A stretch of DNA of 64,000 nucleotides from Actinomadura sp. KC06 (lineage in GTDB: Bacteria; Actinomycetota; Actinomycetes; Streptosporangiales; Streptosporangiaceae). The stretch is from NCBI RefSeq assembly GCF_004348735.1, contig NZ_SMKT01000001.1:124001-188000 (forward strand). Direction: 5' to 3'. Made by a program: the position numbers and the translations under genes. Of this stretch, positions 1 to 64,000 are shown piece after piece (positions within the stretch are counted from its first letter, which is position 1; each line of letters opens with the position of its first letter). Under the pieces are notes generated by a model, which made no database searches, was not told where the DNA came from, and saw nothing but the letters and a program-made list of their open reading frames with translations.

Positions 1-306
1 GGCCGGTTCGTATTCATTGCGCAGCACCGTCCAGCTCATGTCGCTCAGTGTCGCCACCGAATCGAAGATGGTGCTGATCTCGGTGTCCTTCATCGAAAAG
101 TGGGGGTGCACCAGTTCCAGCCCGTTGAGCGATCTGATGAACTGGCCGACGTCCCAGGGAATGTCGGCATAGCCGACCTGGGCGCACAGGGACACGTACT
201 CCTCGGGGATTTCGAACGTCCGGTCTTCACTCCATCCGGCGGCGACAAGCCCATCGCGCGCTCTTTCGCTCAGCCCGTCGAATCGCACGGCGCACCCCCC
301 TTTCAT
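1..306 (-). CDS. SUKH-3-like immunity protein, partial (C-terminus beyond window edge)
   Basis: This reading frame runs without a stop from an ATG at 304-306 to base 1, giving 102 residues, and continues outside the window. The ATG overlaps the TGA of the upstream RHS toxin (ATGA), so the two are translationally coupled. Visible motifs are AAGWSEDRTFEIPEEY, then GQFIRSLNGLELVHP, which match the GW-x(3)-R and FL-x(2)-(F/Y)GGL-x-V-x-HP pattern of SUKH-3 proteins. SUKH proteins are immunity factors that bind and neutralise cognate toxins, often deaminases. The role is inferred from family resemblance and from its position directly behind the toxin domain. The missing C-terminus prevents a full family test. 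Confidence 0.8.
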   Translation of the reverse strand, partial: MKGGCAVRFDGLSERARDGLVAAGWSEDRTFEIPEEYVSLCAQVGYADIPWDVGQFIRSLNGLELVHPHFSMKDTEISTIFDSVATLSDMSWTVLRNEYEPA

Positions 307-3300
307 CCCACATACCTCGCCCCTCCGCCGATGAGGATCGGAAGGCAGGATTCTGGGCAGGGGGCCACACTAACACCTGTACTTCTCTGCACGGTCGCGA
401 ATTCCACGTTCCGCAAATCCGCCGCTTCGTCCGTCAAAGCGGTCGCCAAAGCCCCGTTGCAGGCCCTGATCTCCGCGCAGTTGTCCCAGGACCAGAACCC
501 TTGGCCGCCGAGGTCCGCGCGTTCCGTAAGGGCGTCCTCGTAATAGGGATCTCCATGCCTGGCGCCGCTGAGTCCGGTCACGATGGGCCCCGGCTGCCCG
601 TCGCCCCGGTCGATGAGCCGTGCGGCCGCCACTTTCTCCGCATCGTCCGGCGCGTCCGCCGCGGCGGCGCGGGCCGCCGCCGTCAGACAGTCGTCGTTGT
701 GGACGAGTACGGTCGCCGTGCCCACGGCCACGTAGTAGGTGTGGGCGTTGGCGACGGTGAGGTTGTGGACGGTCTGGAACGGCCGAACCCGCGTCTTGAG
801 TGCCGTGACCTGGACGTAGGCGCCCGCGCTGGTGCGGAGCCACATTCCCGGTTCGAGGTTCTCGGCCTTGACCCATCGGCCGATGTCGCCGGCGACCCAG
901 AAGGGGTGTTCGCCGGTGGCGAGGACGACGCCGGTCTTGCCGCCGCGTGCGCCGTCGGTGTCGACGGTGACCGCGACGAGGGTCTTGACGCCGGTGCTTC
1001 TGACGGTGTCGACCACGACCTGCGGCCGGGTGGCTCCGGTGGCGGGGTCGGTCGCCGCGACCTTGTCGCCGGGTCTGATCTCCTGAATCGGCTTCCGGGT
1101 GCCGTCCGCCATCACCACCGTGGTGCCCGGCGAGAAACTGCTCCTGCACCCCGGATTCTGAGTTCTGGGCGGGCCGTCGGGTTTGGGAAGGCCATTGGCC
1201 TTGTCCTTCAGTTTCTTCGCCCGGAGGGCCTTGGCCAGCCCTATCAGGCCCTTGAGCAGCGCCGAGCCGAGGATCTCCTCGGGCCCGCCGACCATCATCA
1301 GCAGGACCGTCCCGCTAAAGGTGCCCATGTCCTTGAGCTTTTGTTTGAAAGTGCGCTGGACGAAGCCCCAGTGCGCCCTTTCATAAAGCTGGAGCGCCAG
1401 TTCCGTGACGGCGGCGTCGCCCATCTTGGTGTCCGGTATCGGGCAGCCGCCGCGCATCGGATTCATGTAGCAGTGGGCGGCCGGGGCGCCGTAGGTGTTC
1501 CGGCGGGTCTCCTCGGCCTTTTCCCAGGCCTTGTCGTAGGCCTTGCTGACGCCTGGGTTGAACCTTCGGCCGCCGGTGCAGGGGTTTTCGGGGATGGTGC
1601 CGCATTGGCCGCCGCCGTCGCGGAGCAGGCCGTCGGGGTCGCTGGAGACGACCGGGGTGTTGTCGGCGTAGGTGTAGCCGTTGAGCTGCTGCGGGTCGGA
1701 CGGCTTCATGAGCGGGTCCACGCTGGTGAACCGGCCGGTCTCGGGGTCGTAGTCGCGGGCGCCGAGGTGTGTCAGCCCGGTGGGGTCCTTGATGCCGCCG
1801 ACGAAGCCGCGCTCGTCGGGCCAGGCGTCGCCGGGTGTACCGCGTTCGGTGCCGAACGGGGTGAAGCGCCGCACGGTGGACTTCAGGTCGGCGGCGGCGA
1901 TGGCGACCTGGGCGGTGCCCTGGTGGTCGCCGGTCAGGAAGGTGAGGCCGCCGGCGGTGGTGCGCAGCGCGACGTTCTCACCGCCGTGGGTGTAGTAGCG
2001 GGTCGCGGTGGGGGTGGTGGCGCCGGGCTCGGCGCGCAGCTCGGTCCCCGGGAGGTAGAGGGTGGTGCCGCCGGGGTCCTTGCGGATCAGCCGGTCGCCG
2101 CCGGGGCCGTTGATGAACTGGGTGGTCGCGCCGTCCTGGGTGACGGTCGCCAGGTCTCCCTCGCTGTTCCAGTCCAGGGTCTGGCGCGTGGTGCCCAGGG
2201 CGCGGCCGGTGGTGTTGCCGACCTCGTCGTAGGCGAAGGTGTCGGTGCGGTCGCCCTCGCCCCCGGTCTGGGTGATCTTGGTGAGGCGGTTGCCCTGGCC
2301 GGGCGGCTCGTAGGCGTAGGTGCGGTTGGTGTCGGGCTTGCCGCCCACGCCGTGGCGGGTCTCGGTCTTGCGGTTTCCGGCCTTGTCGTAGGTGAAGGTG
2401 CGCCAGTACGGCGCGGGCCCGCCGATGACGTCCGCGGTGGGTGTGGTCGAGCAGGCGGTGTCGCCTTCGGACCAGGCTCCGGTCAGCCGGCGCAGGTGGT
2501 CGTAGGTGTAGCACTGGTTGTCGGTGCCGTCGGCGGAGACGTCGGAGATCGACAGGATGTTGCCCGCGTCGTCGTAGCGGTAGGCGGCGCGGCGGGGGTC
2601 GCCGGTGACGCCTTCGCGGTAGGTGCGCGACGACTCCAGCCGCTGCGTGCCGTACTCCCAGGTCAGGGCGTTCCACACGCGTTTGCCCGAGGCGCCCAGC
2701 TCCACCAGCTTGGGTTTGCCGGACGGCGTGTATTCGGCGTGGTTGACGTAGGTGCCGAGACCACTGGTCAGCCGGGTGGGATGCCGGTAGGCGTCGTAGG
2801 AGACCGCCAGCGTCTCGGCGGGCAGGCCGCCGGCGGCGGGCAGCGTCTGGGTGGCCAGGGTGCCGTCCGGGTTGAAGGTCTGCCCGAAGGCGTAGGTCCC
2901 GGCCAGGGCTCCCTGGGAGGACGGGACGGTGATCGTGCCGCCCTCGCCGCGTCCCAGCACGTCGTAGCCGGTGACACGGCTGGTGTAATCGCCGTCGTCG
3001 CGGTGCCGCGTCGCCGAGGCGAGCATGCCCTTGCCGCGCGGGGCGGTGTCGTAGGCCCACGAGATCAGGCGGCTCCCGGTCTGCGACTCCTCGCGGACGT
3101 CGGTCTTGCGGCCCAGCCCGTCGTAGGCGGTGTGGAGCGTCTTCCCGCGCGCGTCGGTGGCGGAGGTCTCCCGGTCGAGGTCGTCGTAGCCGAAGGTGGC
3201 CGCGCCCCGGTCGGGATCGCTGGTCTTGACCTTGCGGCCCCGCAGGTCGTAGGTGGTTTTCCAGCTGTTGCCCGACGGGTCGGTGATGCCGGTCATCCGC

Positions 3301-6300
3301 CCGGCGCCGTCCCAGGCGTACTTCGTGGCGTCGTAGGGCCCGCTCGGTTCCGGGCCGCTGTACTGGCGGCGCTCGGTGACCTGCCCGCGGGCGTCGGTGA
3401 ACTCGGCGGTCGGGACGCCCCCGGACGGCGGGTCGACGGCCGTCCAGTCACCGCCGTAGCTGGTGGTGGTGCGCCACTTCTCGCCGGTCGCGCCGGTGAC
3501 GAGCCGCTCCACGGTCTGCCTGCCGAGGCCGTCGTAGCCGAAGTGGCTCTGGGTCTCCACGCCGGCGGGGTCGGCGGCGAACAGGACGGGTGCGGGCGCG
3601 CCGGTGGCCGGGTGGACGTCGTACTCCTTGGCGACCAGGCCCCGGTCGTCGTAGAAGGTGTCCGCGATCAGCCGTCCGCCGGGCCCGGCGATCTGGGTCT
3701 GGCGCTTGCGCAGCCAGCCGTCGTAGAGCTCGACGATCGGACGCTGCCCGTCGCCCTCGGTGACGGTCTTCGTCGTGACGGCGACGATCTTCCCGTCGGT
3801 GATCTGGTAGCCGAACTCGGCGTTCGGCACCGGGTCGCTCGCCTTGTCCCGGTCGGGCAGCCACACCTTGGTGAGCCGGCCGAGCGCGTCGCGGGCCAGG
3901 TCGGTGCGCAGCCCGTTGGCGTCGACGACCGCTATCGGCTGCCCCCAGGCCTGGTCGAGCTGGGTGGTGATGGTCAGCGCGGACGAGGCGTCGCCGTCGC
4001 GGGCGCGCGGGCTGGTGACGGCGGTCTGGGTGGTCAGCCCGGCGGTCTCGGTGTAGCGGGTGGTGTTGATCTGCCCGAGCGCGTTGGCGGAGGTCAGCAC
4101 GCGGCCGTAGCGGTCGTGGGTCGACTCGGTGCCGGTGACGTACCGCGCGTTCGCGCCGTCGTGATCGGCGACCCTCTCGGTCTTGGTGACGTTGCCCCTG
4201 GTCGGCGGGTCGCCGAAACCGCCGCCGTCGTAGTACGTGCGCGTGTCGGAGACCAGGTCCTTGGTCCGGTCGGGCTCGGCGGCGCATGCCACCGATACCG
4301 TCTCCACCCGCGACGGGTAGTCGTACTTATGCGAGTACTTGTCGTCGGCGTACTCGGTGCGGGTGCACCGGTCGTCGGCGGCGGTGGAGACGTCGGCGAG
4401 ATCGTTGACGCTCTTCACGCGTCCGACGCCGAGGAACTCGGTCTCGTACTCGGTGTCGGTCCTGGTCTCGCGCCAGGTGCCGCCGCCCATCGCCGTCCAG
4501 GTGCGGGCGGTGCCGACGTTGACGGCCGCGGCGTGGACGGTGCCCCAGGAGCGGTCGCGGGTCGCGGTGACGAGACGCCACGGCGTGCTGACGCTCTTGC
4601 CGTGCACGGACCCGCCGGGTCCCGTGTACTGGACGGTACGCAGTTCGAACCCGTCCAGCCCTTCGTGGTCGGTGTGCGTGCCGCCCTCACCGTCGGGGAC
4701 CTGGACGTTCTTGCTCCCGCCGGCCGGCCCGGCGCGGTCGCCGTGCATGCCGCGCAGGTAGTAGGTGTCGGTCTGCGACTTGGGGTCGCCTGGCCCGCCG
4801 GTGGTGACGCGGACGTGCCCGTAGCCGCGCCACTGCGACCAGGTCTTGTACTTCTCGCGGGTCAGCCCGTCGTCGTCGGCGTAGTGCCACGCGGCGCCGT
4901 CCAGGTAGGCGTAGTTCGTGGCCATGTCGGGCGAGCCGCCGGTGCGGTCCCGCTGCACGACGGACGTCACCACGAACTTGTTGAACCAGTCGGTGATCGG
5001 GGTGGTCTGCCCCGGCTGATGCCAGATGGACGGGTAGCAGCGCCGCGTATTGCTCTCCGGCGCCGGCGGATCGGCACGGGAGCAGTCCACTCCGGAGTAG
5101 GCGATGTCGATCTCGCCGCCGGACTCGTCGAAGATCTTGCCGACGCGGTAGCGGGTGTAGGGCGGGACGCCGTCGTTCGCCTGGTCCAGCCGGTTCGCCT
5201 TGGGGACGTGGTTGAACGTCACCTTCGGCAGCGCGATGCTCTCCGCCCCTGCCGGACCGGCCAGCCCGGCGTGCTGGATCTCCTTCAGCAGCAGGTCGCG
5301 CTCGTCGTTGACGGCGCCCCACTGGTGGTCGAGCGACCAGGAGTCCACCTTCCGGTAGCCCCATCCGGCGCCCCGGTCGTGGCTGGTGGTGACCTTGGTC
5401 AGCCGTTTGCGGGACCAGAACGTCGGCGAGGGGCCGCCGTGCCCGTCGCGGCATTCGGTGCCCGCGTCGCAGTTCATGTCCCACGGCACGTCCCACCATT
5501 TCTCCGGGTTGGTGGAGATCTTGGCGGGCGCGCAGTCGAAGGACGCGTCGGGAATGCATCGCTCGGCCGTGTCGAACTGCACGCGGGCGGGCGGGGCGCC
5601 GGCGAACACGTTGTCGCCGCGGAGCCCGTACTCGGCCCCGGTGAGGTACCCGCCCCTGGTGTAGGGGGTGGTGTGGACGAGGTTCCGGGCGTAGTGGTTG
5701 GTCTCCTTCTCGTACAGGTAGATGACGGAGTTGCCGTTGGGGTCGAGGACCATGTCGAGGTTCCAGCGCCACGCCTGCTGGCACCACGAGTCGTCGAACC
5801 CGGAGTCCTTGTGGCAGGGCTCCTTGGCGTCGTCGCCGAAGGCGGGGACCGTCCAGGCCGAGTTGGTCTCGGGGCCGCCCGAGCCCCAGCCCGGCAGCCG
5901 GTTCCGGCCGAAGAAGTAGCGGGTGCCGTCGGTCGTGGTGACCCGCCAGTACTCCCCGTCGTCGTCACCGTTCTGGACGTAGGGGGAGGTCAGCCGCTCG
6001 AACCTGGTGCCGTCGTCGTTGCGCAGCCGCCATGTCCCGTCGGCGGCCTTGATCAGCTCGCCGCCCTTGCCGTTCCAGGTGACGGTGGCGTTGTCGTATC
6101 CCCAGCACAGGTCGCCGGGGATCTTGCCGTCGGCGTTGGGCGGCACGCCGTCGTCCTCGCACGACTTGTACCGGCGCTCGATGAACCCGGGCGACAGCTC
6201 GAAGCCCTCGCCCGCCCAGGACGGCTGGCTGTTGGTGTTGGCGGTGCGGCCGTCCACGCTCTGCGCCGAGTAGACCAGGTCCACCTTCGGGGTGAGCCCG

Positions 6301-7154
6301 CCCGGCACGGGCGGCACGCGCATCGGATACGACCAGGTGAAGTCGCCGGTGTTGGCGGTGACCTTCCACGTCGCGGACGCGTCCAGCTTCGTGGCCTTGA
6401 AGTCGCCCTGCGACCCTTCCGGGGCGGCGACGGCCGCGAGCACCGTCGGCCCGGCCGCCCGGGCGGCGGGCTCGACGTCGGCGGTCAGGGTCTGCTTCTC
6501 GCCGTCGTTGGCCGACGGCACGGGGGTGGACGTCCGGCACTCCGGCTTCGCGGGGGCGGTGAGCGCGCACGCGGGCAGCCGCACCAGCCGCAGCCGGGTG
6601 CCGTACGCGCCGCCGAACGCCTGCGCGAACGCCGAGTAGTCCACGCGGACACCGGCCCGGCCGGACGCGCCGTCCTCGACGGGTGCGAGGCTTAACATCA
6701 GCCCGGTGACGCCCGCGCGCCCGGCGGCCTGGCGGCTCAGGACCTCGACCTCCACCCGGCCGGTCAGCGCGGGCCGCCGGTCCGATCCGTCCTTCTGGAC
6801 GGCGGGCGGCCCGAGCCAGATCGGCAGGTCCCCGGCTCGTGTCCATCCCGCCGTGGAGCGAGCCGACCCGCCGCCGCCCGCCGCCTTGGCCTCGGCCTTC
6901 CCGGGCGCGGGCCAGGACGCCCGCGCCGCCGCGCCGGCCCGCGCCGCCGGGTCGGGGGTGCGCGGTCTGGTCTTGGCGTCCTTCCCGCGCACGGGCCGCT
7001 CGTGGTCGGCGACCTTCGGACGGCCGTCGCGTTCGGGATCGGCCAGCGCGGGCGCCGCCGAGGCGAGCCCGGCCGCCAGGACGACCGCCATCGTCGCGGC
7101 CACCGCACGCAGCGGGCGGCCCAGGCGCAGCAGTTGACGCTTTCCGACGCTCAT
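303..7154 (-). CDS. RHS-repeat polymorphic toxin with HINT and YwqJ-like deaminase domain
   Basis: The 2,283-residue protein begins with a Sec-type signal peptide (hydrophobic stretch followed by APALA near residue 38). A beta-rich region and many YD/RHS repeats follow, ending in an RHS core (DPTGLTHLGARDYDPETGRF, SDPDGL, about residues 1,780-1,845). A pre-toxin HINT domain spans about residues 2,002-2,153, from Cys-Arg-Ser-Ser-Phe to a VHN end, and should autocleave. The last 130 residues carry WDNCAEIRACNGAL (Cys2226, Glu2228) and APCPESC (Cys2266, Cys2270), the zinc and catalytic signature of cytidine-deaminase-fold toxins, closest to YwqJ. An AGGAGG ribosome site at 7163-7168 supports the start. 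The RHS shell is expected to export the tip, which would deaminate a nucleic acid or nucleotide; the substrate is not known. Confidence 0.92.
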   Translation of the reverse strand: MSVGKRQLLRLGRPLRAVAATMAVVLAAGLASAAPALADPERDGRPKVADHERPVRGKDAKTRPRTPDPAARAGAAARASWPAPGKAEAKAAGGGGSARSTAGWTRAGDLPIWLGPPAVQKDGSDRRPALTGRVEVEVLSRQAAGRAGVTGLMLSLAPVEDGASGRAGVRVDYSAFAQAFGGAYGTRLRLVRLPACALTAPAKPECRTSTPVPSANDGEKQTLTADVEPAARAAGPTVLAAVAAPEGSQGDFKATKLDASATWKVTANTGDFTWSYPMRVPPVPGGLTPKVDLVYSAQSVDGRTANTNSQPSWAGEGFELSPGFIERRYKSCEDDGVPPNADGKIPGDLCWGYDNATVTWNGKGGELIKAADGTWRLRNDDGTRFERLTSPYVQNGDDDGEYWRVTTTDGTRYFFGRNRLPGWGSGGPETNSAWTVPAFGDDAKEPCHKDSGFDDSWCQQAWRWNLDMVLDPNGNSVIYLYEKETNHYARNLVHTTPYTRGGYLTGAEYGLRGDNVFAGAPPARVQFDTAERCIPDASFDCAPAKISTNPEKWWDVPWDMNCDAGTECRDGHGGPSPTFWSRKRLTKVTTSHDRGAGWGYRKVDSWSLDHQWGAVNDERDLLLKEIQHAGLAGPAGAESIALPKVTFNHVPKANRLDQANDGVPPYTRYRVGKIFDESGGEIDIAYSGVDCSRADPPAPESNTRRCYPSIWHQPGQTTPITDWFNKFVVTSVVQRDRTGGSPDMATNYAYLDGAAWHYADDDGLTREKYKTWSQWRGYGHVRVTTGGPGDPKSQTDTYYLRGMHGDRAGPAGGSKNVQVPDGEGGTHTDHEGLDGFELRTVQYTGPGGSVHGKSVSTPWRLVTATRDRSWGTVHAAAVNVGTARTWTAMGGGTWRETRTDTEYETEFLGVGRVKSVNDLADVSTAADDRCTRTEYADDKYSHKYDYPSRVETVSVACAAEPDRTKDLVSDTRTYYDGGGFGDPPTRGNVTKTERVADHDGANARYVTGTESTHDRYGRVLTSANALGQINTTRYTETAGLTTQTAVTSPRARDGDASSALTITTQLDQAWGQPIAVVDANGLRTDLARDALGRLTKVWLPDRDKASDPVPNAEFGYQITDGKIVAVTTKTVTEGDGQRPIVELYDGWLRKRQTQIAGPGGRLIADTFYDDRGLVAKEYDVHPATGAPAPVLFAADPAGVETQSHFGYDGLGRQTVERLVTGATGEKWRTTTSYGGDWTAVDPPSGGVPTAEFTDARGQVTERRQYSGPEPSGPYDATKYAWDGAGRMTGITDPSGNSWKTTYDLRGRKVKTSDPDRGAATFGYDDLDRETSATDARGKTLHTAYDGLGRKTDVREESQTGSRLISWAYDTAPRGKGMLASATRHRDDGDYTSRVTGYDVLGRGEGGTITVPSSQGALAGTYAFGQTFNPDGTLATQTLPAAGGLPAETLAVSYDAYRHPTRLTSGLGTYVNHAEYTPSGKPKLVELGASGKRVWNALTWEYGTQRLESSRTYREGVTGDPRRAAYRYDDAGNILSISDVSADGTDNQCYTYDHLRRLTGAWSEGDTACSTTPTADVIGGPAPYWRTFTYDKAGNRKTETRHGVGGKPDTNRTYAYEPPGQGNRLTKITQTGGEGDRTDTFAYDEVGNTTGRALGTTRQTLDWNSEGDLATVTQDGATTQFINGPGGDRLIRKDPGGTTLYLPGTELRAEPGATTPTATRYYTHGGENVALRTTAGGLTFLTGDHQGTAQVAIAAADLKSTVRRFTPFGTERGTPGDAWPDERGFVGGIKDPTGLTHLGARDYDPETGRFTSVDPLMKPSDPQQLNGYTYADNTPVVSSDPDGLLRDGGGQCGTIPENPCTGGRRFNPGVSKAYDKAWEKAEETRRNTYGAPAAHCYMNPMRGGCPIPDTKMGDAAVTELALQLYERAHWGFVQRTFKQKLKDMGTFSGTVLLMMVGGPEEILGSALLKGLIGLAKALRAKKLKDKANGLPKPDGPPRTQNPGCRSSFSPGTTVVMADGTRKPIQEIRPGDKVAATDPATGATRPQVVVDTVRSTGVKTLVAVTVDTDGARGGKTGVVLATGEHPFWVAGDIGRWVKAENLEPGMWLRTSAGAYVQVTALKTRVRPFQTVHNLTVANAHTYYVAVGTATVLVHNDDCLTAAARAAAADAPDDAEKVAAARLIDRGDGQPGPIVTGLSGARHGDPYYEDALTERADLGGQGFWSWDNCAEIRACNGALATALTDEAADLRNVEFATVQRSTGVSVAPCPESCLPILIGGGARYVG

Positions 7155-7205
7155 CGCGGCGACCTCCTGGTCGTGGCGGGTGTTTCCGCCGAGGCAAACG
7201 CGAGA

Positions 7206-7234
7206 AGCATCTGATCATGGACAGGACAATGCAA
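7206..7234 (-). promoter_or_regulatory. Candidate sigma-70-like promoter for the RHS toxin gene
   Basis: On the minus strand TTGCAT (7229-7234) and GATGCT (7206-7211) are separated by 17 nt. GATGCT lies about 50 nt upstream of the toxin ATG. The spacing is ideal and both hexamers keep most consensus positions, but no experiment or comparison supports it. Confidence 0.35.
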
Positions 7235-7552
7235 GAGCGCGTTCGAAAATCCAACACTCGAATGGTGATCTCGCACCTGATCAAGGGGGTCGTGGCCAGG
7301 TTCGGACACGTCAGCCACCGGGGGCGCGGTCCTCGCCCCCTGGTATGTGACAGATGCCTTGACCCGATCGACAATGCGAGTTACAGGCTGAAAGGGAATT
7401 CAGAATGGCGGCGGCTATTGATGTCCGTGCAGGTAGCAGCCTCGGCCAACCCGGCTGCTGACCAGCGCTCTCGGCCTCCGAACCTGAGGTCACCTAGCCG
7501 GAAAACACTGTAGGCACGTTCCAAACCAACCAGAAGCAAAGCCTTATCGCAC

Positions 7553-7570
7553 AAAAAGCCGAAACGGCTT
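7553..7570 (-). terminator. Intrinsic terminator of the 13906-7601 operon
   Basis: Read on the minus strand, AAGCCG (complement of 7565-7570) and CGGCTT (complement of 7556-7561) form a 6-bp stem with a 3-nt TTT loop, followed by a T-run at 7557-7553. It lies about 30 nt past the permease stop, as expected for factor-independent termination. Confidence 0.65.
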
Positions 7571-7600
7571 GTTCTTTATCTGCAGTCGAACAGAACTACT

Positions 7601-8455
7601 TCATCGAGACGATTCAAAGAAGCGTTCCGTGCCGAAGCGGAGCACGCTGAAGAGGATTTTGTTCTGCAGGACGCCGAGGAGCATCAGCACGGTCAGCACG
7701 GAGAACTCGGCGGCGACGTTGATCGCCTCGCTGTAGGTGAGCAGGAGCTGCCCGAGGCCGCCCGCGGAGGGCGCGACGAACTCGCCGACGATCGCGCCGA
7801 TCAGCGCGAAGGCCATGCTGATCTCCAGCCCGGAGACGATGCCCGGCACCGCGGACGGCAGCGAGATGCGGAAGAAGCGCTGCCGGCGGTTCGCGTCGAA
7901 CGCCGTCGCCATCTCCAGCCGCGACTCCGACACGGTGGACAGCGCGGCCAGCGTCGCGATCACGGCGGGGAAGAACGCCAGCATCGCGGCGAAGCTGAAC
8001 TTCATCGTCAGGCCGAAGCCCAGCCACAGCGCGCACACCGGGGCCAGCGCGATCTTCGGCAGCGACTGGAACGCGACCACGTACGGGTAGAGGACGAACC
8101 GGACGAGCCGCGACTCCGCCATCAGCATGCCGAGCAGCACGCCCGACCCGGCGCCCAGCACGAACCCGATCAGGGTGGCCTTCCACGTCTCCCAGGTGCT
8201 CTGCCCGACCTGCTCCAGGAAGATGTCCGAGCGCATCACCTCGAACACGTCGGTCGGCGCGGGGATCACGACCCCGCTGATCTCGAACCTAGAGATCACG
8301 AGCTGGATCAGCAGGACGCCGGCCAGGCCGACCACCAGGGGCGGGAGCAGCAGGAACGCGGCCCTGGCCAGCGGGCCGGAGCGGAACGGCCGCCCGGGCG
8401 CGGGGGCCTCCTGCCGTTGGACGCGTCGGTCCGGCGCCTCGGTCACCTTATTCAT
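7601..8455 (-). CDS. NitT/TauT-type ABC transporter permease
   Basis: The 284-residue inner-membrane protein has about six hydrophobic segments and a binding-protein-dependent transport fold of the SsuC/TauC type, including the cytoplasmic coupling region around MATAFDANRRQRFFRISLPS (the EAA loop). It is the last gene of the importer operon. Its start overlaps the end of the preceding permease by 8 nt, so the two are probably made in equal amounts and form a heterodimer. The ATG at 8453-8455 is the first start after that overlap. The substrate cannot be read from the sequence; neighbouring catabolic genes suggest a small organic acid or aromatic-derived compound. Confidence 0.9.
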   Translation of the reverse strand: MNKVTEAPDRRVQRQEAPAPGRPFRSGPLARAAFLLLPPLVVGLAGVLLIQLVISRFEISGVVIPAPTDVFEVMRSDIFLEQVGQSTWETWKATLIGFVLGAGSGVLLGMLMAESRLVRFVLYPYVVAFQSLPKIALAPVCALWLGFGLTMKFSFAAMLAFFPAVIATLAALSTVSESRLEMATAFDANRRQRFFRISLPSAVPGIVSGLEISMAFALIGAIVGEFVAPSAGGLGQLLLTYSEAINVAAEFSVLTVLMLLGVLQNKILFSVLRFGTERFFESSR

Positions 8456-9260
8456 TGGGCATGCGCTCCAAAACGAAATGCCGGGCGAGGCGGACGAGCA
8501 GCGCCAGCGCCAGCCCGACCACGGCCAGGATCATCAGCACGGCGAACTCCTCGGCCAGCCGGAACTCGCTCTGGTAGACCTGCAGGATCACGCCGACGCC
8601 GGCGTTGGCGCTGATCAGCTCGCCCGCGATGGCGGCGAGGAACGACAGCACCACCGAGATCTCCAGGCCGGAGAAGATCGGCACCACCAGCCCGGGGAAG
8701 ACGATCTTGCGGCGGATCTGGGCCTTGGACGCGCCGAACGCGGTCGCCATCTCGATCCGGCCCCGGTCGGTCTCCGCCACGCCCGCCATCGTGCTCACCA
8801 GGATCGGGAACAGCGTCGCCGCGCCGACCAGCCCGATCTTGGACTCCATGCCGAGCCCGAACCAGATGACGAAGATCGGCGCGAGCGCGATCGGCGGCAG
8901 CGCCTGCAGGGCCAGGGCGTACGGGTAGAAGCCCTGCCGCAGGATCCGCGACTCGCCGAGCAGGACGCCGAGCACCACGCCGAGGACGAAGCCGATCAGC
9001 AGACCGAAGAACGCCTCGCCGAGCGTGGTGCGCAGCGCGGTCAGGTACTCGCCCCATTCGCCGGACGGCCCGAGCGCCTTGACGACCGCGTCCAGCTTCG
9101 GCACCGAGCTGCCGTCGCCCTGCACGTCGGACGGGAAGACCTGCCAGGCGACGAGCAGGACGGCGGTGACCAGCGCGAGCCCGCCCCACCGGGCCGCCGC
9201 ACCGCCCCGCGAGGGTGCGGCGGCCGGACGGCCGGGGCCGGTCGCCGGTCCGGCGGTCAT
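8448..9260 (-). CDS. NitT/TauT-type ABC transporter permease (second subunit)
   Basis: This 270-residue membrane protein is homologous to the next gene, with the same order of hydrophobic helices and an EAA-type loop (IEMATAFGASKAQIRRKIVF). The N-terminus is Pro/Ala/Arg-rich and cytoplasmic before the first membrane segment (LALVTAVLLVAW). The ATG at 9258-9260 overlaps the ATP-binding gene's stop by 4 nt and is chosen over longer in-frame starts that would run through that gene. Two different permeases in one operon point to a heterodimeric channel, whereas many SsuABC or TauABC systems have one permease gene. Confidence 0.9.
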   Translation of the reverse strand: MTAGPATGPGRPAAAPSRGGAAARWGGLALVTAVLLVAWQVFPSDVQGDGSSVPKLDAVVKALGPSGEWGEYLTALRTTLGEAFFGLLIGFVLGVVLGVLLGESRILRQGFYPYALALQALPPIALAPIFVIWFGLGMESKIGLVGAATLFPILVSTMAGVAETDRGRIEMATAFGASKAQIRRKIVFPGLVVPIFSGLEISVVLSFLAAIAGELISANAGVGVILQVYQSEFRLAEEFAVLMILAVVGLALALLVRLARHFVLERMPNE

Positions 9261-10060
9261 CCGCCGACCCCCACCTCGGAGGCGAACAGGCGGTCGCGGA
9301 CCTGCCCGCACACCTCGGCGAACTCCGGGGTGGCCATCAGGTCCTTGGTCCGCTCCTTCGGGAACGGCGGCGTGACGACCTCGACCACGGTCCCCGGCCG
9401 CTCCGAGAGGATCACCACGCGGGTCGACAGCAGCACCGCCTCGTCGATCCCGTGCGTGATGAGCAGGGCGGTCTTCTCGGTCTCCCGCCAGATGCGGTTG
9501 AGGTCGATGTTCATCTGCTCCCTGGTCAGGGCGTCCAGGGAGCCGAACGGCTCGTCCAGCAGCAGCAAGCCCGGGTCGTCGGCGAGCGCCCGGCAGATCG
9601 CGACGCGCTGCCGCATCCCGCCGGACAGCTCCTTCGGACGCCGCGACTCGAACCCCGCCAGGCCCGCCCGTTCCAGCAGGCCCGACACGCGTTCGCGGGC
9701 GGCGTCGGTGACCTTGCCGTGCAGCTCGACGGGGAACAGGCAGTTGGACATCACGTCCCGCCAGGGCAGCAGGGTGGCGTCCTGCAGCGCGATGCCGATG
9801 TCGCGGCGCGGCCCGGTGACCGGCTCCCCCCACACCCGCACGGACCCTTCGGTGGGACGCAGCAGGCCCGCGATCATCTTCAGGATCGTGCTCTTGCCGC
9901 AGCCGCTGGGCCCGACGATGCTCACGAACTCGCCCGGCTCGACGGTGAGGTCGACGTCCTTGACCGCCTCGACGTCCCGGACGGCCCGCCGCCCGCGTCC
10001 CCGTCCGGCGAACACGTGCCGCAGCCCGGCCAACTCGACCGCATGGTCTTCGGTACTCAT
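9257..10060 (-). CDS. NitT/TauT-type ABC transporter ATP-binding protein
   Basis: The 267-residue ATPase powers the importer encoded by its neighbours. It shows Walker A GPSGCGKST, a Q-loop region, the signature LSGGMRQR, Walker B LLLLDEPFGSLD and a switch histidine in LLITHGIDEA. The length and motif order match the SsuB/TauB group. Its ATG overlaps nothing upstream but lies 1 nt from the binding-protein stop at 10062, while its own stop overlaps the permease ATG (ATGA), so the importer is one transcription unit. Confidence 0.93.
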   Translation of the reverse strand: MSTEDHAVELAGLRHVFAGRGRGRRAVRDVEAVKDVDLTVEPGEFVSIVGPSGCGKSTILKMIAGLLRPTEGSVRVWGEPVTGPRRDIGIALQDATLLPWRDVMSNCLFPVELHGKVTDAARERVSGLLERAGLAGFESRRPKELSGGMRQRVAICRALADDPGLLLLDEPFGSLDALTREQMNIDLNRIWRETEKTALLITHGIDEAVLLSTRVVILSERPGTVVEVVTPPFPKERTKDLMATPEFAEVCGQVRDRLFASEVGVGG

Positions 10061-10061
10061 G

Positions 10062-11186
10062 TCAGCCCTCGAACTTGTAGTTCTTGGCGGCGTTCTTGAT
10101 CTGCTGGCTGTCGAAAGTGTTGAACGCCTTCACGAACTCGTTGGTCACGAAATCCTCGGCCTTGAACGCGGTGGGCGTCAGTTTGGTCGAGACGGAGAAG
10201 TCGCTCCACGCCTTGATGCCCGACTCGGGGAATTCGCCCCAGGTCTTCCTGGCGTCCGGGTCGCCGCTGGTGATGTGCTGGGTCCGCAGCGCGAGGATCC
10301 GCTTGTTGTCCTCCATCTTCTTGTCTTCCGGGACGCCCGGGATGTTCGTCTTCGGGTAGACCTCGTACATCATCTTGATGGCGGCCTCCGGATTGGCCGT
10401 GGCGAAGACGTTCGCCTTCGCCATCGCCCGCCCGAACCCCTCGATCACCTTCGGGTTGGCCTTCATGTACGACTGCTTCGCGGAGAACCCGGTCGAGAAG
10501 AGCTGCTGGCCGAGTGCCGACTTGAAATAGCGGAGCTTGGCGCCGAGATTCTCCATCGCCGCGTACTGCGAGTCGAAGAGCATCAGCGCGTCGACCCGCT
10601 TGGCCTTCAGCGCGTGATAGGCGCCCGCCTCGAGCCCGACCGACACGAACTGGACGTCGGTGTCCGGGTTCAGGCCCTGCTCGCGCAGCAGCGCCTTGGC
10701 CAGCGGGATCGTCCCGCTGCCGAGGCTCTGCGCGCCGATCTTCTTGCCCTTGAAGTCGGCCCAGTTCTGGATCGGGCTGCCGGACTCGACGGCGAAGCTG
10801 GCCACCTGCGACCGCGCCCAGTTGAAGAACATCCGCTGGTCCGACTTGTTCTTCACCGCGTCCGGAATGAGCGACTGCGGGACCGGAGCCGCCATTTCCA
10901 TCTGCCCGGCGGCGACGGCCTGGATCGCCTGGGTCGAGCCGGGCGTGAACGTCGTCTCGATCTTCAGGCCCTCCTCCTTGAAGTAGCCGAGGTAGCGGGC
11001 CACGGGAATGGCGGCGAAGCTGGAGTTCATCGCCTTGATGGCCAGGGCGACCTTGACGGTGCGCAGGTTCTCGCCGGTCTCCTTGGAGTTGCCGCCGCCG
11101 TCGCCGCACCCGGCCGCCGCCAGCGCGACCGCCACGGACGACACCAGGACGCGAAACGCCAGAGAGCCCGCTCTACGAGGTCCCAT
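10062..11186 (-). CDS. ABC transporter substrate-binding lipoprotein (SsuA/TauA-like)
   Basis: The 374-residue protein has an N-terminal lipoprotein signal with the lipobox LAAAGC and Cys27 as the expected lipidation site. The mature part follows the type II periplasmic binding fold of NMT1/SsuA-like proteins (VKVALAIKAMNSSFAAIPV, YFKEEGLKIE, GKKIGAQSLGSGT). It should capture the ligand outside the membrane and deliver it to the two permeases. The ATG at 11184-11186 is preceded by GGAAGGA, so longer in-frame starts are rejected. The operon context with an aldolase, a dehydrogenase and an amidohydrolase suggests a carboxylated carbon source rather than sulfonate, but this is inference. Confidence 0.9.
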   Translation of the reverse strand: MGPRRAGSLAFRVLVSSVAVALAAAGCGDGGGNSKETGENLRTVKVALAIKAMNSSFAAIPVARYLGYFKEEGLKIETTFTPGSTQAIQAVAAGQMEMAAPVPQSLIPDAVKNKSDQRMFFNWARSQVASFAVESGSPIQNWADFKGKKIGAQSLGSGTIPLAKALLREQGLNPDTDVQFVSVGLEAGAYHALKAKRVDALMLFDSQYAAMENLGAKLRYFKSALGQQLFSTGFSAKQSYMKANPKVIEGFGRAMAKANVFATANPEAAIKMMYEVYPKTNIPGVPEDKKMEDNKRILALRTQHITSGDPDARKTWGEFPESGIKAWSDFSVSTKLTPTAFKAEDFVTNEFVKAFNTFDSQQIKNAAKNYKFEG

Positions 11187-11205
11187 CTTCGATTCCTTCC
11201 GCAAT

Positions 11206-12255
11206 TCATCCGGCGGTGTCGGGGACGAGGAGAATCCGCCCGGTCGCCGAGCCGCTCTCCAGGATTTCGTGGGCTCGCGGCGCCTCCGACATGGGCAGCA
11301 CATCGGTCACCACCGGGGTGACCACGCCCCGTTCCATCAGCGACAGCACGTCCTCCAGCTGCCGCCGGGTGGTGCTCGCCGCCGACCTGATCGAGATGTC
11401 GCGGCGGCGCCACCCCACCAGGTCCGCGTCCACCCGGGGCGGCGTCTTCTGCACCTCGCCGACGAGCACGAGCCGTCCGTGCAGCGCGACGGTCTTCACA
11501 CTGGACGCGAACGACGCCGCGCCCACGTTCTCCAGGACGACGTCGCAGCCCCGCCCATCGGTGACGGCCATGACGTCCTTGCTGTAGTCGACGCCTCGCT
11601 CGACCAGGACGATCTCGTCCGCGCCCGCCTCCCGGACGGCCTCGACCTTCTTCGGCGAGGTGGTCTGCGCCACGACCCGCGCCCCCGACGCCCTCGCGAG
11701 CTGGATGGCATGCAGCCCCACCCCGCCGCCCGCGCCGGTGACCAGTACCGTCTCCCCCAGTTCCAGGCGCGCGACGTCCCGCAGCGCGTTGAGCTGGGTG
11801 CCGATGGCGCAGGACGCGATCGCGACGTGCGGAGACGTGATGCCCGGCGGCACCTTCACCAGGCTGCCGTCCGACACCGCCACCAGCTCGGCGTAGCCGC
11901 CGTTCAGGCCGACGTCGCCGAGGAACACCTTGCGCGGGCAGCGCGTCTCCCGTCCCATGCGGCATTCCCGGCATTTGCCGCAGACGCGCTGCCGCTGGTT
12001 CGTGACGACCCGGTCGCCGACCGCGAAGTCCACGACGTCGGCGCCGGTCTCGACCACCTCGCCGACCACCTCGTGGCCGGGGATGATCGGGAAAGTGCCC
12101 GGCATCTGGCCGCGCCGGACGAGCACCTCGTGCATGCAGGCCCCGCACGCCTCGACCTTCACCACGCATTCGTCGGGCGCGGGTTTCGGGGGCTCCGCGT
12201 CCGTCCACGTCATCACGCTGGGCGGTCCGGTCTCCTGGGCGACGACGGCCTTCAT
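11206..12255 (-). CDS. Zinc-dependent medium-chain alcohol dehydrogenase
   Basis: The 349-residue protein has the GroES-like domain with catalytic zinc candidates Cys37/Cys40 and His61-Glu62 (PGHEVVGEV). It keeps a full structural zinc set at Cys92, Cys95, Cys98 and Cys106. The Rossmann fingerprint is TGAGGGVGLHAIQLA. It should oxidise an alcohol or reduce a carbonyl with NAD(P). The ATG at 12253-12255 overlaps the stop of the aldolase gene (ATGA) and the gene ends 19 nt before the binding-protein ATG, which places it in the same operon. The length is usual for the family; the substrate is unknown. Confidence 0.9.
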   Translation of the reverse strand: MKAVVAQETGPPSVMTWTDAEPPKPAPDECVVKVEACGACMHEVLVRRGQMPGTFPIIPGHEVVGEVVETGADVVDFAVGDRVVTNQRQRVCGKCRECRMGRETRCPRKVFLGDVGLNGGYAELVAVSDGSLVKVPPGITSPHVAIASCAIGTQLNALRDVARLELGETVLVTGAGGGVGLHAIQLARASGARVVAQTTSPKKVEAVREAGADEIVLVERGVDYSKDVMAVTDGRGCDVVLENVGAASFASSVKTVALHGRLVLVGEVQKTPPRVDADLVGWRRRDISIRSAASTTRRQLEDVLSLMERGVVTPVVTDVLPMSEAPRAHEILESGSATGRILLVPDTAG

Positions 12256-13004
12256 CGGCTCTCCGTTCTCTCGGTCGTGGACCCGTCCCATGCGGCGTCG
12301 ACGAAGCGTCCGCCGTCGGCGGGGAAGTTTCCGGCCCAGTCGCGCACCGCGAACAGCGACTCCCCCTCGCGCACGCGCGGCGTCAGCGTCGTGGTCTCGC
12401 GCAGGTCCCGCGCGGCCGCGGCGTCGGCGATTCTCGCGGCGTCTTCCAGCGGGACGACCGCGACGCCGTCCGCGTCCGCGACGACAAGGTCGCCGGGGCG
12501 CACGTACGCGCCGCAGCACACGACGGGCACGTTGCCCCATCCGGCGCGGGTCTTGCCGGTCGCGGCCGGGGTCACGCCCAGCGCCCACAGCGGGAACCCG
12601 ACCCGCTCGATGTCCGCGACGTCGCGGGCGTGCCCCTCGATCACCGCGCCCGCGAGCCCGCGCGCGGCGGCCGACTCGCTGACGTTGGCGCCCCACACCG
12701 CCGAGTCGACGGGCCCGTGCTGGGACGTCCACACCAGGAAGTCGCCGGGCCCGGCGACCTCCAGCATCGCGTGCAGCGTGAGGTTGCTGCCGGACAGGTC
12801 GAGCGCCGTGACCGCCCGCCCGACCGCGCGCGTCCCGGGCGCCAGCGGACGGACGCCGCGCAGCAGGTTCCGCTGCCCCATCGCCTCATGGACGGACGCC
12901 ACCGCCAGCCCGTCGTAGGCCCGCAGCACCTCGTCCGGCGGCCGGGGCGCGCGGGTGAAGACCGTGCCGCGCGGATGCAGGCGCGTGGGCGGGTCCGGCG
13001 TCAT
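12252..13004 (-). CDS. RraA-like / 4-hydroxy-4-methyl-2-oxoglutarate-type aldolase
   Basis: The 250-residue protein belongs to the RraA/HMG aldolase fold. It shows the region around VDSAVWGANVSESAAARGLAG, the GHARDV segment carrying the Arg and Asp used for substrate and metal binding, and RPGDLVVADADGVAVVP. Enzymes of this family include LigK/GalC, which split 4-carboxy-4-hydroxy-2-oxoadipate into pyruvate and oxaloacetate. Non-enzymatic RraA inhibitors of RNase E are shorter, about 160 residues, so an aldolase is preferred. It overlaps both neighbours by 4 nt. Next to a LigI-like amidohydrolase, a role in a dicarboxylate or aromatic side pathway is likely. Confidence 0.8.
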   Translation of the reverse strand: MTPDPPTRLHPRGTVFTRAPRPPDEVLRAYDGLAVASVHEAMGQRNLLRGVRPLAPGTRAVGRAVTALDLSGSNLTLHAMLEVAGPGDFLVWTSQHGPVDSAVWGANVSESAAARGLAGAVIEGHARDVADIERVGFPLWALGVTPAATGKTRAGWGNVPVVCCGAYVRPGDLVVADADGVAVVPLEDAARIADAAAARDLRETTTLTPRVREGESLFAVRDWAGNFPADGGRFVDAAWDGSTTERTESR

Positions 13005-13906
13005 CGCGGCTCCGCGGGGAAATCGGCCAGCCCGGCCGGGTTGGCGACGAGAATGCGGTGCCGGTCGGCCTCGTCCGGGACGATCTGCTCGATCAGGTCG
13101 ACCAGCATCCCGTCATCGGGCATCTCGCGCACGTTCGGATGCGGAAAGTCGGTGCCCCACAGGCAGCGCTCGGGCGCCTGCGCCGCGAGCAGGCGCGCCA
13201 GCGCGACCGCGTCCGCGTACGGCGCGCCCTCGGCGGAGAGACGCTCGGGGGCGCTGAGCTTGACCCACACGTCCCCGGTGTCGAGCAGCCGCCGCAGCGC
13301 CCGCACCTGCTCGCCGTCCAGCCCGGTGCCGAGATCGACCCGCGCCATGTGGTCGATGACGGCGGGCAGCCCGGTGAAGCGGAGCGTGTCGTACATGTCG
13401 ATCACCGCGTCGCCGCCGATGTGGAACGCCGCGTGCCAGGCGTACGGGCGGACGAGGTCCAGCACCGCCCGCAGCTCGTCGGGCGAGAAGCCGGGCCCCA
13501 GATGCGGCATGTACTGCACCCGGACGCCGCGGACGCCCGCCTCGTGCAGCGCGGCGACCTCGGCGGGCGTGCTCCGCGGGGTCAGCAGCGCGACGCCCCG
13601 GTACCGGTCGGGGTAGGTGCGCAGCGCGTCCAGCAGCGCCGAGTGATCGGTGCCGTGCGCGGCGGACTGGACGATGATGGCGCGGTCCAGGCCCAGCAGG
13701 TCGTGCCGGCGGCGCAGGTCGTCCTTCGACACGTCGGGCGGGTCGTAGGCCCGGTCCTCGGGATAGGGGAAGACGTCGCCGGGGCCGAAGATGTGGCAGT
13801 GCGCGTCGCAGCTTCGCGGCGGCAGCCGCAGGTCGGGGACCTTGGGGTCCGGATGAGGCGGTGCGGCGACCCTCCGGCCGCCCCGCGTCGCACCGTGGGA
13901 TGCCAT
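13001..13906 (-). CDS. Amidohydrolase, 2-pyrone-4,6-dicarboxylate lactonase-like
   Basis: The 301-residue TIM-barrel hydrolase of the amidohydrolase-2 family has the first-strand CDAHCHIFGPGDVFPY, later histidines in AFHIGGD and VIDHMARVD, and the terminal aspartate in LWGTDFPHPN. This layout matches LigI, which opens the PDC lactone and can work without a metal. The ATG at 13904-13906 is the first start beyond a long in-frame extension that contains two inverted repeats, so the shorter start is preferred. It is the first gene of the seven-gene minus-strand operon and its stop overlaps the aldolase start. Other carboxylate lactones remain possible substrates. Confidence 0.82.
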   Translation of the reverse strand: MASHGATRGGRRVAAPPHPDPKVPDLRLPPRSCDAHCHIFGPGDVFPYPEDRAYDPPDVSKDDLRRRHDLLGLDRAIIVQSAAHGTDHSALLDALRTYPDRYRGVALLTPRSTPAEVAALHEAGVRGVRVQYMPHLGPGFSPDELRAVLDLVRPYAWHAAFHIGGDAVIDMYDTLRFTGLPAVIDHMARVDLGTGLDGEQVRALRRLLDTGDVWVKLSAPERLSAEGAPYADAVALARLLAAQAPERCLWGTDFPHPNVREMPDDGMLVDLIEQIVPDEADRHRILVANPAGLADFPAEPR

Positions 13907-13955
13907 GGGACTCGTTTCACGTGGACGGATGTCGGGGGATGAAGACGAGGGGTGG

Positions 13956-13992
13956 ACTATCGAAAATAGTTCGCCTGACGCACAGTTGTGCG
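13956..13992. promoter_or_regulatory. Two inverted repeats upstream of the catabolic operon
   Basis: ACTAT (13956-13960) and ATAGT (13966-13970) flank a 5-nt spacer, and CGCACA/TGTGCG form a second palindrome at 13979-13992 with a 2-nt centre. Both lie 50-90 nt upstream of the amidohydrolase start, an expected place for operator sites. The IclR or TetR-type regulators further along are possible binders, but this is not shown. Confidence 0.4.
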
Positions 13993-14081
13993 CCTGTTGA
14001 AGCGAGTGTGCACGACAGGGCATGGCTGGTCAAGGCCCCGGCCGCGCTACGGCCGGGCCCTTCTCTGTCCCGCCGGACGGG

Positions 14082-14930
14082 TCAGTGCGGCTTCGCGAGG
14101 ATCTCCGCGACCCGGCCGGGCAGCGACAGGAACGGCGAATGCGAGGAATCCAGCGTCACGACGGACGTCGGGTTCTCCGGGAACGCCGCGTCGGCCTCGG
14201 CGATGAGCCTCCGCTGGACGGCCGGGCGGAGCGCCCGGTCCTGCTCGCAGACGATGTACGTGCGCGGCACCGAGCCCCAGCCGTCGCGGGTCAGGCGGGT
14301 GGAATCGAGCTGCATGGCGAGCGGGCCGTCGGGCGTCAGCAGCCCGATGGCCGCCTCCGCCGCGTCCGGGGCGAGGTCGTCGAAGAACGCGGCCCGGAGC
14401 AGCCGCCGGTAGCCGTCGTCGGCGGAGGCCAGATCGAGCCGCAGCGCGCCGATCACCCCCGGATCGCCCCGCATGACCTGCGTGACGACGCTGTCCGCGT
14501 TCTCGGGCGACCGGGCGTAGACGTCGGACGGGACGCCGGAGCCGGGCATGAAGGCGGCCAGGTACACCGCCTGCGCCACCAGCTCCGGCACCTGCTGCAC
14601 CGCCCGCGTCAGGACGGCCCCGCCCATGCTGTGGGCCACCGCCGTCACCGGCCCGTCCTGGGCGAGCCGCCTGAGCTGCGACACCAGCAGGTCTCCGGCC
14701 TCGTCCAGGTCGACGTCCGACACGGGCGAGACCTCGGTGGCCAGCTCATCGGGATCGAACGGACGCTTGACGAGGCACGCGGGCCGGCGGGCCCGCAGCC
14801 CATGACCCGCCAGGTCGACCGCCTGCACCACGCGGCCGGCGGCGGCCACCCGGGCGATGACCTCGCTCCAGCACCAGGAACCGAACCAGAAACCGTGCAC
14901 CAGTAACAGGGGCGTAGGACGTGGAGACAT
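14082..14930 (-). CDS. Alpha/beta hydrolase
   Basis: The 282-residue protein has the oxyanion-hole motif LLLVHGFWFGSWCW, the nucleophile elbow VAHSMGGAV with the catalytic Ser, an acid on a later strand (VCEQDRAL) and the C-terminal histidine in LDSSHSPFLS. This arrangement matches the hydroxynitrile lyase/methylesterase-like branch of the fold that hydrolyses small esters. An AGGAGTGACC ribosome site lies just before the ATG at 14928-14930; longer in-frame extensions are rejected because they run through the divergent racemase gene. It stands alone between the catabolic operon and the racemase. The substrate is unknown. Confidence 0.88.
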   Translation of the reverse strand: MSPRPTPLLLVHGFWFGSWCWSEVIARVAAAGRVVQAVDLAGHGLRARRPACLVKRPFDPDELATEVSPVSDVDLDEAGDLLVSQLRRLAQDGPVTAVAHSMGGAVLTRAVQQVPELVAQAVYLAAFMPGSGVPSDVYARSPENADSVVTQVMRGDPGVIGALRLDLASADDGYRRLLRAAFFDDLAPDAAEAAIGLLTPDGPLAMQLDSTRLTRDGWGSVPRTYIVCEQDRALRPAVQRRLIAEADAAFPENPTSVVTLDSSHSPFLSLPGRVAEILAKPH

Positions 14931-15022
14931 GGTCACTCCTAGGTGACATTCGGGGGGATACCTCCCTGACGATGTCACGCCCGTGATCAACACGCCCTCG
15001 TCCCGGCTCATCGCGGGCTTGA

Positions 15023-15028
15023 TAGCTT
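15023..15028 (+). promoter_or_regulatory. -10 element of a likely leaderless promoter for the racemase-like gene
   Basis: TAGCTT lies 7 nt upstream of the GTG at 15036, the spacing seen in leaderless actinobacterial transcripts. The same hexamer and spacing recur before the regulator at 25350. Confidence 0.5.
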
Positions 15029-15035
15029 GACCGGC

Positions 15036-15860
15036 GTGAAGGTGGCATTGATCGACTCGGGGCTCGGGCTCCTCTCCACCGCCGGCTGGCTGCGGCACCT
15101 CGCTCCGCGGCTCGATCTGCTCCTCCTCATGGACCCCGAAGGGGCGCCCTGGGGGCCGCGGACGACGTCCTTCATCACCGACCGGCTGTTCGGCGCCGCC
15201 CGTGCCGCGGTCGAGCGGGACGCGGAGGCGATCGTGGTGCCCTGCAACACCGCCACGGTCACCGCGATCGACGTCCTGCGCGAGGAGTTCGAGCCCGGGG
15301 TCCCCGTGATCGGGACCGTTCCCGCCGTGAAACCGGCCGCGGCGGCGGGCCGGAGCATCGCGGTGTGGGCGACGGTCCGGACGACGGCGAGCAGCTACCA
15401 GGCCCGCCTGATCGCCGAATTCGCGAACGGCAAGCCGGTCGAGCAGGTCGCCTGCCCCGGCCTGGCCGAGGCGATCGATCACGGGGACGTGGCCGCCGCG
15501 TCCGAAGCGATCGACGACGCGGCCGGACGGACCCCCCACCACTGCGACGCCGTGGTCCTGGGCTGCACGCACTATCCCCTGGTGGCGCCGGAGATCCTGC
15601 AGCGGTTGCCCGCGGGCACGGCCCTCTACGACAGCGCGGAGGCGGTCGCCCGCCAGACATTGCGGCGTCTGCCCCGGCCCGCTGTCCCGGACGGCACCGT
15701 CGGCGGAGTCGACGTGATGCTCAGCGGCCACAGCGGTGTCCTCCCGGCAAGTGCCCACGCCTACCCGGTCGGCCGCGCCCTCGCCGCCGCCGGACAGGTG
15801 TCCCGCGAGACCCTCCTCCCGGAGGCGTCCCAGGCACCGCCGGTGGAGGAGCGGGCCTAG
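15036..15860 (+). CDS. Asp/Glu racemase family protein (glutamate racemase-like)
   Basis: The 274-residue protein has the paired catalytic-cysteine motifs of the MurI family: VVPCNTAT and VLGCTHYPL. The N-terminal strand reads ALIDSGLGLL, where glutamate racemases have a DSG motif. These enzymes interconvert L- and D-glutamate by a two-base mechanism for peptidoglycan synthesis. The motif that follows in MurI (a PYG triplet) is replaced here by APWGP, and the gene has no cell-wall neighbours. It could be a second, divergent racemase or act on another acidic amino acid. The GTG at 15036 is chosen over a TTG 9 nt upstream because it is positioned for leaderless expression. Confidence 0.8.
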   Translation: MKVALIDSGLGLLSTAGWLRHLAPRLDLLLLMDPEGAPWGPRTTSFITDRLFGAARAAVERDAEAIVVPCNTATVTAIDVLREEFEPGVPVIGTVPAVKPAAAAGRSIAVWATVRTTASSYQARLIAEFANGKPVEQVACPGLAEAIDHGDVAAASEAIDDAAGRTPHHCDAVVLGCTHYPLVAPEILQRLPAGTALYDSAEAVARQTLRRLPRPAVPDGTVGGVDVMLSGHSGVLPASAHAYPVGRALAAAGQVSRETLLPEASQAPPVEERA

Positions 15861-15868
15861 CCGGACGT

Positions 15869-16615
15869 TCAGGCGGGTCCGGCAAGGAGTTCGACCACGG
15901 CGTTGAGGACCAACCCGATGCCGATCCCGCCGACCGTCCAACCGAGGGCCTTGGCGGTGTTGCGGGTGAACCAGTCGTTGATCCGCCGCAGCACCGGCTC
16001 CGCCCGGTCGTGCGCGGCGATCCGGACGGCGCCGAGCAGAACGGCCGGGAGGATCATCACGACGCAGTACCCGGCCAGCGCCCCGCCGGTGACCTGCCAG
16101 CTCAGATCGGCGTTCGCGATGAGCCCGATGGCCGCGAGATACGGCACCATCGTGACGACCTCCAGCGCCGTCGCCGCCAGCGCGAGACTCATCAGCCCGC
16201 GCACGCCCCGTCCGCCGGCGCCGCCGTCGCCGTCCGGGGAGGCGCCCGTCATGGCCGCCGTCCGCCAGCGCTGCAACCGGCCCGGCTCGCCCGCCCTGCC
16301 GCGGGCGCGTGCCTCCAGCCGGTAGCTCCAGGCGATGACGAGGAGACCGAGAACGAGCTGCGCGAGCCGCAGATGCGTCGGGGGAACGCCGTCGAAGGCC
16401 TCCCGGACCGCGTCCAGCGCCGCATCGGCCCCCAGCACCAGCAGGACGCCGACGCAGAAGTAGAACGCCGCGACCGTGGCCAGGTAGACCGCGATCCGTC
16501 CGGTGCGGACACGGCCCGGGGTGAGCAGCAGCCAGATGGGGATCAGCAGGGTGCCGAAGCTGGTGCTGTCCAGCAGCCCGAGCCCGGTCAGCGCCAGTGC
16601 CAGCGTCGCGCTCAT
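15869..16615 (-). CDS. Gap-family integral membrane protein
   Basis: The 248-residue protein has about six hydrophobic segments in two halves separated by an Arg/Gly-rich loop, as in actinobacterial Gap proteins linked in mycobacteria to peptidoglycolipid export. The first segment includes ALALTGLGLLDSTSFGTLLIP. Its ATG overlaps the TetR gene stop by 4 nt (ATGA), so it is the likely regulated target of that repressor. It ends 8 nt from the convergent racemase gene. A small-molecule or lipid efflux role is plausible but the substrate cannot be inferred. Confidence 0.78.
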   Translation of the reverse strand: MSATLALALTGLGLLDSTSFGTLLIPIWLLLTPGRVRTGRIAVYLATVAAFYFCVGVLLVLGADAALDAVREAFDGVPPTHLRLAQLVLGLLVIAWSYRLEARARGRAGEPGRLQRWRTAAMTGASPDGDGGAGGRGVRGLMSLALAATALEVVTMVPYLAAIGLIANADLSWQVTGGALAGYCVVMILPAVLLGAVRIAAHDRAEPVLRRINDWFTRNTAKALGWTVGGIGIGLVLNAVVELLAGPA

Positions 16616-17205
16616 CGGCCGAACAGCCGGTCGACGTAGGCGCGCAGGGCGGTCGCGATCCGGGACGCGTCGAACCCCTCCCCCGTCGCGGCGTGGTGCA
16701 GGCACAGGCCGTCCACGAACGCGACCAGCGCCGCCGCCTCCTCCTCGACGTCGACGCCCGCGGCCAGTTCCCCGGCCCGCTGCGCGCCCCACAGCGCCTC
16801 CTCGACGCCCCGCAGGAGCCGCGTCGTGGCGTCCCGGTGGATCGCGGCCATGCCGGCGTCGGTGAGCGACGCCTGCACGAAGCTCAACCAGACCCGCAGC
16901 TCGGCGCGCCGCTCGTCCGTCAGCGGCAGGAACGTCTCCATCAGCCGCACGACGAACTCGCGGATCGGCGGCTGGACCGGGACGGCCGCGGTGCGCTCCT
17001 CGGCACGCCGGTAGACGTACTCGATCCCGAACCTGAGCAGTTCGTCCTTTGAGCGGAAGTAGCGCTGGACGAGCCCCACGGACACACCGGCCGTCCGCGC
17101 CACGTCGGCGAGCGTGGTCCGCGCGAGCCCCCGTTCGGCGACCACACTGACCAGCGCGGCCGCGACCTGGCCCCGTCTCGTGTCGGCGTCGGCGTGCTGC
17201 GTCAC
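16612..17205 (-). CDS. TetR-family transcriptional regulator
   Basis: The 197-residue protein has an N-terminal TetR helix-turn-helix (TLADVARTAGVSVGLVQRYFRSKDELL) and a ligand-binding C-terminal domain. I choose GTG at 17203-17205 because a near-perfect palindrome lies at 17208-17232, immediately upstream. A longer ATG start at 17262 would place that operator inside the coding region and add residues unlike the family. It is co-transcribed with the Gap-family membrane gene and probably represses both by binding the palindrome. The inducer is unknown. Confidence 0.88.
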   Translation of the reverse strand: MTQHADADTRRGQVAAALVSVVAERGLARTTLADVARTAGVSVGLVQRYFRSKDELLRFGIEYVYRRAEERTAAVPVQPPIREFVVRLMETFLPLTDERRAELRVWLSFVQASLTDAGMAAIHRDATTRLLRGVEEALWGAQRAGELAAGVDVEEEAAALVAFVDGLCLHHAATGEGFDASRIATALRAYVDRLFGR

Positions 17206-17207
17206 AG

Positions 17208-17232
17208 GGAAAATAATACCGCAATATTTTCC
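17208..17232. promoter_or_regulatory. TetR operator palindrome
   Basis: Arms GGAAAATAAT (17208-17217) and AATATTTTCC (17223-17232) pair at 9 of 10 positions around a 5-nt centre. It directly abuts the regulator start and is strikingly AT-rich for this genome, as expected for an autoregulatory site. Confidence 0.7.
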
Positions 17233-17235
17233 ATC

Positions 17236-17325
17236 GACCTCAAGCGCACTGGTGAAGGTCACACGCGAGGAGCCACCTCAAGGTGCTCCCAGAGGATCTC
17301 GATCGGGAACGGGTCGCTTGAGGTC
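17236..17325. repeat. Spaced 11-bp inverted repeat
   Basis: GACCTCAAGCG (17236-17246) reappears as its exact reverse complement CGCTTGAGGTC at 17315-17325, 68 nt apart. The pair lies between the TetR operator and the promoter of a small gene. A looping operator or chance are both possible. Confidence 0.35.
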
Positions 17326-17360
17326 AACCGACGGGTCTCGAAACCCCTGGAAACAGGGCG

Positions 17361-17389
17361 TTGACGGGGTGGGGCTCGCCCTGGATGCT
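17361..17389 (+). promoter_or_regulatory. Candidate promoter of the small cysteine-containing protein
   Basis: TTGACG (17361-17366) and GATGCT (17384-17389) are 17 nt apart and lie about 38 nt before the ATG at 17427. The -35 hexamer is close to consensus. Confidence 0.4.
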
Positions 17390-17426
17390 GGCGATCATGA
17401 AACGGGAGGCTCCGGAAGAGAGTGGC

Positions 17427-17681
17427 ATGTCAGGCGGAAGAGACGCGGACGGCTACTCCGTGCACGCCAAGCTCCAGCGCTGGACGAAGATCAACATCGG
17501 CGACATCTGGGACTGGCGGGACTTCCGGACCGGCTGCTACGACACGACCAGCATCGGCAGCCCCGAAAGTCACTGCGATTACTCGTTCGGCGAGGACCAG
17601 GGAATCCGCGTCTGCATCGTGCGGAAGAAGGACGGGACCCGCTACGGGTCCTGGCAGTGCAGTCCCCGCACCAATTCCTGA
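17427..17681 (+). CDS. Small hypothetical protein with four cysteines
   Basis: This 84-residue ORF starts at an ATG preceded by GGAAGAGAG and ends at 17681. Earlier in-frame ATGs at 17361 and 17397 overlap the candidate promoter, so 17427 is preferred. The sequence is hydrophilic, rich in Trp and Asp (INIGDIWDWRDFRTGC, GTRYGSWQC), with Cys spread through its C-terminal half. There is no signal peptide. I do not recognise the family. It could be a standalone small protein or the surviving C-terminus of a larger one. Confidence 0.5.
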   Translation: MSGGRDADGYSVHAKLQRWTKINIGDIWDWRDFRTGCYDTTSIGSPESHCDYSFGEDQGIRVCIVRKKDGTRYGSWQCSPRTNS

Positions 17682-17751
17682 CCGAGGTCGGGCGGGTGAT
17701 CGGCGGCGGCCGGGCAGCCCCCCGGCGCCGTCGAGCTGAGGAGGGCGTCCC

Positions 17752-18732
17752 ATGAAGGTCTGCGTGTTCGGGCTGGGTGCGATCGGCGGGCTGGTCGCGG
17801 CCCGGCTCGCTCGTGCCGGCGTCGACGTGGTGGCGGTGGCGCGCGGGGCGACGTCGCGGGCCGTCCGGAAGCGGGGCGGGCTCGTGCTGGTGGACGAGGC
17901 CGGACGGTCCGACCCCATACCGGTGGACGTCGTGGAGGACCCCGCCGAGCTGGGCCCGCAGGACGTGGTGGTCGTCGCGGTCAAGGCGCCCGCGCTGCCG
18001 GCCGCCGCCGGTGCGATCGCGAAGCTCGTCGGGGCCTGGAGCGTGATCGTGCCCGCCATGAACGGCGTCCCCTGGTGGTTCTTCCACGGCCTCGACCAGG
18101 ACATCCGGCTGAACTCGACCGACCCCCACGGGGTGGTGTCGGTCATGCTGCCGCCGCGGCAGGTCGTCGGGACCGTCCTGCATCTGGCGGCCTCGTGCCC
18201 CGAGCCGGGCGTCGTCCGGCATACGGCGGGTGAGCGGGTCATCCTCGGCGAGCCGGGCGGGGGCTGGTCCGAGCGGGGCGAGTCCATCGCCGCGCCACTG
18301 CGGCGGGCCGGGTTCGACGTGGAGGTCGCCGAGCGGATCCAGCTCAGTGTGTGGTTCAAGCTGTGGGGCAACATGACCTTGAACCCGCTGTCGCTGCTGA
18401 CCGGCGCGACCATGGACCGGATGCTGGACGACCCGCTCGTGCGCGCGTTCGCGACCGCGTGCATGCGGGAGGCGGCGGAGGTCGGGGCGCGGATCGGGCT
18501 CCCGATCTACAGCGACCCCGAGGACCGGCACGCGATCAGCCGCGGGCTCGGCGCCGTCCGGACGTCGATGCTCCAGGACGCCGACGCCGGCCGGGCCGTC
18601 GAGCTGGACGCGCTGGTGACGTCGGTGACCGAGCTGGCCCGCGAGGTCGGGGTCCCGACGCCGTCGACCGACGCGCTGCTCGGACTCGCCCGGCTGAACG
18701 CGCAGGTGCGGGGCCTCTACCCCGCAGGGTGA
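17752..18732 (+). CDS. 2-dehydropantoate 2-reductase family protein (ApbA/PanE-like)
   Basis: The 326-residue protein has an N-terminal NAD(P) fingerprint VCVFGLGAIGGLVAARL, a following strand with VVAVARG, the conserved lysine region VVVAVKAPALP and a C-terminal helical domain with KLWGNMTLNPLSLLTG. PanE reduces ketopantoate to pantoate in coenzyme A synthesis, but many paralogues in catabolic clusters reduce other 2-oxo acids. The ribosome site GAGGAGGGC supports the ATG. It lies 15 nt before a FAD/Fe-S dehydrogenase and near meta-cleavage genes, so a catabolic 2-oxo or 2-hydroxy acid role is more likely than vitamin synthesis. Confidence 0.85.
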   Translation: MKVCVFGLGAIGGLVAARLARAGVDVVAVARGATSRAVRKRGGLVLVDEAGRSDPIPVDVVEDPAELGPQDVVVVAVKAPALPAAAGAIAKLVGAWSVIVPAMNGVPWWFFHGLDQDIRLNSTDPHGVVSVMLPPRQVVGTVLHLAASCPEPGVVRHTAGERVILGEPGGGWSERGESIAAPLRRAGFDVEVAERIQLSVWFKLWGNMTLNPLSLLTGATMDRMLDDPLVRAFATACMREAAEVGARIGLPIYSDPEDRHAISRGLGAVRTSMLQDADAGRAVELDALVTSVTELAREVGVPTPSTDALLGLARLNAQVRGLYPAG

Positions 18733-18734
18733 CC

Positions 18735-18740
18735 TACCGT
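18735..18740 (+). promoter_or_regulatory. -10 element of a likely leaderless promoter for the FAD/Fe-S gene
   Basis: TACCGT lies 7 nt upstream of the GTG start at 18748 with no ribosome site between, the arrangement of leaderless mRNAs in actinobacteria. It sits in the 15-nt gap after the PanE-like gene, so the dehydrogenase may also be read from the upstream transcript. Confidence 0.45.
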
Positions 18741-18747
18741 TGGAACC

Positions 18748-21624
18748 GTGACCGATCGTCCCGAGAACAGCACCGAGCGCGGCGAGCTGGCGGCAGCGCT
18801 GCGAAGGGCCGCGGTCGGCGGGGTGGACGACTCCCCGCTCGCCCGGTCGATGTACTCCTCGGACGCCTCGCTGTACCGCGTCCCGCCGCGGGTGGTGGTG
18901 ACGCCGCGGGAGGCGGGCGAGCTGCCGGCGGTGCTCGGCGTGTGCCGGGACGCGGGCGTGCCGCTGACGATGCGGGGCGGCGGGACGTCCATCGCGGGCA
19001 ACGCGGTCGGGCCGGGCGTGGTCGTGGACGTCAGCAGGCACCTGAACCGCGTCCTGGAGATCGACCCGGAGGCGGGGACGGCGCTGGTCGAGCCGGGGAT
19101 CGTCCAGGCGCGGCTGCATCGGGTGGCGGCGGTGCACGGGCTGCGGTTCGGGCCCGATCCGTCGACGCGGACGCGGGCGACGCTCGGCGGGATGATCGGC
19201 AACAACGCGTGCGGGTCGCGGGCGCTCGGCTACGGGCGGACCAGCGACAACGTGCTCGGGCTCGACGTCGTAGCTGGGTCGGGCGAACGGCTGCGGCTCG
19301 GTGACATGCCGGGTGCCGGGAGCGAGAGCGCGAGCCTTGAGCGGCTTCGCGGGCTCGTGGGTGAGCGGCTCGCGGTGATCCGGACGGAGTTCGGGCGGTT
19401 CGGACGGCAGGTGTCCGGCTACTCGCTCGAACACCTGCTGCCCGAGAACGGGTTCGACGTCGCGCGGGCCCTGGTCGGGAGCGAGGGGACGCTGGCGCTG
19501 ACGACGGCGGCGCGGATCCGGATGGTGCGGGAGCCCGCGTGCCGGCTGCTGGTCGTCCTCGGGTACGGGTCGATGGCGGAGGCGGCCGACGCCGTCCCGG
19601 CGATCCTGCCGTTCGGGCCCGTGGCGTGCGAGGGCCTCGACTCGCGGATCACCGGGGTGGTGCGGGAGCGGCGCGGGCCGGACGCGGTGCCGCCGCTGCC
19701 GCGCGGGTCCGGGTGGATGCTCGTGGAGCTCGCCGGGGCGGAGATCGGGGCCCTGCGCGCCACCGCCCGGCGGGTCGTGAAGGAGTCGGGCTGCGTCGAC
19801 TCGATGTTCGTCGAGGACATGGCGCTCGGCGACGCGCTGTGGCGGATCCGGGAGGACGGGTCCGGGCTCGTGGCGCGGACGCCCGGCGGCGAGCAGGCGC
19901 ACGCCGGCTGGGAGGACTCGGCCGTCCCGCCGGAACGGCTCGGCGAATACCTGCGCGAACTCGAGGCGCTGCTGGACGGGTACGACCTGTTCGGCGTTCC
20001 CTACGGGCATTTCGGGGACGGGTGCATCCACGTCCGCATCGACTTCCCCTTCGGCCGCGACGCCGAAGAGGGGACGCGTGTTTTCCGGAGTTTCCTGAAC
20101 GAGGCCGCGACGCTCGCGGCACGGCACGGCGGCACCATGTCGGGCGAGCACGGCGACGGACGCGCCCGAAGCGAATTGCTCCCGCACATGTATTCGGCGG
20201 AGGCATTGGCGTTGTGCTCGGCCGTCAAAGACGTCTTCGATCCGGACGACCTGCTGAATCCTGGGATCATCGTCCGTCCGGCGGCGGTGGACGCCGATCT
20301 GCGTCCGGCGCAGGCCGTCCCGCTGAAACGCGGTCTGGGCCTCGCCTTCCGGGACGATCGCGGCGATCTCTCCCGGGCCGTGCACCGCTGTACGGGAGTG
20401 GGCAAATGCCGCGCCGACAACACCGGCGCGGGCGGCGTCATGTGCCCGTCCTATCTGGCGACGAAGGAGGAGAAGGACTCCACGCGCGGACGGGCGCGGG
20501 TGCTGCAGGAGGTCGTCAACGGGAAACTCGGCCCGGACGGCTGGAAGTCCGAGGCCCTGCACGACGTGCTCGACCTGTGCCTGTCGTGCAAGGGGTGCGC
20601 GTCCGACTGCCCGACCGGGATCGACATGGCGTCCTACAAGGCGGAGGCGCTGCACCGGCGGTACCGGCGGAAGATCCGGCCGCGCTCCCACTACGCGCTG
20701 GGCTGGCTCCCCCGCTGGACGCGCCTCGCCGCCAGGACCCCGGCCGCGATCAAGATCATGAATGCGGCGATGCGGGCGCGGGCGCTGAAACCCCTGGTCG
20801 CGTGGGGTGCGGACATCGACCGCCGCCGCACGCTGCCCGCGTTCGCGCCGGTGACGTTCCGCCGCTGGTTCGCGTCCCACGGCAGCGCCGAGGGGCGCAA
20901 CGGCGACGTCGTCCTGTTCGTCGACAGCTTCACCGACGCCTTCTCCCCCGACGTCGGCAAGGCGACCGTGAAGGTCCTGGAACACGCCGGTTACCGCGTG
21001 TCCGTCACCGAGCGACCGGTGTGCTGCGGGATCACCTGGATCTCGACCGGCCAGCTGGACGGGGCGCGCGCGCAGGCCAGGCGCACCGTCCGGGCGCTGC
21101 TCCCGCACGTGCGGCGCGGCGCGAAGGTCGTCGGGATGGAGCCGTCCTGCACCGGCGTGCTGCGCTCCGACGCGGAGGAGCTGCTCAGCGGGGTGGACGC
21201 GGCCGCCGCCCGCGAGGTGGCCGCCGCGACCCGCACCCTCGCCGAACTCCTCGCCGAGACGCCCGACTGGACGCCACCCGACCTGTCGGGCGTCGAAGGG
21301 ATCGCCCAGCCGCACTGCCATCACCACGCCGTCATGGGCTGGACGAAGGACGCCGCCCTGCTCAAGAAAGCGGGCGCCCACGTCGACCGGCTCGGAAACT
21401 GCTGCGGGCTCGCCGGAAACTTCGGCGTCGAGAAGGGCCACCACGACGTGTCGGTAGCGGTCGCCGAACAGCAATTGCTCCCGGCCGTTAGGAAAACAGG
21501 GGAAAACGACGTCGTCCTGGCCGACGGGTTCAGCTGCCGCACCCAGCTCCGCGAGCTCTCCGACCGCGACGGCGAGCACCTCGCACAACTCCTCGCCCGC
21601 CACCTCCCGGACAAGGACGGCTAG
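18748..21624 (+). CDS. FAD-binding and 4Fe-4S oxidoreductase (D-lactate/glycolate dehydrogenase-like)
   Basis: The 958-residue fusion has an N-terminal FAD-binding PCMH domain (TMRGGGTSIAGNAVGPGVVVD, GGMIGNNACGSRALGYGRT), a C-terminal FAD-linked oxidase domain with YGHFGDGCIHVRID, then an iron-sulfur part. The iron-sulfur ligands are CTGVGKC...MCPSY and a canonical CLSCKGCASDCP, and two CCG-type domains follow (CCGITW, NCCGLAGNFG). Such fusions oxidise 2-hydroxy acids such as D-lactate, D-2-hydroxyglutarate or glycolate and pass electrons to quinones. The stop shares a CTAG with the convergent IclR gene. Beside a PanE-like reductase, it may interconvert a 2-oxo/2-hydroxy acid pair. The precise substrate is not readable. 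Confidence 0.9.
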   Translation: MTDRPENSTERGELAAALRRAAVGGVDDSPLARSMYSSDASLYRVPPRVVVTPREAGELPAVLGVCRDAGVPLTMRGGGTSIAGNAVGPGVVVDVSRHLNRVLEIDPEAGTALVEPGIVQARLHRVAAVHGLRFGPDPSTRTRATLGGMIGNNACGSRALGYGRTSDNVLGLDVVAGSGERLRLGDMPGAGSESASLERLRGLVGERLAVIRTEFGRFGRQVSGYSLEHLLPENGFDVARALVGSEGTLALTTAARIRMVREPACRLLVVLGYGSMAEAADAVPAILPFGPVACEGLDSRITGVVRERRGPDAVPPLPRGSGWMLVELAGAEIGALRATARRVVKESGCVDSMFVEDMALGDALWRIREDGSGLVARTPGGEQAHAGWEDSAVPPERLGEYLRELEALLDGYDLFGVPYGHFGDGCIHVRIDFPFGRDAEEGTRVFRSFLNEAATLAARHGGTMSGEHGDGRARSELLPHMYSAEALALCSAVKDVFDPDDLLNPGIIVRPAAVDADLRPAQAVPLKRGLGLAFRDDRGDLSRAVHRCTGVGKCRADNTGAGGVMCPSYLATKEEKDSTRGRARVLQEVVNGKLGPDGWKSEALHDVLDLCLSCKGCASDCPTGIDMASYKAEALHRRYRRKIRPRSHYALGWLPRWTRLAARTPAAIKIMNAAMRARALKPLVAWGADIDRRRTLPAFAPVTFRRWFASHGSAEGRNGDVVLFVDSFTDAFSPDVGKATVKVLEHAGYRVSVTERPVCCGITWISTGQLDGARAQARRTVRALLPHVRRGAKVVGMEPSCTGVLRSDAEELLSGVDAAAAREVAAATRTLAELLAETPDWTPPDLSGVEGIAQPHCHHHAVMGWTKDAALLKKAGAHVDRLGNCCGLAGNFGVEKGHHDVSVAVAEQQLLPAVRKTGENDVVLADGFSCRTQLRELSDRDGEHLAQLLARHLPDKDG

Positions 21625-22367
21625 GGCTCCCCGCCCAGCGTGCGCGACAGCGTGAGCGCCGCCGTGTGGACGGCCGGGGCGACCACGGCCAGCCGCATCT
21701 TGGCCGACCAGCCCGACACCGACAGCGCGCCGAGCGCCAGGCCGTCCGGGCCGAGGACGGGGCTCGCCGCGCACACGATCCCCTTCCCCGACTCCTCCCG
21801 GTCGTAGGCGACGCCCTCCCGCCGGATCCTCTCCAGCTCCTTCGCGAGCAGGCCCGGCGCGGTGACGCTCCGCTCGCTCGTCTTGACGAGATCCGCCTCC
21901 AGGACGCCCTTGACCACGTCCGGCGGGGAGAACGCCAGGATCGCCTTCCCGACCCCCGTCACGTGCGCGGGCAGCCGCCCGCCGACCTGGGACGGCAGCC
22001 GCGGCCCGCCCGCCGAGCCGAGGATCTCCACGTAGACGACCTCGCCGCCCTCCAGCACCGCCAGGTGGACGGTCTGCCGCGTCGCCTCCCGCAGGTCCGA
22101 CATGTACGGGACGGCGGCGTCCCGCAGCACCCGCTGGCGCGGCACCCGCTGCCCGATCTCGAACAGCTTCAGGCCGAGCCGCACCCGCGTGCCCTGCCGC
22201 TCCAGCAGGCCCGCCTCCACCAGGTCGAGCGCGATCCGGTGCGCGGTCGACTTCGGCAGGCCGCTGCGGCGGGCGAGCTCGGCGGCGCCGAGGCCGTCGT
22301 CGTCCGGGCGGAACGCGGCCAGCACGGCGACGGCGCGGCGCAGGAACGAGTCGTCGCCGGACGTCAT
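21621..22367 (-). CDS. IclR-family transcriptional regulator
   Basis: The 248-residue protein has an N-terminal winged helix ([33 protein letters not shown]) and the IclR effector domain ([42 protein letters not shown]). The ATG at 22365-22367 has GGAG upstream; a longer start is rejected because it would cover the promoter gap. It is divergent from the meta-cleavage genes starting at 22484, the classical layout for IclR regulators of aromatic catabolism, and probably controls them and itself. The effector is likely a pathway intermediate. Confidence 0.9.
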
Positions 22368-22387
22368 GGAGCCTCCATACAAGAAGT

Positions 22388-22404
22388 GTCCCACCACGCG
22401 GGAC
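22388..22404. promoter_or_regulatory. Candidate IclR operator in divergent promoter region
   Basis: GTCCC (22388-22392) and GGGAC (22400-22404) form an inverted repeat with a 7-nt spacer between the divergent IclR and hydratase genes. The position is right, but the arms are short and GC-rich, so chance is possible. Confidence 0.3.
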
Positions 22405-22483
22405 GCGTGCGTTGCCCGTATCGCCCCAGGTGGGAAAGGCTCGCCGTGCACCCAGACGACGCGCGACGACGAAAGGACGGTCC

Positions 22484-23290
22484 ATGGACCCGGGTTCCGT
22501 GGAGAAGGCCGCGGCCGCGCTGCTCGACGCGTACGCGACCCGCACCCCCATCGCGCCGCTGACGGCGGGCCATCCGGACATGACGGTGGCCGACGCCTAC
22601 GCGGTCCAGCTCGCGCAGGTCGAGGCGTGGACGCGGGCGGGCGCGCGGATCAAGGGCCACAAGGTCGGGCTGACGTCGGCCGCGATGCAGCGCCAGATGG
22701 GCGTGGACCAGCCGGACTTCGGCGTCCTGCTGCACACGATGTTCTTCCAGGACAGCGCCCCGATCGACACCGGCCGGTTCCTGCAGCCGCGGATCGAGCC
22801 GGAGATCGCGTTCGTGCTGGGCCGCCCGCTGTCCGGTCCCGGCGCGACGGCCGCGGACGCGGTCGCCGCCGTGGAGTACGTGCTGCCCGCGCTGGAGGTC
22901 ATCGACTCCCGCATCGCCGACTGGAAGATCACGCTGCCGGACACGATCGCCGACAACGCCTCCAGCGGCGGGGTGGTGCTCGGCACCCGTCCCGTCCGGC
23001 TGGACGGCCTGGACCTGTCGCTGATGGGCTGCCTGCTCCGCCGCGACGGCGACCTGGTCGACACCGGGGCGGGCGGCGCGGTGCTCGGGTCGCCGATCAA
23101 CGCGCTGGTGTGGCTGGCGAACGTCCTCGGCGAGCGCGGCGTGACCCTGGAGGCGGGGCACGTGGTGCTGCCCGGCTCGATCACGGCGGCGGTGCCGGTC
23201 GCGCCCGGCGAGACGCTCACCGCGGAGTTCGCCGGGATAGGCAGCGTGACCGCCAGATTCGGAGAGTTCGGAAAGGAGGAGGCATCGTGA
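22484..23290 (+). CDS. 2-oxopent-4-enoate hydratase / 2-oxo-3-hexenedioate decarboxylase family
   Basis: The 268-residue protein matches the MhpD/DmpE fold: [27 protein letters not shown], the metal-binding [12 protein letters not shown], and [11 protein letters not shown], followed by [11 protein letters not shown]. MhpD adds water to 2-hydroxypenta-2,4-dienoate to form 4-hydroxy-2-oxovalerate; the related decarboxylases act one step earlier. The order hydratase, dehydrogenase, aldolase favours the hydratase. The ATG has GAAAGGA upstream. Its TGA overlaps the next gene's GTG by 4 nt. No ring-cleavage dioxygenase gene is present in the window. Confidence 0.9.
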
Positions 23291-24183
23291 GCAGACTGAC
23301 CGCGGCGATCGTCGGGCCCGGCAACATCGGCACCGACCTGCTGGTCAAGCTGATGCGCAGCGAGCTGATCGACGTCCATTCGATGGTCGGGGTCGTCCCG
23401 GAGTCGGACGGCCTGGAACGCGCCCGCAAGCTCGGCGTCCCGGCGTCGGCCGAAGGGGTGGACTGGCTGCTGTCCCAGCCGACGCTCCCGGACATCGTGT
23501 TCGAGGCGACGTCCGCGAAGGCGCATCTGGCGAACGCGCCGCGCTACGCGGAGGCGGGGGTCACCGCGATCGACCTGACGCCCGCCGCGACGGGGCCGCT
23601 CGTGTGCCCGCCGGTGAACCTGGACACGCTGTCGGACGCCCTCAACCTCAACATGATCACGTGCGGCGGGCAGGCGACGATCCCGATCGTGCACGCCGTG
23701 TCGTCGGTGGTGCCGGTGCCGTACGCGGAGATCGTCGCGTCGATCGCGTCCCGCTCCGCGGGGCCGGGCACGCGCGCGAACATCGACGAGTTCACGCAGA
23801 CGACGGCCCGCGCGATCGAGAAGGTCGGCGGCGCCGGACGCGGCAAGGCGATCATCATCCTGAACCCGGTCGTCCCGCCGATGATCATGCGGGACACGGT
23901 GTTCTGCGCGATCCCGCCGGACGCCGACACCAAGGCCGTCGCCGCGTCGATCGAGAAGATGGTCGCCGAGGTGCAGACCTACGTCCCCGGCTACTCGCTC
24001 CGCGCGGAACCGCAGTTCGACGAGCCCCGCGACATCTGGAACGGGATGGCGCGCGTCGCCGTGTTCCTCGAGGTGCGCGGCAACGGCGACTACCTGCCGG
24101 AGTGGGCCGGGAACCTCGACATCATGACCGCGGCCGCCGCCCGCGTCGGCGAGCAGCTCGCGCGCAGGAAGGCCACAGCATGA
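23287..24183 (+). CDS. Acetaldehyde dehydrogenase (acylating), meta-cleavage type
   Basis: The 298-residue protein converts acetaldehyde (or propanal) and CoA to acyl-CoA with NAD. It has the Rossmann motif [17 protein letters not shown], the catalytic cysteine Cys126 in [11 protein letters not shown], and [18 protein letters not shown]. The start is a GTG at 23287-23289 that overlaps the hydratase stop; no ATG lies nearby. The stop overlaps the aldolase ATG by 4 nt. DmpF/BphJ-type enzymes bind the aldolase of the next gene and take acetaldehyde through an internal channel, which fits this coupled order. Confidence 0.93.
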
Positions 24184-25208
24184 GCGACACGCAGAAGATC
24201 CGCATCACCGACTCGACGCTGCGGGACGGCAGCCACGCGATGGCGCATCGCTTCACCGAGGAGCAGGTCCGCGGGGTCGTGCACGCGCTGGACGGCGCCG
24301 GGGTCGAGGTCATCGAGGTCACGCACGGCGACGGCCTCGGCGGCTCGTCGTTCAATTACGGCTTCTCGCTGGAGGACGACGTCAAGCTCGTCGCCGCCGC
24401 CGTGGACGAGGCGACCCGCGCGAAGATCGCCGTCCTGCTGCTGCCGGGGCTCGGCACGGTCGAGGACCTGAAGCTGGCGCATGACGCGGGCGCGTCCGTC
24501 GCGCGGATCGCGACGCACTGCACCGAGGCGGACGTGTCGCTGCAGCATTTCGCCGCGGCCCGCGACCTCGGGATGGAGACGGTCGGTTTCCTGATGCTGT
24601 CGCACCGGGTCGGGCCTGAGGAGCTGGCGAAGCAGGCGCGGATCATGGTGGACGGCGGCGCGCAGTGCGTCTACGTCGTCGACTCCGCCGGGGCGCTCGT
24701 CCTCGGCGACGCGCAGGAGCGGATCAGCGCGCTGGTGAAGGAGATCGGGGACGAGGCGCAGGTCGGTTTCCACGGGCACCAGAACCTGTCGCTGGGTGTG
24801 GCGAACTCCGTCCTGGCGCAGCAGAACGGCGCGCTGCAGATCGACGGGGCGCTGTGCGCGCTGGGCGCGGGCGCGGGCAACTCGCCGACCGAGGTGCTCG
24901 TCCCGACGTTCGAGCGGCTCGGCGTCCCGACGGGCGTGGACGTGCAGGGCGTGATGGCCGCCGCCGACGAGGTGGTGAAGCCGTTCCTGCACCGGCTGCC
25001 GTTCGCCGACCGGGGCGCGATCACGCAGGGCTACGCGGGCGTGTACTCCAGCTTCCTGCTGCACGCCGAGCGGGCGGCCGAGCGCTACGGCGTCCCGGCG
25101 CACGAGATCCTGCAGAAGGTCGGCGAGGCCGGCTACGTCGGCGGCCAGGAGGACATGATCATCGACGTGGCGCTGCAGCTCGCCGCCGAACGCGACCGCG
25201 CGTCGTAA
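24180..25208 (+). CDS. 4-hydroxy-2-oxovalerate aldolase
   Basis: The 342-residue class II aldolase cleaves 4-hydroxy-2-oxoacids into pyruvate and an aldehyde. The N-terminal [13 protein letters not shown] carries the active-site Arg15, metal ligand Asp16 and His20. [16 protein letters not shown] gives the metal-binding HxH, and the C-terminal communication domain ([13 protein letters not shown]) contacts the dehydrogenase partner. The length matches DmpG/BphI/HsaF. It is the third gene of a plus-strand unit in which all junctions overlap. Product pyruvate and acetyl-CoA or propanoyl-CoA feed central metabolism. Confidence 0.93.
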
Positions 25209-25314
25209 CGGGCGCGGGAGCCCGTTCAGGCGAGCGGGCTTCCGTCCAGGTCGCGCACAGGTCGCGGCGTGCGCCGCCCGCGACGGCGGCCGGCCGACTC
25301 ACCGCCGACGATCT

Positions 25315-25342
25315 TTGCACGGTGCAACCGTTGGGATAGCTT
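25315..25342 (+). promoter_or_regulatory. Promoter with overlapping operator of the TetR-type gene
   Basis: A 13-nt perfect palindrome TTGCACGGTGCAA (25315-25327) supplies the -35 hexamer TTGCAC. TAGCTT (25337-25342) is the -10, 16 nt away, and the ATG follows after 7 nt, suggesting a leaderless transcript. A repressor bound to the palindrome would block the -35 region. Confidence 0.6.
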
Positions 25343-25349
25343 GGGCGGC

Positions 25350-25952
25350 ATGACCGACGAGGACCCGCCCGGCGCGCGCCGCCCGGCGACTCCTCGCGGG
25401 CGGGCGCGCCGCGACCAGCTCGTGCGGATCGGCCTCGATCTGCTCGCCGAGGGCGGCTGGCCCGCGATCACGGCCCGGGCCGTCGCCGATCGCGCGCGGA
25501 TCAGGCCGGGCCTCCTGCACCACTACTTCAACGGGCTGCCGGGGCTGCACGTCGCGGTGGCGCAGCGGGCCGGCGAGATGATCATCGATCCGGTGGTGGA
25601 CGCGCTGCTCGCCGCGCCGGACACGCCGGCCGCGGTGCAGGCGCTGCGCGATCTCGTCCCGGACATGATCGCCGGGGAACGGAAGCTGCGGCTGGCGGCT
25701 GAGCTGCTGGTCAGGGCGCTGCGCGATCCGCGGATGAGCGCCGAGCGGCGGGACTGGGCGCGGGCCGTCCGCGGCCGGGTCGCCGCGCGCCTGGCGGAGC
25801 TGTGCCCGGACTGGCCCCTGGAGCGCCGCGAGGGCACCGCCATGCTCGTCACCGCGCTGCTGGACGGCCTGATGCTGCAGCTGATCCTCGACCCGGGCCT
25901 GCCCGCCGACCCGGCCCTGGACGCGACCGCCGCGCTCGTCGGAAAACCATGA
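25350..25952 (+). CDS. TetR-family regulator, BetI-like
   Basis: The 200-residue protein has an N-terminal helix-turn-helix (ITARAVADRARIRPGLLHHYFNGLPGLHVAV) with the tryptophan-free BetI-like pattern, and a helical ligand-binding domain. The ATG at 25350 is chosen because promoter elements and a palindrome lie just upstream; an in-frame GTG-type extension to 25269 would cross them. It follows the meta-cleavage operon by 141 nt. It may autoregulate through the palindrome and perhaps also act on the catabolic genes; the effector is unknown. Confidence 0.85.
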   Translation: MTDEDPPGARRPATPRGRARRDQLVRIGLDLLAEGGWPAITARAVADRARIRPGLLHHYFNGLPGLHVAVAQRAGEMIIDPVVDALLAAPDTPAAVQALRDLVPDMIAGERKLRLAAELLVRALRDPRMSAERRDWARAVRGRVAARLAELCPDWPLERREGTAMLVTALLDGLMLQLILDPGLPADPALDATAALVGKP

Positions 25953-26044
25953 TCGTTTCTTGCCCGTTTCCCAATGGAACGAGGCAGGGCCCGCTATTCT
26001 GAGATGCTGGACAATTCGCTTTTCGGACGTCTCAGGAGTACGCC

Positions 26045-26896
26045 GTGGCCGCAGACGAGGTCATCCCCGCCGAGATCCACCACGACGTGCCCACGGCCGC
26101 CCGCATCTACGCCTGGGCCCTCGGGGGCAAGGACAACTACCAGGCCGACCGGCAGTTCATGCTGCAGAACCTGCCGGAGTTCCCCGAGTTCATCGACCTC
26201 GCCCGGCAGAACCGGCAGTTCCTGTACCGGGCCGTCCGGTACCTGGCGGAGGAGGCCGGCATCCGGCAGTTCCTCGACATGGGGTGCGGGCTGCCGACCG
26301 ACGAGAACGTGCACGAGGTGGCGCGCAAGTTCGCGCCCGACGCCCGCGTCGTCTACGTCGACATCGACCCGATCGTGCTCGTGCACGCCCGCGCGCTGCT
26401 GGCCGCCGACCGCTCCACCGCCGTGATCACCGCCGACATGCGCGACCAGGAGGAGCTGCTCCGCCACCCGGACGTGCGGCGCCTCATCGACTTCGACGAG
26501 CCGCTCGCCGTGCTGTTCCTGTCCGTCGGCCACCACCTGCTCGACGAGGACGACCCGCGCCGCATCCTGCGCACCGTCATCGACCGCGCCGTCCCCGGCA
26601 GCCACCTGGCGTTCACGCAGATCGTCTGCTCCGACCCCGAGCGAGCCGCCGACATCGACGCCCGCTCGAACGGCGCCGGGCTGCGCTGGCGGACCCGCGA
26701 CCGCGCGGAGACCGCCGCGCTCATCCCGGACGGGCTGAAGGCCGTCGAGCCGGGCCTGGTCGACATCGTCCAGTGGCGTCCCGACCCGGAGCAGCCGCCG
26801 CTCGCGCCCGTCCCCGCCGAGCTGCGGCCGTACGCGGGCGCGTCGAAGCTCGGACGCGACCTCACCGAGTACGGCGGCGTCCTCCGCAAGCTCTAG
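26045..26896 (+). CDS. DUF574 SAM-dependent methyltransferase (SAV2177 family)
   Basis: The 283-residue protein starts at a GTG preceded by AGGAG. It has the family hallmark ARIYAWALGGKDNYQADR and a Rossmann-like SAM-binding motif FLDMGCGLPT, then VVYVDIDPIV and VLFLSVGHHL. These are abundant in Streptomyces and relatives, often several dozen per genome. The methylated substrate is not known for most. It is monocistronic and convergent with the stress-protein gene. The family assignment is firm, the biological role is not. Confidence 0.9.
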   Translation: MAADEVIPAEIHHDVPTAARIYAWALGGKDNYQADRQFMLQNLPEFPEFIDLARQNRQFLYRAVRYLAEEAGIRQFLDMGCGLPTDENVHEVARKFAPDARVVYVDIDPIVLVHARALLAADRSTAVITADMRDQEELLRHPDVRRLIDFDEPLAVLFLSVGHHLLDEDDPRRILRTVIDRAVPGSHLAFTQIVCSDPERAADIDARSNGAGLRWRTRDRAETAALIPDGLKAVEPGLVDIVQWRPDPEQPPLAPVPAELRPYAGASKLGRDLTEYGGVLRKL

Positions 26897-26921
26897 GCCC
26901 GGAGCCTGCGAGCGGCTGTCA

Positions 26922-26943
26922 CCGCCCGGCCGTCACCGGGCGG
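26922..26943. terminator. Bidirectional hairpin between convergent genes
   Basis: CCGCCCGG (26922-26929) and CCGGGCGG (26936-26943) form a perfect 8-bp stem with a 6-nt loop. It overlaps the last codons of the stress-protein gene and follows the methyltransferase stop by 26 nt. There is no clear T-run. Confidence 0.5.
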
Positions 26944-27796
26944 CCCAGCGGCCGGGGACGATCGCGACGGGGCACCGTGCGTGGCCGAGCATGCGGGTAC
27001 TGGTCGCGCCGAGCGGGTCCGAGCCGGTCCCGCGGTCGCCGAGAACCAGGAGCCCGGCGTCCTCGACCGCGTCCCGCAGCGCCTCGCACGGACGCTCCAG
27101 CAGCAGCGACACCCGCATGCCGATCGCCGGATGGCGCTCCCGCCACGGCGCGACGGCCTCCTCCAGCTCGGCGGCGCGCGTCTTCTCCAGCAGCTCCCGG
27201 TCGTTGAACAGCGCCAGCTCGGAGTCGATCACCGCGCCGGGCTCCCAGCAGCCGTAGACGACGTGCAGGTCCCAGTCGCGCAGGGCCGCCTCCTCGAAGG
27301 CGAACCCGAGTGCGGCCTCGCTGCGCTCCGTCCCGTCGACGCCCGCCACGACCAGCTCGCGCCGGTCGCCGCCGCCGTCCGGGACGACGATGACCGGCCG
27401 GTCCGCCCGCGCGGGGACCTCCAGCGCCGTCGCCCTGTCGTCGGGCCGCTCGCGCGCGCCGATCACGATCATCTCGGCCGTGCCGGACGCGTCCAGCAGC
27501 GCCTCCGCCGCCGGTCCGCGCATCAGCCGCCCGTGCACCGCTCCCGGCGCGCCGAGCTCCCGCGCCCGGCGGACGCCCTGCTCCAGCAGGTTCTCCCCCG
27601 CCCGCTTCCTGATCGCCTCGGCGTCCCGGTCGACGTGGCCGCTCGCGTAGGGCCAGTGCCAGCAGTGGCACATCACCAGGTCGAGTCCGCGCCGCCCCGT
27701 CTCGTCGACGGCCCAGCGCAGCGCGGCGTCGTTGTCCGCCGTCCCGTCGAAGCCGAACAGGACGTGCGGTCGCTGAATCCTCTCTCCTTCGTCCAT
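26933..27796 (-). CDS. Universal stress protein with two tandem domains
   Basis: The 287-residue protein holds two UspA domains. The first begins HVLFGFDGTADNDAALRWAV and the second LVVAGVDGTERSEAALGFAF. The second domain ends with LGDRGTGSDPLGATSTRMLG and CPVAIVPG, the ATP-binding G-x2-G-x9-G(S/T) type pattern. The first has GARERPDDRATAL, which lacks the glycine loop, so probably one domain binds ATP. Tandem USPs in actinobacteria respond to hypoxia and dormancy. The ATG at 27794-27796 has AAGGAGGG upstream. No regulatory site is evident. Confidence 0.9.
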   Translation of the reverse strand: MDEGERIQRPHVLFGFDGTADNDAALRWAVDETGRRGLDLVMCHCWHWPYASGHVDRDAEAIRKRAGENLLEQGVRRARELGAPGAVHGRLMRGPAAEALLDASGTAEMIVIGARERPDDRATALEVPARADRPVIVVPDGGGDRRELVVAGVDGTERSEAALGFAFEEAALRDWDLHVVYGCWEPGAVIDSELALFNDRELLEKTRAAELEEAVAPWRERHPAIGMRVSLLLERPCEALRDAVEDAGLLVLGDRGTGSDPLGATSTRMLGHARCPVAIVPGRWAAR

Positions 27797-27856
27797 GTGC
27801 CTGCCCTCCTTCTGCCAAGTCTGCGCGCTCACCACGCGGAGTAGAAGAGGGACGCC

Positions 27857-27862
27857 TAGACT
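27857..27862 (+). promoter_or_regulatory. -10 element for the D,D-carboxypeptidase gene
   Basis: TAGACT lies 8 nt before the ATG at 27871 with no ribosome site between, consistent with a leaderless transcript. Confidence 0.4.
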
Positions 27863-27870
27863 GCGGCGAC

Positions 27871-29400
27871 ATGATCATCCGTAGTCTCGGGGTGACCGTG
27901 GTGCTCGCCGGAAGCGTGATCGTCGGAGGCGCCACCGCTCTCCCCGCCGGCGCCGCCCCTGGTGAGAGCCTCGCCGGGGACCTGAAAAGCGACCTCGACG
28001 CCATTCTCAAGGATCCGCGGCTCAAGGGCGCGAAGGTCGGCGTGGTCGTCCGGGAAGCGCGGTCCGGGAGGGTGCTGTACGACCGGAACGGCGGCGAGAA
28101 GGCCATGCCGGCGTCGAACAACAAGCTGACGACGTCCGCCGCCGCGTTCGGCATCCTGGGAGCCGAATACAGGTTCCGGACGACGGTCAGCGCCAAGAGC
28201 GGCAACCTTTACCTCAAGGGAACCGGCGACACCACCATGCGGGCGGCCGACTACGACCGGCTCGCCGCGTCCGTCGCCGGGAAGGGCGTCAGGGAGGTCA
28301 AGGGCGATCTCGTCGCGGACGACACCTGGTTCGACGCCGACCGCGTCCCGGACGGCTGGGAACCTGCCGACCTGCAGTACGCCTACGCAGGGCAGACGTC
28401 CGCGCTCACCGTCTCCCCCAACGCCGACTTCGACGCGGGCTCGATCGAGGTCACCGTGGCCGCGACCCGTCCGGGCAGGCCGGTCAGGGTCGGCCTGCGT
28501 CCGGCGACCGGGGTGGTGAAGATCGACAACCGGGCCGTGACCGGGGCGGCCGGTTCGGCGTCGACCCTCGCGGTGACGCGGCGCAACGGCTCCAACACGA
28601 TCAAGATCACGGGCAGGCATCCGGCGGGTGCGCCGAGGGCCGGCGTCCTGCGGACGGTGGCGGGCCCCACGCTCTACGCGGCGGACGTGTTCCGCCGGGC
28701 GTTGAAGGCGCACGGCGTCCGCGTGGCGGGCAGGACCGAGCGGGGCCGGACGCCCGCGGGCGCCAAGACGATCGCCACGCGCACGTCCATGCCGCTCTCC
28801 CAGCTCGCCAAGCCGTTCATGAAGCTGAGCAACAACGTCATGGCCGAGACCCTCGTCAAGGCGATCGGCCGGAAGGTGCGCGGCAAGGGCACCTGGGCCG
28901 CCGGGCTGCCCGCGGTCACCGCCTACGCCGGGCGGCTCGGCGTCGACACGTCGCAGATCACGATGACGGACGGCTCGGGCCTCGCCCGGTCGAACCGGAC
29001 GACCGCCATGCAGCTCAGCACCCTGCTGCGAAACGCGCGGGAACAGGCGTGGTTCCCCGCCTGGCACGCCTCGCTGCCCGTCGCCGGGAAGCCCGATCGC
29101 CTGGTCGGCGGGACGCTCTCAAAACGGATGAGGGGTACCCCCGCGGAGGGGAACGTCCACGCGAAGACGGGCACGCTGACCGGCGTCACGGCCCTGTCCG
29201 GCTACGTCCAGGGCCCGGACGGCCGCCCGCTTGTCTTCTCCAGCGTTTTCAACGGCTACTCCGGAAGCGCCCCCAAGGACATCGAGGACGAGATCGCCGT
29301 CCGCCTGGCGGGCGGGGGCGGCGCCGAGTCCGCGCTGCGCCGCACGTCACCGACGGCGGACGACGGCGGCATCGAACCCACGTGGAGGCCGGCCCGCTAG
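27871..29400 (+). CDS. dacB: D-alanyl-D-alanine carboxypeptidase/endopeptidase (PBP4, peptidase S13)
   Basis: The 509-residue secreted protein has a signal peptide (VVLAGSVIVGG, cleavage near PAGAAPG). The penicillin-binding motifs are in order: S82-x-x-K85 in PASNNKLTTS, SNN in KLSNNVMAE, and KTG in HAKTGTLTGV. S13 enzymes remove terminal D-Ala from peptidoglycan stems or cut cross-links. The inserted domains between the first two motifs are typical of PBP4. It is preceded by a likely leaderless promoter. Its TAG shares a CTAG with the convergent nuclease gene. The family assignment is certain; the symbol is by homology only. Confidence 0.93.
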   Translation: MIIRSLGVTVVLAGSVIVGGATALPAGAAPGESLAGDLKSDLDAILKDPRLKGAKVGVVVREARSGRVLYDRNGGEKAMPASNNKLTTSAAAFGILGAEYRFRTTVSAKSGNLYLKGTGDTTMRAADYDRLAASVAGKGVREVKGDLVADDTWFDADRVPDGWEPADLQYAYAGQTSALTVSPNADFDAGSIEVTVAATRPGRPVRVGLRPATGVVKIDNRAVTGAAGSASTLAVTRRNGSNTIKITGRHPAGAPRAGVLRTVAGPTLYAADVFRRALKAHGVRVAGRTERGRTPAGAKTIATRTSMPLSQLAKPFMKLSNNVMAETLVKAIGRKVRGKGTWAAGLPAVTAYAGRLGVDTSQITMTDGSGLARSNRTTAMQLSTLLRNAREQAWFPAWHASLPVAGKPDRLVGGTLSKRMRGTPAEGNVHAKTGTLTGVTALSGYVQGPDGRPLVFSSVFNGYSGSAPKDIEDEIAVRLAGGGGAESALRRTSPTADDGGIEPTWRPAR

Positions 29401-30386
29401 GAGTGGCGGCCGGTGGCGGTGCGGAGGGCCCGGTAGAGGAGCCCGGCGTCGCCGAGCCGGTGGCGAAGGAGCTTCTCCAGGCCGCCGATCGGGACGAGGT
29501 TCTGCGGCGCGCGCGGGTCCTTGTAGTCGACCCCGGCCAGCGCGGGGATGATCGCCGCGCTGTGGTCGGCGAGGTCCACGACCGCGTCGCGGGACAGGTC
29601 GGGCGCGGCCTCGCAGCGCGCGATGCCCGCCCACGGCGCGGTGGACGGCGTCGGCAGCCGCAGATACCACGAATGCCGCGCCCAGCCCGTCGTCATCAGG
29701 AACACGGGCGTGCGCTGGCCCGGCCGCAGCGCCGTGAGGACGGCCGTCTCCGCCCCGGTCAGGTAGGCGGCGTGGTGCGTCTTCACGTAGCCGATGGTGC
29801 GCGGCAGGTGGGCGCGGCCTCGGAGCGGTCCGTCCACGATGAGCAGGTCGTCGTCGTGGCCGGACGCCGTCCGGTAGCGGGTGGCGAGGCCGACCTCGAT
29901 GTCGGACAGCTGCCGCTGCAACGCCAGGGACAGCTGCTCGGCGGTCCCGCCCCCGGCCCGCACCGCGGCGTACGTGCCCGCCCACGTGACCAGGTCGGCG
30001 GCGTGCGGGGACGGCGTGAACAGCGAGCGGCGCACGTCCACCTCCGCCAGCTCGGCCGGGCCGTCCGGCGTGCAGCGCACCAGCCCGGCGGCGCAGGACG
30101 CGGCGATGCCGGGCGCGGGCATGTCGCCGTCCGGCCCGCTCACCCAGACGCGGGCCTCGACGCGGCGGACCCCGTCGGCGACGATCAGCCCGGCGGGCGG
30201 GAGGCCCTCGGCGGCCGGGGCGATCGGGCGCCACCGCCCGGACGGCAGCTCCACGTCCAGGTCGAGCCGGACGGACGTGGCGTCCAGCTCGCCGATCGCC
30301 TCCGCGGTCAGCGAGGTCGCATACCCCGGGTCCCAGGGGTCGACGGTGATGGCGGCGGCCGTCCCGGCCGGCGGTGCCGTGGTCAC
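29397..30386 (-). CDS. NurA-like 5'-3' nuclease
   Basis: The 329-residue protein shows a NurA layout: an N-terminal strand with LIVADGVRRVEARVWV (metal-binding Asp), then LLIVDGPLRG followed by IGYVKTHHAAYL, and a C-terminal segment GVDYKDPRAPQNLVPIGGLE. NurA trims the 5' strand at DNA ends together with the HerA translocase. The start overlaps the SbcC stop by 4 nt (ATGA), so it is the last gene of a HerA, SbcD, SbcC, NurA operon. The homology is based on motifs and gene context; overall similarity to archaeal NurA is likely low. An alternative is an uncharacterised actinobacterial nuclease. Confidence 0.75.
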   Translation of the reverse strand: MTTAPPAGTAAAITVDPWDPGYATSLTAEAIGELDATSVRLDLDVELPSGRWRPIAPAAEGLPPAGLIVADGVRRVEARVWVSGPDGDMPAPGIAASCAAGLVRCTPDGPAELAEVDVRRSLFTPSPHAADLVTWAGTYAAVRAGGGTAEQLSLALQRQLSDIEVGLATRYRTASGHDDDLLIVDGPLRGRAHLPRTIGYVKTHHAAYLTGAETAVLTALRPGQRTPVFLMTTGWARHSWYLRLPTPSTAPWAGIARCEAAPDLSRDAVVDLADHSAAIIPALAGVDYKDPRAPQNLVPIGGLEKLLRHRLGDAGLLYRALRTATGRHS

Positions 30387-32827
30387 GTGAGCTTCTTCTC
30401 CAGATGCGAGCCGGTGTGGTCGCGTGACACGTCGAACCGGACGGGAACGCGCTCGGCGAGCGCCGGAACGTGCGTCACGATGCCGACCATACGGTCACCC
30501 CCCGACGTCAGCCGTTCCAGCGTCGTCGCGACCGTGTCGAGCGTCGCCGGGTCGAGGGTGCCGAAGCCCTCGTCCAGGAAGATCGAGTCCAGGCTGCGGG
30601 CCGCGCCGCCGCCGAGGCGGGCGATCTGGTCCGAGAGGGCCAGCGCGAGCGCGAGGGACGCCTGGAACGTCTCGCCGCCGGACAGCGTCCGGACGCTGCG
30701 CCGCAGCCCGGCCTCGGTGTGGTCGGTCACCTCGATCGCGTTCCTGTCGTCGAGGACGAACTCGAACTGCCCGCCCGACAGCTCCCGCAGCGTCGCGGAC
30801 GCGGTCTCGACCAGCAGCGCCAGAGCCTCGCCGCACAGCCAGTTCTCGAAGTTGTTGGCGCGCAGGTGCCGGGCGAGTTCCTGCGCCACGGCGGCGTCCT
30901 GCCGGTGCCCGCGGGCCTCGTCCGCCAGCTCTTCGGCGCGCCGCCGGTCGCGGCGCACGTCCGCCAGCCGGTTGTCCGCCCGGTTCCGGGCGTTCAGGAC
31001 GGCCTCGCGGACGGTCTCCGCGTCGATGGACGCGGGCACGGCGATCTCGTGCGCGTCCAGCTCGGCGGTGAGCGCGCGGCGCCGCTCGTCCCGCCGGTCC
31101 CGCAGGCCGGCCAGCTCGCTCGCCAGGGCCTCGGCCGCTTCGCCGCGCCGCGCCGCCTCCTGGTCGCGCCAGCCGAGCAGGGCCGTCCAGGCGGCGTGCG
31201 GGTCGGCCCGGTCGACCGCCGGGGCGCCGAACGCGACGACGGTGTCGCGGGCCTCGTCCAGCTCCCGCTGCGCTCTGCCCGCCTCGCCGGTCAGCCCGGC
31301 GAGGCGCCGCTCGGCCTTGGCGAGGTCGTCGCGGGCGGTGCGCAGCTCCCGCCGTGCCCGTCCGGCCTCCTCCTCGGCGTTGCCGATCTCGGCTAGGCGG
31401 CGCTGGACGTCGTCCGCGTCCGGGTGCGTGCGGATGTGCTCGGCCTGCGCGTCGAGCTGGCGCCGCAGCCCGTCCAGCTTCTCGTCGCGCCGGTCCGTTT
31501 CGCGTTCGAGCCTCCGGTGCTCGTTCTGCGCGGTCTCGAGGTCGCGGGTGCGGGCCTTCACGTTGCGGTCGGCCGCGCCGAGCGCCGGCGGGGCGTGCCG
31601 CTCCGGGGGTTCGGTGACCTCGCGCAGGCACACCGGGCACGGTTCGCCGACGGCCAGCCGCTGGACGAGATCGGCGGCGGTGTGGGCGTCGCGCGTGCGC
31701 TGCAGCTCGTCCTGCGCCTGTTCGAGGTTCGCTTTGGCGACGGTGACGTCCGCTTCCGCGTCGGCGGCGGCCCTGCGCGCCTCCTCCGCCTCGGCGCGGA
31801 CGGTCTCGATCTCGGCGGTGAGCCGGGCGTGGTCGCGGTGCGCCCTCGCCGCCAGGTCCAGGACGGCCTTGTCGCCGAGCCCGGCGAGCCGATCGCGCGC
31901 CGCGGACTCAGCCTCCTCGTACCGGGCCGCTTCGCGTGCGAGCCGTTCCGCCTCGCCGGTCGCGGCCTTGAGGTCGTCCGCCAGGGTCGGGACGTCAGCG
32001 GGCATGGCGAGGGCGGTCAGCGCGTCGAGCGAGCGTGCCGCGTCGGCGGCCTCGGCGTTCCGGTCGCGGATCTCCTCGTCCGTGCGCCGCAGCTCGTCCA
32101 GCGCCGAACGGACCTGGTCATCGAGGATCTTCAGACGCTCGACCCGCTGCCTCGCCTCCGTCTCGGCGGCCTCGTCCGCGCCGCTGTGCTTCGCCAGCTG
32201 GGCCTCGGCCGCCTGCGCCCGCGCCTCGGCGGCCTTGGCCTCCTCCCCCGCCCGCCGCATGATGACCTCGAACGTCCCGGCGTCGAGGAGCTGGACGAGG
32301 AGGTCCTGCCGCTTCCTCGGCTCGGCCTGCAGGAAGTCGGCGAAACGGCCCTGCGGAAGGACGACGCACTGCGTGAAATAGCGGAACTCCAGGCCGGTGA
32401 CGCGTTCGACGGCATCGGTCACCCGGTCGCCGTCGGCGATCGTCCGGACCTGCGCGGCCAGCATCTCCTCGATGCCGTCCGCCGGGTCGACGGACGGGTC
32501 CAGCTCGTCCAGCCGCGCCTCTTTCGTCGTCACCGACTGCTTGGTGCGGGCCAGCGCCCGGACGACCCCGTACCGGCGTCCCGCCGCCTCGAACACCAGC
32601 GCCACCCGGCCGGAGTTGGCGGACGGCGCCAGCGCCAGGCGGATCACGTTCTCCTTCCCCCACCGGGGCACCGACCCGTACAGGGCGAAGCAGATCGCGT
32701 CGATGACCGTGCTCTTCCCCGCGCCCGTGGGCCCGACCAGGACGAAGTAGTCGACGTCGTGCAGGCTGACGGACGTCGGCTCGCGGTAGCTGCAGAAGTC
32801 CTCCATGTGGACGCACAGCGGACGCAT
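30383..32827 (-). CDS. sbcC: SbcC/Rad50-type SMC-like ATPase
   Basis: The 814-residue protein has Walker A GPTGAGKST near the N-terminus, a Q-loop region with YFTQCVVLPQGRFADFLQ, two long coiled-coil arms separated by a zinc hook CPVC (Cys397, Cys400), the signature LSGGETFQASLALALAL, and Walker B SIFLDEGFGTLD. The hook is thought to bridge two molecules. With SbcD it forms a nuclease that opens hairpins and trims protein-blocked DNA ends. It is shorter than the E. coli protein (about 1,050 residues), so the coiled-coil arms are reduced. Its ATG shares one base with the SbcD stop (TGATG). Confidence 0.95.
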   Translation of the reverse strand: MRPLCVHMEDFCSYREPTSVSLHDVDYFVLVGPTGAGKSTVIDAICFALYGSVPRWGKENVIRLALAPSANSGRVALVFEAAGRRYGVVRALARTKQSVTTKEARLDELDPSVDPADGIEEMLAAQVRTIADGDRVTDAVERVTGLEFRYFTQCVVLPQGRFADFLQAEPRKRQDLLVQLLDAGTFEVIMRRAGEEAKAAEARAQAAEAQLAKHSGADEAAETEARQRVERLKILDDQVRSALDELRRTDEEIRDRNAEAADAARSLDALTALAMPADVPTLADDLKAATGEAERLAREAARYEEAESAARDRLAGLGDKAVLDLAARAHRDHARLTAEIETVRAEAEEARRAAADAEADVTVAKANLEQAQDELQRTRDAHTAADLVQRLAVGEPCPVCLREVTEPPERHAPPALGAADRNVKARTRDLETAQNEHRRLERETDRRDEKLDGLRRQLDAQAEHIRTHPDADDVQRRLAEIGNAEEEAGRARRELRTARDDLAKAERRLAGLTGEAGRAQRELDEARDTVVAFGAPAVDRADPHAAWTALLGWRDQEAARRGEAAEALASELAGLRDRRDERRRALTAELDAHEIAVPASIDAETVREAVLNARNRADNRLADVRRDRRRAEELADEARGHRQDAAVAQELARHLRANNFENWLCGEALALLVETASATLRELSGGQFEFVLDDRNAIEVTDHTEAGLRRSVRTLSGGETFQASLALALALSDQIARLGGGAARSLDSIFLDEGFGTLDPATLDTVATTLERLTSGGDRMVGIVTHVPALAERVPVRFDVSRDHTGSHLEKKLT

Positions 32828-33993
32828 CAGCCCTCCCGGTCGTCGAGCTCGTCGTACAGCCGGTCGAACAGCGCCACGACCCGTCCGTCCTCGTGGCCCT
32901 TGTGGTCGAGGTAGGCGCGGAACAGCTCCCGCGGCGTCGGGGCGTCGGCGCCCGTGACGGTTGCGCGGCGGCGCGCGGCCGTGGGCCGGAACGCCTCGTC
33001 GACGTCCACGGTCAGCGCGTTCGGGAGCACCTCCCGGACGTCGTCGGCGAGCCCGGCGCGCGGCTTCTCCGCGACGACGACGCGCAGCCAGGCGTCCCCG
33101 AGCCCGTCCGCCATCGCCTCCAGCTCGCCGAGCGTGCCGGTGACCGTGCGCAGCACGCGGGCGCTGCTCAGCGTCACCTCGCGGACGTCGGCGGGACGTC
33201 CCGGCGCGGCCTCCACCACCAGCGCGCCCGGCGTGTTCAGCTCCTCCCCGAAGTCGACGGCGATCGGCGACCCGCTGTACCAGATGGGGCACGGGCCGGG
33301 CATCCGCTGCCGCCGGTGCAGGTGGCCGAGCGCGGCGTAGTGCGCGGACGGCGGGAACGCCGCCGGCTCGAAGTAGTACGAGAAGATCGTCTGCGCCTCG
33401 CGCTCGCCGCCGCCGAGCCTCCCGCCGGGCAACGTGCCGTGCGCCGCGATCAGGTTGACGGTGTCGGCCCTGAAGCCCTCCGTGAGCGCCTCCGCGAGCT
33501 GGGCGAACCGGTGCGCGTAGTCGCGATTGTGCTGGTCGGGCGTGCCGGTGAGCGCCTCCAGCGCCCGGACGACGTACCGCTGCGACAGGAACGGCATCGC
33601 CGCCAGCCTGACCGGCTCGCCGGTCCTCGCCGTCCAGGACAGCAGTCCGCCCGCGTCCGGCCGCCGGAACCGCCCGATCACGCGGATGCCGAGCTGCCGC
33701 AGCACCGGCCGGTACACGTCGTCCAGCAGCCGGGGGTCGTCATGGTTCCCGGCGAGGACGACCACCTCCCGGCCGCCCTCCTGGAGCGCCATCAGCGTCC
33801 TCATCACCAGCGCCTGCGACGGCGGCGTCGGGACGGCGCCGTCGAACACGTCCCCGGCGACGATGACCGCGTCGACGTCCTCCTCCTGGGCGACGCCGAC
33901 CAGCTCGTCCAGCACCTTCACGTGCTCGTCGAACCGCGACCGGCCCCGGAGCACCTTGCCCACGTGCCAGTCGGCGGTGTGCAGGAACTTCAT
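32827..33993 (-). CDS. sbcD: SbcD/Mre11-type nuclease
   Basis: The 388-residue metallophosphoesterase has all five metal-binding motifs: HTADWHVGK (Asp8, His10), AGDVFDG (Asp48), AGNHDDP (Asn83, His84), AAHGTLPG and LGHLHRRQ. It is the manganese-dependent endo/exonuclease subunit that works with SbcC on double-strand ends. It starts 17 nt after the HerA-like stop and is translationally coupled to SbcC. The C-terminal helical part (residues 330-388) is the likely SbcC-binding region. Confidence 0.95.
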   Translation of the reverse strand: MKFLHTADWHVGKVLRGRSRFDEHVKVLDELVGVAQEEDVDAVIVAGDVFDGAVPTPPSQALVMRTLMALQEGGREVVVLAGNHDDPRLLDDVYRPVLRQLGIRVIGRFRRPDAGGLLSWTARTGEPVRLAAMPFLSQRYVVRALEALTGTPDQHNRDYAHRFAQLAEALTEGFRADTVNLIAAHGTLPGGRLGGGEREAQTIFSYYFEPAAFPPSAHYAALGHLHRRQRMPGPCPIWYSGSPIAVDFGEELNTPGALVVEAAPGRPADVREVTLSSARVLRTVTGTLGELEAMADGLGDAWLRVVVAEKPRAGLADDVREVLPNALTVDVDEAFRPTAARRRATVTGADAPTPRELFRAYLDHKGHEDGRVVALFDRLYDELDDREG

Positions 33994-34009
33994 GTCCGCT
34001 CCAGGTGCC

Positions 34010-35761
34010 TCAGAAGGGGGGAACTTCGTCGTCGTCGCCGGCGTCGCCGAGCCCCGCGAACGGATCGCGCGCCGGACCCGGCCGCGCCGCCGATCGCGAC
34101 GGCTCGCGCGCCTCGGCCTCGGCCGGACGGGTCGCCCACGCGGGGAACGGGAAGTCGACGGCGAGCGGCACGGGGATCTCCGGCTGCCCGACGAACATCG
34201 TCCCGGGCTTGGCGATCGTGGCCCGCGCCCGCGCCGCCGGGGGCAGCCAGCCGTACTCGCCGCGCGCCGCCTCCGCCGCGTCCAGGCGCCCCGCGACCCG
34301 GACCGCGCAGTTCGCCACGATCCGGCGCTCCACCTCCGACGCCGTCTGCTGCGCGCCGATGAGGATCACGCCGAGCGACCGGCCGCGCTCCGCCACGTCC
34401 AGCAGGATCTCCTTGATCGGGGAGCCGCCCTCGCGGGGCGCGTACTTGTTCAGCTCGTCCAGCACCACGAACAGCAGCGGCCGGGCGCTGCCCGTGCTCT
34501 CCTTGCGCGCGAACTCGCCGCGCAGCACCACCCCGACGACGAACCGCTGCGCGCGGTCGGGCAGGTTGTGCAGGTCGACGACGGTGACCTGCGCGCCCGT
34601 GTCGATCGACGCGTCGGACGACAGGTCGCCCCGGACGATCGGCGACAGCGCCCGGACCGACGACCGCAGCCGCCGCAGGAACGCGTTCACCGTCCCGAGG
34701 CCCATGAGCCCGGCGCCCCACCCGTGCCGCGTGCCCTCGTCCGTCAGCGTCTCCTCGATGAACCGGACCAGGTCGTCGTAGGTGCGGCAGACCTCGGGCT
34801 CCGCGTCGTCGGAGCTCCGCAGCTTGACGGCGCCGCCGACGGGCTCCGCGAGCCTCGCCAGCCGGGCCGCGACCTGCCCGATCAGCATCGTGTACTGGGC
34901 CCGCTCGTCCTCGGCGTCGGCGAAGACGAACCGGAGCAGCTCCTGCCGGCAGAACTCCGCGAGCGTCCAGTAGAACGGGCTGACGTCCTGGGTGCGCGCC
35001 GAGACGTGCGGGGTCCCGTTGGGGTCGCCCGGACGCGGCGGCGCGAACACGTGCACGCTGCGGAACGGCCCCGGCTGCAGGCCCAGCTTCCGGTACGCGG
35101 CCCGCGCGGTGTCGTCCAGGCGCTTGTTGGCGTGGTCGAGGAACAGCAGGTCCTCGCCCTTCACCGAGAAGATCAGCGCCTTGGTGTTGTGCGCCTCGGC
35201 GCCCAGCGCGCCCGAGTTGAAGATCGAGTACAGCAGGAAGGTCGCGAAGGACGTCTTGGTCGCCACGCCGGAGATCCCGGAGATCGACACGTGGGCGCCG
35301 CGCGTCCCGTCGAGGAACTCCAGGTTCACGTGGATCGGCTCGCCGTCCCGGCCCAGCCCGACCGGCACCCGCCGCTCCATCACGTCGAAGTACAGCGCCC
35401 GTTCCCGCTCCTGCTCGCCCGCCCTGCGCGCGACCGCGCCGGGCAGCGGCGGCACGTATACCTCGGGCTCGACCCGCGTCACCGTCACTTCGGCCGACTC
35501 CACGACCGCCGCAGGGAGGACGCCCTGCACGATCAGGAACACGTCCGAGTCGTATGCGGCGCCCTCGTGCCTGGCCTCGACGTTCGTGACGACCCCGGCG
35601 ATGAGCACCTCGCCGCGTCCGGGCACCTCCCGGGTCGCCGCGACGACCTCGTCCAGCTGGACGACCGTCCCCGGTTCGAGCCCGACCCAGAACGACAGCG
35701 GCGTGGCCGACTGCGTCCCCAGCACCCGCCCGATGACCCGTCCCGCCGCCTCTTCGCCCAT
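34010..35761 (-). CDS. HerA-like (DUF87/FtsK-HerA) ATPase
   Basis: The 583-residue protein has an N-terminal HAS-barrel-like region (IGRVLGTQSATPLSFWVGL) and a RecA-type motor domain. The P-loop reads GISGVATKTS, lacking the usual Gly before the Lys. Walker B is LLFVVLDELNKYAP, and IGAQQTASEVERRIVANCAVRVAGR resembles the sensor and arginine-finger part. HerA translocates DNA as a hexamer and drives NurA. The C-terminal 40 residues are Pro/Ala/Asp-rich. The ATG at 35761 has GGGTGGGG upstream and is preferred to a GTG 9 nt earlier. It leads the operon with SbcD, SbcC and the NurA-like gene. Confidence 0.85.
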   Translation of the reverse strand: MGEEAAGRVIGRVLGTQSATPLSFWVGLEPGTVVQLDEVVAATREVPGRGEVLIAGVVTNVEARHEGAAYDSDVFLIVQGVLPAAVVESAEVTVTRVEPEVYVPPLPGAVARRAGEQERERALYFDVMERRVPVGLGRDGEPIHVNLEFLDGTRGAHVSISGISGVATKTSFATFLLYSIFNSGALGAEAHNTKALIFSVKGEDLLFLDHANKRLDDTARAAYRKLGLQPGPFRSVHVFAPPRPGDPNGTPHVSARTQDVSPFYWTLAEFCRQELLRFVFADAEDERAQYTMLIGQVAARLARLAEPVGGAVKLRSSDDAEPEVCRTYDDLVRFIEETLTDEGTRHGWGAGLMGLGTVNAFLRRLRSSVRALSPIVRGDLSSDASIDTGAQVTVVDLHNLPDRAQRFVVGVVLRGEFARKESTGSARPLLFVVLDELNKYAPREGGSPIKEILLDVAERGRSLGVILIGAQQTASEVERRIVANCAVRVAGRLDAAEAARGEYGWLPPAARARATIAKPGTMFVGQPEIPVPLAVDFPFPAWATRPAEAEAREPSRSAARPGPARDPFAGLGDAGDDDEVPPF

Positions 35762-35894
35762 GCACCCCACCCGGACACCACGTGAACCACCAGATCACGG
35801 CAGGGTAACCACACCTCCGGACAAACTCGCACCACCCTCACCAACTGACCGCATCCAGCCACCCTCGGTCACCATGGGGTGACCGGTCCGCGCG

Positions 35895-37319
35895 TCAGCG
35901 GGCGATCAGGGACTCGAAGGCGGCGCGGACGTCGGTCTTGGACGGGTTCACGTAGCGGTCGGGGTCCGGGCCGAAATCGTCAAGGAAGGACGAGCTGTAT
36001 TTGATGACGGACGGGCAGCTCCTGCCGCCGATCTGCACTTTCCGATTGACGACGAGCTTTCCGGTCCGCAGCTCGTACACCTTCACCGGGAGCGAGATCT
36101 TGTGGAAGCTCACCTGGTAGAGCTTGCCGGAGCTCTTGCTCCGATAGGTGCACGTCTCGACGGTGCTTCCCTGTTTCCGCTCCCCGACGCAGACGATGAG
36201 TTCGGCGTCGGCCGCGTTCTTGGCCTTCCATCTGCCGGGGAGGTCGTCCGTGTACTCGTCATTTCCGTAGAACAGGGCCCGATTGACTCCCTTGCCGTAC
36301 GGGGCGGCGCCGCTGTACTTCGCCGGTGAGGTGCAATAAACGGGTTGCTCGTCGGACGAACCTTCGAGGAGGCTCCGGACGTTCGCCAGCTCGATCGACA
36401 GCGTGGCCTGCCTGACTCCTTTCTTCGCCGCCTCCGTGCCTCCGTCCTGGGGGTACTGGTCGAGCAATTGCTGGTATAGCGTGCGTGCGTTCGTCCATTC
36501 CTTGGCCTGCATGAGATTGTCACCGCAGCCGACGAGCGCCGCCGGTGCGGTCCGCGTGACGGCGGCCGCCGACCGGTCGAGCGGGTCAGGGCTGGGACGC
36601 CGGTTTCGGAGCCAGTCCGTGACCGTTACCGTGCGGCACGCGTCCGGTGTGGGCAGGCGTCCGAGGAATCCGTCGAGGGCCGTCCCGACCGTCCTCTTAT
36701 TGCCGGGTTCGGCCAGGACCGAGGTGAGAATGTCGAATCCCGCATTCAGGGAATTGGTGTCCCCCGTGGCCAGCCCGGCGGTGAGTTTCGCCTCGGCCGT
36801 TCGCAGCCGACGGCATGCCTCGACGGCCTCATCGCTGCTTGAAATCATCGGGGCGCCCGCTGTGCGGTGTCCGAACCAGGCGCCCGCGCCGTCGCTCAGC
36901 ACCCGCGCGCAGTCGCCGTCCTCGCGGGCTTCGGCTACGCGCTGTTCGATCCTGGACGCGTCGAACCGCAGAAGTCCCACCGCGAGTAAGACCGGCACCG
37001 TGACGCCGAAGGCGACCATCCGCTGCCCGCCGACCGTGACCCGTCCGGCGCGTCCGCCCGCCGCGGACCATCCATGCGCTATGACGGCCGCCCACCAGAG
37101 CAGCAGAAGGGCCTCGCACCACCACTGAGCAGCCGAGATAAGAATTGAGAGGAGAACGAGGGTGATGATCCCGGTGCTCACGGCCGTCTTGCGCCGCCCC
37201 AGGATGAGATATCCGACGCCCAGCAGAGAGGCGTTGCCGATCGCGACGGCCAGCGGGTCGTGGACGCGCACCGGCGGCGGCGCGGGTTCCGGCGAGGCGT
37301 ACATCGGACGATCCATCAT
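35895..37319 (-). CDS. Membrane-anchored hypothetical protein
   Basis: The 474-residue protein has a Pro-rich N-terminus, about four hydrophobic segments in residues 25-120 (ASLLGVGYLILGRRKTAVS, IITLVLLSILISA, EALLLLWWAAVIAH, VPVLLAVGLL), then a large hydrophilic domain of about 350 residues. Part of it looks like TPR-type helices (ARTLYQQLLDQYPQDGGTEAAKK). The C-terminal portion has several cysteines (YCTSPAKYSG, CTYRSKSSGK, GGRSCPSV). The topology suggests an extracytoplasmic sensing or scaffold domain. I do not recognise a characterised family. It stands alone; the start is one of two adjacent ATG codons. Confidence 0.7.
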   Translation of the reverse strand: MMDRPMYASPEPAPPPVRVHDPLAVAIGNASLLGVGYLILGRRKTAVSTGIITLVLLSILISAAQWWCEALLLLWWAAVIAHGWSAAGGRAGRVTVGGQRMVAFGVTVPVLLAVGLLRFDASRIEQRVAEAREDGDCARVLSDGAGAWFGHRTAGAPMISSSDEAVEACRRLRTAEAKLTAGLATGDTNSLNAGFDILTSVLAEPGNKRTVGTALDGFLGRLPTPDACRTVTVTDWLRNRRPSPDPLDRSAAAVTRTAPAALVGCGDNLMQAKEWTNARTLYQQLLDQYPQDGGTEAAKKGVRQATLSIELANVRSLLEGSSDEQPVYCTSPAKYSGAAPYGKGVNRALFYGNDEYTDDLPGRWKAKNAADAELIVCVGERKQGSTVETCTYRSKSSGKLYQVSFHKISLPVKVYELRTGKLVVNRKVQIGGRSCPSVIKYSSSFLDDFGPDPDRYVNPSKTDVRAAFESLIAR

Positions 37320-37405
37320 GGGCGCTTCCCATCAGCCGCGGATTTCGCCCATTGTTCGTCCGCGCTCCCGGGAGGGGTCCCACAAAAGCGTGCCGCTTAG
37401 GCCGG

Positions 37406-38032
37406 TCAGACGAAGGCCGTTACGCCCTCGTACTCCGCTACGGGGGCGGCGCCGATGGCCTCGTACTGGAGCAGCAGCACGCCGTTCACCGTCACCTCAT
37501 GCTGGACGAGCCGCAGGCCGGCGGGCGGGCTCGGATGATCGAGCAGCCGCCGCCCGGACCCGATCACGGTCGGCGCGACCGCGAGCCGGAGCGTGTCGAC
37601 GAGCCCGGCCGCCAGCAGGGCGTTGCCGAGCCGCGCGCTTCCGTGGATCTGGAGTTCACGTCCGGGCCGCGCCTTCAGTTCTCCGACCGTCTGGACCGGG
37701 TCGCCGCGCAGAATCGTCGTCGGCTTCCAGCTCCCTTCGCGCAAGGTGCTGGTCACGACGTATTTGGGCAGCGAGTTCATCCGCTCGGTGAAAGGGTCGT
37801 CCGGGTCGGTGATCTGCGGCCAGTCCCGGGCGAACGCCTCGTAGGTGCGGCGTCCGAGCAGCAGGCCGTCCGCGAGGTCCAGCCACTCGGACGTCCGCTG
37901 GACGAAGAGTTCGTCCATGTGCGGCACGAGCCAGCCGCCCCGCGTGAACCCGTCGCTCGTGTCCTCGGACGGCGAGCCGGGCCCCTGGCTGACCCCGTCC
38001 AGCGTGACGAACTCGGTGAGCACGACCTTCAT
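37406..38032 (-). CDS. Dihydrofolate-reductase-like (RibD C-terminal domain) protein
   Basis: The 208-residue protein has the DHFR/RibD fold pattern: VVLTEFVTLDGVSQGPG at the start, DGLLLGRRTYEAFARDWP, YVVTSTL and the C-terminal LRLAVAPTVIGSGRRLLD. In actinobacteria such proteins are NADPH-dependent reductases of unknown substrate. It is the third gene of an operon with an ArsR regulator and an SRPBCC protein; its ATG overlaps the SRPBCC stop by 4 nt. It is not the housekeeping dihydrofolate reductase, which lacks this N-terminal loop. Confidence 0.88.
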   Translation of the reverse strand: MKVVLTEFVTLDGVSQGPGSPSEDTSDGFTRGGWLVPHMDELFVQRTSEWLDLADGLLLGRRTYEAFARDWPQITDPDDPFTERMNSLPKYVVTSTLREGSWKPTTILRGDPVQTVGELKARPGRELQIHGSARLGNALLAAGLVDTLRLAVAPTVIGSGRRLLDHPSPPAGLRLVQHEVTVNGVLLLQYEAIGAAPVAEYEGVTAFV

Positions 38033-38505
38033 TCCGACGCCTCGCTCTCCGCGAACCCGGCGAGCTGTCCGGCGACCGTGCCCCAGCCCTCGGCGAAGCC
38101 GAGCTTCTCGTGGCGGGCGCGGGCCTCCGGGTCGCCGTGCCGGACGACGATCCGGTAGTCCGTGCCGTCCGGATGGTCGCCCAGCGTGATCTCGGCCGTC
38201 ATCGGCACCGGCGCCGGATCGGCCGGACGCCAGGCGCTGTCGATCGCGTTCGTGAACACGATCCGCTCGCCCTCGTCCACGACCAGGAAGATCGCGTCGA
38301 TCTGCGGGACGAATCCCGTCCCGTCCTCGCTCATCAGCGTCACGAACGCCCCGCCGGGCCGGACGTCCAGCCGGTCCACCCGGCACACCGCCGGGGCCGG
38401 GATCCACCACTTCTCCAGCCGGGACGGATCGGTCCACGCGTTCCACACCACGGCGCGCGGCGCGCGGATGACCCGCTCCAGGGCCAGGTCAAGATCCGGA
38501 TTCAT
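38029..38505 (-). CDS. SRPBCC (AHSA1/START-like) domain protein
   Basis: The 158-residue protein shows the AHSA1-type pattern: LERVIRAPRAVVWNAWTDPSRLEKWWIP at the start and GWGTVAGQLAGF at the end, a helix-grip fold that encloses hydrophobic ligands. It overlaps the ArsR gene by 17 nt and the reductase by 4 nt, so all three are co-expressed. ArsR-SRPBCC pairs are widespread and the SRPBCC protein may bind or modify the effector, but no ligand is known. Confidence 0.88.
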   Translation of the reverse strand: MNPDLDLALERVIRAPRAVVWNAWTDPSRLEKWWIPAPAVCRVDRLDVRPGGAFVTLMSEDGTGFVPQIDAIFLVVDEGERIVFTNAIDSAWRPADPAPVPMTAEITLGDHPDGTDYRIVVRHGDPEARARHEKLGFAEGWGTVAGQLAGFAESEASE

Positions 38506-38839
38506 CGGTCTCCTCCTTCGTGTCGGTGACGAGGCGTTCGAGCCGGTCGGTCCGCCCCTCCCAGATCCGGCGCTGCTCGGCGAGCCAGTCGTCCACGAGG
38601 GCGAGCCGCTCGCGGTTGAGCACGCAGGTGCGCACCCGTCCGGCCTTGACCGTGCGGATCAGGCCGTTCGCCTCCAGCGTCCGCACGTGCTTCATGAAGG
38701 ACGGAAGGGTCATCGGGAACTCGCGGGCCAGCTCGCCCACGCTCGTCGGGCCGCGTCCGAGCCGCCGGATGACATCGCGCCGCGTCGGGTCGGCGAGCGC
38801 GACGAACACACCGTCGATCTCCGCCGAATACTGTGCCAT
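38489..38839 (-). CDS. ArsR-family transcriptional regulator
   Basis: The 116-residue winged-helix protein has FVALADPTRRDVIRRLGRGPTSVGELAREFPMTLPSFMKHVRTLEANGLI, the typical recognition helix and the LADPTRR motif. It has no metal-binding cysteine pair, so it is not a metal sensor of the ArsR/SmtB type. The ATG at 38837-38839 is chosen because a 7-bp inverted repeat lies directly upstream at 38843-38871. It heads the operon and probably represses it. Confidence 0.9.
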   Translation of the reverse strand: MAQYSAEIDGVFVALADPTRRDVIRRLGRGPTSVGELAREFPMTLPSFMKHVRTLEANGLIRTVKAGRVRTCVLNRERLALVDDWLAEQRRIWEGRTDRLERLVTDTKEETDESGS

Positions 38840-38842
38840 GAG

Positions 38843-38871
38843 GCTAAGTATTACGCACCAAGACACTTAGC
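38843..38871. promoter_or_regulatory. Inverted-repeat operator upstream of the ArsR gene
   Basis: GCTAAGT (38843-38849) and ACTTAGC (38865-38871) are perfect 7-bp arms with a 15-nt spacer, starting 3 nt before the regulator ATG. The AT-rich arms and position support an autoregulatory site. Confidence 0.65.
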
Positions 38872-38932
38872 GCAAGAGCAAAGTATCGAGCCCGGACGGC
38901 ACCGCCCGTCCAGCCCGGCCAGACCGTCCAGC

Positions 38933-39430
38933 TCAGCCGTGACGCCGCCGCCGAAGGCGGAACCTCCACCTGCCACTGCTCGGTTTGCCGCCGCTCTCGC
39001 CCTTGGCGCCCTGCGGCCGCTCCACGTCCGCGCTGTGGGCCGCCCGCCACTTCGCCACGACCTCGTCGATGTCGATCAGGCGGTACCCGAGCGCGGGGCC
39101 CGGCGGAGGCATCCGCAGGTTGGCTGCGATCTTCTCGTTGACCGGTTCCAGCAGCCGCCGCACGCTCCGCTCGGACGGCGCCGCCAGCGCCTCCTCCAGA
39201 ACGTCCTCGATCTCTTTGCGCAGCGCCAGGGTCGGATGGATCATGGCCACGAGCCCCTCGCTGGCCAGCTTCTGCTTGATCCACCAGTTGTCGTCCAGCG
39301 GCCTGCCCGCGTCCGGCAGCGGCTTGCCCGAGCCCGGCAGCCCGTCGAACTCGCCGCGCGCCTCCGCCTCGCGGATCTGCCCGTCGATCCAAGACTCAAA
39401 GCTGAGCCCCGTGGGCTTTCGCTCCGTCAT
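38933..39430 (-). CDS. DUF1992 (DnaJ-related) domain protein
   Basis: The 165-residue protein has the DUF1992 core: IDGQIREAEARGEFDGLPGSGKPLP, DDNWWIKQKLASEGL, then a helical part ending in a basic tail (RWRFRLRRRRHG). In other organisms this domain occurs at the C-terminus of DnaJ-like proteins and as a standalone protein of unknown function. Two starts 21 nt apart are possible (39430 and 39451); the first Met before ERKP is used. The gene is monocistronic. The Arg-rich tail could contact nucleic acid or membranes. Confidence 0.85.
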   Translation of the reverse strand: MTERKPTGLSFESWIDGQIREAEARGEFDGLPGSGKPLPDAGRPLDDNWWIKQKLASEGLVAMIHPTLALRKEIEDVLEEALAAPSERSVRRLLEPVNEKIAANLRMPPPGPALGYRLIDIDEVVAKWRAAHSADVERPQGAKGESGGKPSSGRWRFRLRRRRHG

Positions 39431-39509
39431 GACCCCATTGTCCCATCCCATCCCCGGCCCCCCGAAGAAGGTCAGGTCTTTCTTAGCGCCAGCGGGCCGG
39501 ACATCAGCG

Positions 39510-39599
39510 GCGAATCGGGGACGCGACGCTGCGGGCGGCGTTGGACGCCGGCGTCACGCTCATCGACACCGCGATCGCCTACGGGACGGCGGAGGCTCA
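39510..39599 (+). pseudogene. Aldo-keto reductase remnant
   Basis: In one plus-strand frame the bases read DATLRAALDAGVTLIDTA followed by IAYGTAE, which is the N-terminal catalytic-Asp/Tyr region of aldo-keto reductases. There is no start, no C-terminal part and no room before the Uma2 gene. It is a truncated leftover. Confidence 0.6.
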
Positions 39600-40169
39600 G
39601 AACTCCCCGGTGGGCAGGACGCCTTCAAGCGGCGCGGGAATGCGAAGGTCTTCACCGAGAACGACCGAGGCGCTGTGCGTGTAGTCGTCACCGCGAGGCT
39701 CGGAGAAGATCGTCGCCTTGTCCTCCAGCCTGTCGATCAGCAGGTACAGGGGGATGTCGGCGGCGGCGTATCCCCGGCGCTTGGGCCCGCGATCGCGTTC
39801 AGCGCTCTTGCGGTCCCGTGAGCCGCCGGAGGTCACCTCCAGGACCATCGCCACGCCATCGGGCTTGCTGTGCCACTCACGTCCGGCGAACGCGCCCTTG
39901 GGTGCGGCGATCCCGTCGGGCACGTACTCGCCTTCGGGGCTGATCAGCGTCAGATTGCGGTGCAACCTCAACCGGTGAACCTCGCGCACCCAGTCATCGA
40001 CCGCCACGACGATGGTCTCGTGCCGCCCGTCCCGAGGCGGGGACACGCTGATCTCTCCGTCGACGAGTTCGGCGCGGAAACCGGGCTTCACGTCGAGCGC
40101 CGCGAACGCCTCCCGCAGGTCGGCGTGGACGCGCGGCGGCTCCTCCGGGACCTCATGCGTTGCCGTCAT
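39597..40169 (-). CDS. Uma2-family (DUF820) putative endonuclease
   Basis: The 190-residue protein has a PD-(D/E)XK-like arrangement: GFRAELVDGEISVSPPRDGRHE, VPDGIAAPK, then DGVAMVLEVTSGGSRDRKSAERDRGPKRRGYAAADIPLYLLID, with the acidic residues and lysine in the usual order. Uma2 proteins are very numerous in cyanobacteria and actinomycetes; their targets are unknown. The ATG at 40167-40169 has GGAGGGCAG upstream, so the longer open frame is rejected. It lies downstream of the DUF397 terminator and is transcribed separately. Confidence 0.87.
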   Translation of the reverse strand: MTATHEVPEEPPRVHADLREAFAALDVKPGFRAELVDGEISVSPPRDGRHETIVVAVDDWVREVHRLRLHRNLTLISPEGEYVPDGIAAPKGAFAGREWHSKPDGVAMVLEVTSGGSRDRKSAERDRGPKRRGYAAADIPLYLLIDRLEDKATIFSEPRGDDYTHSASVVLGEDLRIPAPLEGVLPTGEF

Positions 40170-40227
40170 CGGCTGCCCTCCTGGCTGAGCTCTTCGGCGG
40201 TCCGGCGGGACGATCTCCACGTACGAA

Positions 40228-40262
40228 GCCCCCGGTCCGTCGGGTGGACGGAGGCCGGGGGC
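40228..40262 (-). terminator. Terminator hairpin after the XRE/DUF397 operon
   Basis: GCCCCCGG (40228-40235) pairs with CCGGGGGC (40255-40262); an inner TCCGT/ACGGA stem (40236-40240, 40248-40252) extends it across a 2-nt bulge. It lies 18 nt past the DUF397 stop. Confidence 0.6.
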
Positions 40263-40279
40263 GCTGTCTGGTCGGGGGG

Positions 40280-40651
40280 TTACGCCAGGTCTAGGGTTCC
40301 GGACTTGACCTTGGACGCGAACGCCTGCCACGCGGCCGGGCCGAACACCAGCTTCGGCCCGTCCGGGTCCTTCGAGTCCCGCACGGCCACCGCCGCCGCC
40401 AAGTCCGCCACCTCGACGCACGCCCCGCCCGTGTTGTCACTCCGACTGCTCTTCTGCCATTCCGCGGACGAGACTGGCACCATCGGCGCTACCTCGACGC
40501 ACTGGTCGCCGGTACCAGTGCTGTGGCTGCTCTTCACCCACTCAGCAGCGGGCACCGGCTCCAGCCACGAAACCTCAACGCATTGACCACCGGTGTCGCC
40601 GCTGTGGCTGCTCTTGCGCCACCTCACTGCCGAAACATACGCCGTGTTCAT
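40280..40651 (-). CDS. DUF397 protein with three tandem N-terminal units
   Basis: The 123-residue protein contains three copies of the DUF397 N-terminal half at a 27-residue period: Trp11-x-KSSHS with CVEV at 24-27, Trp38-x-KSSHS with CVEV at 51-54, and Trp65-x-KSSRS with CVEV at 78-81. Only the third is followed by the C-terminal half (RDSKDPDGPKLVF, AAWQAF). Single-domain DUF397 proteins are usually 60-80 residues. Its ATG overlaps the XRE stop (ATGA). DUF397 proteins act as partners of Scr1-like XRE regulators, as in WhiJ-type systems; the tripled unit could bind several partners. Confidence 0.9.
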   Translation of the reverse strand: MNTAYVSAVRWRKSSHSGDTGGQCVEVSWLEPVPAAEWVKSSHSTGTGDQCVEVAPMVPVSSAEWQKSSRSDNTGGACVEVADLAAAVAVRDSKDPDGPKLVFGPAAWQAFASKVKSGTLDLA

Positions 40652-41475
40652 GGGCTCTCCAACATTGCGCGAAGCAGTCTCAGGGAATCATCGTCGGACA
40701 TCGCCGCTCCCCTGATCAAATCGAACCGTACCGCAAACCCACGGACGGCAGATACGTGATCGATCATCTGCCCGCCGAGATGCCCTTCGACGTACGCCAC
40801 CGCCTGCTCCTCGTTGAACTCGAAGATCGTAAACGCCCCCATGACACCGGCATACGCGCCCCGACTTAGCGCCACGAGCTGAAGCGTAACGTTCGGCAGT
40901 TGAGCCACCTCAATTAGATGTTCGATCTGCCTACCCATTACTTCGCTGCCTCCGAATGGGCGCCTGAGAGCCGCCTCATCCAGCACGACCACGAGCCGTG
41001 GTGCATCATCTCGCTGCAGGATCTCCTGGCGCTCCAGCCTCGTCGCAACGAGCTGCTCGACCTCCTCCTTTGCTCGCCCTGTCTTGAGCACCTCGTACGC
41101 GTACTCGGGCGTCTGGAACAGACCCGTGATCATCGAAGCTTCGAAGATGTACATGCCATCGGCCTTCCGCTCTCGTTCGATGAAGTCGGGAAAGCCCGGC
41201 GGCAAGACCTGCAACTTGTCGACGTCCTGGATCCACTTCCAGATGCGATGGAACGTCCCGTTCGCATTGAAGAATGCGTCGCAGTCCTGGGCGAACACCT
41301 CGGAGGGGGCACTTCCGCCCGATTCGATCTGCCCGATCCTCTGAGGAGAGTAGCCAAGCCTCGCGGCCAGCTGCGGTCGCGACAAGTTGGACATTTCTCG
41401 CCTGGCGCGCAACTCGGCACCAAAGTATTCGATGGGTGAATATGGAACGCCGGGGTCACGGGGACGGCGAGGCAA
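40648..41475 (-). CDS. Scr1-like XRE-family DNA-binding protein
   Basis: The 275-residue protein has an N-terminal XRE helix-turn-helix (LSRPQLAARLGYSPQRIGQIESG) and a C-terminal DUF5753-type domain (EASMITGLFQTPEYAYEVL, VLDEAALRRPFGG, LPNVTLQLVAL). The start is a TTG at 41473-41475 with a strong GGAGG site 7 nt upstream; no ATG in frame fits a ribosome site. It is coupled to the triple-DUF397 gene by a 4-nt overlap and diverges from two small genes. Such regulators control development, antibiotics or mobile gene sets in actinomycetes. Confidence 0.9.
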   Translation of the reverse strand: MPRRPRDPGVPYSPIEYFGAELRARREMSNLSRPQLAARLGYSPQRIGQIESGGSAPSEVFAQDCDAFFNANGTFHRIWKWIQDVDKLQVLPPGFPDFIERERKADGMYIFEASMITGLFQTPEYAYEVLKTGRAKEEVEQLVATRLERQEILQRDDAPRLVVVLDEAALRRPFGGSEVMGRQIEHLIEVAQLPNVTLQLVALSRGAYAGVMGAFTIFEFNEEQAVAYVEGHLGGQMIDHVSAVRGFAVRFDLIRGAAMSDDDSLRLLRAMLESP

Positions 41476-41627
41476 GGGAACCTCCGATGATTCGAAAATA
41501 AGATCATTTTCTAACGACGGGTCCGAGTTTTCCTATACTTTCTCTCCCGCACTTCCGAAGAATAGCCCGATTACGAGACGGTGTGAATACGTAACGGAGA
41601 GCAACCGCAACGAAGGTTCAGCCGATC
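41476..41627. promoter_or_regulatory. AT-rich divergent promoter region
   Basis: The gap is far more AT-rich than its surroundings. GAAAAT (41494-41499) and ATTTTC (41506-41511) form an inverted repeat near the XRE start, and TATACT (41534-41539) is a close -10 match reading toward 41628. The XRE protein is the likely binder. Confidence 0.5.
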
Positions 41628-41885
41628 ATGAACTTGCCCGTTAACGCCGCGGACCAGGCGTTGACCCAGCTCCGCAAGGACTTCCGGGGTCATCGAATCT
41701 GGCGCGCGACACGCCACGACGGACTACTCGGAGACTGGGTCGCCACTCTGCACGACCCAAAGGCCGGCGTAGACGCGACCATTGTTCGTAGCAGCGCAGA
41801 AGAGCTTCGTAAGGCGCTGGCCGTCGAACTCAGTCGCGCCACCGGTCGACCCACGGGTCAGCGCAGCAAGTGGGACCGTTGGTAG
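41628..41885 (+). CDS. Small hypothetical protein beside XRE gene
   Basis: The 85-residue protein reads ALTQLRKDFRGHRIWRATRHDGLLGDWVATLHDP and ends SSAEELRKALAVELSR. The L-x3-F-x-G-x2-I/V-W and W-x-A patterns recur in the C-terminal part of the next protein. Comparable short proteins are often found divergent from Scr1-like XRE genes. The ATG has only a weak AAGG upstream. The gene overlaps the next one by 16 nt. No function is known. Confidence 0.7.
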   Translation: MNLPVNAADQALTQLRKDFRGHRIWRATRHDGLLGDWVATLHDPKAGVDATIVRSSAEELRKALAVELSRATGRPTGQRSKWDRW

Positions 41886-42463
41886 TCCGATGGAACGGAC
41901 CGCTAAGCGTCGACGCGGCCGTTCCCGCCACGCCCATAACCGCCCATCTCGACCGACTCGTAGAAGAACTCACGCGAAAAGGGTGGAAGGCCGTCCCCTG
42001 CTACGAGGGGCCGGAGCCGCTCGTGCGCGTCATGGAGCCGTCCGTCCCGCAGTTCAGTGAGAGCGTCACACTCGTCCCTGGAGGAGGGAGGTCCAGCCTG
42101 TGGTGGTTCAGGTCGAGCACTGGTGAGAACCTGGCCCCGCACACCAAGCCGGACGTCGCCGCGGCGAGGGTGGTCCGGATTCTCATCCCGTACGTGACGA
42201 CGATCCTCGCGGCCCAGTCGCACCGCCGACCGGGGGCGGAGGCAGGCAGGCCGCACCCCACTCCCCCGGCCCGGCCGGATCCCTCGCACGGAGCCGCGAT
42301 CGCCGAACTGCAAGGACGGTTCGACGGCGTCGTCTGCTGGTGGGGTGCGTACACCTACGAATGGTGGGCCATCGTCCCCGGCGGAACGGAGTGGCAGATC
42401 GTCAACGCGGAGGACCCTTCCGGCCTCGCTCGGGCCATCATCCAGGCCCGCTCCCGTCGATGA
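41870..42463 (+). CDS. Hypothetical protein with similar C-terminal domain
   Basis: The 197-residue protein begins at a GTG inside the end of the preceding gene. Residues 1-115 form one region (PLVRVMEPSVPQF, SSLWWFRSSTGE), then a Pro/His-rich linker, then AIAELQGRFDGVVCWWGAYTYEWWAIVPGG and DPSGLARAIIQARSR. The last domain aligns by eye with the preceding small protein, so the pair may share a fold and interact. The function is unknown. A strong hairpin follows its stop. Confidence 0.7.
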   Translation: MGPLVVRWNGPLSVDAAVPATPITAHLDRLVEELTRKGWKAVPCYEGPEPLVRVMEPSVPQFSESVTLVPGGGRSSLWWFRSSTGENLAPHTKPDVAAARVVRILIPYVTTILAAQSHRRPGAEAGRPHPTPPARPDPSHGAAIAELQGRFDGVVCWWGAYTYEWWAIVPGGTEWQIVNAEDPSGLARAIIQARSRR

Positions 42464-42481
42464 CCGTCATGAAGCAGGAAA

Positions 42482-42508
42482 GCCCCGTCCGGACAGTCCG
42501 GACGGGGC
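42482..42508. terminator. Strong bidirectional terminator hairpin
   Basis: GCCCCGTCCGGAC (42482-42494) and GTCCGGACGGGGC (42496-42508) are perfect 13-nt complements around a single base. It lies between the convergent genes ending at 42463 and 42530. Confidence 0.75.
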
Positions 42509-42529
42509 CGCTTGCTATTTCGCGACGGG

Positions 42530-43033
42530 TCAGAGCTTCGCGGTGCCCTGAAGTCCCCAGGTCTTGTTGCCGTCACCGTCGTCGTTGACGTTGGCCACGA
42601 CGTGTCCGTCGGCGGTGTTGCCGCTGATGTTCACGTAAGACCCCGAATCGGGGAGCCTGCACGTCTTCGAGCCGGAGCTGCTGCCGTTGATCTCGGCGGT
42701 GAAGTCGCAGGTCTTCGTCTTCACGTCGGTGTCGTTCTGCTCGATCCGGACCTGCACGTCGAAATTCTCGAACTTGCCCGATCCCGAGTCGCCCCAGGTG
42801 ACCTTGGCGGTCGCCCACTTGTAGCTGTTGCTGCCGCCTGGGCCGCCCCAGTTCCGGTTGAAACAGAGTTCGACCTTGATGTCGGCGTTGAACCCGTTGG
42901 TCGGGTATTCCTTCGAGCTGGTCGCGCACCTGGCTTCGGCGTTGGCCGGGCCTGCCAGCACGAGGGTGCCGAGGCCGGTCAGCGACGTCGCGACGAGTCC
43001 CGTCGCGAGAATCCGGCCCATCCGCTGCTTCAC
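42530..43033 (-). CDS. Secreted hypothetical protein
   Basis: The 167-residue protein has a clear signal peptide (ILATGLVATSLTGLGTLVLAGPANA) and a mature domain of about 130 residues with four cysteines likely to form two disulfides (RCATSS, ELCFNRN, TCDF, TCRLP). The beta-rich pattern (ATAKVTWGDSGSGKFENFDVQVRI) suggests a small beta-sandwich. The start is a GTG at 43031-43033 with AAGGAGA upstream. I do not recognise the family; a cell-wall or extracellular binding role is possible. Confidence 0.8.
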   Translation of the reverse strand: MKQRMGRILATGLVATSLTGLGTLVLAGPANAEARCATSSKEYPTNGFNADIKVELCFNRNWGGPGGSNSYKWATAKVTWGDSGSGKFENFDVQVRIEQNDTDVKTKTCDFTAEINGSSSGSKTCRLPDSGSYVNISGNTADGHVVANVNDDGDGNKTWGLQGTAKL

Positions 43034-43242
43034 GTAGTCTCCTTGTCCCACTGTGAAATCGTGGACTTTTGGTCCACCGCGACGGAACTTACCGGACGTC
43101 CGTTTTAAAGATCAACTTGAGTGTTCTTCCGTGATTCGCCCCTCACTGACAGCTAGCGCCATAAAGGCGCCGCCGCGTCCGCCCGGCACTGGGCAGGCCG
43201 CAGGTTGCCGGGACGCGCGGGTGTGCGTTAAGGAGGGTGCTC

Positions 43243-43881
43243 ATGGATCTGAAGCCGCTGGCGCGGGACGAGCGGGCCGATCTCGCGGCGTTCCTCGCGA
43301 CGCTGACGCCCGAGCAGTGGGAGGCGCCGTCGCTGTGCGAGGGATGGCGGGTGCGGGACGTCGTCGCCCACATGATCAGCTATGAGGAGCTGAGCGTCCG
43401 GGATCTGGCGGGACGGTTCGCCAAGGGACGCTTCACGCTGAGCCGGACGAACGCCGTGGGCGTCGCCGACTCCAGCGCGCTCGCTCCGGACGAGCTCCTG
43501 GCGATGCTGCGGAAGCGCCTCCAGCCCACGGGGCTGACCACCGGGTTCAGCGGCCTGATCGCGTTGACCGACGCCGTGATCCACCATCAGGACATCCGGC
43601 GTCCGCTCGGCACCTCCCGCGAGATCCCGGCGGAGCGGCTGCTGCTCGCGCTGCGGGGCGCGCTGAAGTTCCCGGTGATCGGCGGCTTCTGGAGGGCGCG
43701 GGGCGTGCGGCTCGTGGCCACCGACCTCGACTGGTCGAGAGGGTCCGGACCGGACGTCCGGGGCCCGGCCGAGGCGCTGCTGATGGTGATCGCGGGACGG
43801 CGCGGCATCGTCCGGGAACTCTCGGGGCCGGGACGTCAGAAGCTCGCCGACCGCGTCGAAAAGCCGCCCAAGAACGGGTGA
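43243..43881 (+). CDS. Maleylpyruvate isomerase-family mycothiol-dependent enzyme (DinB fold)
   Basis: The 212-residue protein has the N-terminal LCEGWRVRDVVAHMISYEE and a later HHQDIRRPLG, giving the three histidines that bind the metal in the DinB/MDMPI fold. It ends with GRRGIVRELSGPG. Members use mycothiol for isomerisation or conjugation. AAGGAGGG lies before the ATG. It is monocistronic; the substrate is unknown. A mycothiol-dependent enzyme supports an actinobacterial host. Confidence 0.88.
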   Translation: MDLKPLARDERADLAAFLATLTPEQWEAPSLCEGWRVRDVVAHMISYEELSVRDLAGRFAKGRFTLSRTNAVGVADSSALAPDELLAMLRKRLQPTGLTTGFSGLIALTDAVIHHQDIRRPLGTSREIPAERLLLALRGALKFPVIGGFWRARGVRLVATDLDWSRGSGPDVRGPAEALLMVIAGRRGIVRELSGPGRQKLADRVEKPPKNG

Positions 43882-43940
43882 GACGGCAAGGACCGCCCTC
43901 CCCCCTCACGGCGGCCCCGAACCCGGCTCCGGCGGGCGGG

Positions 43941-44807
43941 CTATCTGGCGAGGTCGGTCGGCTCGTCCAAGCGCGTCAGCTTCTGCGGGTTCGCCACCGC
44001 GTGGATCCGGGTCACCCGGCCGTCCTCGACCACCAGGCTCACCGCGGCCACCCGGCCGTCGACCTCGATCCGGCCGGCGGGCGCGGCGTTGAGCCAGACG
44101 ACCGACACCGTCCGGCCCGGGCGCGCGAGCGACTCCGCGACGAGTTCGGCCCCGTGGACCGGAGCCCGCGCGGCGGGAGCGAGGCCGCCGCCGTCGCTGA
44201 TCAGGACCACGTCCGGGGCCATGACCTCGATCAGCTCCTTCACCTGCCCGTTGCGGACCGCGGCCAGGAACCGTTCCACCACGGCCCGCTGCTCCGTCCG
44301 GCTCACCCGTACCCGGGGCCGCCTGGCCGCCACCCGCTCGCGGGCCCGCCGGGCGATCTGCCGGACCGTGGCGGCGGGCTTGTCCACGGCCACGGCGATC
44401 TCGCCGTAGGGCACCTCGAAGACCTCGCGGAGCACGAACACCGCACGCTCCACCGGAGCGAGGGTCTCCAGCACGGTCAGCATCGCGATCGAGACGCTTT
44501 CGGCAAGGGCGCTGTCCTCGGCGACGTCAGGGCTGGTCAGCAGTGGTTCCGGCAACCACTCGCCGACGTAGTCCTCGCGCCTGCGCGACAGCGTGCGGAG
44601 CTGGTTGAGCGACTGCCGGGTGACGACCCGGATGAGGTAGGCCCGGGGGTCGCTCACCTGCGCGTGGTCGACGGCGTCCCACCGCAGCCAGGAATCCTGC
44701 AGCACGTCCTCGGCGTCGGCCGCCGACCCGAGCATCTCGTAGGCGACCGTGAACAGCAGGCTGCGGTGGGTGAGGAACGGGTCTTCGGGCGTAGCGTCCC
44801 CGATCAT
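43941..44807 (-). CDS. ECF41-family RNA polymerase sigma factor
   Basis: The 288-residue protein has sigma-70 region 2 (VAYEMLGSAADAEDVLQDSWLRW) and region 4 (APVERAVFVLREVFEVPYGEIAVAVDKPAATVRQIARRARE), then a C-terminal SnoaL-like extension. The linker carries YVGEWLPEPLL and the extension has SDGGG, both hallmarks of ECF41. In this group the extension acts as a built-in regulator and no anti-sigma factor is needed. The ATG overlaps the stop of the carboxymuconolactone decarboxylase gene, its standard partner. A matching promoter lies upstream of that gene. Confidence 0.92.
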   Translation of the reverse strand: MIGDATPEDPFLTHRSLLFTVAYEMLGSAADAEDVLQDSWLRWDAVDHAQVSDPRAYLIRVVTRQSLNQLRTLSRRREDYVGEWLPEPLLTSPDVAEDSALAESVSIAMLTVLETLAPVERAVFVLREVFEVPYGEIAVAVDKPAATVRQIARRARERVAARRPRVRVSRTEQRAVVERFLAAVRNGQVKELIEVMAPDVVLISDGGGLAPAARAPVHGAELVAESLARPGRTVSVVWLNAAPAGRIEVDGRVAAVSLVVEDGRVTRIHAVANPQKLTRLDEPTDLAR

Positions 44808-45382
44808 GCCGTGGACGCCGTACCGGGCTTCTCCTGGACCTCGGCCAGCGGGATCTCGCAGGCGTCGGAGAAGCCCTGCGAGGTGACCCCGTTCGCCACG
44901 TTGGCCCTGGTCGCCATGTTGACGTAGGCGATGTGCACGGTGAGCTCGACCATCGCCGCGGGGCCGAGCCGCTCCAGCAGCCCCGCGTACTGCTCGTCGG
45001 TGACGGTCGGCGGCGTGTTCGACATGGCTTCGGCGTACTCCATCACGTCCCGCTCCAGCGGGGTGAACACGTCCGAGGTCCGCCAGCGCGGCACCTGGCT
45101 CGCCTTGGCCAGGTCCAGATCGTCGTTGTGCGCCTGGAAGTAGCCGACGTCGAGGCACCAGCTGCAACCGACCTGCGCGGCGACGGCCATGTGCGCGAAC
45201 GACTTGAGGCTCTTGCCGGCCGCGCTCCACGCGCCCGCCTTGCCGCCGAACTCCAGGTTGTCCCGGGCGAGCGCGGGGCTGTGCCACAGCACTTCGACGT
45301 TCTCGGGGACGTCACCGAGTTGCTCGATCATGCTCTCCTTGACCTCGGCGGGCAGCTCGGCCTTCGGTACGCGCAACGCCAC
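44804..45382 (-). CDS. Carboxymuconolactone decarboxylase-family protein (AhpD-like)
   Basis: The 192-residue helical protein has the redox motif CSWCLDVG followed by FQAHNDD, as in AhpD-type alkylhydroperoxidases. It is the usual target of ECF41 sigma factors. It starts with GTG at 45380-45382 with GAGGGAG upstream and is co-transcribed with the sigma factor from the promoter at 45426-45452. It may reduce a peroxide or quinone; the substrate is not established. Confidence 0.9.
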   Translation of the reverse strand: MALRVPKAELPAEVKESMIEQLGDVPENVEVLWHSPALARDNLEFGGKAGAWSAAGKSLKSFAHMAVAAQVGCSWCLDVGYFQAHNDDLDLAKASQVPRWRTSDVFTPLERDVMEYAEAMSNTPPTVTDEQYAGLLERLGPAAMVELTVHIAYVNMATRANVANGVTSQGFSDACEIPLAEVQEKPGTASTA

Positions 45383-45425
45383 GACGTTCTCCCTCTAGGT
45401 GTGCGTTCTGGCTGGTCGACATGAA

Positions 45426-45452
45426 GACACCGCCGGGTCCTCGAACGTGACA
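45426..45452 (-). promoter_or_regulatory. ECF41-type promoter
   Basis: On the minus strand TGTCACG (45446-45452) and TGTC (45426-45429) are 16 nt apart. The ECF41 consensus, as I recall it, is TGTCACA, 16 nt, CGTC. The element lies 44-70 nt upstream of the decarboxylase start, so the sigma factor probably drives its own operon. Confidence 0.7.
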
Positions 45453-45483
45453 GCACCTGGGAGGAGAACGCGTCGGCCAGCAA

Positions 45484-46458
45484 TTAGACGCAGTAGGGCG
45501 GTGCCTTATCCGCGTTGTCCTTGGTGACGACGGTTTCGGGCACGTTCGCGATCTTCTTTGCGGACGAGTCCTTGCGGAGCAGCGCGACGACGTTCTCCAC
45601 AGCCATTTCGCCGACGTCCTTTGGCGTGTTGCTGACCGTCACCGCGAACCGTCCCGCCTTGACCGCCTGGACGCCCTCGGCCGTCCCGCCGTTCGTGAGG
45701 ATCTTGATGTCGGTGCGGCGCGCGGCCCGGAACGCCGCCTCGGCGCCGAAGGCCATGTCCTCGTTCTGGACGAGGACGTACTTGACGCGCGGCCGGGCCT
45801 GGAGGAGGTTCTCCGCCACGTCCTGCGCCTTGGACCGCTGCCAGAACGCGGGCTGCTCGAACACGACGTCCGCCCGCGTCCCGATGCTCTTCTTGAACGC
45901 GCCGGTCATCAGGTCGGCGGCGGCGCCGGGGGCGCCTCCGATGATCGCGACCTCGGCGGGGCTTCCGCCGCTGTCCTTGACCAGCCAGGCGCCGAGCGAG
46001 CGTCCGACCTGCTCGACGTCGGCGACGACCGCGCCGAGGATCTTCGACTGGTCGACGCCGGACGCGACGCCCGTCAGGAAGATCGGGACGCCCGCCCGGT
46101 TGGCGCGGCTGACGCCGCCCTGGAGCGAGTCGATGTTCACGGTCTGGACGACGATGACGTCGACCTTCTTGACGATCATGTCGTCGATGTTCGACAGCTC
46201 CTTGCCCGGGTCCATCGCGGAGTTCGCCGTCAGGACCTCGACGCCCTTCTTGGCGGCGCGCCCCTGCAGCGCCTTCTGCAGGCACATGTGGAACTGCACG
46301 CGGTTGCCGTTGACGAACCCGATCGTGATCTTTTCGCCGGACGGGACGGCGTTCTTCTCAGCACCGTCGTCCACCGAGCAGCCCGCGGCTCCGAGGGAGA
46401 CGGCGAGCGCGGCGGCCGGGACCGCCGAGCGGAGATGTCCGCGTGAGAACTCCAGCAT
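45484..46458 (-). CDS. Sugar ABC transporter substrate-binding lipoprotein (RbsB-like)
   Basis: The 324-residue protein has a lipoprotein signal with LGAAGC (Cys27). The mature part matches periplasmic-binding type 1 proteins: ITIGFVNGNRVQFHMCLQKAL, DDMIVKKVDVIVVQTVN, VAIIGGAPGAAADLMTGAF, and KILTNGGTAEGVQAVKAG. GAAAGGGTCCTC precedes the ATG. It is the last gene of a ribose/galactose-type importer. The ligand is not readable; sugars or autoinducer-like compounds are typical of the family. Confidence 0.88.
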   Translation of the reverse strand: MLEFSRGHLRSAVPAAALAVSLGAAGCSVDDGAEKNAVPSGEKITIGFVNGNRVQFHMCLQKALQGRAAKKGVEVLTANSAMDPGKELSNIDDMIVKKVDVIVVQTVNIDSLQGGVSRANRAGVPIFLTGVASGVDQSKILGAVVADVEQVGRSLGAWLVKDSGGSPAEVAIIGGAPGAAADLMTGAFKKSIGTRADVVFEQPAFWQRSKAQDVAENLLQARPRVKYVLVQNEDMAFGAEAAFRAARRTDIKILTNGGTAEGVQAVKAGRFAVTVSNTPKDVGEMAVENVVALLRKDSSAKKIANVPETVVTKDNADKAPPYCV

Positions 46459-46468
46459 GAGGACCCTT

Positions 46469-47443
46469 TCAGCGAAATCGGCCGCGCAGATGGTTGGTGA
46501 TGGCCGCGATCAGCAGGACGCCGCCGACCGCGACGTCCTGGAAATGCGCGTCCACCTGGAGGAGGTTGAGGGAGTTGGCGACGACGCCGAGCAGCACGAC
46601 CCCGAGGACCGTCCCGACGACGGTGCCGCTCCCGCCGTGCAGCGCGGTCCCGCCGATCACGACGGCGGCGACGACGGTCAGCTCCAGCTGCAGCCCGCCG
46701 GTCCCGGGGCTCGCCGCGCCGAGCCGGGCCACGAGCATGACGCCGCCGAGCCCGGCGAGCAGACCGGCGAGCGTGTAGAGGAGCAGCTTGGTACGCGCGA
46801 CCGGGATGCCCGCCAGCCGCGCCGCGTTCTCGTTGCCGCCGATGGCGAAGGCGTTGCGGCCGAACGCCGTCCAGCGCATGATCAGCCCGGCGGCCAGGCA
46901 GACGAGCGCCGCGACGACGACCGTGGCCGGGACGAGGCCGAGCACCTCGCCGAACCCGAGCCCCGCCAGGTGGTCGCCGATCGACACGCTCTGCCCGTCG
47001 ATGATCAGCAGCGCCGCGCCGCCGAGGACGGTGGACGTCGCGAGCGTCGCCACGAACGGCGCGACGCGGAACACCGTCACGACCGTGCCGTTGACGAGGC
47101 CGATCCCCGCGCCGACCGCCAGGCCCGCGAGCACCGCCGTCCACTCCCCCGTCCCGGACGCGATCAGCCGGGCGACGACGCCGGCGGTCACGGCCGCGAT
47201 GGAGCCGAGCGAGAAGTCGATCCCGCCCGCGGTCATGAGGAGGGTGAGCCCGGCGGCCAGGACGGCGGTGACGGCGACCTGCTGCGACACGTTGAGCAGG
47301 TTCGCCCCGGTCAGGAACGCGGAGCTGTTCAGCGCGGTGATCAGGCCGATGAGCAGCAGGACGGACAGCAGCCCGAGATGCCGGGTCAGCCCGGCGGGAA
47401 GGTTCACGCCGACGCGGTCGCGGAGGATGCCGAGGGCGGTCAT
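46469..47443 (-). CDS. Ribose-type ABC transporter permease
   Basis: The 324-residue membrane protein has about eight to ten hydrophobic segments and the RbsC family motifs TAGGIDFSLGSIAAVTAGVVA, FVATLATSTVLGG and NAFAIGGNENAARLAGIPV. It forms the channel of the importer. Its ATG overlaps the ATPase stop by 4 nt, and the binding-protein gene follows after 10 nt. Confidence 0.92.
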   Translation of the reverse strand: MTALGILRDRVGVNLPAGLTRHLGLLSVLLLIGLITALNSSAFLTGANLLNVSQQVAVTAVLAAGLTLLMTAGGIDFSLGSIAAVTAGVVARLIASGTGEWTAVLAGLAVGAGIGLVNGTVVTVFRVAPFVATLATSTVLGGAALLIIDGQSVSIGDHLAGLGFGEVLGLVPATVVVAALVCLAAGLIMRWTAFGRNAFAIGGNENAARLAGIPVARTKLLLYTLAGLLAGLGGVMLVARLGAASPGTGGLQLELTVVAAVVIGGTALHGGSGTVVGTVLGVVLLGVVANSLNLLQVDAHFQDVAVGGVLLIAAITNHLRGRFR

Positions 47444-48942
47444 GGCGTCGTCCGTCCTCCCGCGGTGAGTGCGACGAGCTCGTCGCGGGTGACCTGGGCG
47501 ATGGGGCGGTCCGCGACCGTCCGGCCGTTGCGGACGACCACGACCCGGTCGGCGAGCCCGACGACCTCGTCGACGTCGCTGGACGCGAGCAGGACCGCGG
47601 CCCCGCGCGCCGCCAGCCCGCGGACCAGCCGCCGGACGTCGTCCTTCGCCGCAACGTCCACCCCGCCCGTCGGCTCTTCCAGCAGGCACGCGGTCACCTC
47701 GGTGTCGAGCCAGGCGGCGAGCAGCACCTTCTGCTGGTTGCCGCCGGAGAGCGCGGCGACGGGCGGGTCCGCGTGGATGGCCGTGATGCCGTACCGGTCG
47801 CGGACGGCGCGCGCGTGCTCGCGCGTCCTGCTCCACCGCACCAGCCAGGGGCGGCCGAGCCCGCGGCGGACCAGGCCGAGGTTCTCGTCCACGCCGAGCC
47901 CCGGGACCAGACCGCGGCCGAGCCGGTCGCCGGTCACGCACCGCATCCCCGCCGCCAGCGCCGCGCCGACACTGCCGGACGGGACGTCGCGGCCGCCGAT
48001 CCGCACCCGTCCGGCCTCGGCCCGGCGCAGCCCGCGGAGCCCGCTGAGCAGCGGGAACAGCTCGGTCTGCCCGTCCCCGGACGGTCCCAGCACCGCGGTG
48101 ATCTCACCGGCTCGGACCACCAGATCGAACCCCTGGAGGCGTCCGGCGGTCAGTCCCGTGAGCTCCAGCACCGGCTCACCGGCGATTCGGGCGGTGTCAT
48201 GGTCCATCGTGCGGAGCCTGTCGTCGCCGGCCATGGCCCGGACGAGGGCGGGCAGGTCGACGTCCGCGGCCGGGACGGTGACGACCCGCTTGCCGTCCCG
48301 CAGCACCGTGATCCGGTCGGCGAGATCGAGGACCTCGTCCAGGTCGTGGGAGATATAGACGACACCGGTGCGGCGAGAGCGCAGAGTGCGCACGAGCCGG
48401 TGAATTCGCTGGGCGTCGGCGGCGCTCAGTGACGCGGTGGGTTCGTCCAGAATGAGAATGCGCCGGCCCCGGTGCACTTCCCGCGCGATCTCCACCAGAG
48501 TCTGCTCGGCCGGACCAAGGGTGGCGGCGACCCGCTCAACGTCGATCTCGATACCGAGTTCCCCGAGCGCCCGAGCCGCTTTGCGCCGCGCCTCTCCCCA
48601 CGACACCGCACCGAACCGAGTGGGAAGGCGTCCGAGAAGCAGATTCTCGGTGATGGTCAGCCCCGGGACCAGCGACCGCTTCTGATGAACAATGCTCACT
48701 CCGGACGCATGGGCACGCCTCGGTGTTAAGGCGGTGTGGCGGCGTCCGGCGACATGGACGGCACCCCGATCGGGAACAATGGCACCGCACATCGTCTCCA
48801 CAAGCGTGGTTTTTCCAGCGCCATTCATACCGACAACTGCGTGGACCTCACCCGCCGATAACGTGAAATCGACGTCGGTCAGCGCATGGGCCCCGCCGAA
48901 CGTCTTGCACACCCCGCGCAACTCCAGCACCGGCGCGGCCAT
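47440..48942 (-). CDS. Ribose-type ABC transporter ATP-binding protein, two ATPase domains
   Basis: The 500-residue protein has two fused ATPase domains. The first has Walker A VGMNGAGKTT and Walker B ILILDEPTASLS. The second has a degenerate P-loop (LGPSGDGQTEL) and a signature LSGGNQQKVLLAAW, as in RbsA/MglA proteins where the second site is weak. It powers sugar uptake with the permease encoded next. ATG at 48942 or an upstream GTG at 48951 are both possible starts. It is the first gene of the operon. Confidence 0.92.
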   Translation of the reverse strand: MAAPVLELRGVCKTFGGAHALTDVDFTLSAGEVHAVVGMNGAGKTTLVETMCGAIVPDRGAVHVAGRRHTALTPRRAHASGVSIVHQKRSLVPGLTITENLLLGRLPTRFGAVSWGEARRKAARALGELGIEIDVERVAATLGPAEQTLVEIAREVHRGRRILILDEPTASLSAADAQRIHRLVRTLRSRRTGVVYISHDLDEVLDLADRITVLRDGKRVVTVPAADVDLPALVRAMAGDDRLRTMDHDTARIAGEPVLELTGLTAGRLQGFDLVVRAGEITAVLGPSGDGQTELFPLLSGLRGLRRAEAGRVRIGGRDVPSGSVGAALAAGMRCVTGDRLGRGLVPGLGVDENLGLVRRGLGRPWLVRWSRTREHARAVRDRYGITAIHADPPVAALSGGNQQKVLLAAWLDTEVTACLLEEPTGGVDVAAKDDVRRLVRGLAARGAAVLLASSDVDEVVGLADRVVVVRNGRTVADRPIAQVTRDELVALTAGGRTTP

Positions 48943-49443
48943 GTCAGGCACCGCCCGTCCGGCCGGAGACCCGCGCCCGATGGGCGGCCGTCACGCCGAC
49001 GATGCTCACGACGCGGCCTCCGTGACCTCTGCGACGCGGACCCCGGTGTCCGACGCCGACCGACCATGCGGACGTCGGCCGTCGACCACCCAGGTGTTCA
49101 GTTTGCTCGCCATCGCCCGCAATGTCGACGATGTGGTTGTCGTCCCCATTCTAGAACCACCAGATCCACCTGGACGACCCGCTCGGCGAACCGGTGTACT
49201 TCAAGCAGCACTCGGGCTGCAACAAGAACTGACCAATTCCTGCATTAGGGGCGTCCGTACTCGTTCGGGAATGACTTCGTACTCGACCTGGACGCCGACG
49301 AACAAAAACCGAACACGCTCAGAACGGCGCCGACGGGTGACGCGCTGGGTCGACTTGGGGCGGACGCCGCCGTCCGTCCATGCGTAGCCTGTCCGTGAGT
49401 TGATCGAGACCTGCACGGATCACGCGACTCTGGGAGGCCGCAC
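48943..49443. other. Intergenic region with operon promoters and a gene remnant
   Basis: This 501-nt region separates the sugar importer from the divergent SDR gene and must hold both promoters. I see no clear -10/-35 pair. It includes a short C-terminal coding remnant at 49155-49232. Confidence 0.5.
49155..49232 (+). pseudogene. C-terminal remnant of an unidentified gene
   Basis: A 25-residue frame ends NHQIHLDDPLGEPVYFKQHS followed by GCNKN and a TGA. It is protein-like but has no start or upstream coding part, so it is likely the tail of a deleted gene. The family is not recognised. Confidence 0.35.
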
Positions 49444-50145
49444 GTGACCGACTCTCCTGTCGCCCTCATCACCGGGGGCGGAAGCGGCATCGGGGCGGCG
49501 ACCGCCCGGCACCTGCTGGACCAGGGGCATCGGGTGACCGTTACCGGACGCGGCGCCGACCGCCTGCGCCGGTTCGCCGAAGAACTGGGCGAGCCTGCGG
49601 GCCTGCTCAGGGTCGTCGGGGACGCGGCCGATTACCAGGACGTCCAGGCGGCCGTCAGCGCCACCATCGAGGAGTTCGGACGGCTGAACACCGTCGTGGC
49701 CAACGCCGGCTTCGCCTCCTTCGACCACGTCACCGACGGGGACCCCGCCGGGTGGCGCGACATGGTGCTGACCAACGTCCTCGGCCCCGCACTGCTGATC
49801 AGGGCCGCCCTCCCGGCCCTGCGCGAAACCCGCGGACGGATCGTGCTCATCGGGAGCGTCGCGGGCGTCGTCTACAGCCCGGGCAACATCTACGGCGCGA
49901 CCAAATGGGCGGTGACCGGCCTCGCCGAGAACACCAGGCGCATGGTGACGGACGACGGCATCGGCGTGACCCTGGTCAACCCCGGAGCCACCGAGACCAA
50001 CTTCTTCGACGCCGGCGGCGGCCCGCCGGACCGCGCGATGATGACCGCCGACCAGATCGCGGCCGCCATCGTGTGGGCGATCAATCAGCCGCACGGCGTC
50101 GACGTCAACACCCTCACGATCCGTCCAGTCCCCTCGCCCCTGTGA
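49444..50145 (+). CDS. Short-chain dehydrogenase/reductase
   Basis: The 233-residue protein has the classical SDR set: TGGGSGIGAATA for cofactor binding, NAGFASFDH, the catalytic serine in VLIGSVAGVV, and YGATK with the Tyr-x3-Lys pair. It reduces or oxidises a carbonyl/alcohol with NAD(P). GGGAGG lies before the GTG start. It is followed after 25 nt by a glyoxalase-type gene, perhaps in the same transcript. The substrate is unknown. Confidence 0.92.
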   Translation: MTDSPVALITGGGSGIGAATARHLLDQGHRVTVTGRGADRLRRFAEELGEPAGLLRVVGDAADYQDVQAAVSATIEEFGRLNTVVANAGFASFDHVTDGDPAGWRDMVLTNVLGPALLIRAALPALRETRGRIVLIGSVAGVVYSPGNIYGATKWAVTGLAENTRRMVTDDGIGVTLVNPGATETNFFDAGGGPPDRAMMTADQIAAAIVWAINQPHGVDVNTLTIRPVPSPL

Positions 50146-50170
50146 CGACCAGATCTGCTTGGCTTAGCGC

Positions 50171-50539
50171 ATGCTCAGCATCGGATCCATAGTTCTAGGT
50201 GCGTCGGACGTCCGACGTGCGGCCGCGTTCTGGATGGAGGCCCTGGGATACGTCCCACGCGACGAAATAGATCCCCGTTGGACGGTCCTGGTCCCGCCGG
50301 ACGGGAACGGCCCCGGCCTGGCGCTCGGCCTGAGCGAGAGTCCCGTACAAAGGCATCCCCGAGTCCACCTGGATCTGTACGCGGAGAACGCGGCCGACCA
50401 AGCGGCCGAGGTGGAACGCCTCGTCTCCCTGGGCGCTGCCCACGTCGACTGGGACCTCTATCCCGAGGACCCCGACTTCATCGTCCTGGCCGACCCCGAA
50501 GGCAACCGCTTCTGCGTAATAGACACCGGCCGCACCTGA
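50171..50539 (+). CDS. VOC-superfamily glyoxalase/bleomycin-resistance-like protein
   Basis: The 122-residue protein has two beta-alpha-beta3 modules: VLGASDVRRAAAFWMEALGY and the later HLDLYAENAADQAAEVERLVSLGA, ending FIVLADPEGNRFCVID. The family ranges from metal-dependent enzymes to drug-binding proteins. Candidate metal ligands are His66 in VHLDLY and Glu in DPEGN. It probably shares a transcript with the SDR gene upstream. The function cannot be specified. Confidence 0.9.
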   Translation: MLSIGSIVLGASDVRRAAAFWMEALGYVPRDEIDPRWTVLVPPDGNGPGLALGLSESPVQRHPRVHLDLYAENAADQAAEVERLVSLGAAHVDWDLYPEDPDFIVLADPEGNRFCVIDTGRT

Positions 50540-50546
50540 TCGGCCA

Positions 50547-51632
50547 TCACTCTTCCACCGTCTGCTTGGAACGCAGGACGACCCTGCGGATGAGATGCAC
50601 ATCGGTGAGAGGCCCCGTGGACGCGGCGAAGCCGAACTTGAAGGTGTCCGGCATGGGCTCGGGAGCGGGAAACCTCAGAACCCGCTGGAAGCCCTCGTCG
50701 TCCCGGAAGTCGATGTCGACCGTCACAACGGGATCCCGTCCAGCCGACACCGCCACCCTGACGACCCTTTTCACCGGTTCCAGCCGCCGTTCGGCCCGAC
50801 GAGGCGTGACATTGGCGGGCATCTTCTTCAGCTTCCCGTGCAGCCGTCCGGGAAGCGACGAGGGCCAGGGCCCGTTCTTCCTTTCGTCGGTGGTCGTGGC
50901 GTCGAGCAGGCAGTACCCGGTGACACCGTCCCCAGGGCCGCGGGCGGTGACGACGTTTGGGCCAGGGGCAGGCGAACGAAACGCCGTCCCGGCCGGAGAC
51001 CGCCGCACGCAACCATTCCCGCGCCCTTCTCCGTCACCGAAGTATTCGCCCAGCACATCGAGCCCGATGCCGAGATAGCCACCGTCCACACCGGGAACGA
51101 ACTGGGCGCCGGGTGCGCCACCCGGCCTCCTCTGCGCATAACCGAGGCTCCCGCCGAAGGCACCCGGCGTGGTGAGCCGACGGGCGCCGTCCGTCAGGAA
51201 GAACGAGATCCCGTCCGCGGGCCTCCGCGTCGTGTTCCCGTACTGCCACTGCTCGAAGACCACCTCCAGCCCACCCCGCGCCGGAACCGGCGAGTCGAAC
51301 AACACAGCGCCGGTCACCTCATCGCGGGCGTCCGTGAGCTGAAGGTACCCATGCGGCGCCGCGTCGCCCGGCGGCACAGGACCCACCGGATCCCGACGAC
51401 ACCCTCTGAGCGGGTGATTCGTGGCCTCCGCCTCCGCCTCTCCTCGCGGCGCCCCCGTCAGGCAGGCCGCCCCGTACCCGATGAAGCGCGCATCCGCGGT
51501 GCCCAGAGTGAACGCCTCCTCGACCAGAATCGCCCCCGCAGCGCGCTCCGAAGCCAACGCCTGCCCGACAGACGCGACGGCGACAGCACCGACCCCGACC
51601 GCCACCGCAACACGAGCCCACCGATGCCTCAT
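50547..51632 (-). CDS. Secreted L-type-lectin-like protein
   Basis: The 361-residue protein has a signal peptide (VAVAVGVGAVAVASVGQALA). The mature part resembles legume/L-type lectin sandwich domains: HGYLQLTDARDEVTGAVLF, GGLEVVFEQWQYGN, ADGISFFLTDGARRL, GGSLGYAQRRPGG and YLGIGLDVLGEYFGDG. Such bacterial proteins bind carbohydrates or surfaces. The C-terminal third is another beta-rich segment (VTVDIDFRDDEGFQRVL). GGGGGAG precedes the ATG at 51630-51632. It ends 7 nt from the convergent VOC gene. Confidence 0.8.
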   Translation of the reverse strand: MRHRWARVAVAVGVGAVAVASVGQALASERAAGAILVEEAFTLGTADARFIGYGAACLTGAPRGEAEAEATNHPLRGCRRDPVGPVPPGDAAPHGYLQLTDARDEVTGAVLFDSPVPARGGLEVVFEQWQYGNTTRRPADGISFFLTDGARRLTTPGAFGGSLGYAQRRPGGAPGAQFVPGVDGGYLGIGLDVLGEYFGDGEGRGNGCVRRSPAGTAFRSPAPGPNVVTARGPGDGVTGYCLLDATTTDERKNGPWPSSLPGRLHGKLKKMPANVTPRRAERRLEPVKRVVRVAVSAGRDPVVTVDIDFRDDEGFQRVLRFPAPEPMPDTFKFGFAASTGPLTDVHLIRRVVLRSKQTVEE

Positions 51633-51854
51633 ACCGCTGCTCCCCCACACAGATTTGAAGCGACCTCTTCTGCCGCCCCAATCTGAGCACACGCTTGCCG
51701 GGAGATCTCCCCATTGCCACGACCACGGCAATAAACAAAGCCAACCCTTACAGAACCCCCGCCATTTCATGAGATGGTCACGGCATCGCCACGCCAGAGC
51801 AAGAATCGCCCCCCGCGCGAGGGTGGGAAATGCCGTAGCAGCCGGCCTCATCCC

Positions 51855-52346
51855 TTACCGGCTGGGTCGAGAATCTGAGGTTGGAGGTTCCGACCTCGGG
51901 TCCACACGATGTGCCCTCTGCGGCCACAGCTGTTCGAGACGTTCGGTGCTCAACGACCCTTCCCACACCACCAGGTCGGGGGTAGGCCGCGTACAGCGAC
52001 CGGCTTTGTGCTTGTACTCGTGCAGGAAGTACGGGCAGCGTCCAGGACTCTGATACCCGTGCCCCTTGGGACGCACTTCGACGACCTGGCCGCACCACCG
52101 GCAACGACACCACCATTCCCAGTGGATCGACAGGTCCAGCGCCTCAAGAGGAATGAGCCCGGCCCGGCGGACGGCGGCGGCCACTTCGGCGGGCACCGAC
52201 GGGTCGGCGAGGTAGCGCTGCCCTCGTGCCCACTCCTCCTCGACGGCCGCGGCCGCGACCAGATAGGGCTCGCCGGTCGCGTCCTGGCGGCGACGAATAC
52301 GACGTTGCTGATGACGGGATGGGCGACGGCGGGGCTCTGCGGTCAT
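51855..52346 (-). CDS. Hypothetical zinc-ribbon-like protein
   Basis: The 163-residue protein starts with a strongly basic N-terminus (RRRPSRHQQRRIRRRQ), then EEEWARGQRYLADPSVPAEVAAAVRRAG, then a Cys cluster (WWCRCRWCGQVVEVRPKGHG, GRCPYFLHEYKHKAGRC) that could hold one or two zinc ions. AAGGA precedes the ATG at 52346; the GTG at 52373 is less likely. The basic arm and zinc site suggest nucleic-acid binding, but no family is recognised. Confidence 0.65.
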   Translation of the reverse strand: MTAEPRRRPSRHQQRRIRRRQDATGEPYLVAAAAVEEEWARGQRYLADPSVPAEVAAAVRRAGLIPLEALDLSIHWEWWCRCRWCGQVVEVRPKGHGYQSPGRCPYFLHEYKHKAGRCTRPTPDLVVWEGSLSTERLEQLWPQRAHRVDPRSEPPTSDSRPSR

Positions 52347-52564
52347 GGCGTCCTTGGACGGAGTCCTACGCACACCGTCGGACGACGCGAACCGGGGGTG
52401 TCACGCGTCGTCCGAGACGCTTTGTCGTCGGCACACCAGCGGCGTAGGCACTCGATGCTCAGACCGGCAGGCGTGATCTGCCTGAACGGCAATATAGCCC
52501 TCCACCCCACCTGCGCTCAGCCGAATCATTGAGCTCCGGCCCCTGAGGACCTGTCGAGGGGCGG

Positions 52565-53053
52565 TTACGTCGCGCGCCAGAGCGTGGGGGTGTCCTGGGG
52601 TTGCCAGTCGGCCTGTGAGGTGTGCGCTTGCCGGCAGACATAGTCCGCGCCGCGGTGGGTCACCGCGTCGCCGGGACGGTAGTAGACGCCGGGCGTCCAT
52701 GCGGCAGCGCCGGGCCTTCTCCTCGGCGGCGGCGTCGGCGTGACACGTCCGGTAGTGGACGCCGTCGGCGTGGCAGTCGACGGCGTTGGCGATGACGTCG
52801 ACGGCGTCTCGGACGGCGTAGCGGTACTGTTCCGCCCCACCCCGACCGAATCCGGAGGCGCCGGGCTCTGCGACCGACTCCCGACATCCGGATCCACACC
52901 GGTCGTCGCCGGAGCAGCAGACGGCCCCGAGGAATCGGACGGCCGAGCGGCCGCATATCCAACGGCCACGAAGAGCACGATCGCAAGGACGACGCCGAGC
53001 ACAACGTACCGCCGCCGCGCAGAAGATCCAGAGGGAGGACGCGCATGGGCCAT
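52565..53053 (-). CDS. Membrane-anchored carbohydrate-binding (CBM5/12-like) protein
   Basis: The 162-residue protein has one N-terminal membrane segment (YVVLGVVLAIVLFVAVGYAA), a long Ser/Thr/Pro-rich linker of about 80 residues, and a C-terminal CBM5/12-type module (AWTPGVYYRPGDAVTHRGAD, VCRQAHTSQADWQP, LWRAT). Such modules bind chitin or other beta-glucans through exposed aromatic residues. The linker places the module outside the membrane. GAGAGGACGGG lies before the ATG. No catalytic domain is present, so it may be an adhesin or sensor. Confidence 0.82.
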   Translation of the reverse strand: MAHARPPSGSSARRRYVVLGVVLAIVLFVAVGYAAARPSDSSGPSAAPATTGVDPDVGSRSQSPAPPDSVGVGRNSTATPSETPSTSSPTPSTATPTASTTGRVTPTPPPRRRPGAAAWTPGVYYRPGDAVTHRGADYVCRQAHTSQADWQPQDTPTLWRAT

Positions 53054-53839
53054 CAGTAGGCCCGTCCTCTCCCACGCACACCCGCGACGACCGTCCGGTG
53101 CATTGACCTCCCCATCCCCCGCCGCCCGGCCAAAAGGCGCCGGTACCGGCCGCCGAGCGCGGACAATAGTGACACACCCCGCGAACCGTGTCACCTGGAC
53201 ATTCCGCCAGCCGCCCGATCGCGTTCACGCCCTGGCAACGGCACCACACCCGACCAGAACCGGCTTCTCAGGTGCGCGTGCTCCGCCGCGCGGCCGCGGG
53301 GTCGCGTAGCGGGCGCATGAGCGGACGTACCGAGTCACCGAGGAGATAGTCGGCAGCAGCAGTAGCCACCCGCAGGACGGGCGACTCCGCCCGTAGCGGG
53401 TACCGTCCCGATCGCTACTCGATCCCTGCTGGGTTCAGCAGGCTCCCTCCACAGAAACCATTCGCTCCCCATCTCCGTCCTGCAAGGCAACTCAGACGGA
53501 AAGGTCAGAAGGCACCCGCAACGTCGGACCTACCAAACCGAACCGCTATCTGTCCCGCCTCGAGATGCGGCCGAATCGGGTCGGAACCTGGCTGAACTCC
53601 TACAGTTCGCTCAGCTCTTCCCGCAGTTCGGATATCCACAATGAGGCGGTAGCGCAGCCTGTAGATCACGATGGCGTACAGCCGAGTGGTCGTGACGCTC
53701 TCCGGAGTTGCCGAGTGCAGGCAGCGGACCACTGTTCGGGCAGGCTAAGCACCAGTGCATGGAGTGCTTGCCAGTTGCGTCCTCGCTAGGTACGGAGATC
53801 CAAGACTTGGCCGCCTTTGGCCCCTGCTGTTGAGGGAAG
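53054..53839. other. Long intergenic region with a strong hairpin
   Basis: No supported gene is seen in these 786 nt. Short ORFs at 53505-53732 (minus) and 53565-53789 (plus) lack ribosome sites and recognisable domains. A two-part hairpin lies at 53369-53400. The part after 53,450 is less GC-rich than its surroundings, consistent with decayed or transferred DNA at the border of the signalling island. Confidence 0.45.
53369..53400. repeat. Composite hairpin
   Basis: An inner stem ACGGGCG (53377-53383) / CGCCCGT (53388-53394) with a 4-nt loop is enclosed by CCCGC (53369-53373) / GCGGG (53396-53400). No T-run follows, so it may be a structural element rather than a terminator. Confidence 0.45.
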
Positions 53840-54733
53840 TCATGGCAGTTCGGAAATGGCCTCTTGAAGGTCGTCGAATGCCGGATGAGGGAGGGATAGT
53901 CCGCCCAGGGCGTACAGAAGAGCGGATCGGCCGCGGTCGTCGTCCACGCAGGGACGAAGGATGCAGTAGGCGTCCATCATCGCGTCCGGCTGGCGCAGGA
54001 TAACGGCGCGGAGATCGAAAGGGAGGGCGGCCACGAGTGCGTCGCGTCCCTCGGCGGTATCGAGTGGGGAGGCACCGAGCAGGTGCGCGGCGACGGCCGA
54101 GACGTCCTCGAAGGCGACGCCCGACCGGGGCGCGCGGTCCGGCGGGACGCCAAGGAGGCGAACCCAGGCCCGGGTCCGTGTCTCCTTCGACCGGATGCGG
54201 AGCCGCTCGTAATCGGACGGGTCCGGACCTCCCAGGTCAGGCCGTACGACGTCCTCGTAGAGCCGGTCCGAGAGGATCACCGAGAGGCGCGCGCCCGACT
54301 GCTGTACACGCCGCTTGAAGAGGGGTGCATCCAACAGCCGGAAGGCCCGGATCACGGTGTCGCCGAGCACGCCGTATTCGTCGGAGAGGATTAGGCCGAA
54401 ATCGAGCGCCACGCGTAACCGCAGGCGCGCGCCGGGACGGGCCAGGTCGTGCTGGCGCCGAATCTCGTCTTCCAGCCGATCGACCGTACTCGTCACCAGG
54501 CCCTCCACTGAGGAGCGGGGCGGTGGGACGAGGAACAGGCCGTCGCCGCGGTCCTCGTGATAGCACTCGTCGAAAGGGATGCCGGTCGAGTCGAGAGCCG
54601 CACGCGTCCGCGAGTAGAGCTGCTCACGGAGATACCGCTGGACGTGCCCGCGACGTGCGCCGAAGGCGACGATGTCGCACGCGAGGATGGCGCGCTGGCC
54701 AGCCGGGCGCGCGGAGACCCGGGCATCGCGCAC
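53840..54733 (-). CDS. Nucleotide-cyclase-like protein with probable effector-associated domain
   Basis: The 297-residue protein begins with ILACDIVAFGARRGHVQRYLREQLY and later CYHEDRGDGLFLVPP, LRLRVALDFGLILSDEYGVLGDTVIRAFRLLDA, which follow the order of metal-binding Asp, GDG and ribose-contacting region of class III nucleotide cyclases. Some catalytic positions are not evident, so it could be inactive. The last 85 residues (VSAVAAHLLGASPLDTAEGRD, LPFDLRAVILRQPDAMMDAY) resemble effector-associated domains that pair proteins in conflict systems. The start is a GTG with AGGAGAGG upstream. It is divergent from an XRE gene. Confidence 0.65.
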   Translation of the reverse strand: MRDARVSARPAGQRAILACDIVAFGARRGHVQRYLREQLYSRTRAALDSTGIPFDECYHEDRGDGLFLVPPPRSSVEGLVTSTVDRLEDEIRRQHDLARPGARLRLRVALDFGLILSDEYGVLGDTVIRAFRLLDAPLFKRRVQQSGARLSVILSDRLYEDVVRPDLGGPDPSDYERLRIRSKETRTRAWVRLLGVPPDRAPRSGVAFEDVSAVAAHLLGASPLDTAEGRDALVAALPFDLRAVILRQPDAMMDAYCILRPCVDDDRGRSALLYALGGLSLPHPAFDDLQEAISELP

Positions 54734-54908
54734 TGAAGATCACCTCTCCTGTTGGCGACCGCTACCTTTTCCCTGGAAATCGGAGTGAGCGCCGCAATTC
54801 CCTGACATTCTCTGACCCGGCCGGTGAAGAACACCCGGCGCGGCCTATTTTCGATCTTGAAGATGCGGCCGGCCGGAACGACTTGACGCGCCTCGTGAGC
54901 GCCTGGCA

Positions 54909-54948
54909 TCATTCTAGGTCATTCTGAATCATTTTGCATCACACCTGC
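54909..54948 (+). repeat. Four 10-bp direct repeats upstream of the XRE gene
   Basis: TCATTCTAGG (54909-54918), TCATTCTGAA (54919-54928), TCATTTTGCA (54929-54938) and TCACACCTGC (54939-54948) repeat at exactly one helical turn, 30 nt before the XRE start. This looks like a cooperative binding site, perhaps for the XRE protein itself. Confidence 0.6.
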
Positions 54949-54977
54949 GGATCTCCGGGCGCGAGGAGGATCACTGG

Positions 54978-55856
54978 ATGGTCATGGCCAGCGATCACCA
55001 GGACGAGGCGCGGAGCACCCGCGAGCGACTCGCCTCCGAGCTGCGGCGGATGCGCGCCCTGTCGGGACTGTCCGGACGCGACCTCGCCCAGCGGCTCGGC
55101 ATCAGCCAGTCGAAGGTCTCCCGGATCGAGTCGGGCGCAACGATGCCCTCGCTCCCAGAGGTCACCGGGTGGGCGGCGGCAATGGACTCCACGGAGGAGA
55201 CCGCGCGGCGGCTGGTGGCCCTCACCGAGGCCGCCTTCACCGAGGTGAGCGCCTGGCGCACCGCACTGCGCGACCGGCCACACCTTCAGGACCAGGTGCT
55301 CGACAGGGAGAACCGGACCAGCAGATCGCAGACATTCCAGCCGTCCGTGGTGCCGGGTCTCCTGCAGACCGCCGAATACGCCCGCCGGGTCTTCGCCCTC
55401 TTCGACGAGGTCCCCTATGGCGAGGAGGAACTGGCTGCCGCCGTCGCCAGCCGGCTGAACCGCCAACTCGCCCTCTACCAGGAAGAACGGCGATTCGAAT
55501 TCGTGATCACCGAGGCGGCGTTGCGCTGGCGGCCCGGTCCTGCACTTCTGCTGCGGGCGCAGATCGACCGCATCGCCTCGCTGAGCACGCTGGAGAACGT
55601 GCGCATCGGGGTCGTACCGAGTGATGCCGAGGCGCTCACCTACCTCTCGCACGGGTTCGTCATCGCCTATGGCGGTGCGGAGAACGAGGCGCAGGTCACG
55701 GTCGAGGCGGCCCACGCCAAGCTCAGCATCACCGGGCCCGAGGACGTCGAGCTCTACCGGCGCCGCTGGGCCTTGTTGTCGCGGATGGCCTTGTTCGGCG
55801 ACGACGCCCGCGCCTTCCTTGCCCGGCTCGCGAACACGATGCGGGAGGAGGCATGA
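54978..55856 (+). CDS. Scr1-like XRE-family DNA-binding protein
   Basis: The 292-residue protein has an N-terminal XRE helix-turn-helix (LSGRDLAQRLGISQSKVSRIESG) and the DUF5753-type domain (FQPSVVPGLLQTAEYARRVF, VITEAALRWRPGP, ENVRIGVVPSDAEAL). GAGGAGGA lies 8 nt before the ATG. It is convergent with, not coupled to, a DUF397 gene, unlike the pair at 40280-41475. Repeats at 54909-54948 may be its operator. It may control the neighbouring signalling operon. Confidence 0.9.
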   Translation: MVMASDHQDEARSTRERLASELRRMRALSGLSGRDLAQRLGISQSKVSRIESGATMPSLPEVTGWAAAMDSTEETARRLVALTEAAFTEVSAWRTALRDRPHLQDQVLDRENRTSRSQTFQPSVVPGLLQTAEYARRVFALFDEVPYGEEELAAAVASRLNRQLALYQEERRFEFVITEAALRWRPGPALLLRAQIDRIASLSTLENVRIGVVPSDAEALTYLSHGFVIAYGGAENEAQVTVEAAHAKLSITGPEDVELYRRRWALLSRMALFGDDARAFLARLANTMREEA

Positions 55857-55885
55857 CGGGGGCTTCCAGCGCGTGGCCGTGGGGA

Positions 55886-55910
55886 GCGCCGGGACCGCAC
55901 GTCCCGGCGC
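55886..55910. terminator. Bidirectional terminator between XRE and DUF397 genes
   Basis: GCGCCGGGAC (55886-55895) and GTCCCGGCGC (55901-55910) form a perfect 10-bp stem with a 5-nt loop, between the convergent stops at 55856 and 55927. Confidence 0.7.
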
Positions 55911-55926
55911 CCTCCATTCCGATGGG

Positions 55927-56157
55927 TCAGCTCATGGCGTCGCCGAGCCGGGCGATGTCGAACTCGCCCAGCCGGGCGCCCGCGAGGAACGCGACCCACT
56001 CCGCGACGGTGAACACCAGCCACGGACCCTCCGGGTCCTTGGAGTCGCGCAGGACCACGGCCGTCAGCAGGCTCGCCTCGACGCAGTCGTCGGCGCCCTC
56101 GCTGAGCGAGCTCTTGGTCCAGCCGGCCTCCTTGATGAGCTTGTGCAGCGCGTTCAT
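55927..56157 (-). CDS. DUF397 domain protein
   Basis: The 76-residue protein has the full DUF397 pattern: GWTKSSLSEGADDCVEA followed by VVLRDSKDPEGPWLVFTVAEW. It is a small probable partner of the adjacent Scr1-like XRE protein. The genes are convergent, so they need not be made at the same time. The last 20 residues (RLGEFDIARLG) follow the domain. It lies 180 nt from the BTAD gene in the divergent direction. Confidence 0.9.
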   Translation of the reverse strand: MNALHKLIKEAGWTKSSLSEGADDCVEASLLTAVVLRDSKDPEGPWLVFTVAEWVAFLAGARLGEFDIARLGDAMS

Positions 56158-56338
56158 TGTCGTCCTCTCTCCGATTGACGGTGTCTTGCTTCTTCTGCTT
56201 CAAGCATGGAAAGCGGACCCGGTAAGAAAGGCGGTAAAGGAAGGGGGCCGGTTCCCGGTACGGCCTCCGGTAAGTGCGGCCGGTGCACCGTTATCGCGTG
56301 CCGGAACGCTCGTGAGCTGATTCGTGGGGGTGAGCGCG

Positions 56339-57583
56339 ATGGGGATGCCTGGCGACGATATGGAATTCCGCCTGCTCGGCAAGGTCGAAGCATTGGTGCG
56401 AGGGCGCCCCGCTGCCCTGGGCAGACCGATGGACCGGCTGGCGCTCGCGGCGCTGTTGCTCGCCCCCGGCGGATCGCTGACGCCTGGGGAACTCGCCGGA
56501 CGCCTCTGGGAGGAGCCGCCTGAGACCGCCCCGGATCTGGCCCGCGACTACCTCAAGAAGCTACGCCGGCATCTGAACACCGCGGTGCCGGGGGCCGGCG
56601 CGCTCCTGCCTCCCCACGATGGCGGCTACCGGATGCTCGTCCCGCGCCACCGGGTGGACGCCCACCGGTTCCTCGACACGGCGGACCAGGCTCAGCAGCA
56701 TGTCACGAGGGAGCCCGCGCGGGCCGCCGAGCTGTACCGAGCCGCCCTTGCCGAGTGGCCGTCCGACGCGTCCGGCCCCTGGGTCGTAGAGCCGCTGGCC
56801 GGGCTGCCCGGTCCGTGGGCCGAGATCGAACGTACCGCCCTGTGCAACCGGCACCGCGAGGCCCTGACGACCTGCGCTGAGATCGAGATCCGGGTCGGCG
56901 GCCACGAGCAGAGGCTCATCCCCGAACTGGACCGCCTGCTCCGCGCGGCGCCGCTGGACGAGCGGGTCGCCGGACTGCTCATGCACGCCCTCGTCCGGGC
57001 CGGACGGCGCGGTGACGCACTCGAAGTCTTCGGCCTGACGCGCCGTCGCCTCCTCGACGAGCTGGGCCAGGACCCTGCCCCCGAGCTCACCCGGATGCAC
57101 CAGCGTGTCCTGAACGATGACCCCACGCTCAACGATCCCCGACCTGCACCTTTGGGAGCACCGATGCCCTCCACCACCACCCCCGACCACGACGACCAGC
57201 CAGGTGAGGAGACCGGGCACGAGCTCGCCGGAACCGTCGCGCGCCTCGTCGCCGAAGCGAGCAGGAGCGGCGGGACAGGTTCGTCCGGGACGGTGCTCAT
57301 CGGCAGGCTGCGGGAGCGCTTCGAGCAGGACACCCCGGCCGAGGCGGCGCTGGCCTGGCTGGTGCGGGAACCGTACAACGCCGACGCTCTCGCCGCGCTG
57401 GAGAGAGCCCTGCTCGCCGCGATCGCTCGAGACGCCGAGTTCGCGGCGGAGCTTCGGGCTCTCGCCACGCCCACGCCCGTACGAGACGAGCGCGGCTCGG
57501 TCTCGATCCAGGCCCAGTCGATCAGCAAGTCCAGCGTCTTCACCAGCGATGTCCACATTTCTGGCGACTTCGTCATCAACTGA
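56339..57583 (+). CDS. wHTH-BTAD (AfsR/SARP-like) protein with C-terminal beta motif
   Basis: The 414-residue protein has an OmpR-type winged helix (DMEFRLLGKVEALVRGRPAAL, LTPGELAGRLWEEPPE) and a BTAD helical domain (VDAHRFLDTADQA, AAPLDERVAGLLMHALVRAGRRGDALEVF). A linker follows, then a helical region around ALAWLVREPYNADALAALE, and finally a beta-rich tail (SVSIQAQSISKSSVF, SDVHISGDFVIN). The ATG at 56339 has GGGGGTGAG upstream. BTAD regulators activate secondary metabolism, but here the tail and operon suggest a signalling role. It is the first gene of the PP2C-kinase-vWA operon. Confidence 0.8.
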   Translation: MGMPGDDMEFRLLGKVEALVRGRPAALGRPMDRLALAALLLAPGGSLTPGELAGRLWEEPPETAPDLARDYLKKLRRHLNTAVPGAGALLPPHDGGYRMLVPRHRVDAHRFLDTADQAQQHVTREPARAAELYRAALAEWPSDASGPWVVEPLAGLPGPWAEIERTALCNRHREALTTCAEIEIRVGGHEQRLIPELDRLLRAAPLDERVAGLLMHALVRAGRRGDALEVFGLTRRRLLDELGQDPAPELTRMHQRVLNDDPTLNDPRPAPLGAPMPSTTTPDHDDQPGEETGHELAGTVARLVAEASRSGGTGSSGTVLIGRLRERFEQDTPAEAALAWLVREPYNADALAALERALLAAIARDAEFAAELRALATPTPVRDERGSVSIQAQSISKSSVFTSDVHISGDFVIN

Positions 57584-57621
57584 CGCGACCGCCGGCGTCC
57601 CCGGCACGGAGGAAGACAGCG

Positions 57622-59940
57622 ATGACCGATCGCGCGGACGGCAGGTCCGACGAGGCCGACCCCCGAGTACCGCCCGGGCCGCGCCCCGGAGCAGCCGAGA
57701 AGGGCGAACGGCCAAGACCGGGCCCGGAGCACGGACCGGCGTTCGAGGGCGACGGGGACCGCGACGCGGGCAAGGCCGCGGCCGGGAAAGGAGAGGAGCG
57801 GCGCGATCCGGTGTCCGAGGCCGCCCGCGAACTGCACGGCGCGGAGGAGGCGGAGGCACGCGCAGACAACGCCCGGCGGGGCGAGATCCTCGCCGAAGCG
57901 TGGGAACGGTTGGAGCGTTTCCGCGAGCGCGGTGACCTCTACATCGACAAGCTCACGATGTTCAACGGCCAAGTGGGCGTCGATGGCGGCTTCAGCATCG
58001 GTTCAGGCCCCGAGGCCAGGTCCGGGACCGAGCGGAAGCTGGTCAAGCTCGACGAGATGACGCTCCGGACGCATCTCGACCACTACGTCCGGCCCGCGAA
58101 CTACGCGGACGCGGTGCGGCGGCTCACCGACCTGCACCTGCTCGTCCTGGCCTGCCCGGCGGGCACCGGACGTAACGCGGCGGCGATCAACCTGCTCACC
58201 GACGCCGGCGCACCACGCTGCTACAAGATCACCGACCTCGGCGTCGTGCACTCGGGCGACTGGACGCCACCGGATCCCGGCGCCGGGTACCTCGTCGATC
58301 TCGACGTCCTGGCCAAGGGAGGGGGAGCGCTCGCCGCGGGCGGCATCGACGAGTCCTGGATCGAGGCGACGGCCGCGCGTGTCACCGCCGCCGGCGGCTT
58401 CCTGGTCGTGCTGACCGGGCCGCCCCGCGGCGCGCTCATCGAAACCGCGGCCCACTCACCGCACGTGATGGTCTCACTCGGCGACCTCGACCCCGTGGCG
58501 GTGCTGATCCGCCGGGTGCTCGGTCCAGAACCCGACGCGGCGGCCCTGGCAGGGCTGCGCGCCGAACTCGATGGCGCGGGCGCGCCGCAGCTGCTCGCCG
58601 AACACCCAGGGCCGCGCACCGCCGTCCGGCTCGCCTCCGCGTACGCGTCCAAGGGCGACCTGGCGGCGGCGGTGCAGGCGTTACGCGACCCGACCGGGCA
58701 GGTGCACGCCTGGTTCGAGAAGCACCGGGCCGCGGAGACGATCTGCTTCGCGCTGGCCACAGCGGCGCTGGAAGGCGCCGGCTACCTGACCGTCTCCGAC
58801 GCCGCAGTCGATCTCTATCGGTTGCTGGAGCCGGAAGCCGTGTACCCGCTCGACCTCAGGTTCCGTGAGCGCCTCAGGACTGACCACGCCTGGATCGAAC
58901 TGGTACCCGGCGGCGGCGGAACCGATCCGGGACGCCCGTCGGGGCCGAGCGTCCGCTTCACCAGTGATCTGCTCCAGGCGGCCGTGCTCACCCACGCCTG
59001 GTCCTTCCTGGACGGCGGCCGAACAGCGCTGCTGCGCTGGCTGCGCGCTCTGACCGACCATCGCGACATCGGTGTCCGGGCCCGCGCGGCCGTCAGCGCC
59101 GGGCTGATCGCACGCGATGACTTCGACCACGCCATGCACCGGTTCCTGCGGAGCTGGGCCGGGGACGAGAAGCGGAAGACGCGCGAGGCCGCGGCCGCCG
59201 CGCTCGGCATCGTGGCGAGTGAGCCGGAGCTGTACGAGCCGGTGTGGGAGCTGCTGGAGTCCTGGTCGCGCGAAGGGGGCTCCGGCTTCCAGAACCGGTT
59301 GCGACTTACCGCCGCCGACACCGTCGGCAGCCCCTTTGGCGCCGTCCGGCCAGAGCGGTCCCTGGGTTTGCTAGCCCGCGTGCTCGGTGACCCGGAGTGG
59401 CGCGGCCTGGCCGCTGTCGGCCTCAGCGTGCTGCGGCTGACCGAACTCGGGCGCGAGGACGAGGTTCTGGGCGCCCTGCTGGAGTGGTCGCATCCCCAGG
59501 ACGACTCGGCCATGGTGGCGCAGGCGCTCTCAGTGTCCGTGTTCACCCTGCTTGCGCCCGTCCCGTGGACACACGTCCCCGGAGGGGTACCGGGGCGCCC
59601 GCTGCTGATCGCCGACAACAGGCGGCACCACCGTCACATCGAGGAGCTCTGGGCCCGCGCGCTCGCCCGCAAACCCGCCCAGACGCACGCGCTCGACGCG
59701 CTCCGCGACTTTCTCGACGAGCACGCGGATCGGGAGCCGGACGCCCTGGCGGCGATGCGGACCGTCCTCGTCGGCGTCGCCGCCCGGGGGGAACGGCACC
59801 ACCGGCGGCTCGAGTGGTACCTCGGCCGCTGGGAGAGCGATCCCGACCGGCCGTCGCGCTCCGCCGCGACCTTGCGCCGCGCCCTGACCGCCCGGCCCGA
59901 TCATCGCCGCCCCGCCCACGACTTCAACGGCCGACTCTAA
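57622..59940 (+). CDS. Large P-loop-like, helical-repeat protein
   Basis: The 772-residue protein has a disordered charged N-terminus (about 1-90), a short beta motif (LYIDKLTMFNGQVGVDGGFS, residues 104-125) similar to the BTAD protein tail, then an NTPase-like region. The P-loop candidate is CPAGTGRNAA (from residue 178), with Arg replacing Lys, followed by a hydrophobic strand LVDLDVL. Residues 330-770 are helical, HEAT-like (VRARAAVSAGLIARDDFDHAM, TREAAAAALGIVASEPELYE). I infer a STAND-like or NTPase-derived scaffold, possibly catalytically weak. GGAGGAAG precedes the ATG. It does not match a family I can name. Confidence 0.6.
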   Translation: MTDRADGRSDEADPRVPPGPRPGAAEKGERPRPGPEHGPAFEGDGDRDAGKAAAGKGEERRDPVSEAARELHGAEEAEARADNARRGEILAEAWERLERFRERGDLYIDKLTMFNGQVGVDGGFSIGSGPEARSGTERKLVKLDEMTLRTHLDHYVRPANYADAVRRLTDLHLLVLACPAGTGRNAAAINLLTDAGAPRCYKITDLGVVHSGDWTPPDPGAGYLVDLDVLAKGGGALAAGGIDESWIEATAARVTAAGGFLVVLTGPPRGALIETAAHSPHVMVSLGDLDPVAVLIRRVLGPEPDAAALAGLRAELDGAGAPQLLAEHPGPRTAVRLASAYASKGDLAAAVQALRDPTGQVHAWFEKHRAAETICFALATAALEGAGYLTVSDAAVDLYRLLEPEAVYPLDLRFRERLRTDHAWIELVPGGGGTDPGRPSGPSVRFTSDLLQAAVLTHAWSFLDGGRTALLRWLRALTDHRDIGVRARAAVSAGLIARDDFDHAMHRFLRSWAGDEKRKTREAAAAALGIVASEPELYEPVWELLESWSREGGSGFQNRLRLTAADTVGSPFGAVRPERSLGLLARVLGDPEWRGLAAVGLSVLRLTELGREDEVLGALLEWSHPQDDSAMVAQALSVSVFTLLAPVPWTHVPGGVPGRPLLIADNRRHHRHIEELWARALARKPAQTHALDALRDFLDEHADREPDALAAMRTVLVGVAARGERHHRRLEWYLGRWESDPDRPSRSAATLRRALTARPDHRRPAHDFNGRL

Positions 59941-59949
59941 GGACGTCCC

Positions 59950-61011
59950 GTGTACCAACCGAGATACTCGACCTTCGACCCCCTCATCGAGCACAAGCCG
60001 GTCTCGATGCTCAGGCTGCTGAGCCCGCTGCGCGCTCCGGCGCCCGGCACCGCGCTCGTACTCGTCCCCCGGGAGGGGGCGCCGATCACCGTCCGGCACG
60101 GCGAGCCGGTGCCCGCCGCCCATTACGGCGTCCACCAGTACAGCTGCCTGGTCACGCTCGCCGAGCACGCGCTGGCGTTCGAGATCGCGCTGGTCAGCCG
60201 CGACCCGGGGTTCGTCTTCCGCAGCCGGGTCATCGTCCATGTCCACGTCGGGGAACCCGCCTTGGTCGTGTCGCGCGGCATACGCGACGTCGGCGCCACT
60301 CTCTACGAGCCGATCAAGCACATGCTGCGGCCCGTCGCACGGAACTTCGACATCGCCGAGTTCCACCAGGCGGACGAAGCGCTGAACACCGTGCTCGGCG
60401 ACTTCCACGGCGACTCGGCGCTGCGCCTGCGCAACGCCACCGTCGAGCTACTGCCCGATGAGGACGAGGTCGCCAACTCCGCCCGTTCCTACCGCGAGGT
60501 CACCCGCGAGACCCGGCTTGGCGCAATGCGCCGCGACCGCCATCTGGACATGATGCGCCGTGAGGGCACCGAGGGGATGCTGGCCGAGATCTTCGAGCGC
60601 GAGGGGCCGTCCAAGGTGCTGGACTGGATCGCGCATGCGGAGGCGACCGAGCGCGCCGAACTGCTCAGGCTCTTCCAGCAGATGATGAACCGCGCCGGAG
60701 TCGACCGCGAGCCGTTCGACCATCTTGAGGCCGAGCGCCAGGTCGTGGACCGGCTGACCGGCGGGTCCAGTGTGGCGTTCGGCGGGACGCGGCGGGTGAG
60801 TCGGGTCCGCGGCAGCCTGCCGCCCCGGCCACCGGAGACGCCGCGGACCGGGCCGGTGGACGCGGCCAAGGCGCCCGCCTCACCGCAGAGCAGGTACCCG
60901 GCCGGCCCATCGCAGCCGCCCGGGCCCCCCGAGGACGAGCCGCTCGAACCGCCCCGAGAGGACGCGGGCCCGCCCCGTTCGCGCGTCCGGGGCGCACGGC
61001 CGACGGAGTGA
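59950..61011 (+). CDS. SPFH/band-7-like protein with disordered tail
   Basis: The 353-residue protein has beta strands ALVLVPREGAPITVRHGEP, FEIALVSRDPGFVFRSRVIVHVHV, then an alpha-helical stretch with basic/acidic heptads (REVTRETRLGAMRRDRHLDMMRR), recalling SPFH/band-7 domains and their coiled coil. The last 90 residues are Pro/Arg-rich and disordered. There is no membrane segment at the N-terminus. The start is GTG with AAGGACG upstream, 9 nt after the preceding stop. The fold is a tentative reading; it could be a scaffold for the phosphatase or kinase. Confidence 0.5.
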   Translation: MYQPRYSTFDPLIEHKPVSMLRLLSPLRAPAPGTALVLVPREGAPITVRHGEPVPAAHYGVHQYSCLVTLAEHALAFEIALVSRDPGFVFRSRVIVHVHVGEPALVVSRGIRDVGATLYEPIKHMLRPVARNFDIAEFHQADEALNTVLGDFHGDSALRLRNATVELLPDEDEVANSARSYREVTRETRLGAMRRDRHLDMMRREGTEGMLAEIFEREGPSKVLDWIAHAEATERAELLRLFQQMMNRAGVDREPFDHLEAERQVVDRLTGGSSVAFGGTRRVSRVRGSLPPRPPETPRTGPVDAAKAPASPQSRYPAGPSQPPGPPEDEPLEPPREDAGPPRSRVRGARPTE

Positions 61012-61024
61012 CGAGGAGGAACCG

Positions 61025-62071
61025 ATGAGAATAGCGTCCAGCACGGGGGCCGGGCCCGGTCATGCAGTCTGGTACCACCAGGACGCGGCCTTAACGGCGG
61101 TCGGCGTCTGGACGGAGCGCCGTGCCGACGCCGGCGAGGACGCCGAGCCGCTCCTCATGCACCACAGGCCGACGGAAACCGGCCTCATCGCCGTCTTCGA
61201 CGGTTCCGGCGGTTCGGGAGCCGCGATCGCCCACGAGTCCGCGGCGGGGATGCCGAGGACGGGCGCCTGGGTCGGCTCGCGGGTCGCGCGGGCCGCGTTC
61301 GAGACCTGGTTCGGTGAGACGGCGGCCGGTCGCGGGCTGGACCGCGACGCCACCGCACTGACCAACCGGCTGGCGCGGTCGCTATCCCTCATGCGTCCCA
61401 CCCGGGCGCCCCGGCTGGTCGGCCGGGTCCGCCGGGAACTGCCGACCACCATGGCCGCGCTCCGCTACCGGCGGCGCGGCGGGACTCTGGAGTGCCGGGC
61501 GCTGTGGGCGGGCGACTCGCGCGCCTACCTGCTGACCCCTGAGGCTGGACTCCAGGCGCTCACCCGCGACCACACCGACGAGGCCGACGCGCTGGAGCAA
61601 CTCCTCCAGGACCCGCCGATGACCAACGTGATCTGCGCCGACCGGCCGTTCCGCCTCGACCAGGCGGACAGCGAAATCCCCCTGCCGTCCGTCCTTGTCT
61701 GCGCCACCGACGGCTTCTTCGGCTACGTCGACACGCCCGCTCACTTCGAGTGCCATCTGCTGCGCGAACTCCGTGACGCCAGGGACGCCGCCGACTGGGC
61801 CGACCTGCTCTCCGCACGCGTCACCGGCTACACCGCCGACGACGCGTCGCTGAGCCTGGTGGCCATCGGCTACCGCGACTTCGAGCATCTACGCGATGCC
61901 TTCTCGCGCCGCACGAACGATGTCCTGCGCGCCCACTGGCCGGACGGCCCGCGGCTCACGGAACCGCAGTTCCGCTCGTGGCGGTCCCGGTCCTGGCACG
62001 AGTATCGGCCCGGCTACGAGCGGTTGATGCCGGCCCTGCCGGGCGCGCGGCCGGACGGAGGTCGCCGATGA
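61025..62071 (+). CDS. PP2C-type serine/threonine phosphatase
   Basis: The 348-residue protein has the PP2C metal-binding motifs in order: AVFDGSGGSG (Asp59), ALWAGDSRAYLL (Asp164), VCATDGFFGY (Asp229) and ADDASLSLVAIG (Asp272/273). PP2C phosphatases remove phosphate from Ser/Thr using manganese. The His of the usual DGHGG is replaced by Ser. GAGGAGGAA precedes the ATG. Its stop overlaps the kinase ATG (ATGA), which supports a writer/eraser pair with the vWA protein as target or adaptor. Confidence 0.85.
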   Translation: MRIASSTGAGPGHAVWYHQDAALTAVGVWTERRADAGEDAEPLLMHHRPTETGLIAVFDGSGGSGAAIAHESAAGMPRTGAWVGSRVARAAFETWFGETAAGRGLDRDATALTNRLARSLSLMRPTRAPRLVGRVRRELPTTMAALRYRRRGGTLECRALWAGDSRAYLLTPEAGLQALTRDHTDEADALEQLLQDPPMTNVICADRPFRLDQADSEIPLPSVLVCATDGFFGYVDTPAHFECHLLRELRDARDAADWADLLSARVTGYTADDASLSLVAIGYRDFEHLRDAFSRRTNDVLRAHWPDGPRLTEPQFRSWRSRSWHEYRPGYERLMPALPGARPDGGRR

Positions 62072-63120
62072 AGGCGGGCGATGTCATGCACGGCTACCAC
62101 ATCACCACCGAGCCGACGAACGAGGGCGGCGGCAAATGCGTCTGGGCGTTCGCCGAGCGCGAGGGCCGGGTGTACTTCGTCAAACGCTTCCTGGAACCGA
62201 AGCGGCCGCGGGGAGGCGGCGGGGGGAGCGAAGCGAGCAGGCGGGCCCGCATGCGGGAATGCGCGGAGTTCGAGGACCGGCACCGATCGATCATGGAGCG
62301 CCTGACGCCTGACGCGGTTGGTGCCGGGAACCTGGTACTGGCGGTCGACTTCTTCCACGAGCGGTCGAGCTACTACAAGGTGACCGAGCGGGTGGACACC
62401 GCGTCCATGACCAAGCCGCACGCACTCGACACCCGCAACAAGAGTGTCCTGCTGCGCACGCTGGCGCTCAGCCTGCGGCTGCTGCACGACCTCGGAATCG
62501 TCCACGGCGACCTCAAACCCGCCAACGTCCTGGTGCAGCAGCGTGCGGCGAACGCGTTCCACACCGCCAAGCTGATCGACTTCGACGACGCATACCTGTC
62601 GGGGAGCCCGCCGGCGCCCGGCGTCATCGCGGGCGACTCGATGTACGGAGCGCCCGAATGGCTGCGCTACCTGCGCTCGGACACGGCGACCGACCCGGCC
62701 GAGCTGACGACCGGCTGCGACGTGTTCTCGCTAGGCCTGATCACCCACCTCTACCTCACCGGCGCGCTGCCCGCGTACGACACCGGCGCCCACGCTTCGC
62801 CGGCCGAGGCCGTGGACGCGGGCGCCCCGCTGCGCGCCGACGAGCGTCTGGCCCCGGTCATGCGGGAGCTGATCGAGGCCATGACGACGGGCGACCCGGA
62901 GCAGCGGCCCGGTACCGGCGCGTTCTTCGAGGCGCTGCGGGACCCGAACATCTGCCTGTTGGACCGCCGGACCACCGTCGCGCGCCCTTCCCGGATCCGG
63001 GTCGGCGCTCACGACCGGGGCGGTGCGGAGCCCGGCCGGCGCCCAGACGAGGCCGGCTCGTCCGGGCAGGGAGGCACGGGCTCTCAAGACATACAGAAGG
63101 GACCCTTCCATGACCTATAG
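62068..63120 (+). CDS. Serine/threonine protein kinase-like protein
   Basis: The 350-residue protein shows the kinase fold: VYFVKRF with Lys39, HGDLKPANVLV with catalytic Asp148 in place of HRD, LIDFDDAYL with Asp171 (DFD instead of DFG), and GAPEWLRYL as the APE motif. It lacks the usual glycine-rich loop (TEPTNEGGGKCVWAF). It should phosphorylate Ser/Thr, most likely on operon partners. The C-terminal 50 residues are disordered. It overlaps both neighbours: 4 nt with the phosphatase and 11 nt with the vWA gene. Confidence 0.87.
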   Translation: MKAGDVMHGYHITTEPTNEGGGKCVWAFAEREGRVYFVKRFLEPKRPRGGGGGSEASRRARMRECAEFEDRHRSIMERLTPDAVGAGNLVLAVDFFHERSSYYKVTERVDTASMTKPHALDTRNKSVLLRTLALSLRLLHDLGIVHGDLKPANVLVQQRAANAFHTAKLIDFDDAYLSGSPPAPGVIAGDSMYGAPEWLRYLRSDTATDPAELTTGCDVFSLGLITHLYLTGALPAYDTGAHASPAEAVDAGAPLRADERLAPVMRELIEAMTTGDPEQRPGTGAFFEALRDPNICLLDRRTTVARPSRIRVGAHDRGGAEPGRRPDEAGSSGQGGTGSQDIQKGPFHDL

Positions 63121-63811
63121 CAGCGCGGGAAACCTGCAGTACGCGGTCGACATCGTCCTGTGCATCGACGTCACCGACAGCATGTGGCCGGTGCTCGACG
63201 CGGTGAAGAAGAGCGCGATGTCGTTCCACCAGCGGCTCGACAGCGTCATGGCCGACAAGGGGAAGGCCATCAGCCAACTCCGGCTCCGTGTCATCGCCTT
63301 CCGCGACTTCGGCGACCATCCCGAGAGCGCCATCGAGCAGACCGGGTTCCTGGTCTTCCCCGACCAGGCCCCCGAGTTCGACGCCTTCGTGCGGCGGCTG
63401 CTGCCCCTGGGCGGCGGGGACGTTCCCGAATCCGGGCTCGAAGCGCTCGCTCTCGCCATCGCCTCACCGTGGGAGCGCGGCCTCGACCGCAGGCGGCACA
63501 TCATCGTCATGTTCACCGATGCCCCGGCGCACCCGCTGGGCGATCCCCGGTCGCGCGCCGCCCACACCTACCCGCCGGAGGTTCCGGCGAACCTGGACGA
63601 CCTGTTCGAGCGGTGGGGTTACGCGAGCAGCACCACCGCGACCATGGAGAACAGCGCCAAGCGCCTCGTACTGTTCGCGCCCGACTGCGAGCCCTGGGCC
63701 GACCTGGTCGAGGAGTGGAACCAGACGCTGCTGTTCCCGTCCGCCGCCGGCGCGGGACTGGAGGAGTTCGAGATGGACGAGATCGTCAACACCATTGTGA
63801 ACAGCCTGTGA
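63110..63811 (+). CDS. TerY-like von Willebrand factor A domain protein
   Basis: The 233-residue protein is essentially one vWA domain. The MIDAS motif reads DVTDSM (Asp20, Thr22, Ser24), with a later GGGDVPESG (loop with Asp) and IVMFTDAPAH completing the metal site. Such proteins bind partners through the metal site. The order PP2C, kinase, vWA is the TerY-P triad known near tellurite/stress genes in bacteria. AGAAGGG precedes the ATG. It lies inside the 3' end of the kinase gene, so the three are tightly coupled. Confidence 0.88.
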   Translation: MTYSSAGNLQYAVDIVLCIDVTDSMWPVLDAVKKSAMSFHQRLDSVMADKGKAISQLRLRVIAFRDFGDHPESAIEQTGFLVFPDQAPEFDAFVRRLLPLGGGDVPESGLEALALAIASPWERGLDRRRHIIVMFTDAPAHPLGDPRSRAAHTYPPEVPANLDDLFERWGYASSTTATMENSAKRLVLFAPDCEPWADLVEEWNQTLLFPSAAGAGLEEFEMDEIVNTIVNSL

Positions 63812-63999
63812 TCATACGACGCCGACGGCGCGGTGGGCTGCCGGACGCCGCCGCGGCGGAGAAGGGCGCCGGGCCCCGAACCGACGGCACCGACTGGATC
63901 AGTTTCCGGCCCCGGCCCGACACCGAGGCGCTGCTGGAGGTCCTGCACGACCGCCTGCGCGCCGCGGCCGCGGAGGTGACGGCCCATGACGGTCGCTGA
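63808..63999 (+). CDS. Short ORF between vWA gene and next gene
   Basis: A 63-residue frame starts at GTG 63808, overlapping the vWA stop, and ends at TGA 63997-63999. It reads VIIRRRRRGGLPDAA then GTDWISFRPRPDTEALLEVLHDRLRAAAAEV. The basic N-terminus and helical C-terminus are protein-like. It could be a small linker protein in the operon or only an overlapping frame; the stop lies 14 nt inside the following gene. Confidence 0.5.
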   Translation: MIIRRRRRGGLPDAAAAEKGAGPRTDGTDWISFRPRPDTEALLEVLHDRLRAAAAEVTAHDGR

Positions 64000-64000
64000 G
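63986..64000 (+). CDS. Start of a further operon gene, truncated by window edge
   Basis: An ATG at 63986-63988, preceded by GGAGGTGA at the right distance, opens a frame MTVAE that reaches the window end. It indicates the operon continues. Nothing can be said about the product. Confidence 0.5.

What the first reader, a model, noticed from the sequence alone, without database searches (positions are those of the whole stretch)
56339..64000. Operon joining a BTAD protein, P-loop/helical-repeat protein, SPFH-like protein, PP2C phosphatase, kinase and TerY-like vWA protein
Seen: at least seven plus-strand genes with gaps under 40 nt or overlaps (ATGA at 62068, 11 nt at 63110). Known: PP2C, kinase and vWA form the TerY-P triad; wHTH-BTAD, NTPase and vWA-MoxR ternary modules occur in actinobacterial conflict systems. 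Inference: a phosphorylation-gated switch in which the kinase and phosphatase control a vWA-assembled complex, with the BTAD protein and the large helical-repeat protein as sensor and scaffold. I do not know a described system with this exact set. It is the strongest candidate for an undescribed system in the window.
Basis: partly seen in the sequence, partly recalled or inferred. Interest (0 to 1): 0.85.

Follow-up and report, generated by a model that had tools for sequence, protein, structure and literature searches.

The report
Kinase-switched bacterial immune-receptor-like operon
A conserved gene cluster in soil actinobacteria joins an immune-receptor-like protein to a swappable output protein through matching short tails, and adds a scaffold protein and a protein kinase/phosphatase switch; its parts list resembles the cell-death signalling machines of fungi and animals.

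Summary
The operon is real, conserved, and runs past the window: g1 BTAD, g2 nSTAND3+HEAT, g3 SPFH, g4 PP2C, g5 Ser/Thr kinase, g6 vWA, g7 (63 aa), g8 RanBP2-type zinc finger + membrane helix. Of 50 actinobacterial loci found with the vWA and not cut off upstream, 36 carry g1-g6 and g8 in this order. Across 58 relatives SPFH (E<1e-20) and vWA occur in the same three genomes. New here: the C-terminal tail of g1 and the N-terminus of the NLR-like g2 share a ~24-residue motif; a profile of the g2 motif puts 33 of 37 g1 tails at ranks 1-33 of 2352. Related cyclase-nSTAND3(-SPFH) operons carry their own matching pairs. Best reading: an NLR/effector pair of the amyloid-signalling (BASS) architecture, scaffolded by SPFH and gated by a TerY-P-like module, with a SARP-type regulator as output here and Bell-like or TIR proteins in relatives. 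Amyloid formation, phosphorylation targets and biological role are inferred. Ten searches of the held library found no paper on this set.

The parts
53840..54733 (-). Divergent accessory gene: class III cyclase-like N-terminus + EAD2 C-terminus (297 aa)
   Evidence: EAD2 Pfam 5.9e-5, 23.7 bits against cut-off 23.8; no cyclase family in Pfam, but a profile of 13 related proteins hits class III cyclases in the PDB, best 3.5e-6; homologues beside the operon in 7 loci incl. the window, L022 and L063 being one genome
54978..55856 (+). Accessory HTH-DUF5753 regulator
   Evidence: DUF5753 2.1e-36, HTH_31 8.4e-14; upstream of g1 in part of the loci
55927..56157 (-). Accessory 76-aa ORF, DUF397-like by eye
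   Evidence: sequence; cluster c18 in 7 of 58 loci, L022 and L063 counted twice; label recalled
56339..57583 (+). g1: winged helix + BTAD (SARP-type) protein with helical part and C-terminal motif
   Evidence: BTAD 3e-31; BTAD also in all 10 long homologues scanned; 56324 GTG is an alternative start
57512..57580 (+). g1 C-terminal tail motif (AQSISKSSVFTSDVHISGDFVIN)
   Evidence: matches the g2 N-terminal motif
57622..59940 (+). g2: nSTAND3 NTPase-like + HEAT-repeat protein (772 aa), NLR-like
   Evidence: nSTAND3 in 18/29, HEAT_2 in 22/29 members at E<=0.1; AlphaFold pLDDT 82.3; Foldseek best hits armadillo/HEAT repeats, E 2.3e-4
57931..58002 (+). g2 N-terminal motif (GDLYIDKLTMFNGQVGVDGGFSIG)
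   Evidence: best of 2603 alignment positions for the g1-tail profile; pLDDT <50 at residues 107-137
58156..58173 (+). g2 P-loop PAGTGR: Walker A with R in place of K
   Evidence: R invariant in the 29 sequences of A3
59950..61011 (+). g3: SPFH/Band 7 protein with no clear hydrophobic anchor and a low-complexity tail
   Evidence: Band_7 in 16/35 members at E<=0.5; Foldseek prohibitin/stomatin/HflK-HflC, best 1.4e-7; best 19-residue hydropathy 1.48 here, 0.47-1.63 over 51 members
60979..60993 (+). g3 tail motif SRVRG (a second copy starts at residue 284)
   Evidence: [ST]R[VLI]RG in 47 of 51 g3 homologues
61025..62071 (+). g4: PP2C-type phosphatase
   Evidence: PP2C motifs conserved at 93% or more in 55 homologues; Pfam E 0.26 for the window protein
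62068..63120 (+). g5: Ser/Thr protein kinase, catalytic residues present
   Evidence: Pkinase 5.6e-22; K, HGDLKPxN and DFD conserved at 93% or more in 57 homologues
63110..63811 (+). g6: stand-alone vWA protein, MIDAS DxTxS
   Evidence: VWA_4 1.9e-8; 62-88% identical to the 7 operon homologues listed
63808..63999 (+). g7: 63-aa protein keeping only the C-terminal DWIxFxP...TEaLl segment of a family that is mostly 134-242 aa elsewhere
63986..64000 (+). first bases of g8 (contig 187986-188630; L009:7986-8630): RanBP2-type zinc finger, Pro-rich linker, C-terminal membrane helix
   Evidence: Zn_ribbon_RanBP in 18 of 24 members at E<=0.1, best 2.8e-13 (the window's copy has no Pfam hit but fits the cysteine pattern); pattern in 53 of 59; best hydropathy 1.42-3.39 in the 57 of 59 members over 100 aa, 1.6 or more in 56, 2.84 in the window

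Best explanation
The operon encodes a membrane-linked, phosphorylation-gated signalosome of the NLR/effector kind. g2 is the receptor-like hub: an nSTAND3 NTPase fold with a HEAT array. On activation its disordered N-terminal motif is proposed to template or bind the matching C-terminal motif of g1 (homotypic, amyloid-like coupling). The g1 slot holds the output: a SARP-type BTAD regulator here (transcriptional reprogramming), a Bell-like putative membrane-active protein in Streptomyces, a TIR protein in Amycolatopsis. g3 (SPFH ring or lattice former) is the scaffold. g4 and g5 set the phosphorylation state of the assembly. g6 (vWA) and g8 (RanBP2 zinc finger, membrane helix, an outer domain in many relatives) form the phosphorylation-dependent, membrane-facing part, as ArnB/ArnA do in archaea. 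Shown: gene set and order, domains, catalytic motifs, shared motif. Inferred: activation by an invader or envelope stress, amyloid-like templating, phosphorylation targets, output.
For: Conserved order in 36 of 50 loci not cut off upstream. Across 58 relatives SPFH (E<1e-20) and vWA in the same 3 genomes. The g1-tail profile scores best at the g2 N-terminus, z 7.0 against 4.4 for the next of 2603 positions. The g2-motif profile ranks 33 of 37 g1 tails 1-33 of 2352; window g1 is 28th. Other motif types pair with their own operon's or a same-type nSTAND3 protein: L027, L028 (BTAD and cyclase), L029, L107-L110, L119, L120; over 13 pairs the mean cognate score is 52.6 against 34.3 permuted, 0 of 20000 permutations as high; pairs of one type are related, so not independent. 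The g1 slot is exchanged for TIR (TIR_2 3.9e-10) or a Bell-like protein, as in described BASS pairs (PMC7889193, passages). SPFH fold. Catalytic motifs of kinase and PP2C and the MIDAS kept. Archaeal ArnA (RanBP2-type zinc finger) and ArnB (vWA) are a phosphorylation-linked precedent (PMC6509490, passages). In AfsR (SARP-NOD-TPR) the NOD and TPR parts inhibit the SARP part and ATP binding lifts this (PMC10936776, abstract).
Against: For the window's own pair the single-sequence match is modest (33 against 19.0 shuffled, p 0.005). A naive pairwise ranking failed for most window-type loci: cognate rank 1 in 2 of 15 ranked, 2nd and 6th in two, 35th for the window, 382-2138 in the other ten; a sixteenth (L087) could not be ranked. 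In the same call the cognate tail was first in 4 of 11 related loci. Four of 37 tails rank low. The g2 stretch for that profile was located with a pattern I wrote after seeing the similarity. Amyloid formation was not tested, and BASS1-10 profiles were not at hand. 10 of 50 loci keep the kinase module without g1/g2, so the two modules separate. g2 has R for the Walker lysine in all 29 aligned members, so ATP-driven switching is uncertain. AfsR phosphorylation hardly affected transcription in vitro (same abstract). Within the flanks held, BREX-2 adjoins only the window and L039, so defence context is weak.
Confidence: 0.6

Rival explanations
1. Split AfsK/AfsR-like developmental or metabolic regulator: g1+g2 are a SARP regulator and its NOD/HEAT inhibitor encoded apart, the kinase/phosphatase tune it, and the output is antibiotic or developmental gene control rather than defence or death.
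For: g1 matches NCBIfam AfsR over 10-284 (6.3e-40, 137 bits, cut-off 1430). AfsR joins SARP, NOD and TPR in one chain and can be phosphorylated (PMC10936776 abstract).
Against: In Streptomyces and Nocardiopsis the slot holds a 131-237-aa protein without BTAD, and in Amycolatopsis a TIR protein. The SPFH and membrane zinc-finger parts have no AfsR counterpart. No 11-bp SARP-box series upstream of g1.
Confidence: 0.2
2. TerY-P-like stress or defence switch in which vWA, kinase, PP2C and the zinc finger are the whole machine and g1-g3 are loosely attached passengers.
For: 10 of 50 loci have the triad without g1 and g2, 3 of them without g3 too. A vWA-PP2C-kinase-RanBP2 set stands alone on a Herpetosiphon plasmid, and vWA-kinase-PP2C on a Calothrix plasmid.
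Against: g1-g6 and g8 in fixed order in 36 of 50 loci. Pairwise distances of g2-g6 and g8 correlate 0.84-0.97 over 36 operons (shared ancestry alone gives high values).
Confidence: 0.12
3. The shared motif is an ordinary docking segment (both tails bind a third partner such as SPFH) and not a homotypic or amyloid-like contact.
For: An SPFH-like protein is found near the nSTAND3 gene in 13 of 15 related loci, not in L029 and L107; the g2 motif lies in a stretch of low model confidence.
Against: Motifs match each other within operons and differ between motif types, the signature of like-with-like pairing; L029 and L107 have clear motif pairs and no SPFH found.
Confidence: 0.15

Closest known systems
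BASS/Bell-NLR amyloid signalling pairs (Dyrka 2020, not read; as told in PMC7889193 and PMC8086366, passages)
   Same: Adjacent genes; motif at the effector C-terminus and the NLR N-terminus; small Bell-like or TIR effectors; filamentous actinobacteria
   Different: nSTAND3+HEAT receptor; BTAD as output in the window; joined to SPFH and a kinase/phosphatase/vWA/zinc-finger module; not compared with BASS1-10 profiles; no amyloid test
TerY-P triad (PMC11090510, passages; Anantharaman 2012 seen only as cited there)
   Same: vWA + PP2C + Ser/Thr kinase, with a zinc-binding partner
   Different: Zinc finger is RanBP2-type and on a separate membrane protein; none of 57 kinases carries that pattern; no PADLOC or NCBIfam model names the vWA or PP2C as TerY-P
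GAP1-N2 systems, third theme (Kaur 2020, PMC7159879, section 29 read, other passages)
   Same: Actinobacterial active kinase + PP2C + stand-alone vWA, zinc-binding and membrane parts
   Different: No GAP1 or GTPase among the Pfam matches of g1-g6 or of the g8 family; nSTAND3/SPFH/motif pair instead
vWA-MoxR ternary conflict systems (Kaur 2020, passages)
   Same: vWA protein, helical repeats and Band 7 domains as recurrent parts
   Different: No MoxR ATPase in the operon
AfsK/AfsR (PMC10936776, abstract)
   Same: SARP regulator, NOD-type NTPase, Ser/Thr kinase (AfsK recalled)
   Different: SARP and NTPase are separate proteins joined by a motif; HEAT, not TPR; many relatives have no SARP
Archaeal ArnA/ArnB (PMC6509490, passages)
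   Same: RanBP2-type zinc-finger protein with a vWA protein under kinase/phosphatase control
   Different: ArnA also has an FHA domain; no membrane helix mentioned in the passages read; archaellum output

Membership tests
BASS-type NLR/effector pair | Similar motif at effector C-terminus and NLR N-terminus of adjacent genes | tested here: met
   weak by single-sequence ranking for the window type
BASS-type NLR/effector pair | STAND/NLR-type receptor | tested here: met
   nSTAND3 in 18 of 29 members at E<=0.1, best 1.1e-7; the window member itself has no nSTAND3 hit
BASS-type NLR/effector pair | Bell domain effector | tested here: inconclusive
   short g1 forms have an N-terminal hydrophobic stretch (hydropathy 1.24-1.85) and a helical part by eye; no Bell profile at hand, Pfam gave no Bell match; window has BTAD instead
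BASS-type NLR/effector pair | Motif belongs to BASS1-10 | not testable with these tools
   profiles not held
BASS-type NLR/effector pair | Motif forms amyloid | not testable with these tools
   needs peptides
TerY-P triad | vWA + PP2C + Ser/Thr kinase in one operon | tested here: met
   g4 and g5 with the vWA in 47 of 50 loci
TerY-P triad | Kinase fused to a C-terminal zinc ribbon | tested here: not met
   no zinc-binding Pfam hit on the window kinase; RanBP2-type pattern in 0 of 57 kinases; other zinc ribbons not scanned in the homologues
TerY-P triad | vWA belongs to the TerY family | tested here: inconclusive
   VWA_4 in Pfam; no NCBIfam or PADLOC match
vWA-MoxR ternary system | MoxR-type AAA+ ATPase next to vWA | tested here: not met
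   no such gene in the operon
GAP1-N2 GTPase system | GAP1 protein and GTPase | tested here: not met
   no Pfam match to either in g1-g6 or the g8 family
AfsR | SARP, NOD and TPR in one chain; NCBIfam score above 1430 | tested here: not met
   137 bits over residues 10-284 only
BREX type 2 (neighbour, not part of the operon) | PglY, PglZ, BrxD, BrxHI | tested here: met
   PADLOC BrxHI, BrxD, PglZ, BrxC-PglY and NCBIfam BREX-2 PglZ 7.4e-242

The most novel reading that the evidence does not exclude
A widespread actinobacterial class of signalosomes in which nSTAND3-HEAT receptors, usually with an SPFH scaffold, pass a prion-like signal through operon-specific homotypic motifs to exchangeable outputs (nucleotide cyclase, SARP regulator, Bell-like membrane protein, TIR). 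The window holds the version brought under kinase/phosphatase/vWA/zinc-finger control: a bacterial counterpart of a phosphorylation-gated necrosome or inflammasome that ends, here, in transcription.
Probability: 0.45. Interest if true: 0.9.

Novelty: new variant of a known kind. Interest (0 to 1): 0.76.

Why it matters
It would join three bacterial signalling themes that I found described only apart: NLR/effector motif pairs, TerY-P phospho-switches and SPFH scaffolds. It gives a matched set of natural variants (BTAD, Bell-like, TIR and cyclase outputs; about six motif types by eye) in which motif-specific receptor-effector wiring can be tested directly by swapping tails, and it suggests that a SARP-type transcription regulator can be the output of a separately encoded NLR-like receptor.

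Tried and rejected
MoxR, caspase or nuclease effectors downstream: not found; the next genes are BREX-2. Membership in vWA-MoxR, GAP1-N2 and AfsR: not met. TerY in the strict sense: kinase-borne zinc part not met. Spread on phages or plasmids: no relatives of the vWA in viral contigs; no plasmid match for g2; two distant plasmid vWA homologues, which are stand-alone signalling cassettes. Naive pairwise ranking of tails is too noisy for the window motif type. In the permutation test at least three operons (L026, L118, L121) had the N-terminal region cut wrongly and were kept in. SARP boxes upstream of g1: two weak direct-repeat families, no 11-bp series. A PH-like fold for the protein between g6 and g8 was a guess; neither Pfam (3 members) nor a PDB profile search supports it, so its fold is left open. 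An FHA-like protein in some variant loci is by eye only; Pfam gave nothing. The cyclase label first rested on the eye: Pfam gives no cyclase for 13 members, but the PDB profile search supports it. Partial DNA matches elsewhere in the own genome were not pursued.


Full report
WHERE IT LIES. The window is contig C111:124001-188000 of a 9.38-Mb genome. So the host is inferred to be an Actinomadura.

OBSERVATION. Six plus-strand genes with the stated spacing are present. A seventh (63 aa) starts in the last 200 bases of the window and an eighth lies just beyond. After g8 the strand changes: BrxHI, BrxD, PglZ and PglY of BREX type 2 converge on the operon.

PARTS. g1 is a winged-helix/BTAD protein. 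g2 gave no clear family alone, but as a family it is nSTAND3 (18 of 29 members at E<=0.1, best 1.1e-7) plus HEAT repeats (22 of 29); its model has pLDDT 82.3, and its best PDB matches are armadillo/HEAT arrays, weak (E 2.3e-4). Its P-loop has R for the Walker lysine in all 29 aligned members, while related proteins in L027, L028, L108 and L110 have K there. g3 is SPFH: Band_7 in 16 of 35 members at E<=0.5, best 7.8e-5, and prohibitin, stomatin and HflK/C as best folds, from E 1.4e-7. It has no clear anchor (best hydropathy 1.48 in the window, 0.47-1.63 over 51 members) and a low-complexity tail that keeps [ST]R[VLI]RG in 47 of 51 homologues, against 0-2 occurrences in each other family. g4 and g5 keep the catalytic motifs of PP2C and of Ser/Thr kinases, and g6 keeps a MIDAS. 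g8 is a RanBP2-type zinc finger (18 of 24 members) with a Pro-rich linker and a membrane helix; the consensus of 24 members has a further outer domain, beta-rich by eye, that the window copy lacks. Between g6 and g8 most relatives have a protein of mostly 134-242 aa of unknown fold; the copies closest to the window (L021, L038, L039) keep only its C-terminal segment.

CONSERVATION. A scan of genome contigs with the vWA alignment gave 56 loci. Six are cut off too near the vWA to judge (L048, L058, L059, L061, L067, L092). Of the other 50: 36 have g1-g6 and g8 in order; 7 have g3-g6 and g8 with a g3 of 207-355 aa, mostly shortened; 3 have g4-g6 and g8; one has g2-g6 (L087, TIR in the g1 slot, no g8 found); one is g1-g3, g6, g8 (L088); one is g3, g6, g8 (L093, the degraded copy of G008); one is g6, g8 (L072). 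The loci were chosen by the vWA, so g6 is present by construction. An independent check is the set of 58 relatives: g3 at E<1e-20 is in G007, G022 and G008 (a further hit in G021 at E 9.7e-4 is dropped), and the vWA is in the same three. In a class-wide sample of 78 other genomes no g3 at E<1e-20 was found; the system is patchy. Distances of g2, g3, g4, g5, g6 and g8 over 36 operons (of the 38 full ones; L075 and L081 left out) correlate 0.84-0.97, as expected of one inherited unit, though species history alone raises such values.

THE SHARED MOTIF. The g1 tail (window: AQSISKSSVFTSDVHISGDFVIN; Streptomyces type: AALIKNAQVFNEKVEIKGDWNIS) resembles a stretch of g2 just before the NTPase domain (window: GDLYIDKLTMFNGQVGVDGGFSIG; Streptomyces type: SGTRIGTLALFNDTVSFGGGFHTG). 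Tests: (a) an HMM of g1 tails against 1191 sequences (shuffles included) put g2 proteins in the first nine places, but with weak E-values (one below 0.01); (b) a profile of 40 tails slid over 2603 positions of eight families (g1 without its tails) scored best at that g2 position, z 7.0, next 4.4; (c) the reverse, a profile from 37 g2 stretches against the tails of 2352 ORFs, put 33 of 37 g1 tails at ranks 1-33; the other four are at 198, 272, 1591 and 1854. The g2 stretch in (c) was located with a pattern written after the similarity had been seen; (b) does not depend on that pattern. Pairwise single-sequence comparison is too weak for this motif type: rank 1 in 2 of 15 ranked loci, 2 and 6 in two, 35 for the window, ten between 382 and 2138.

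RELATED OPERONS. g2-like proteins elsewhere in the genus stand in other operons, and there too the neighbour's tail matches their N-terminus with a different motif: L028 (BTAD tail and cyclase tail both match), L026, L029. Four further loci fetched afterwards, L107-L110, showed the same. In an unmasked ranking against 2352 tails the own tail came first in 4 of 11 such loci (L028, L029, L107, L108); in L109 and L027 same-type tails led, and L023-L026 and L110 gave no own-tail first place, in part because regions were cut wrongly or contigs end. The SPFH profile, searched across the class, gave four weaker hits, all next to a cyclase-like and an nSTAND-type gene; L119 and L120 have clear motif pairs, L121 one by eye, L118 none seen. 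Over 13 pairs the mean cognate score is 52.6 against 34.3 permuted, 0 of 20000 permutations reaching it, although at least three N-terminal regions were cut wrongly and several pairs are of one type. An SPFH-like ORF is near the nSTAND gene in 13 of 15 of these loci, not in L029 and L107; profile comparison links those proteins to g3 (97.6% probability). The cyclase label: Pfam finds none in 13 members, while a profile of the 13 hits class III cyclases in the PDB (best 3.5e-6). So cyclase-nSTAND3, mostly with SPFH and with matched motifs, looks like a general actinobacterial module, and the window's operon like the same module with the cyclase replaced and a kinase module added.

THE OUTPUT SLOT. 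In the 10 long homologues scanned, g1 has BTAD. In Streptomyces and Nocardiopsis it is a 131-237-aa protein with a hydrophobic N-terminal stretch, a helical part by eye and the motif. This fits the description of Bell effectors (PMC7889193, passages), but no Bell profile was available. In Amycolatopsis sacchari it is a TIR protein (3.9e-10) whose tail is similar but scores only 104th of 2352 in the profile test.

THE KINASE MODULE. vWA-PP2C-kinase-RanBP2 zinc finger also stands alone on a Herpetosiphon plasmid, and vWA-kinase followed by a 1042-aa protein with a PP2C match on a Calothrix plasmid. It is therefore a portable cassette of TerY-P kind, distinct in that the zinc finger is RanBP2-type and on its own protein. 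In archaea, ArnA has a RanBP2-type zinc finger and pairs with the vWA protein ArnB in a network with kinases and a phosphatase (PMC6509490, passages).

MECHANISM. See Best explanation. Shown: parts, order, motif pairing. Inferred: templating, phosphorylation targets, trigger and output. The BTAD form suggests a split AfsR: in AfsR the NOD and TPR parts inhibit the SARP part until ATP binds, while in vitro phosphorylation hardly affects activation but counteracts the ATP effect (PMC10936776, abstract).

LITERATURE. Ten searches of the held open-access library showed no paper on this gene set among the rows listed; most subscription papers are not held, so this is not proof of absence. Kaur 2020 (section 29 read, other passages) describes kinase+PP2C+vWA sets in GAP1-N2 systems, the nearest published statement seen.

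SCORE. New variant of a known kind: every part has a precedent; the combination and the number of paired motif types had none in what was searched. Interest 0.76.

Noticed in passing
L108:4711-11379, L109:4592-11626, L121:3334-9810: Operons of a Crp-type regulator (cNMP_binding in L109; L108 and L121 by similarity), cyclase-like protein with C-terminal motif, nSTAND3-like protein with matching N-terminal motif, SPFH protein and a membrane protein like DUF4407 (shown by Pfam in L028 only). Possibly a cyclic-nucleotide signalling system of its own.
   Followed up: partly
contig C111:188855-200000 and on (L009:8855-20000, L010): BREX type 2 cluster converging on the operon; within the flanks held also beside the operon in L039 (Actinomadura craniellae) and in no other locus compared.
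   Followed up: partly
L036/L093 (Actinomadura sp. NBRC 104412) and L088: Degraded or rearranged copies in which g3 runs into g6 and the operon's phosphatase and kinase genes were not found.
   Followed up: no
L117:7980-11093 (Herpetosiphon plasmid pHAU01), L116:7989-13333 (Calothrix plasmid): Stand-alone vWA-PP2C-kinase-RanBP2 zinc-finger set, and vWA-kinase-PP2C set, in other phyla.
   Followed up: partly
53840-54733: Divergent cyclase-like protein with EAD2 domain beside the operon in the Actinomadura group; it carries EAD2 where related cyclases carry the tail motif.
   Followed up: partly
L079:6194-6985, L071:6893-7795: FHA-like protein (by eye; no Pfam match in L079) upstream of the kinase module in variant Streptomyces loci that lack g1 and g2.
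   Followed up: no
59950-61011 and homologues: SRVRG tail motif of the SPFH protein persists even in the shortened forms; possible kinase or vWA docking site.
   Followed up: partly
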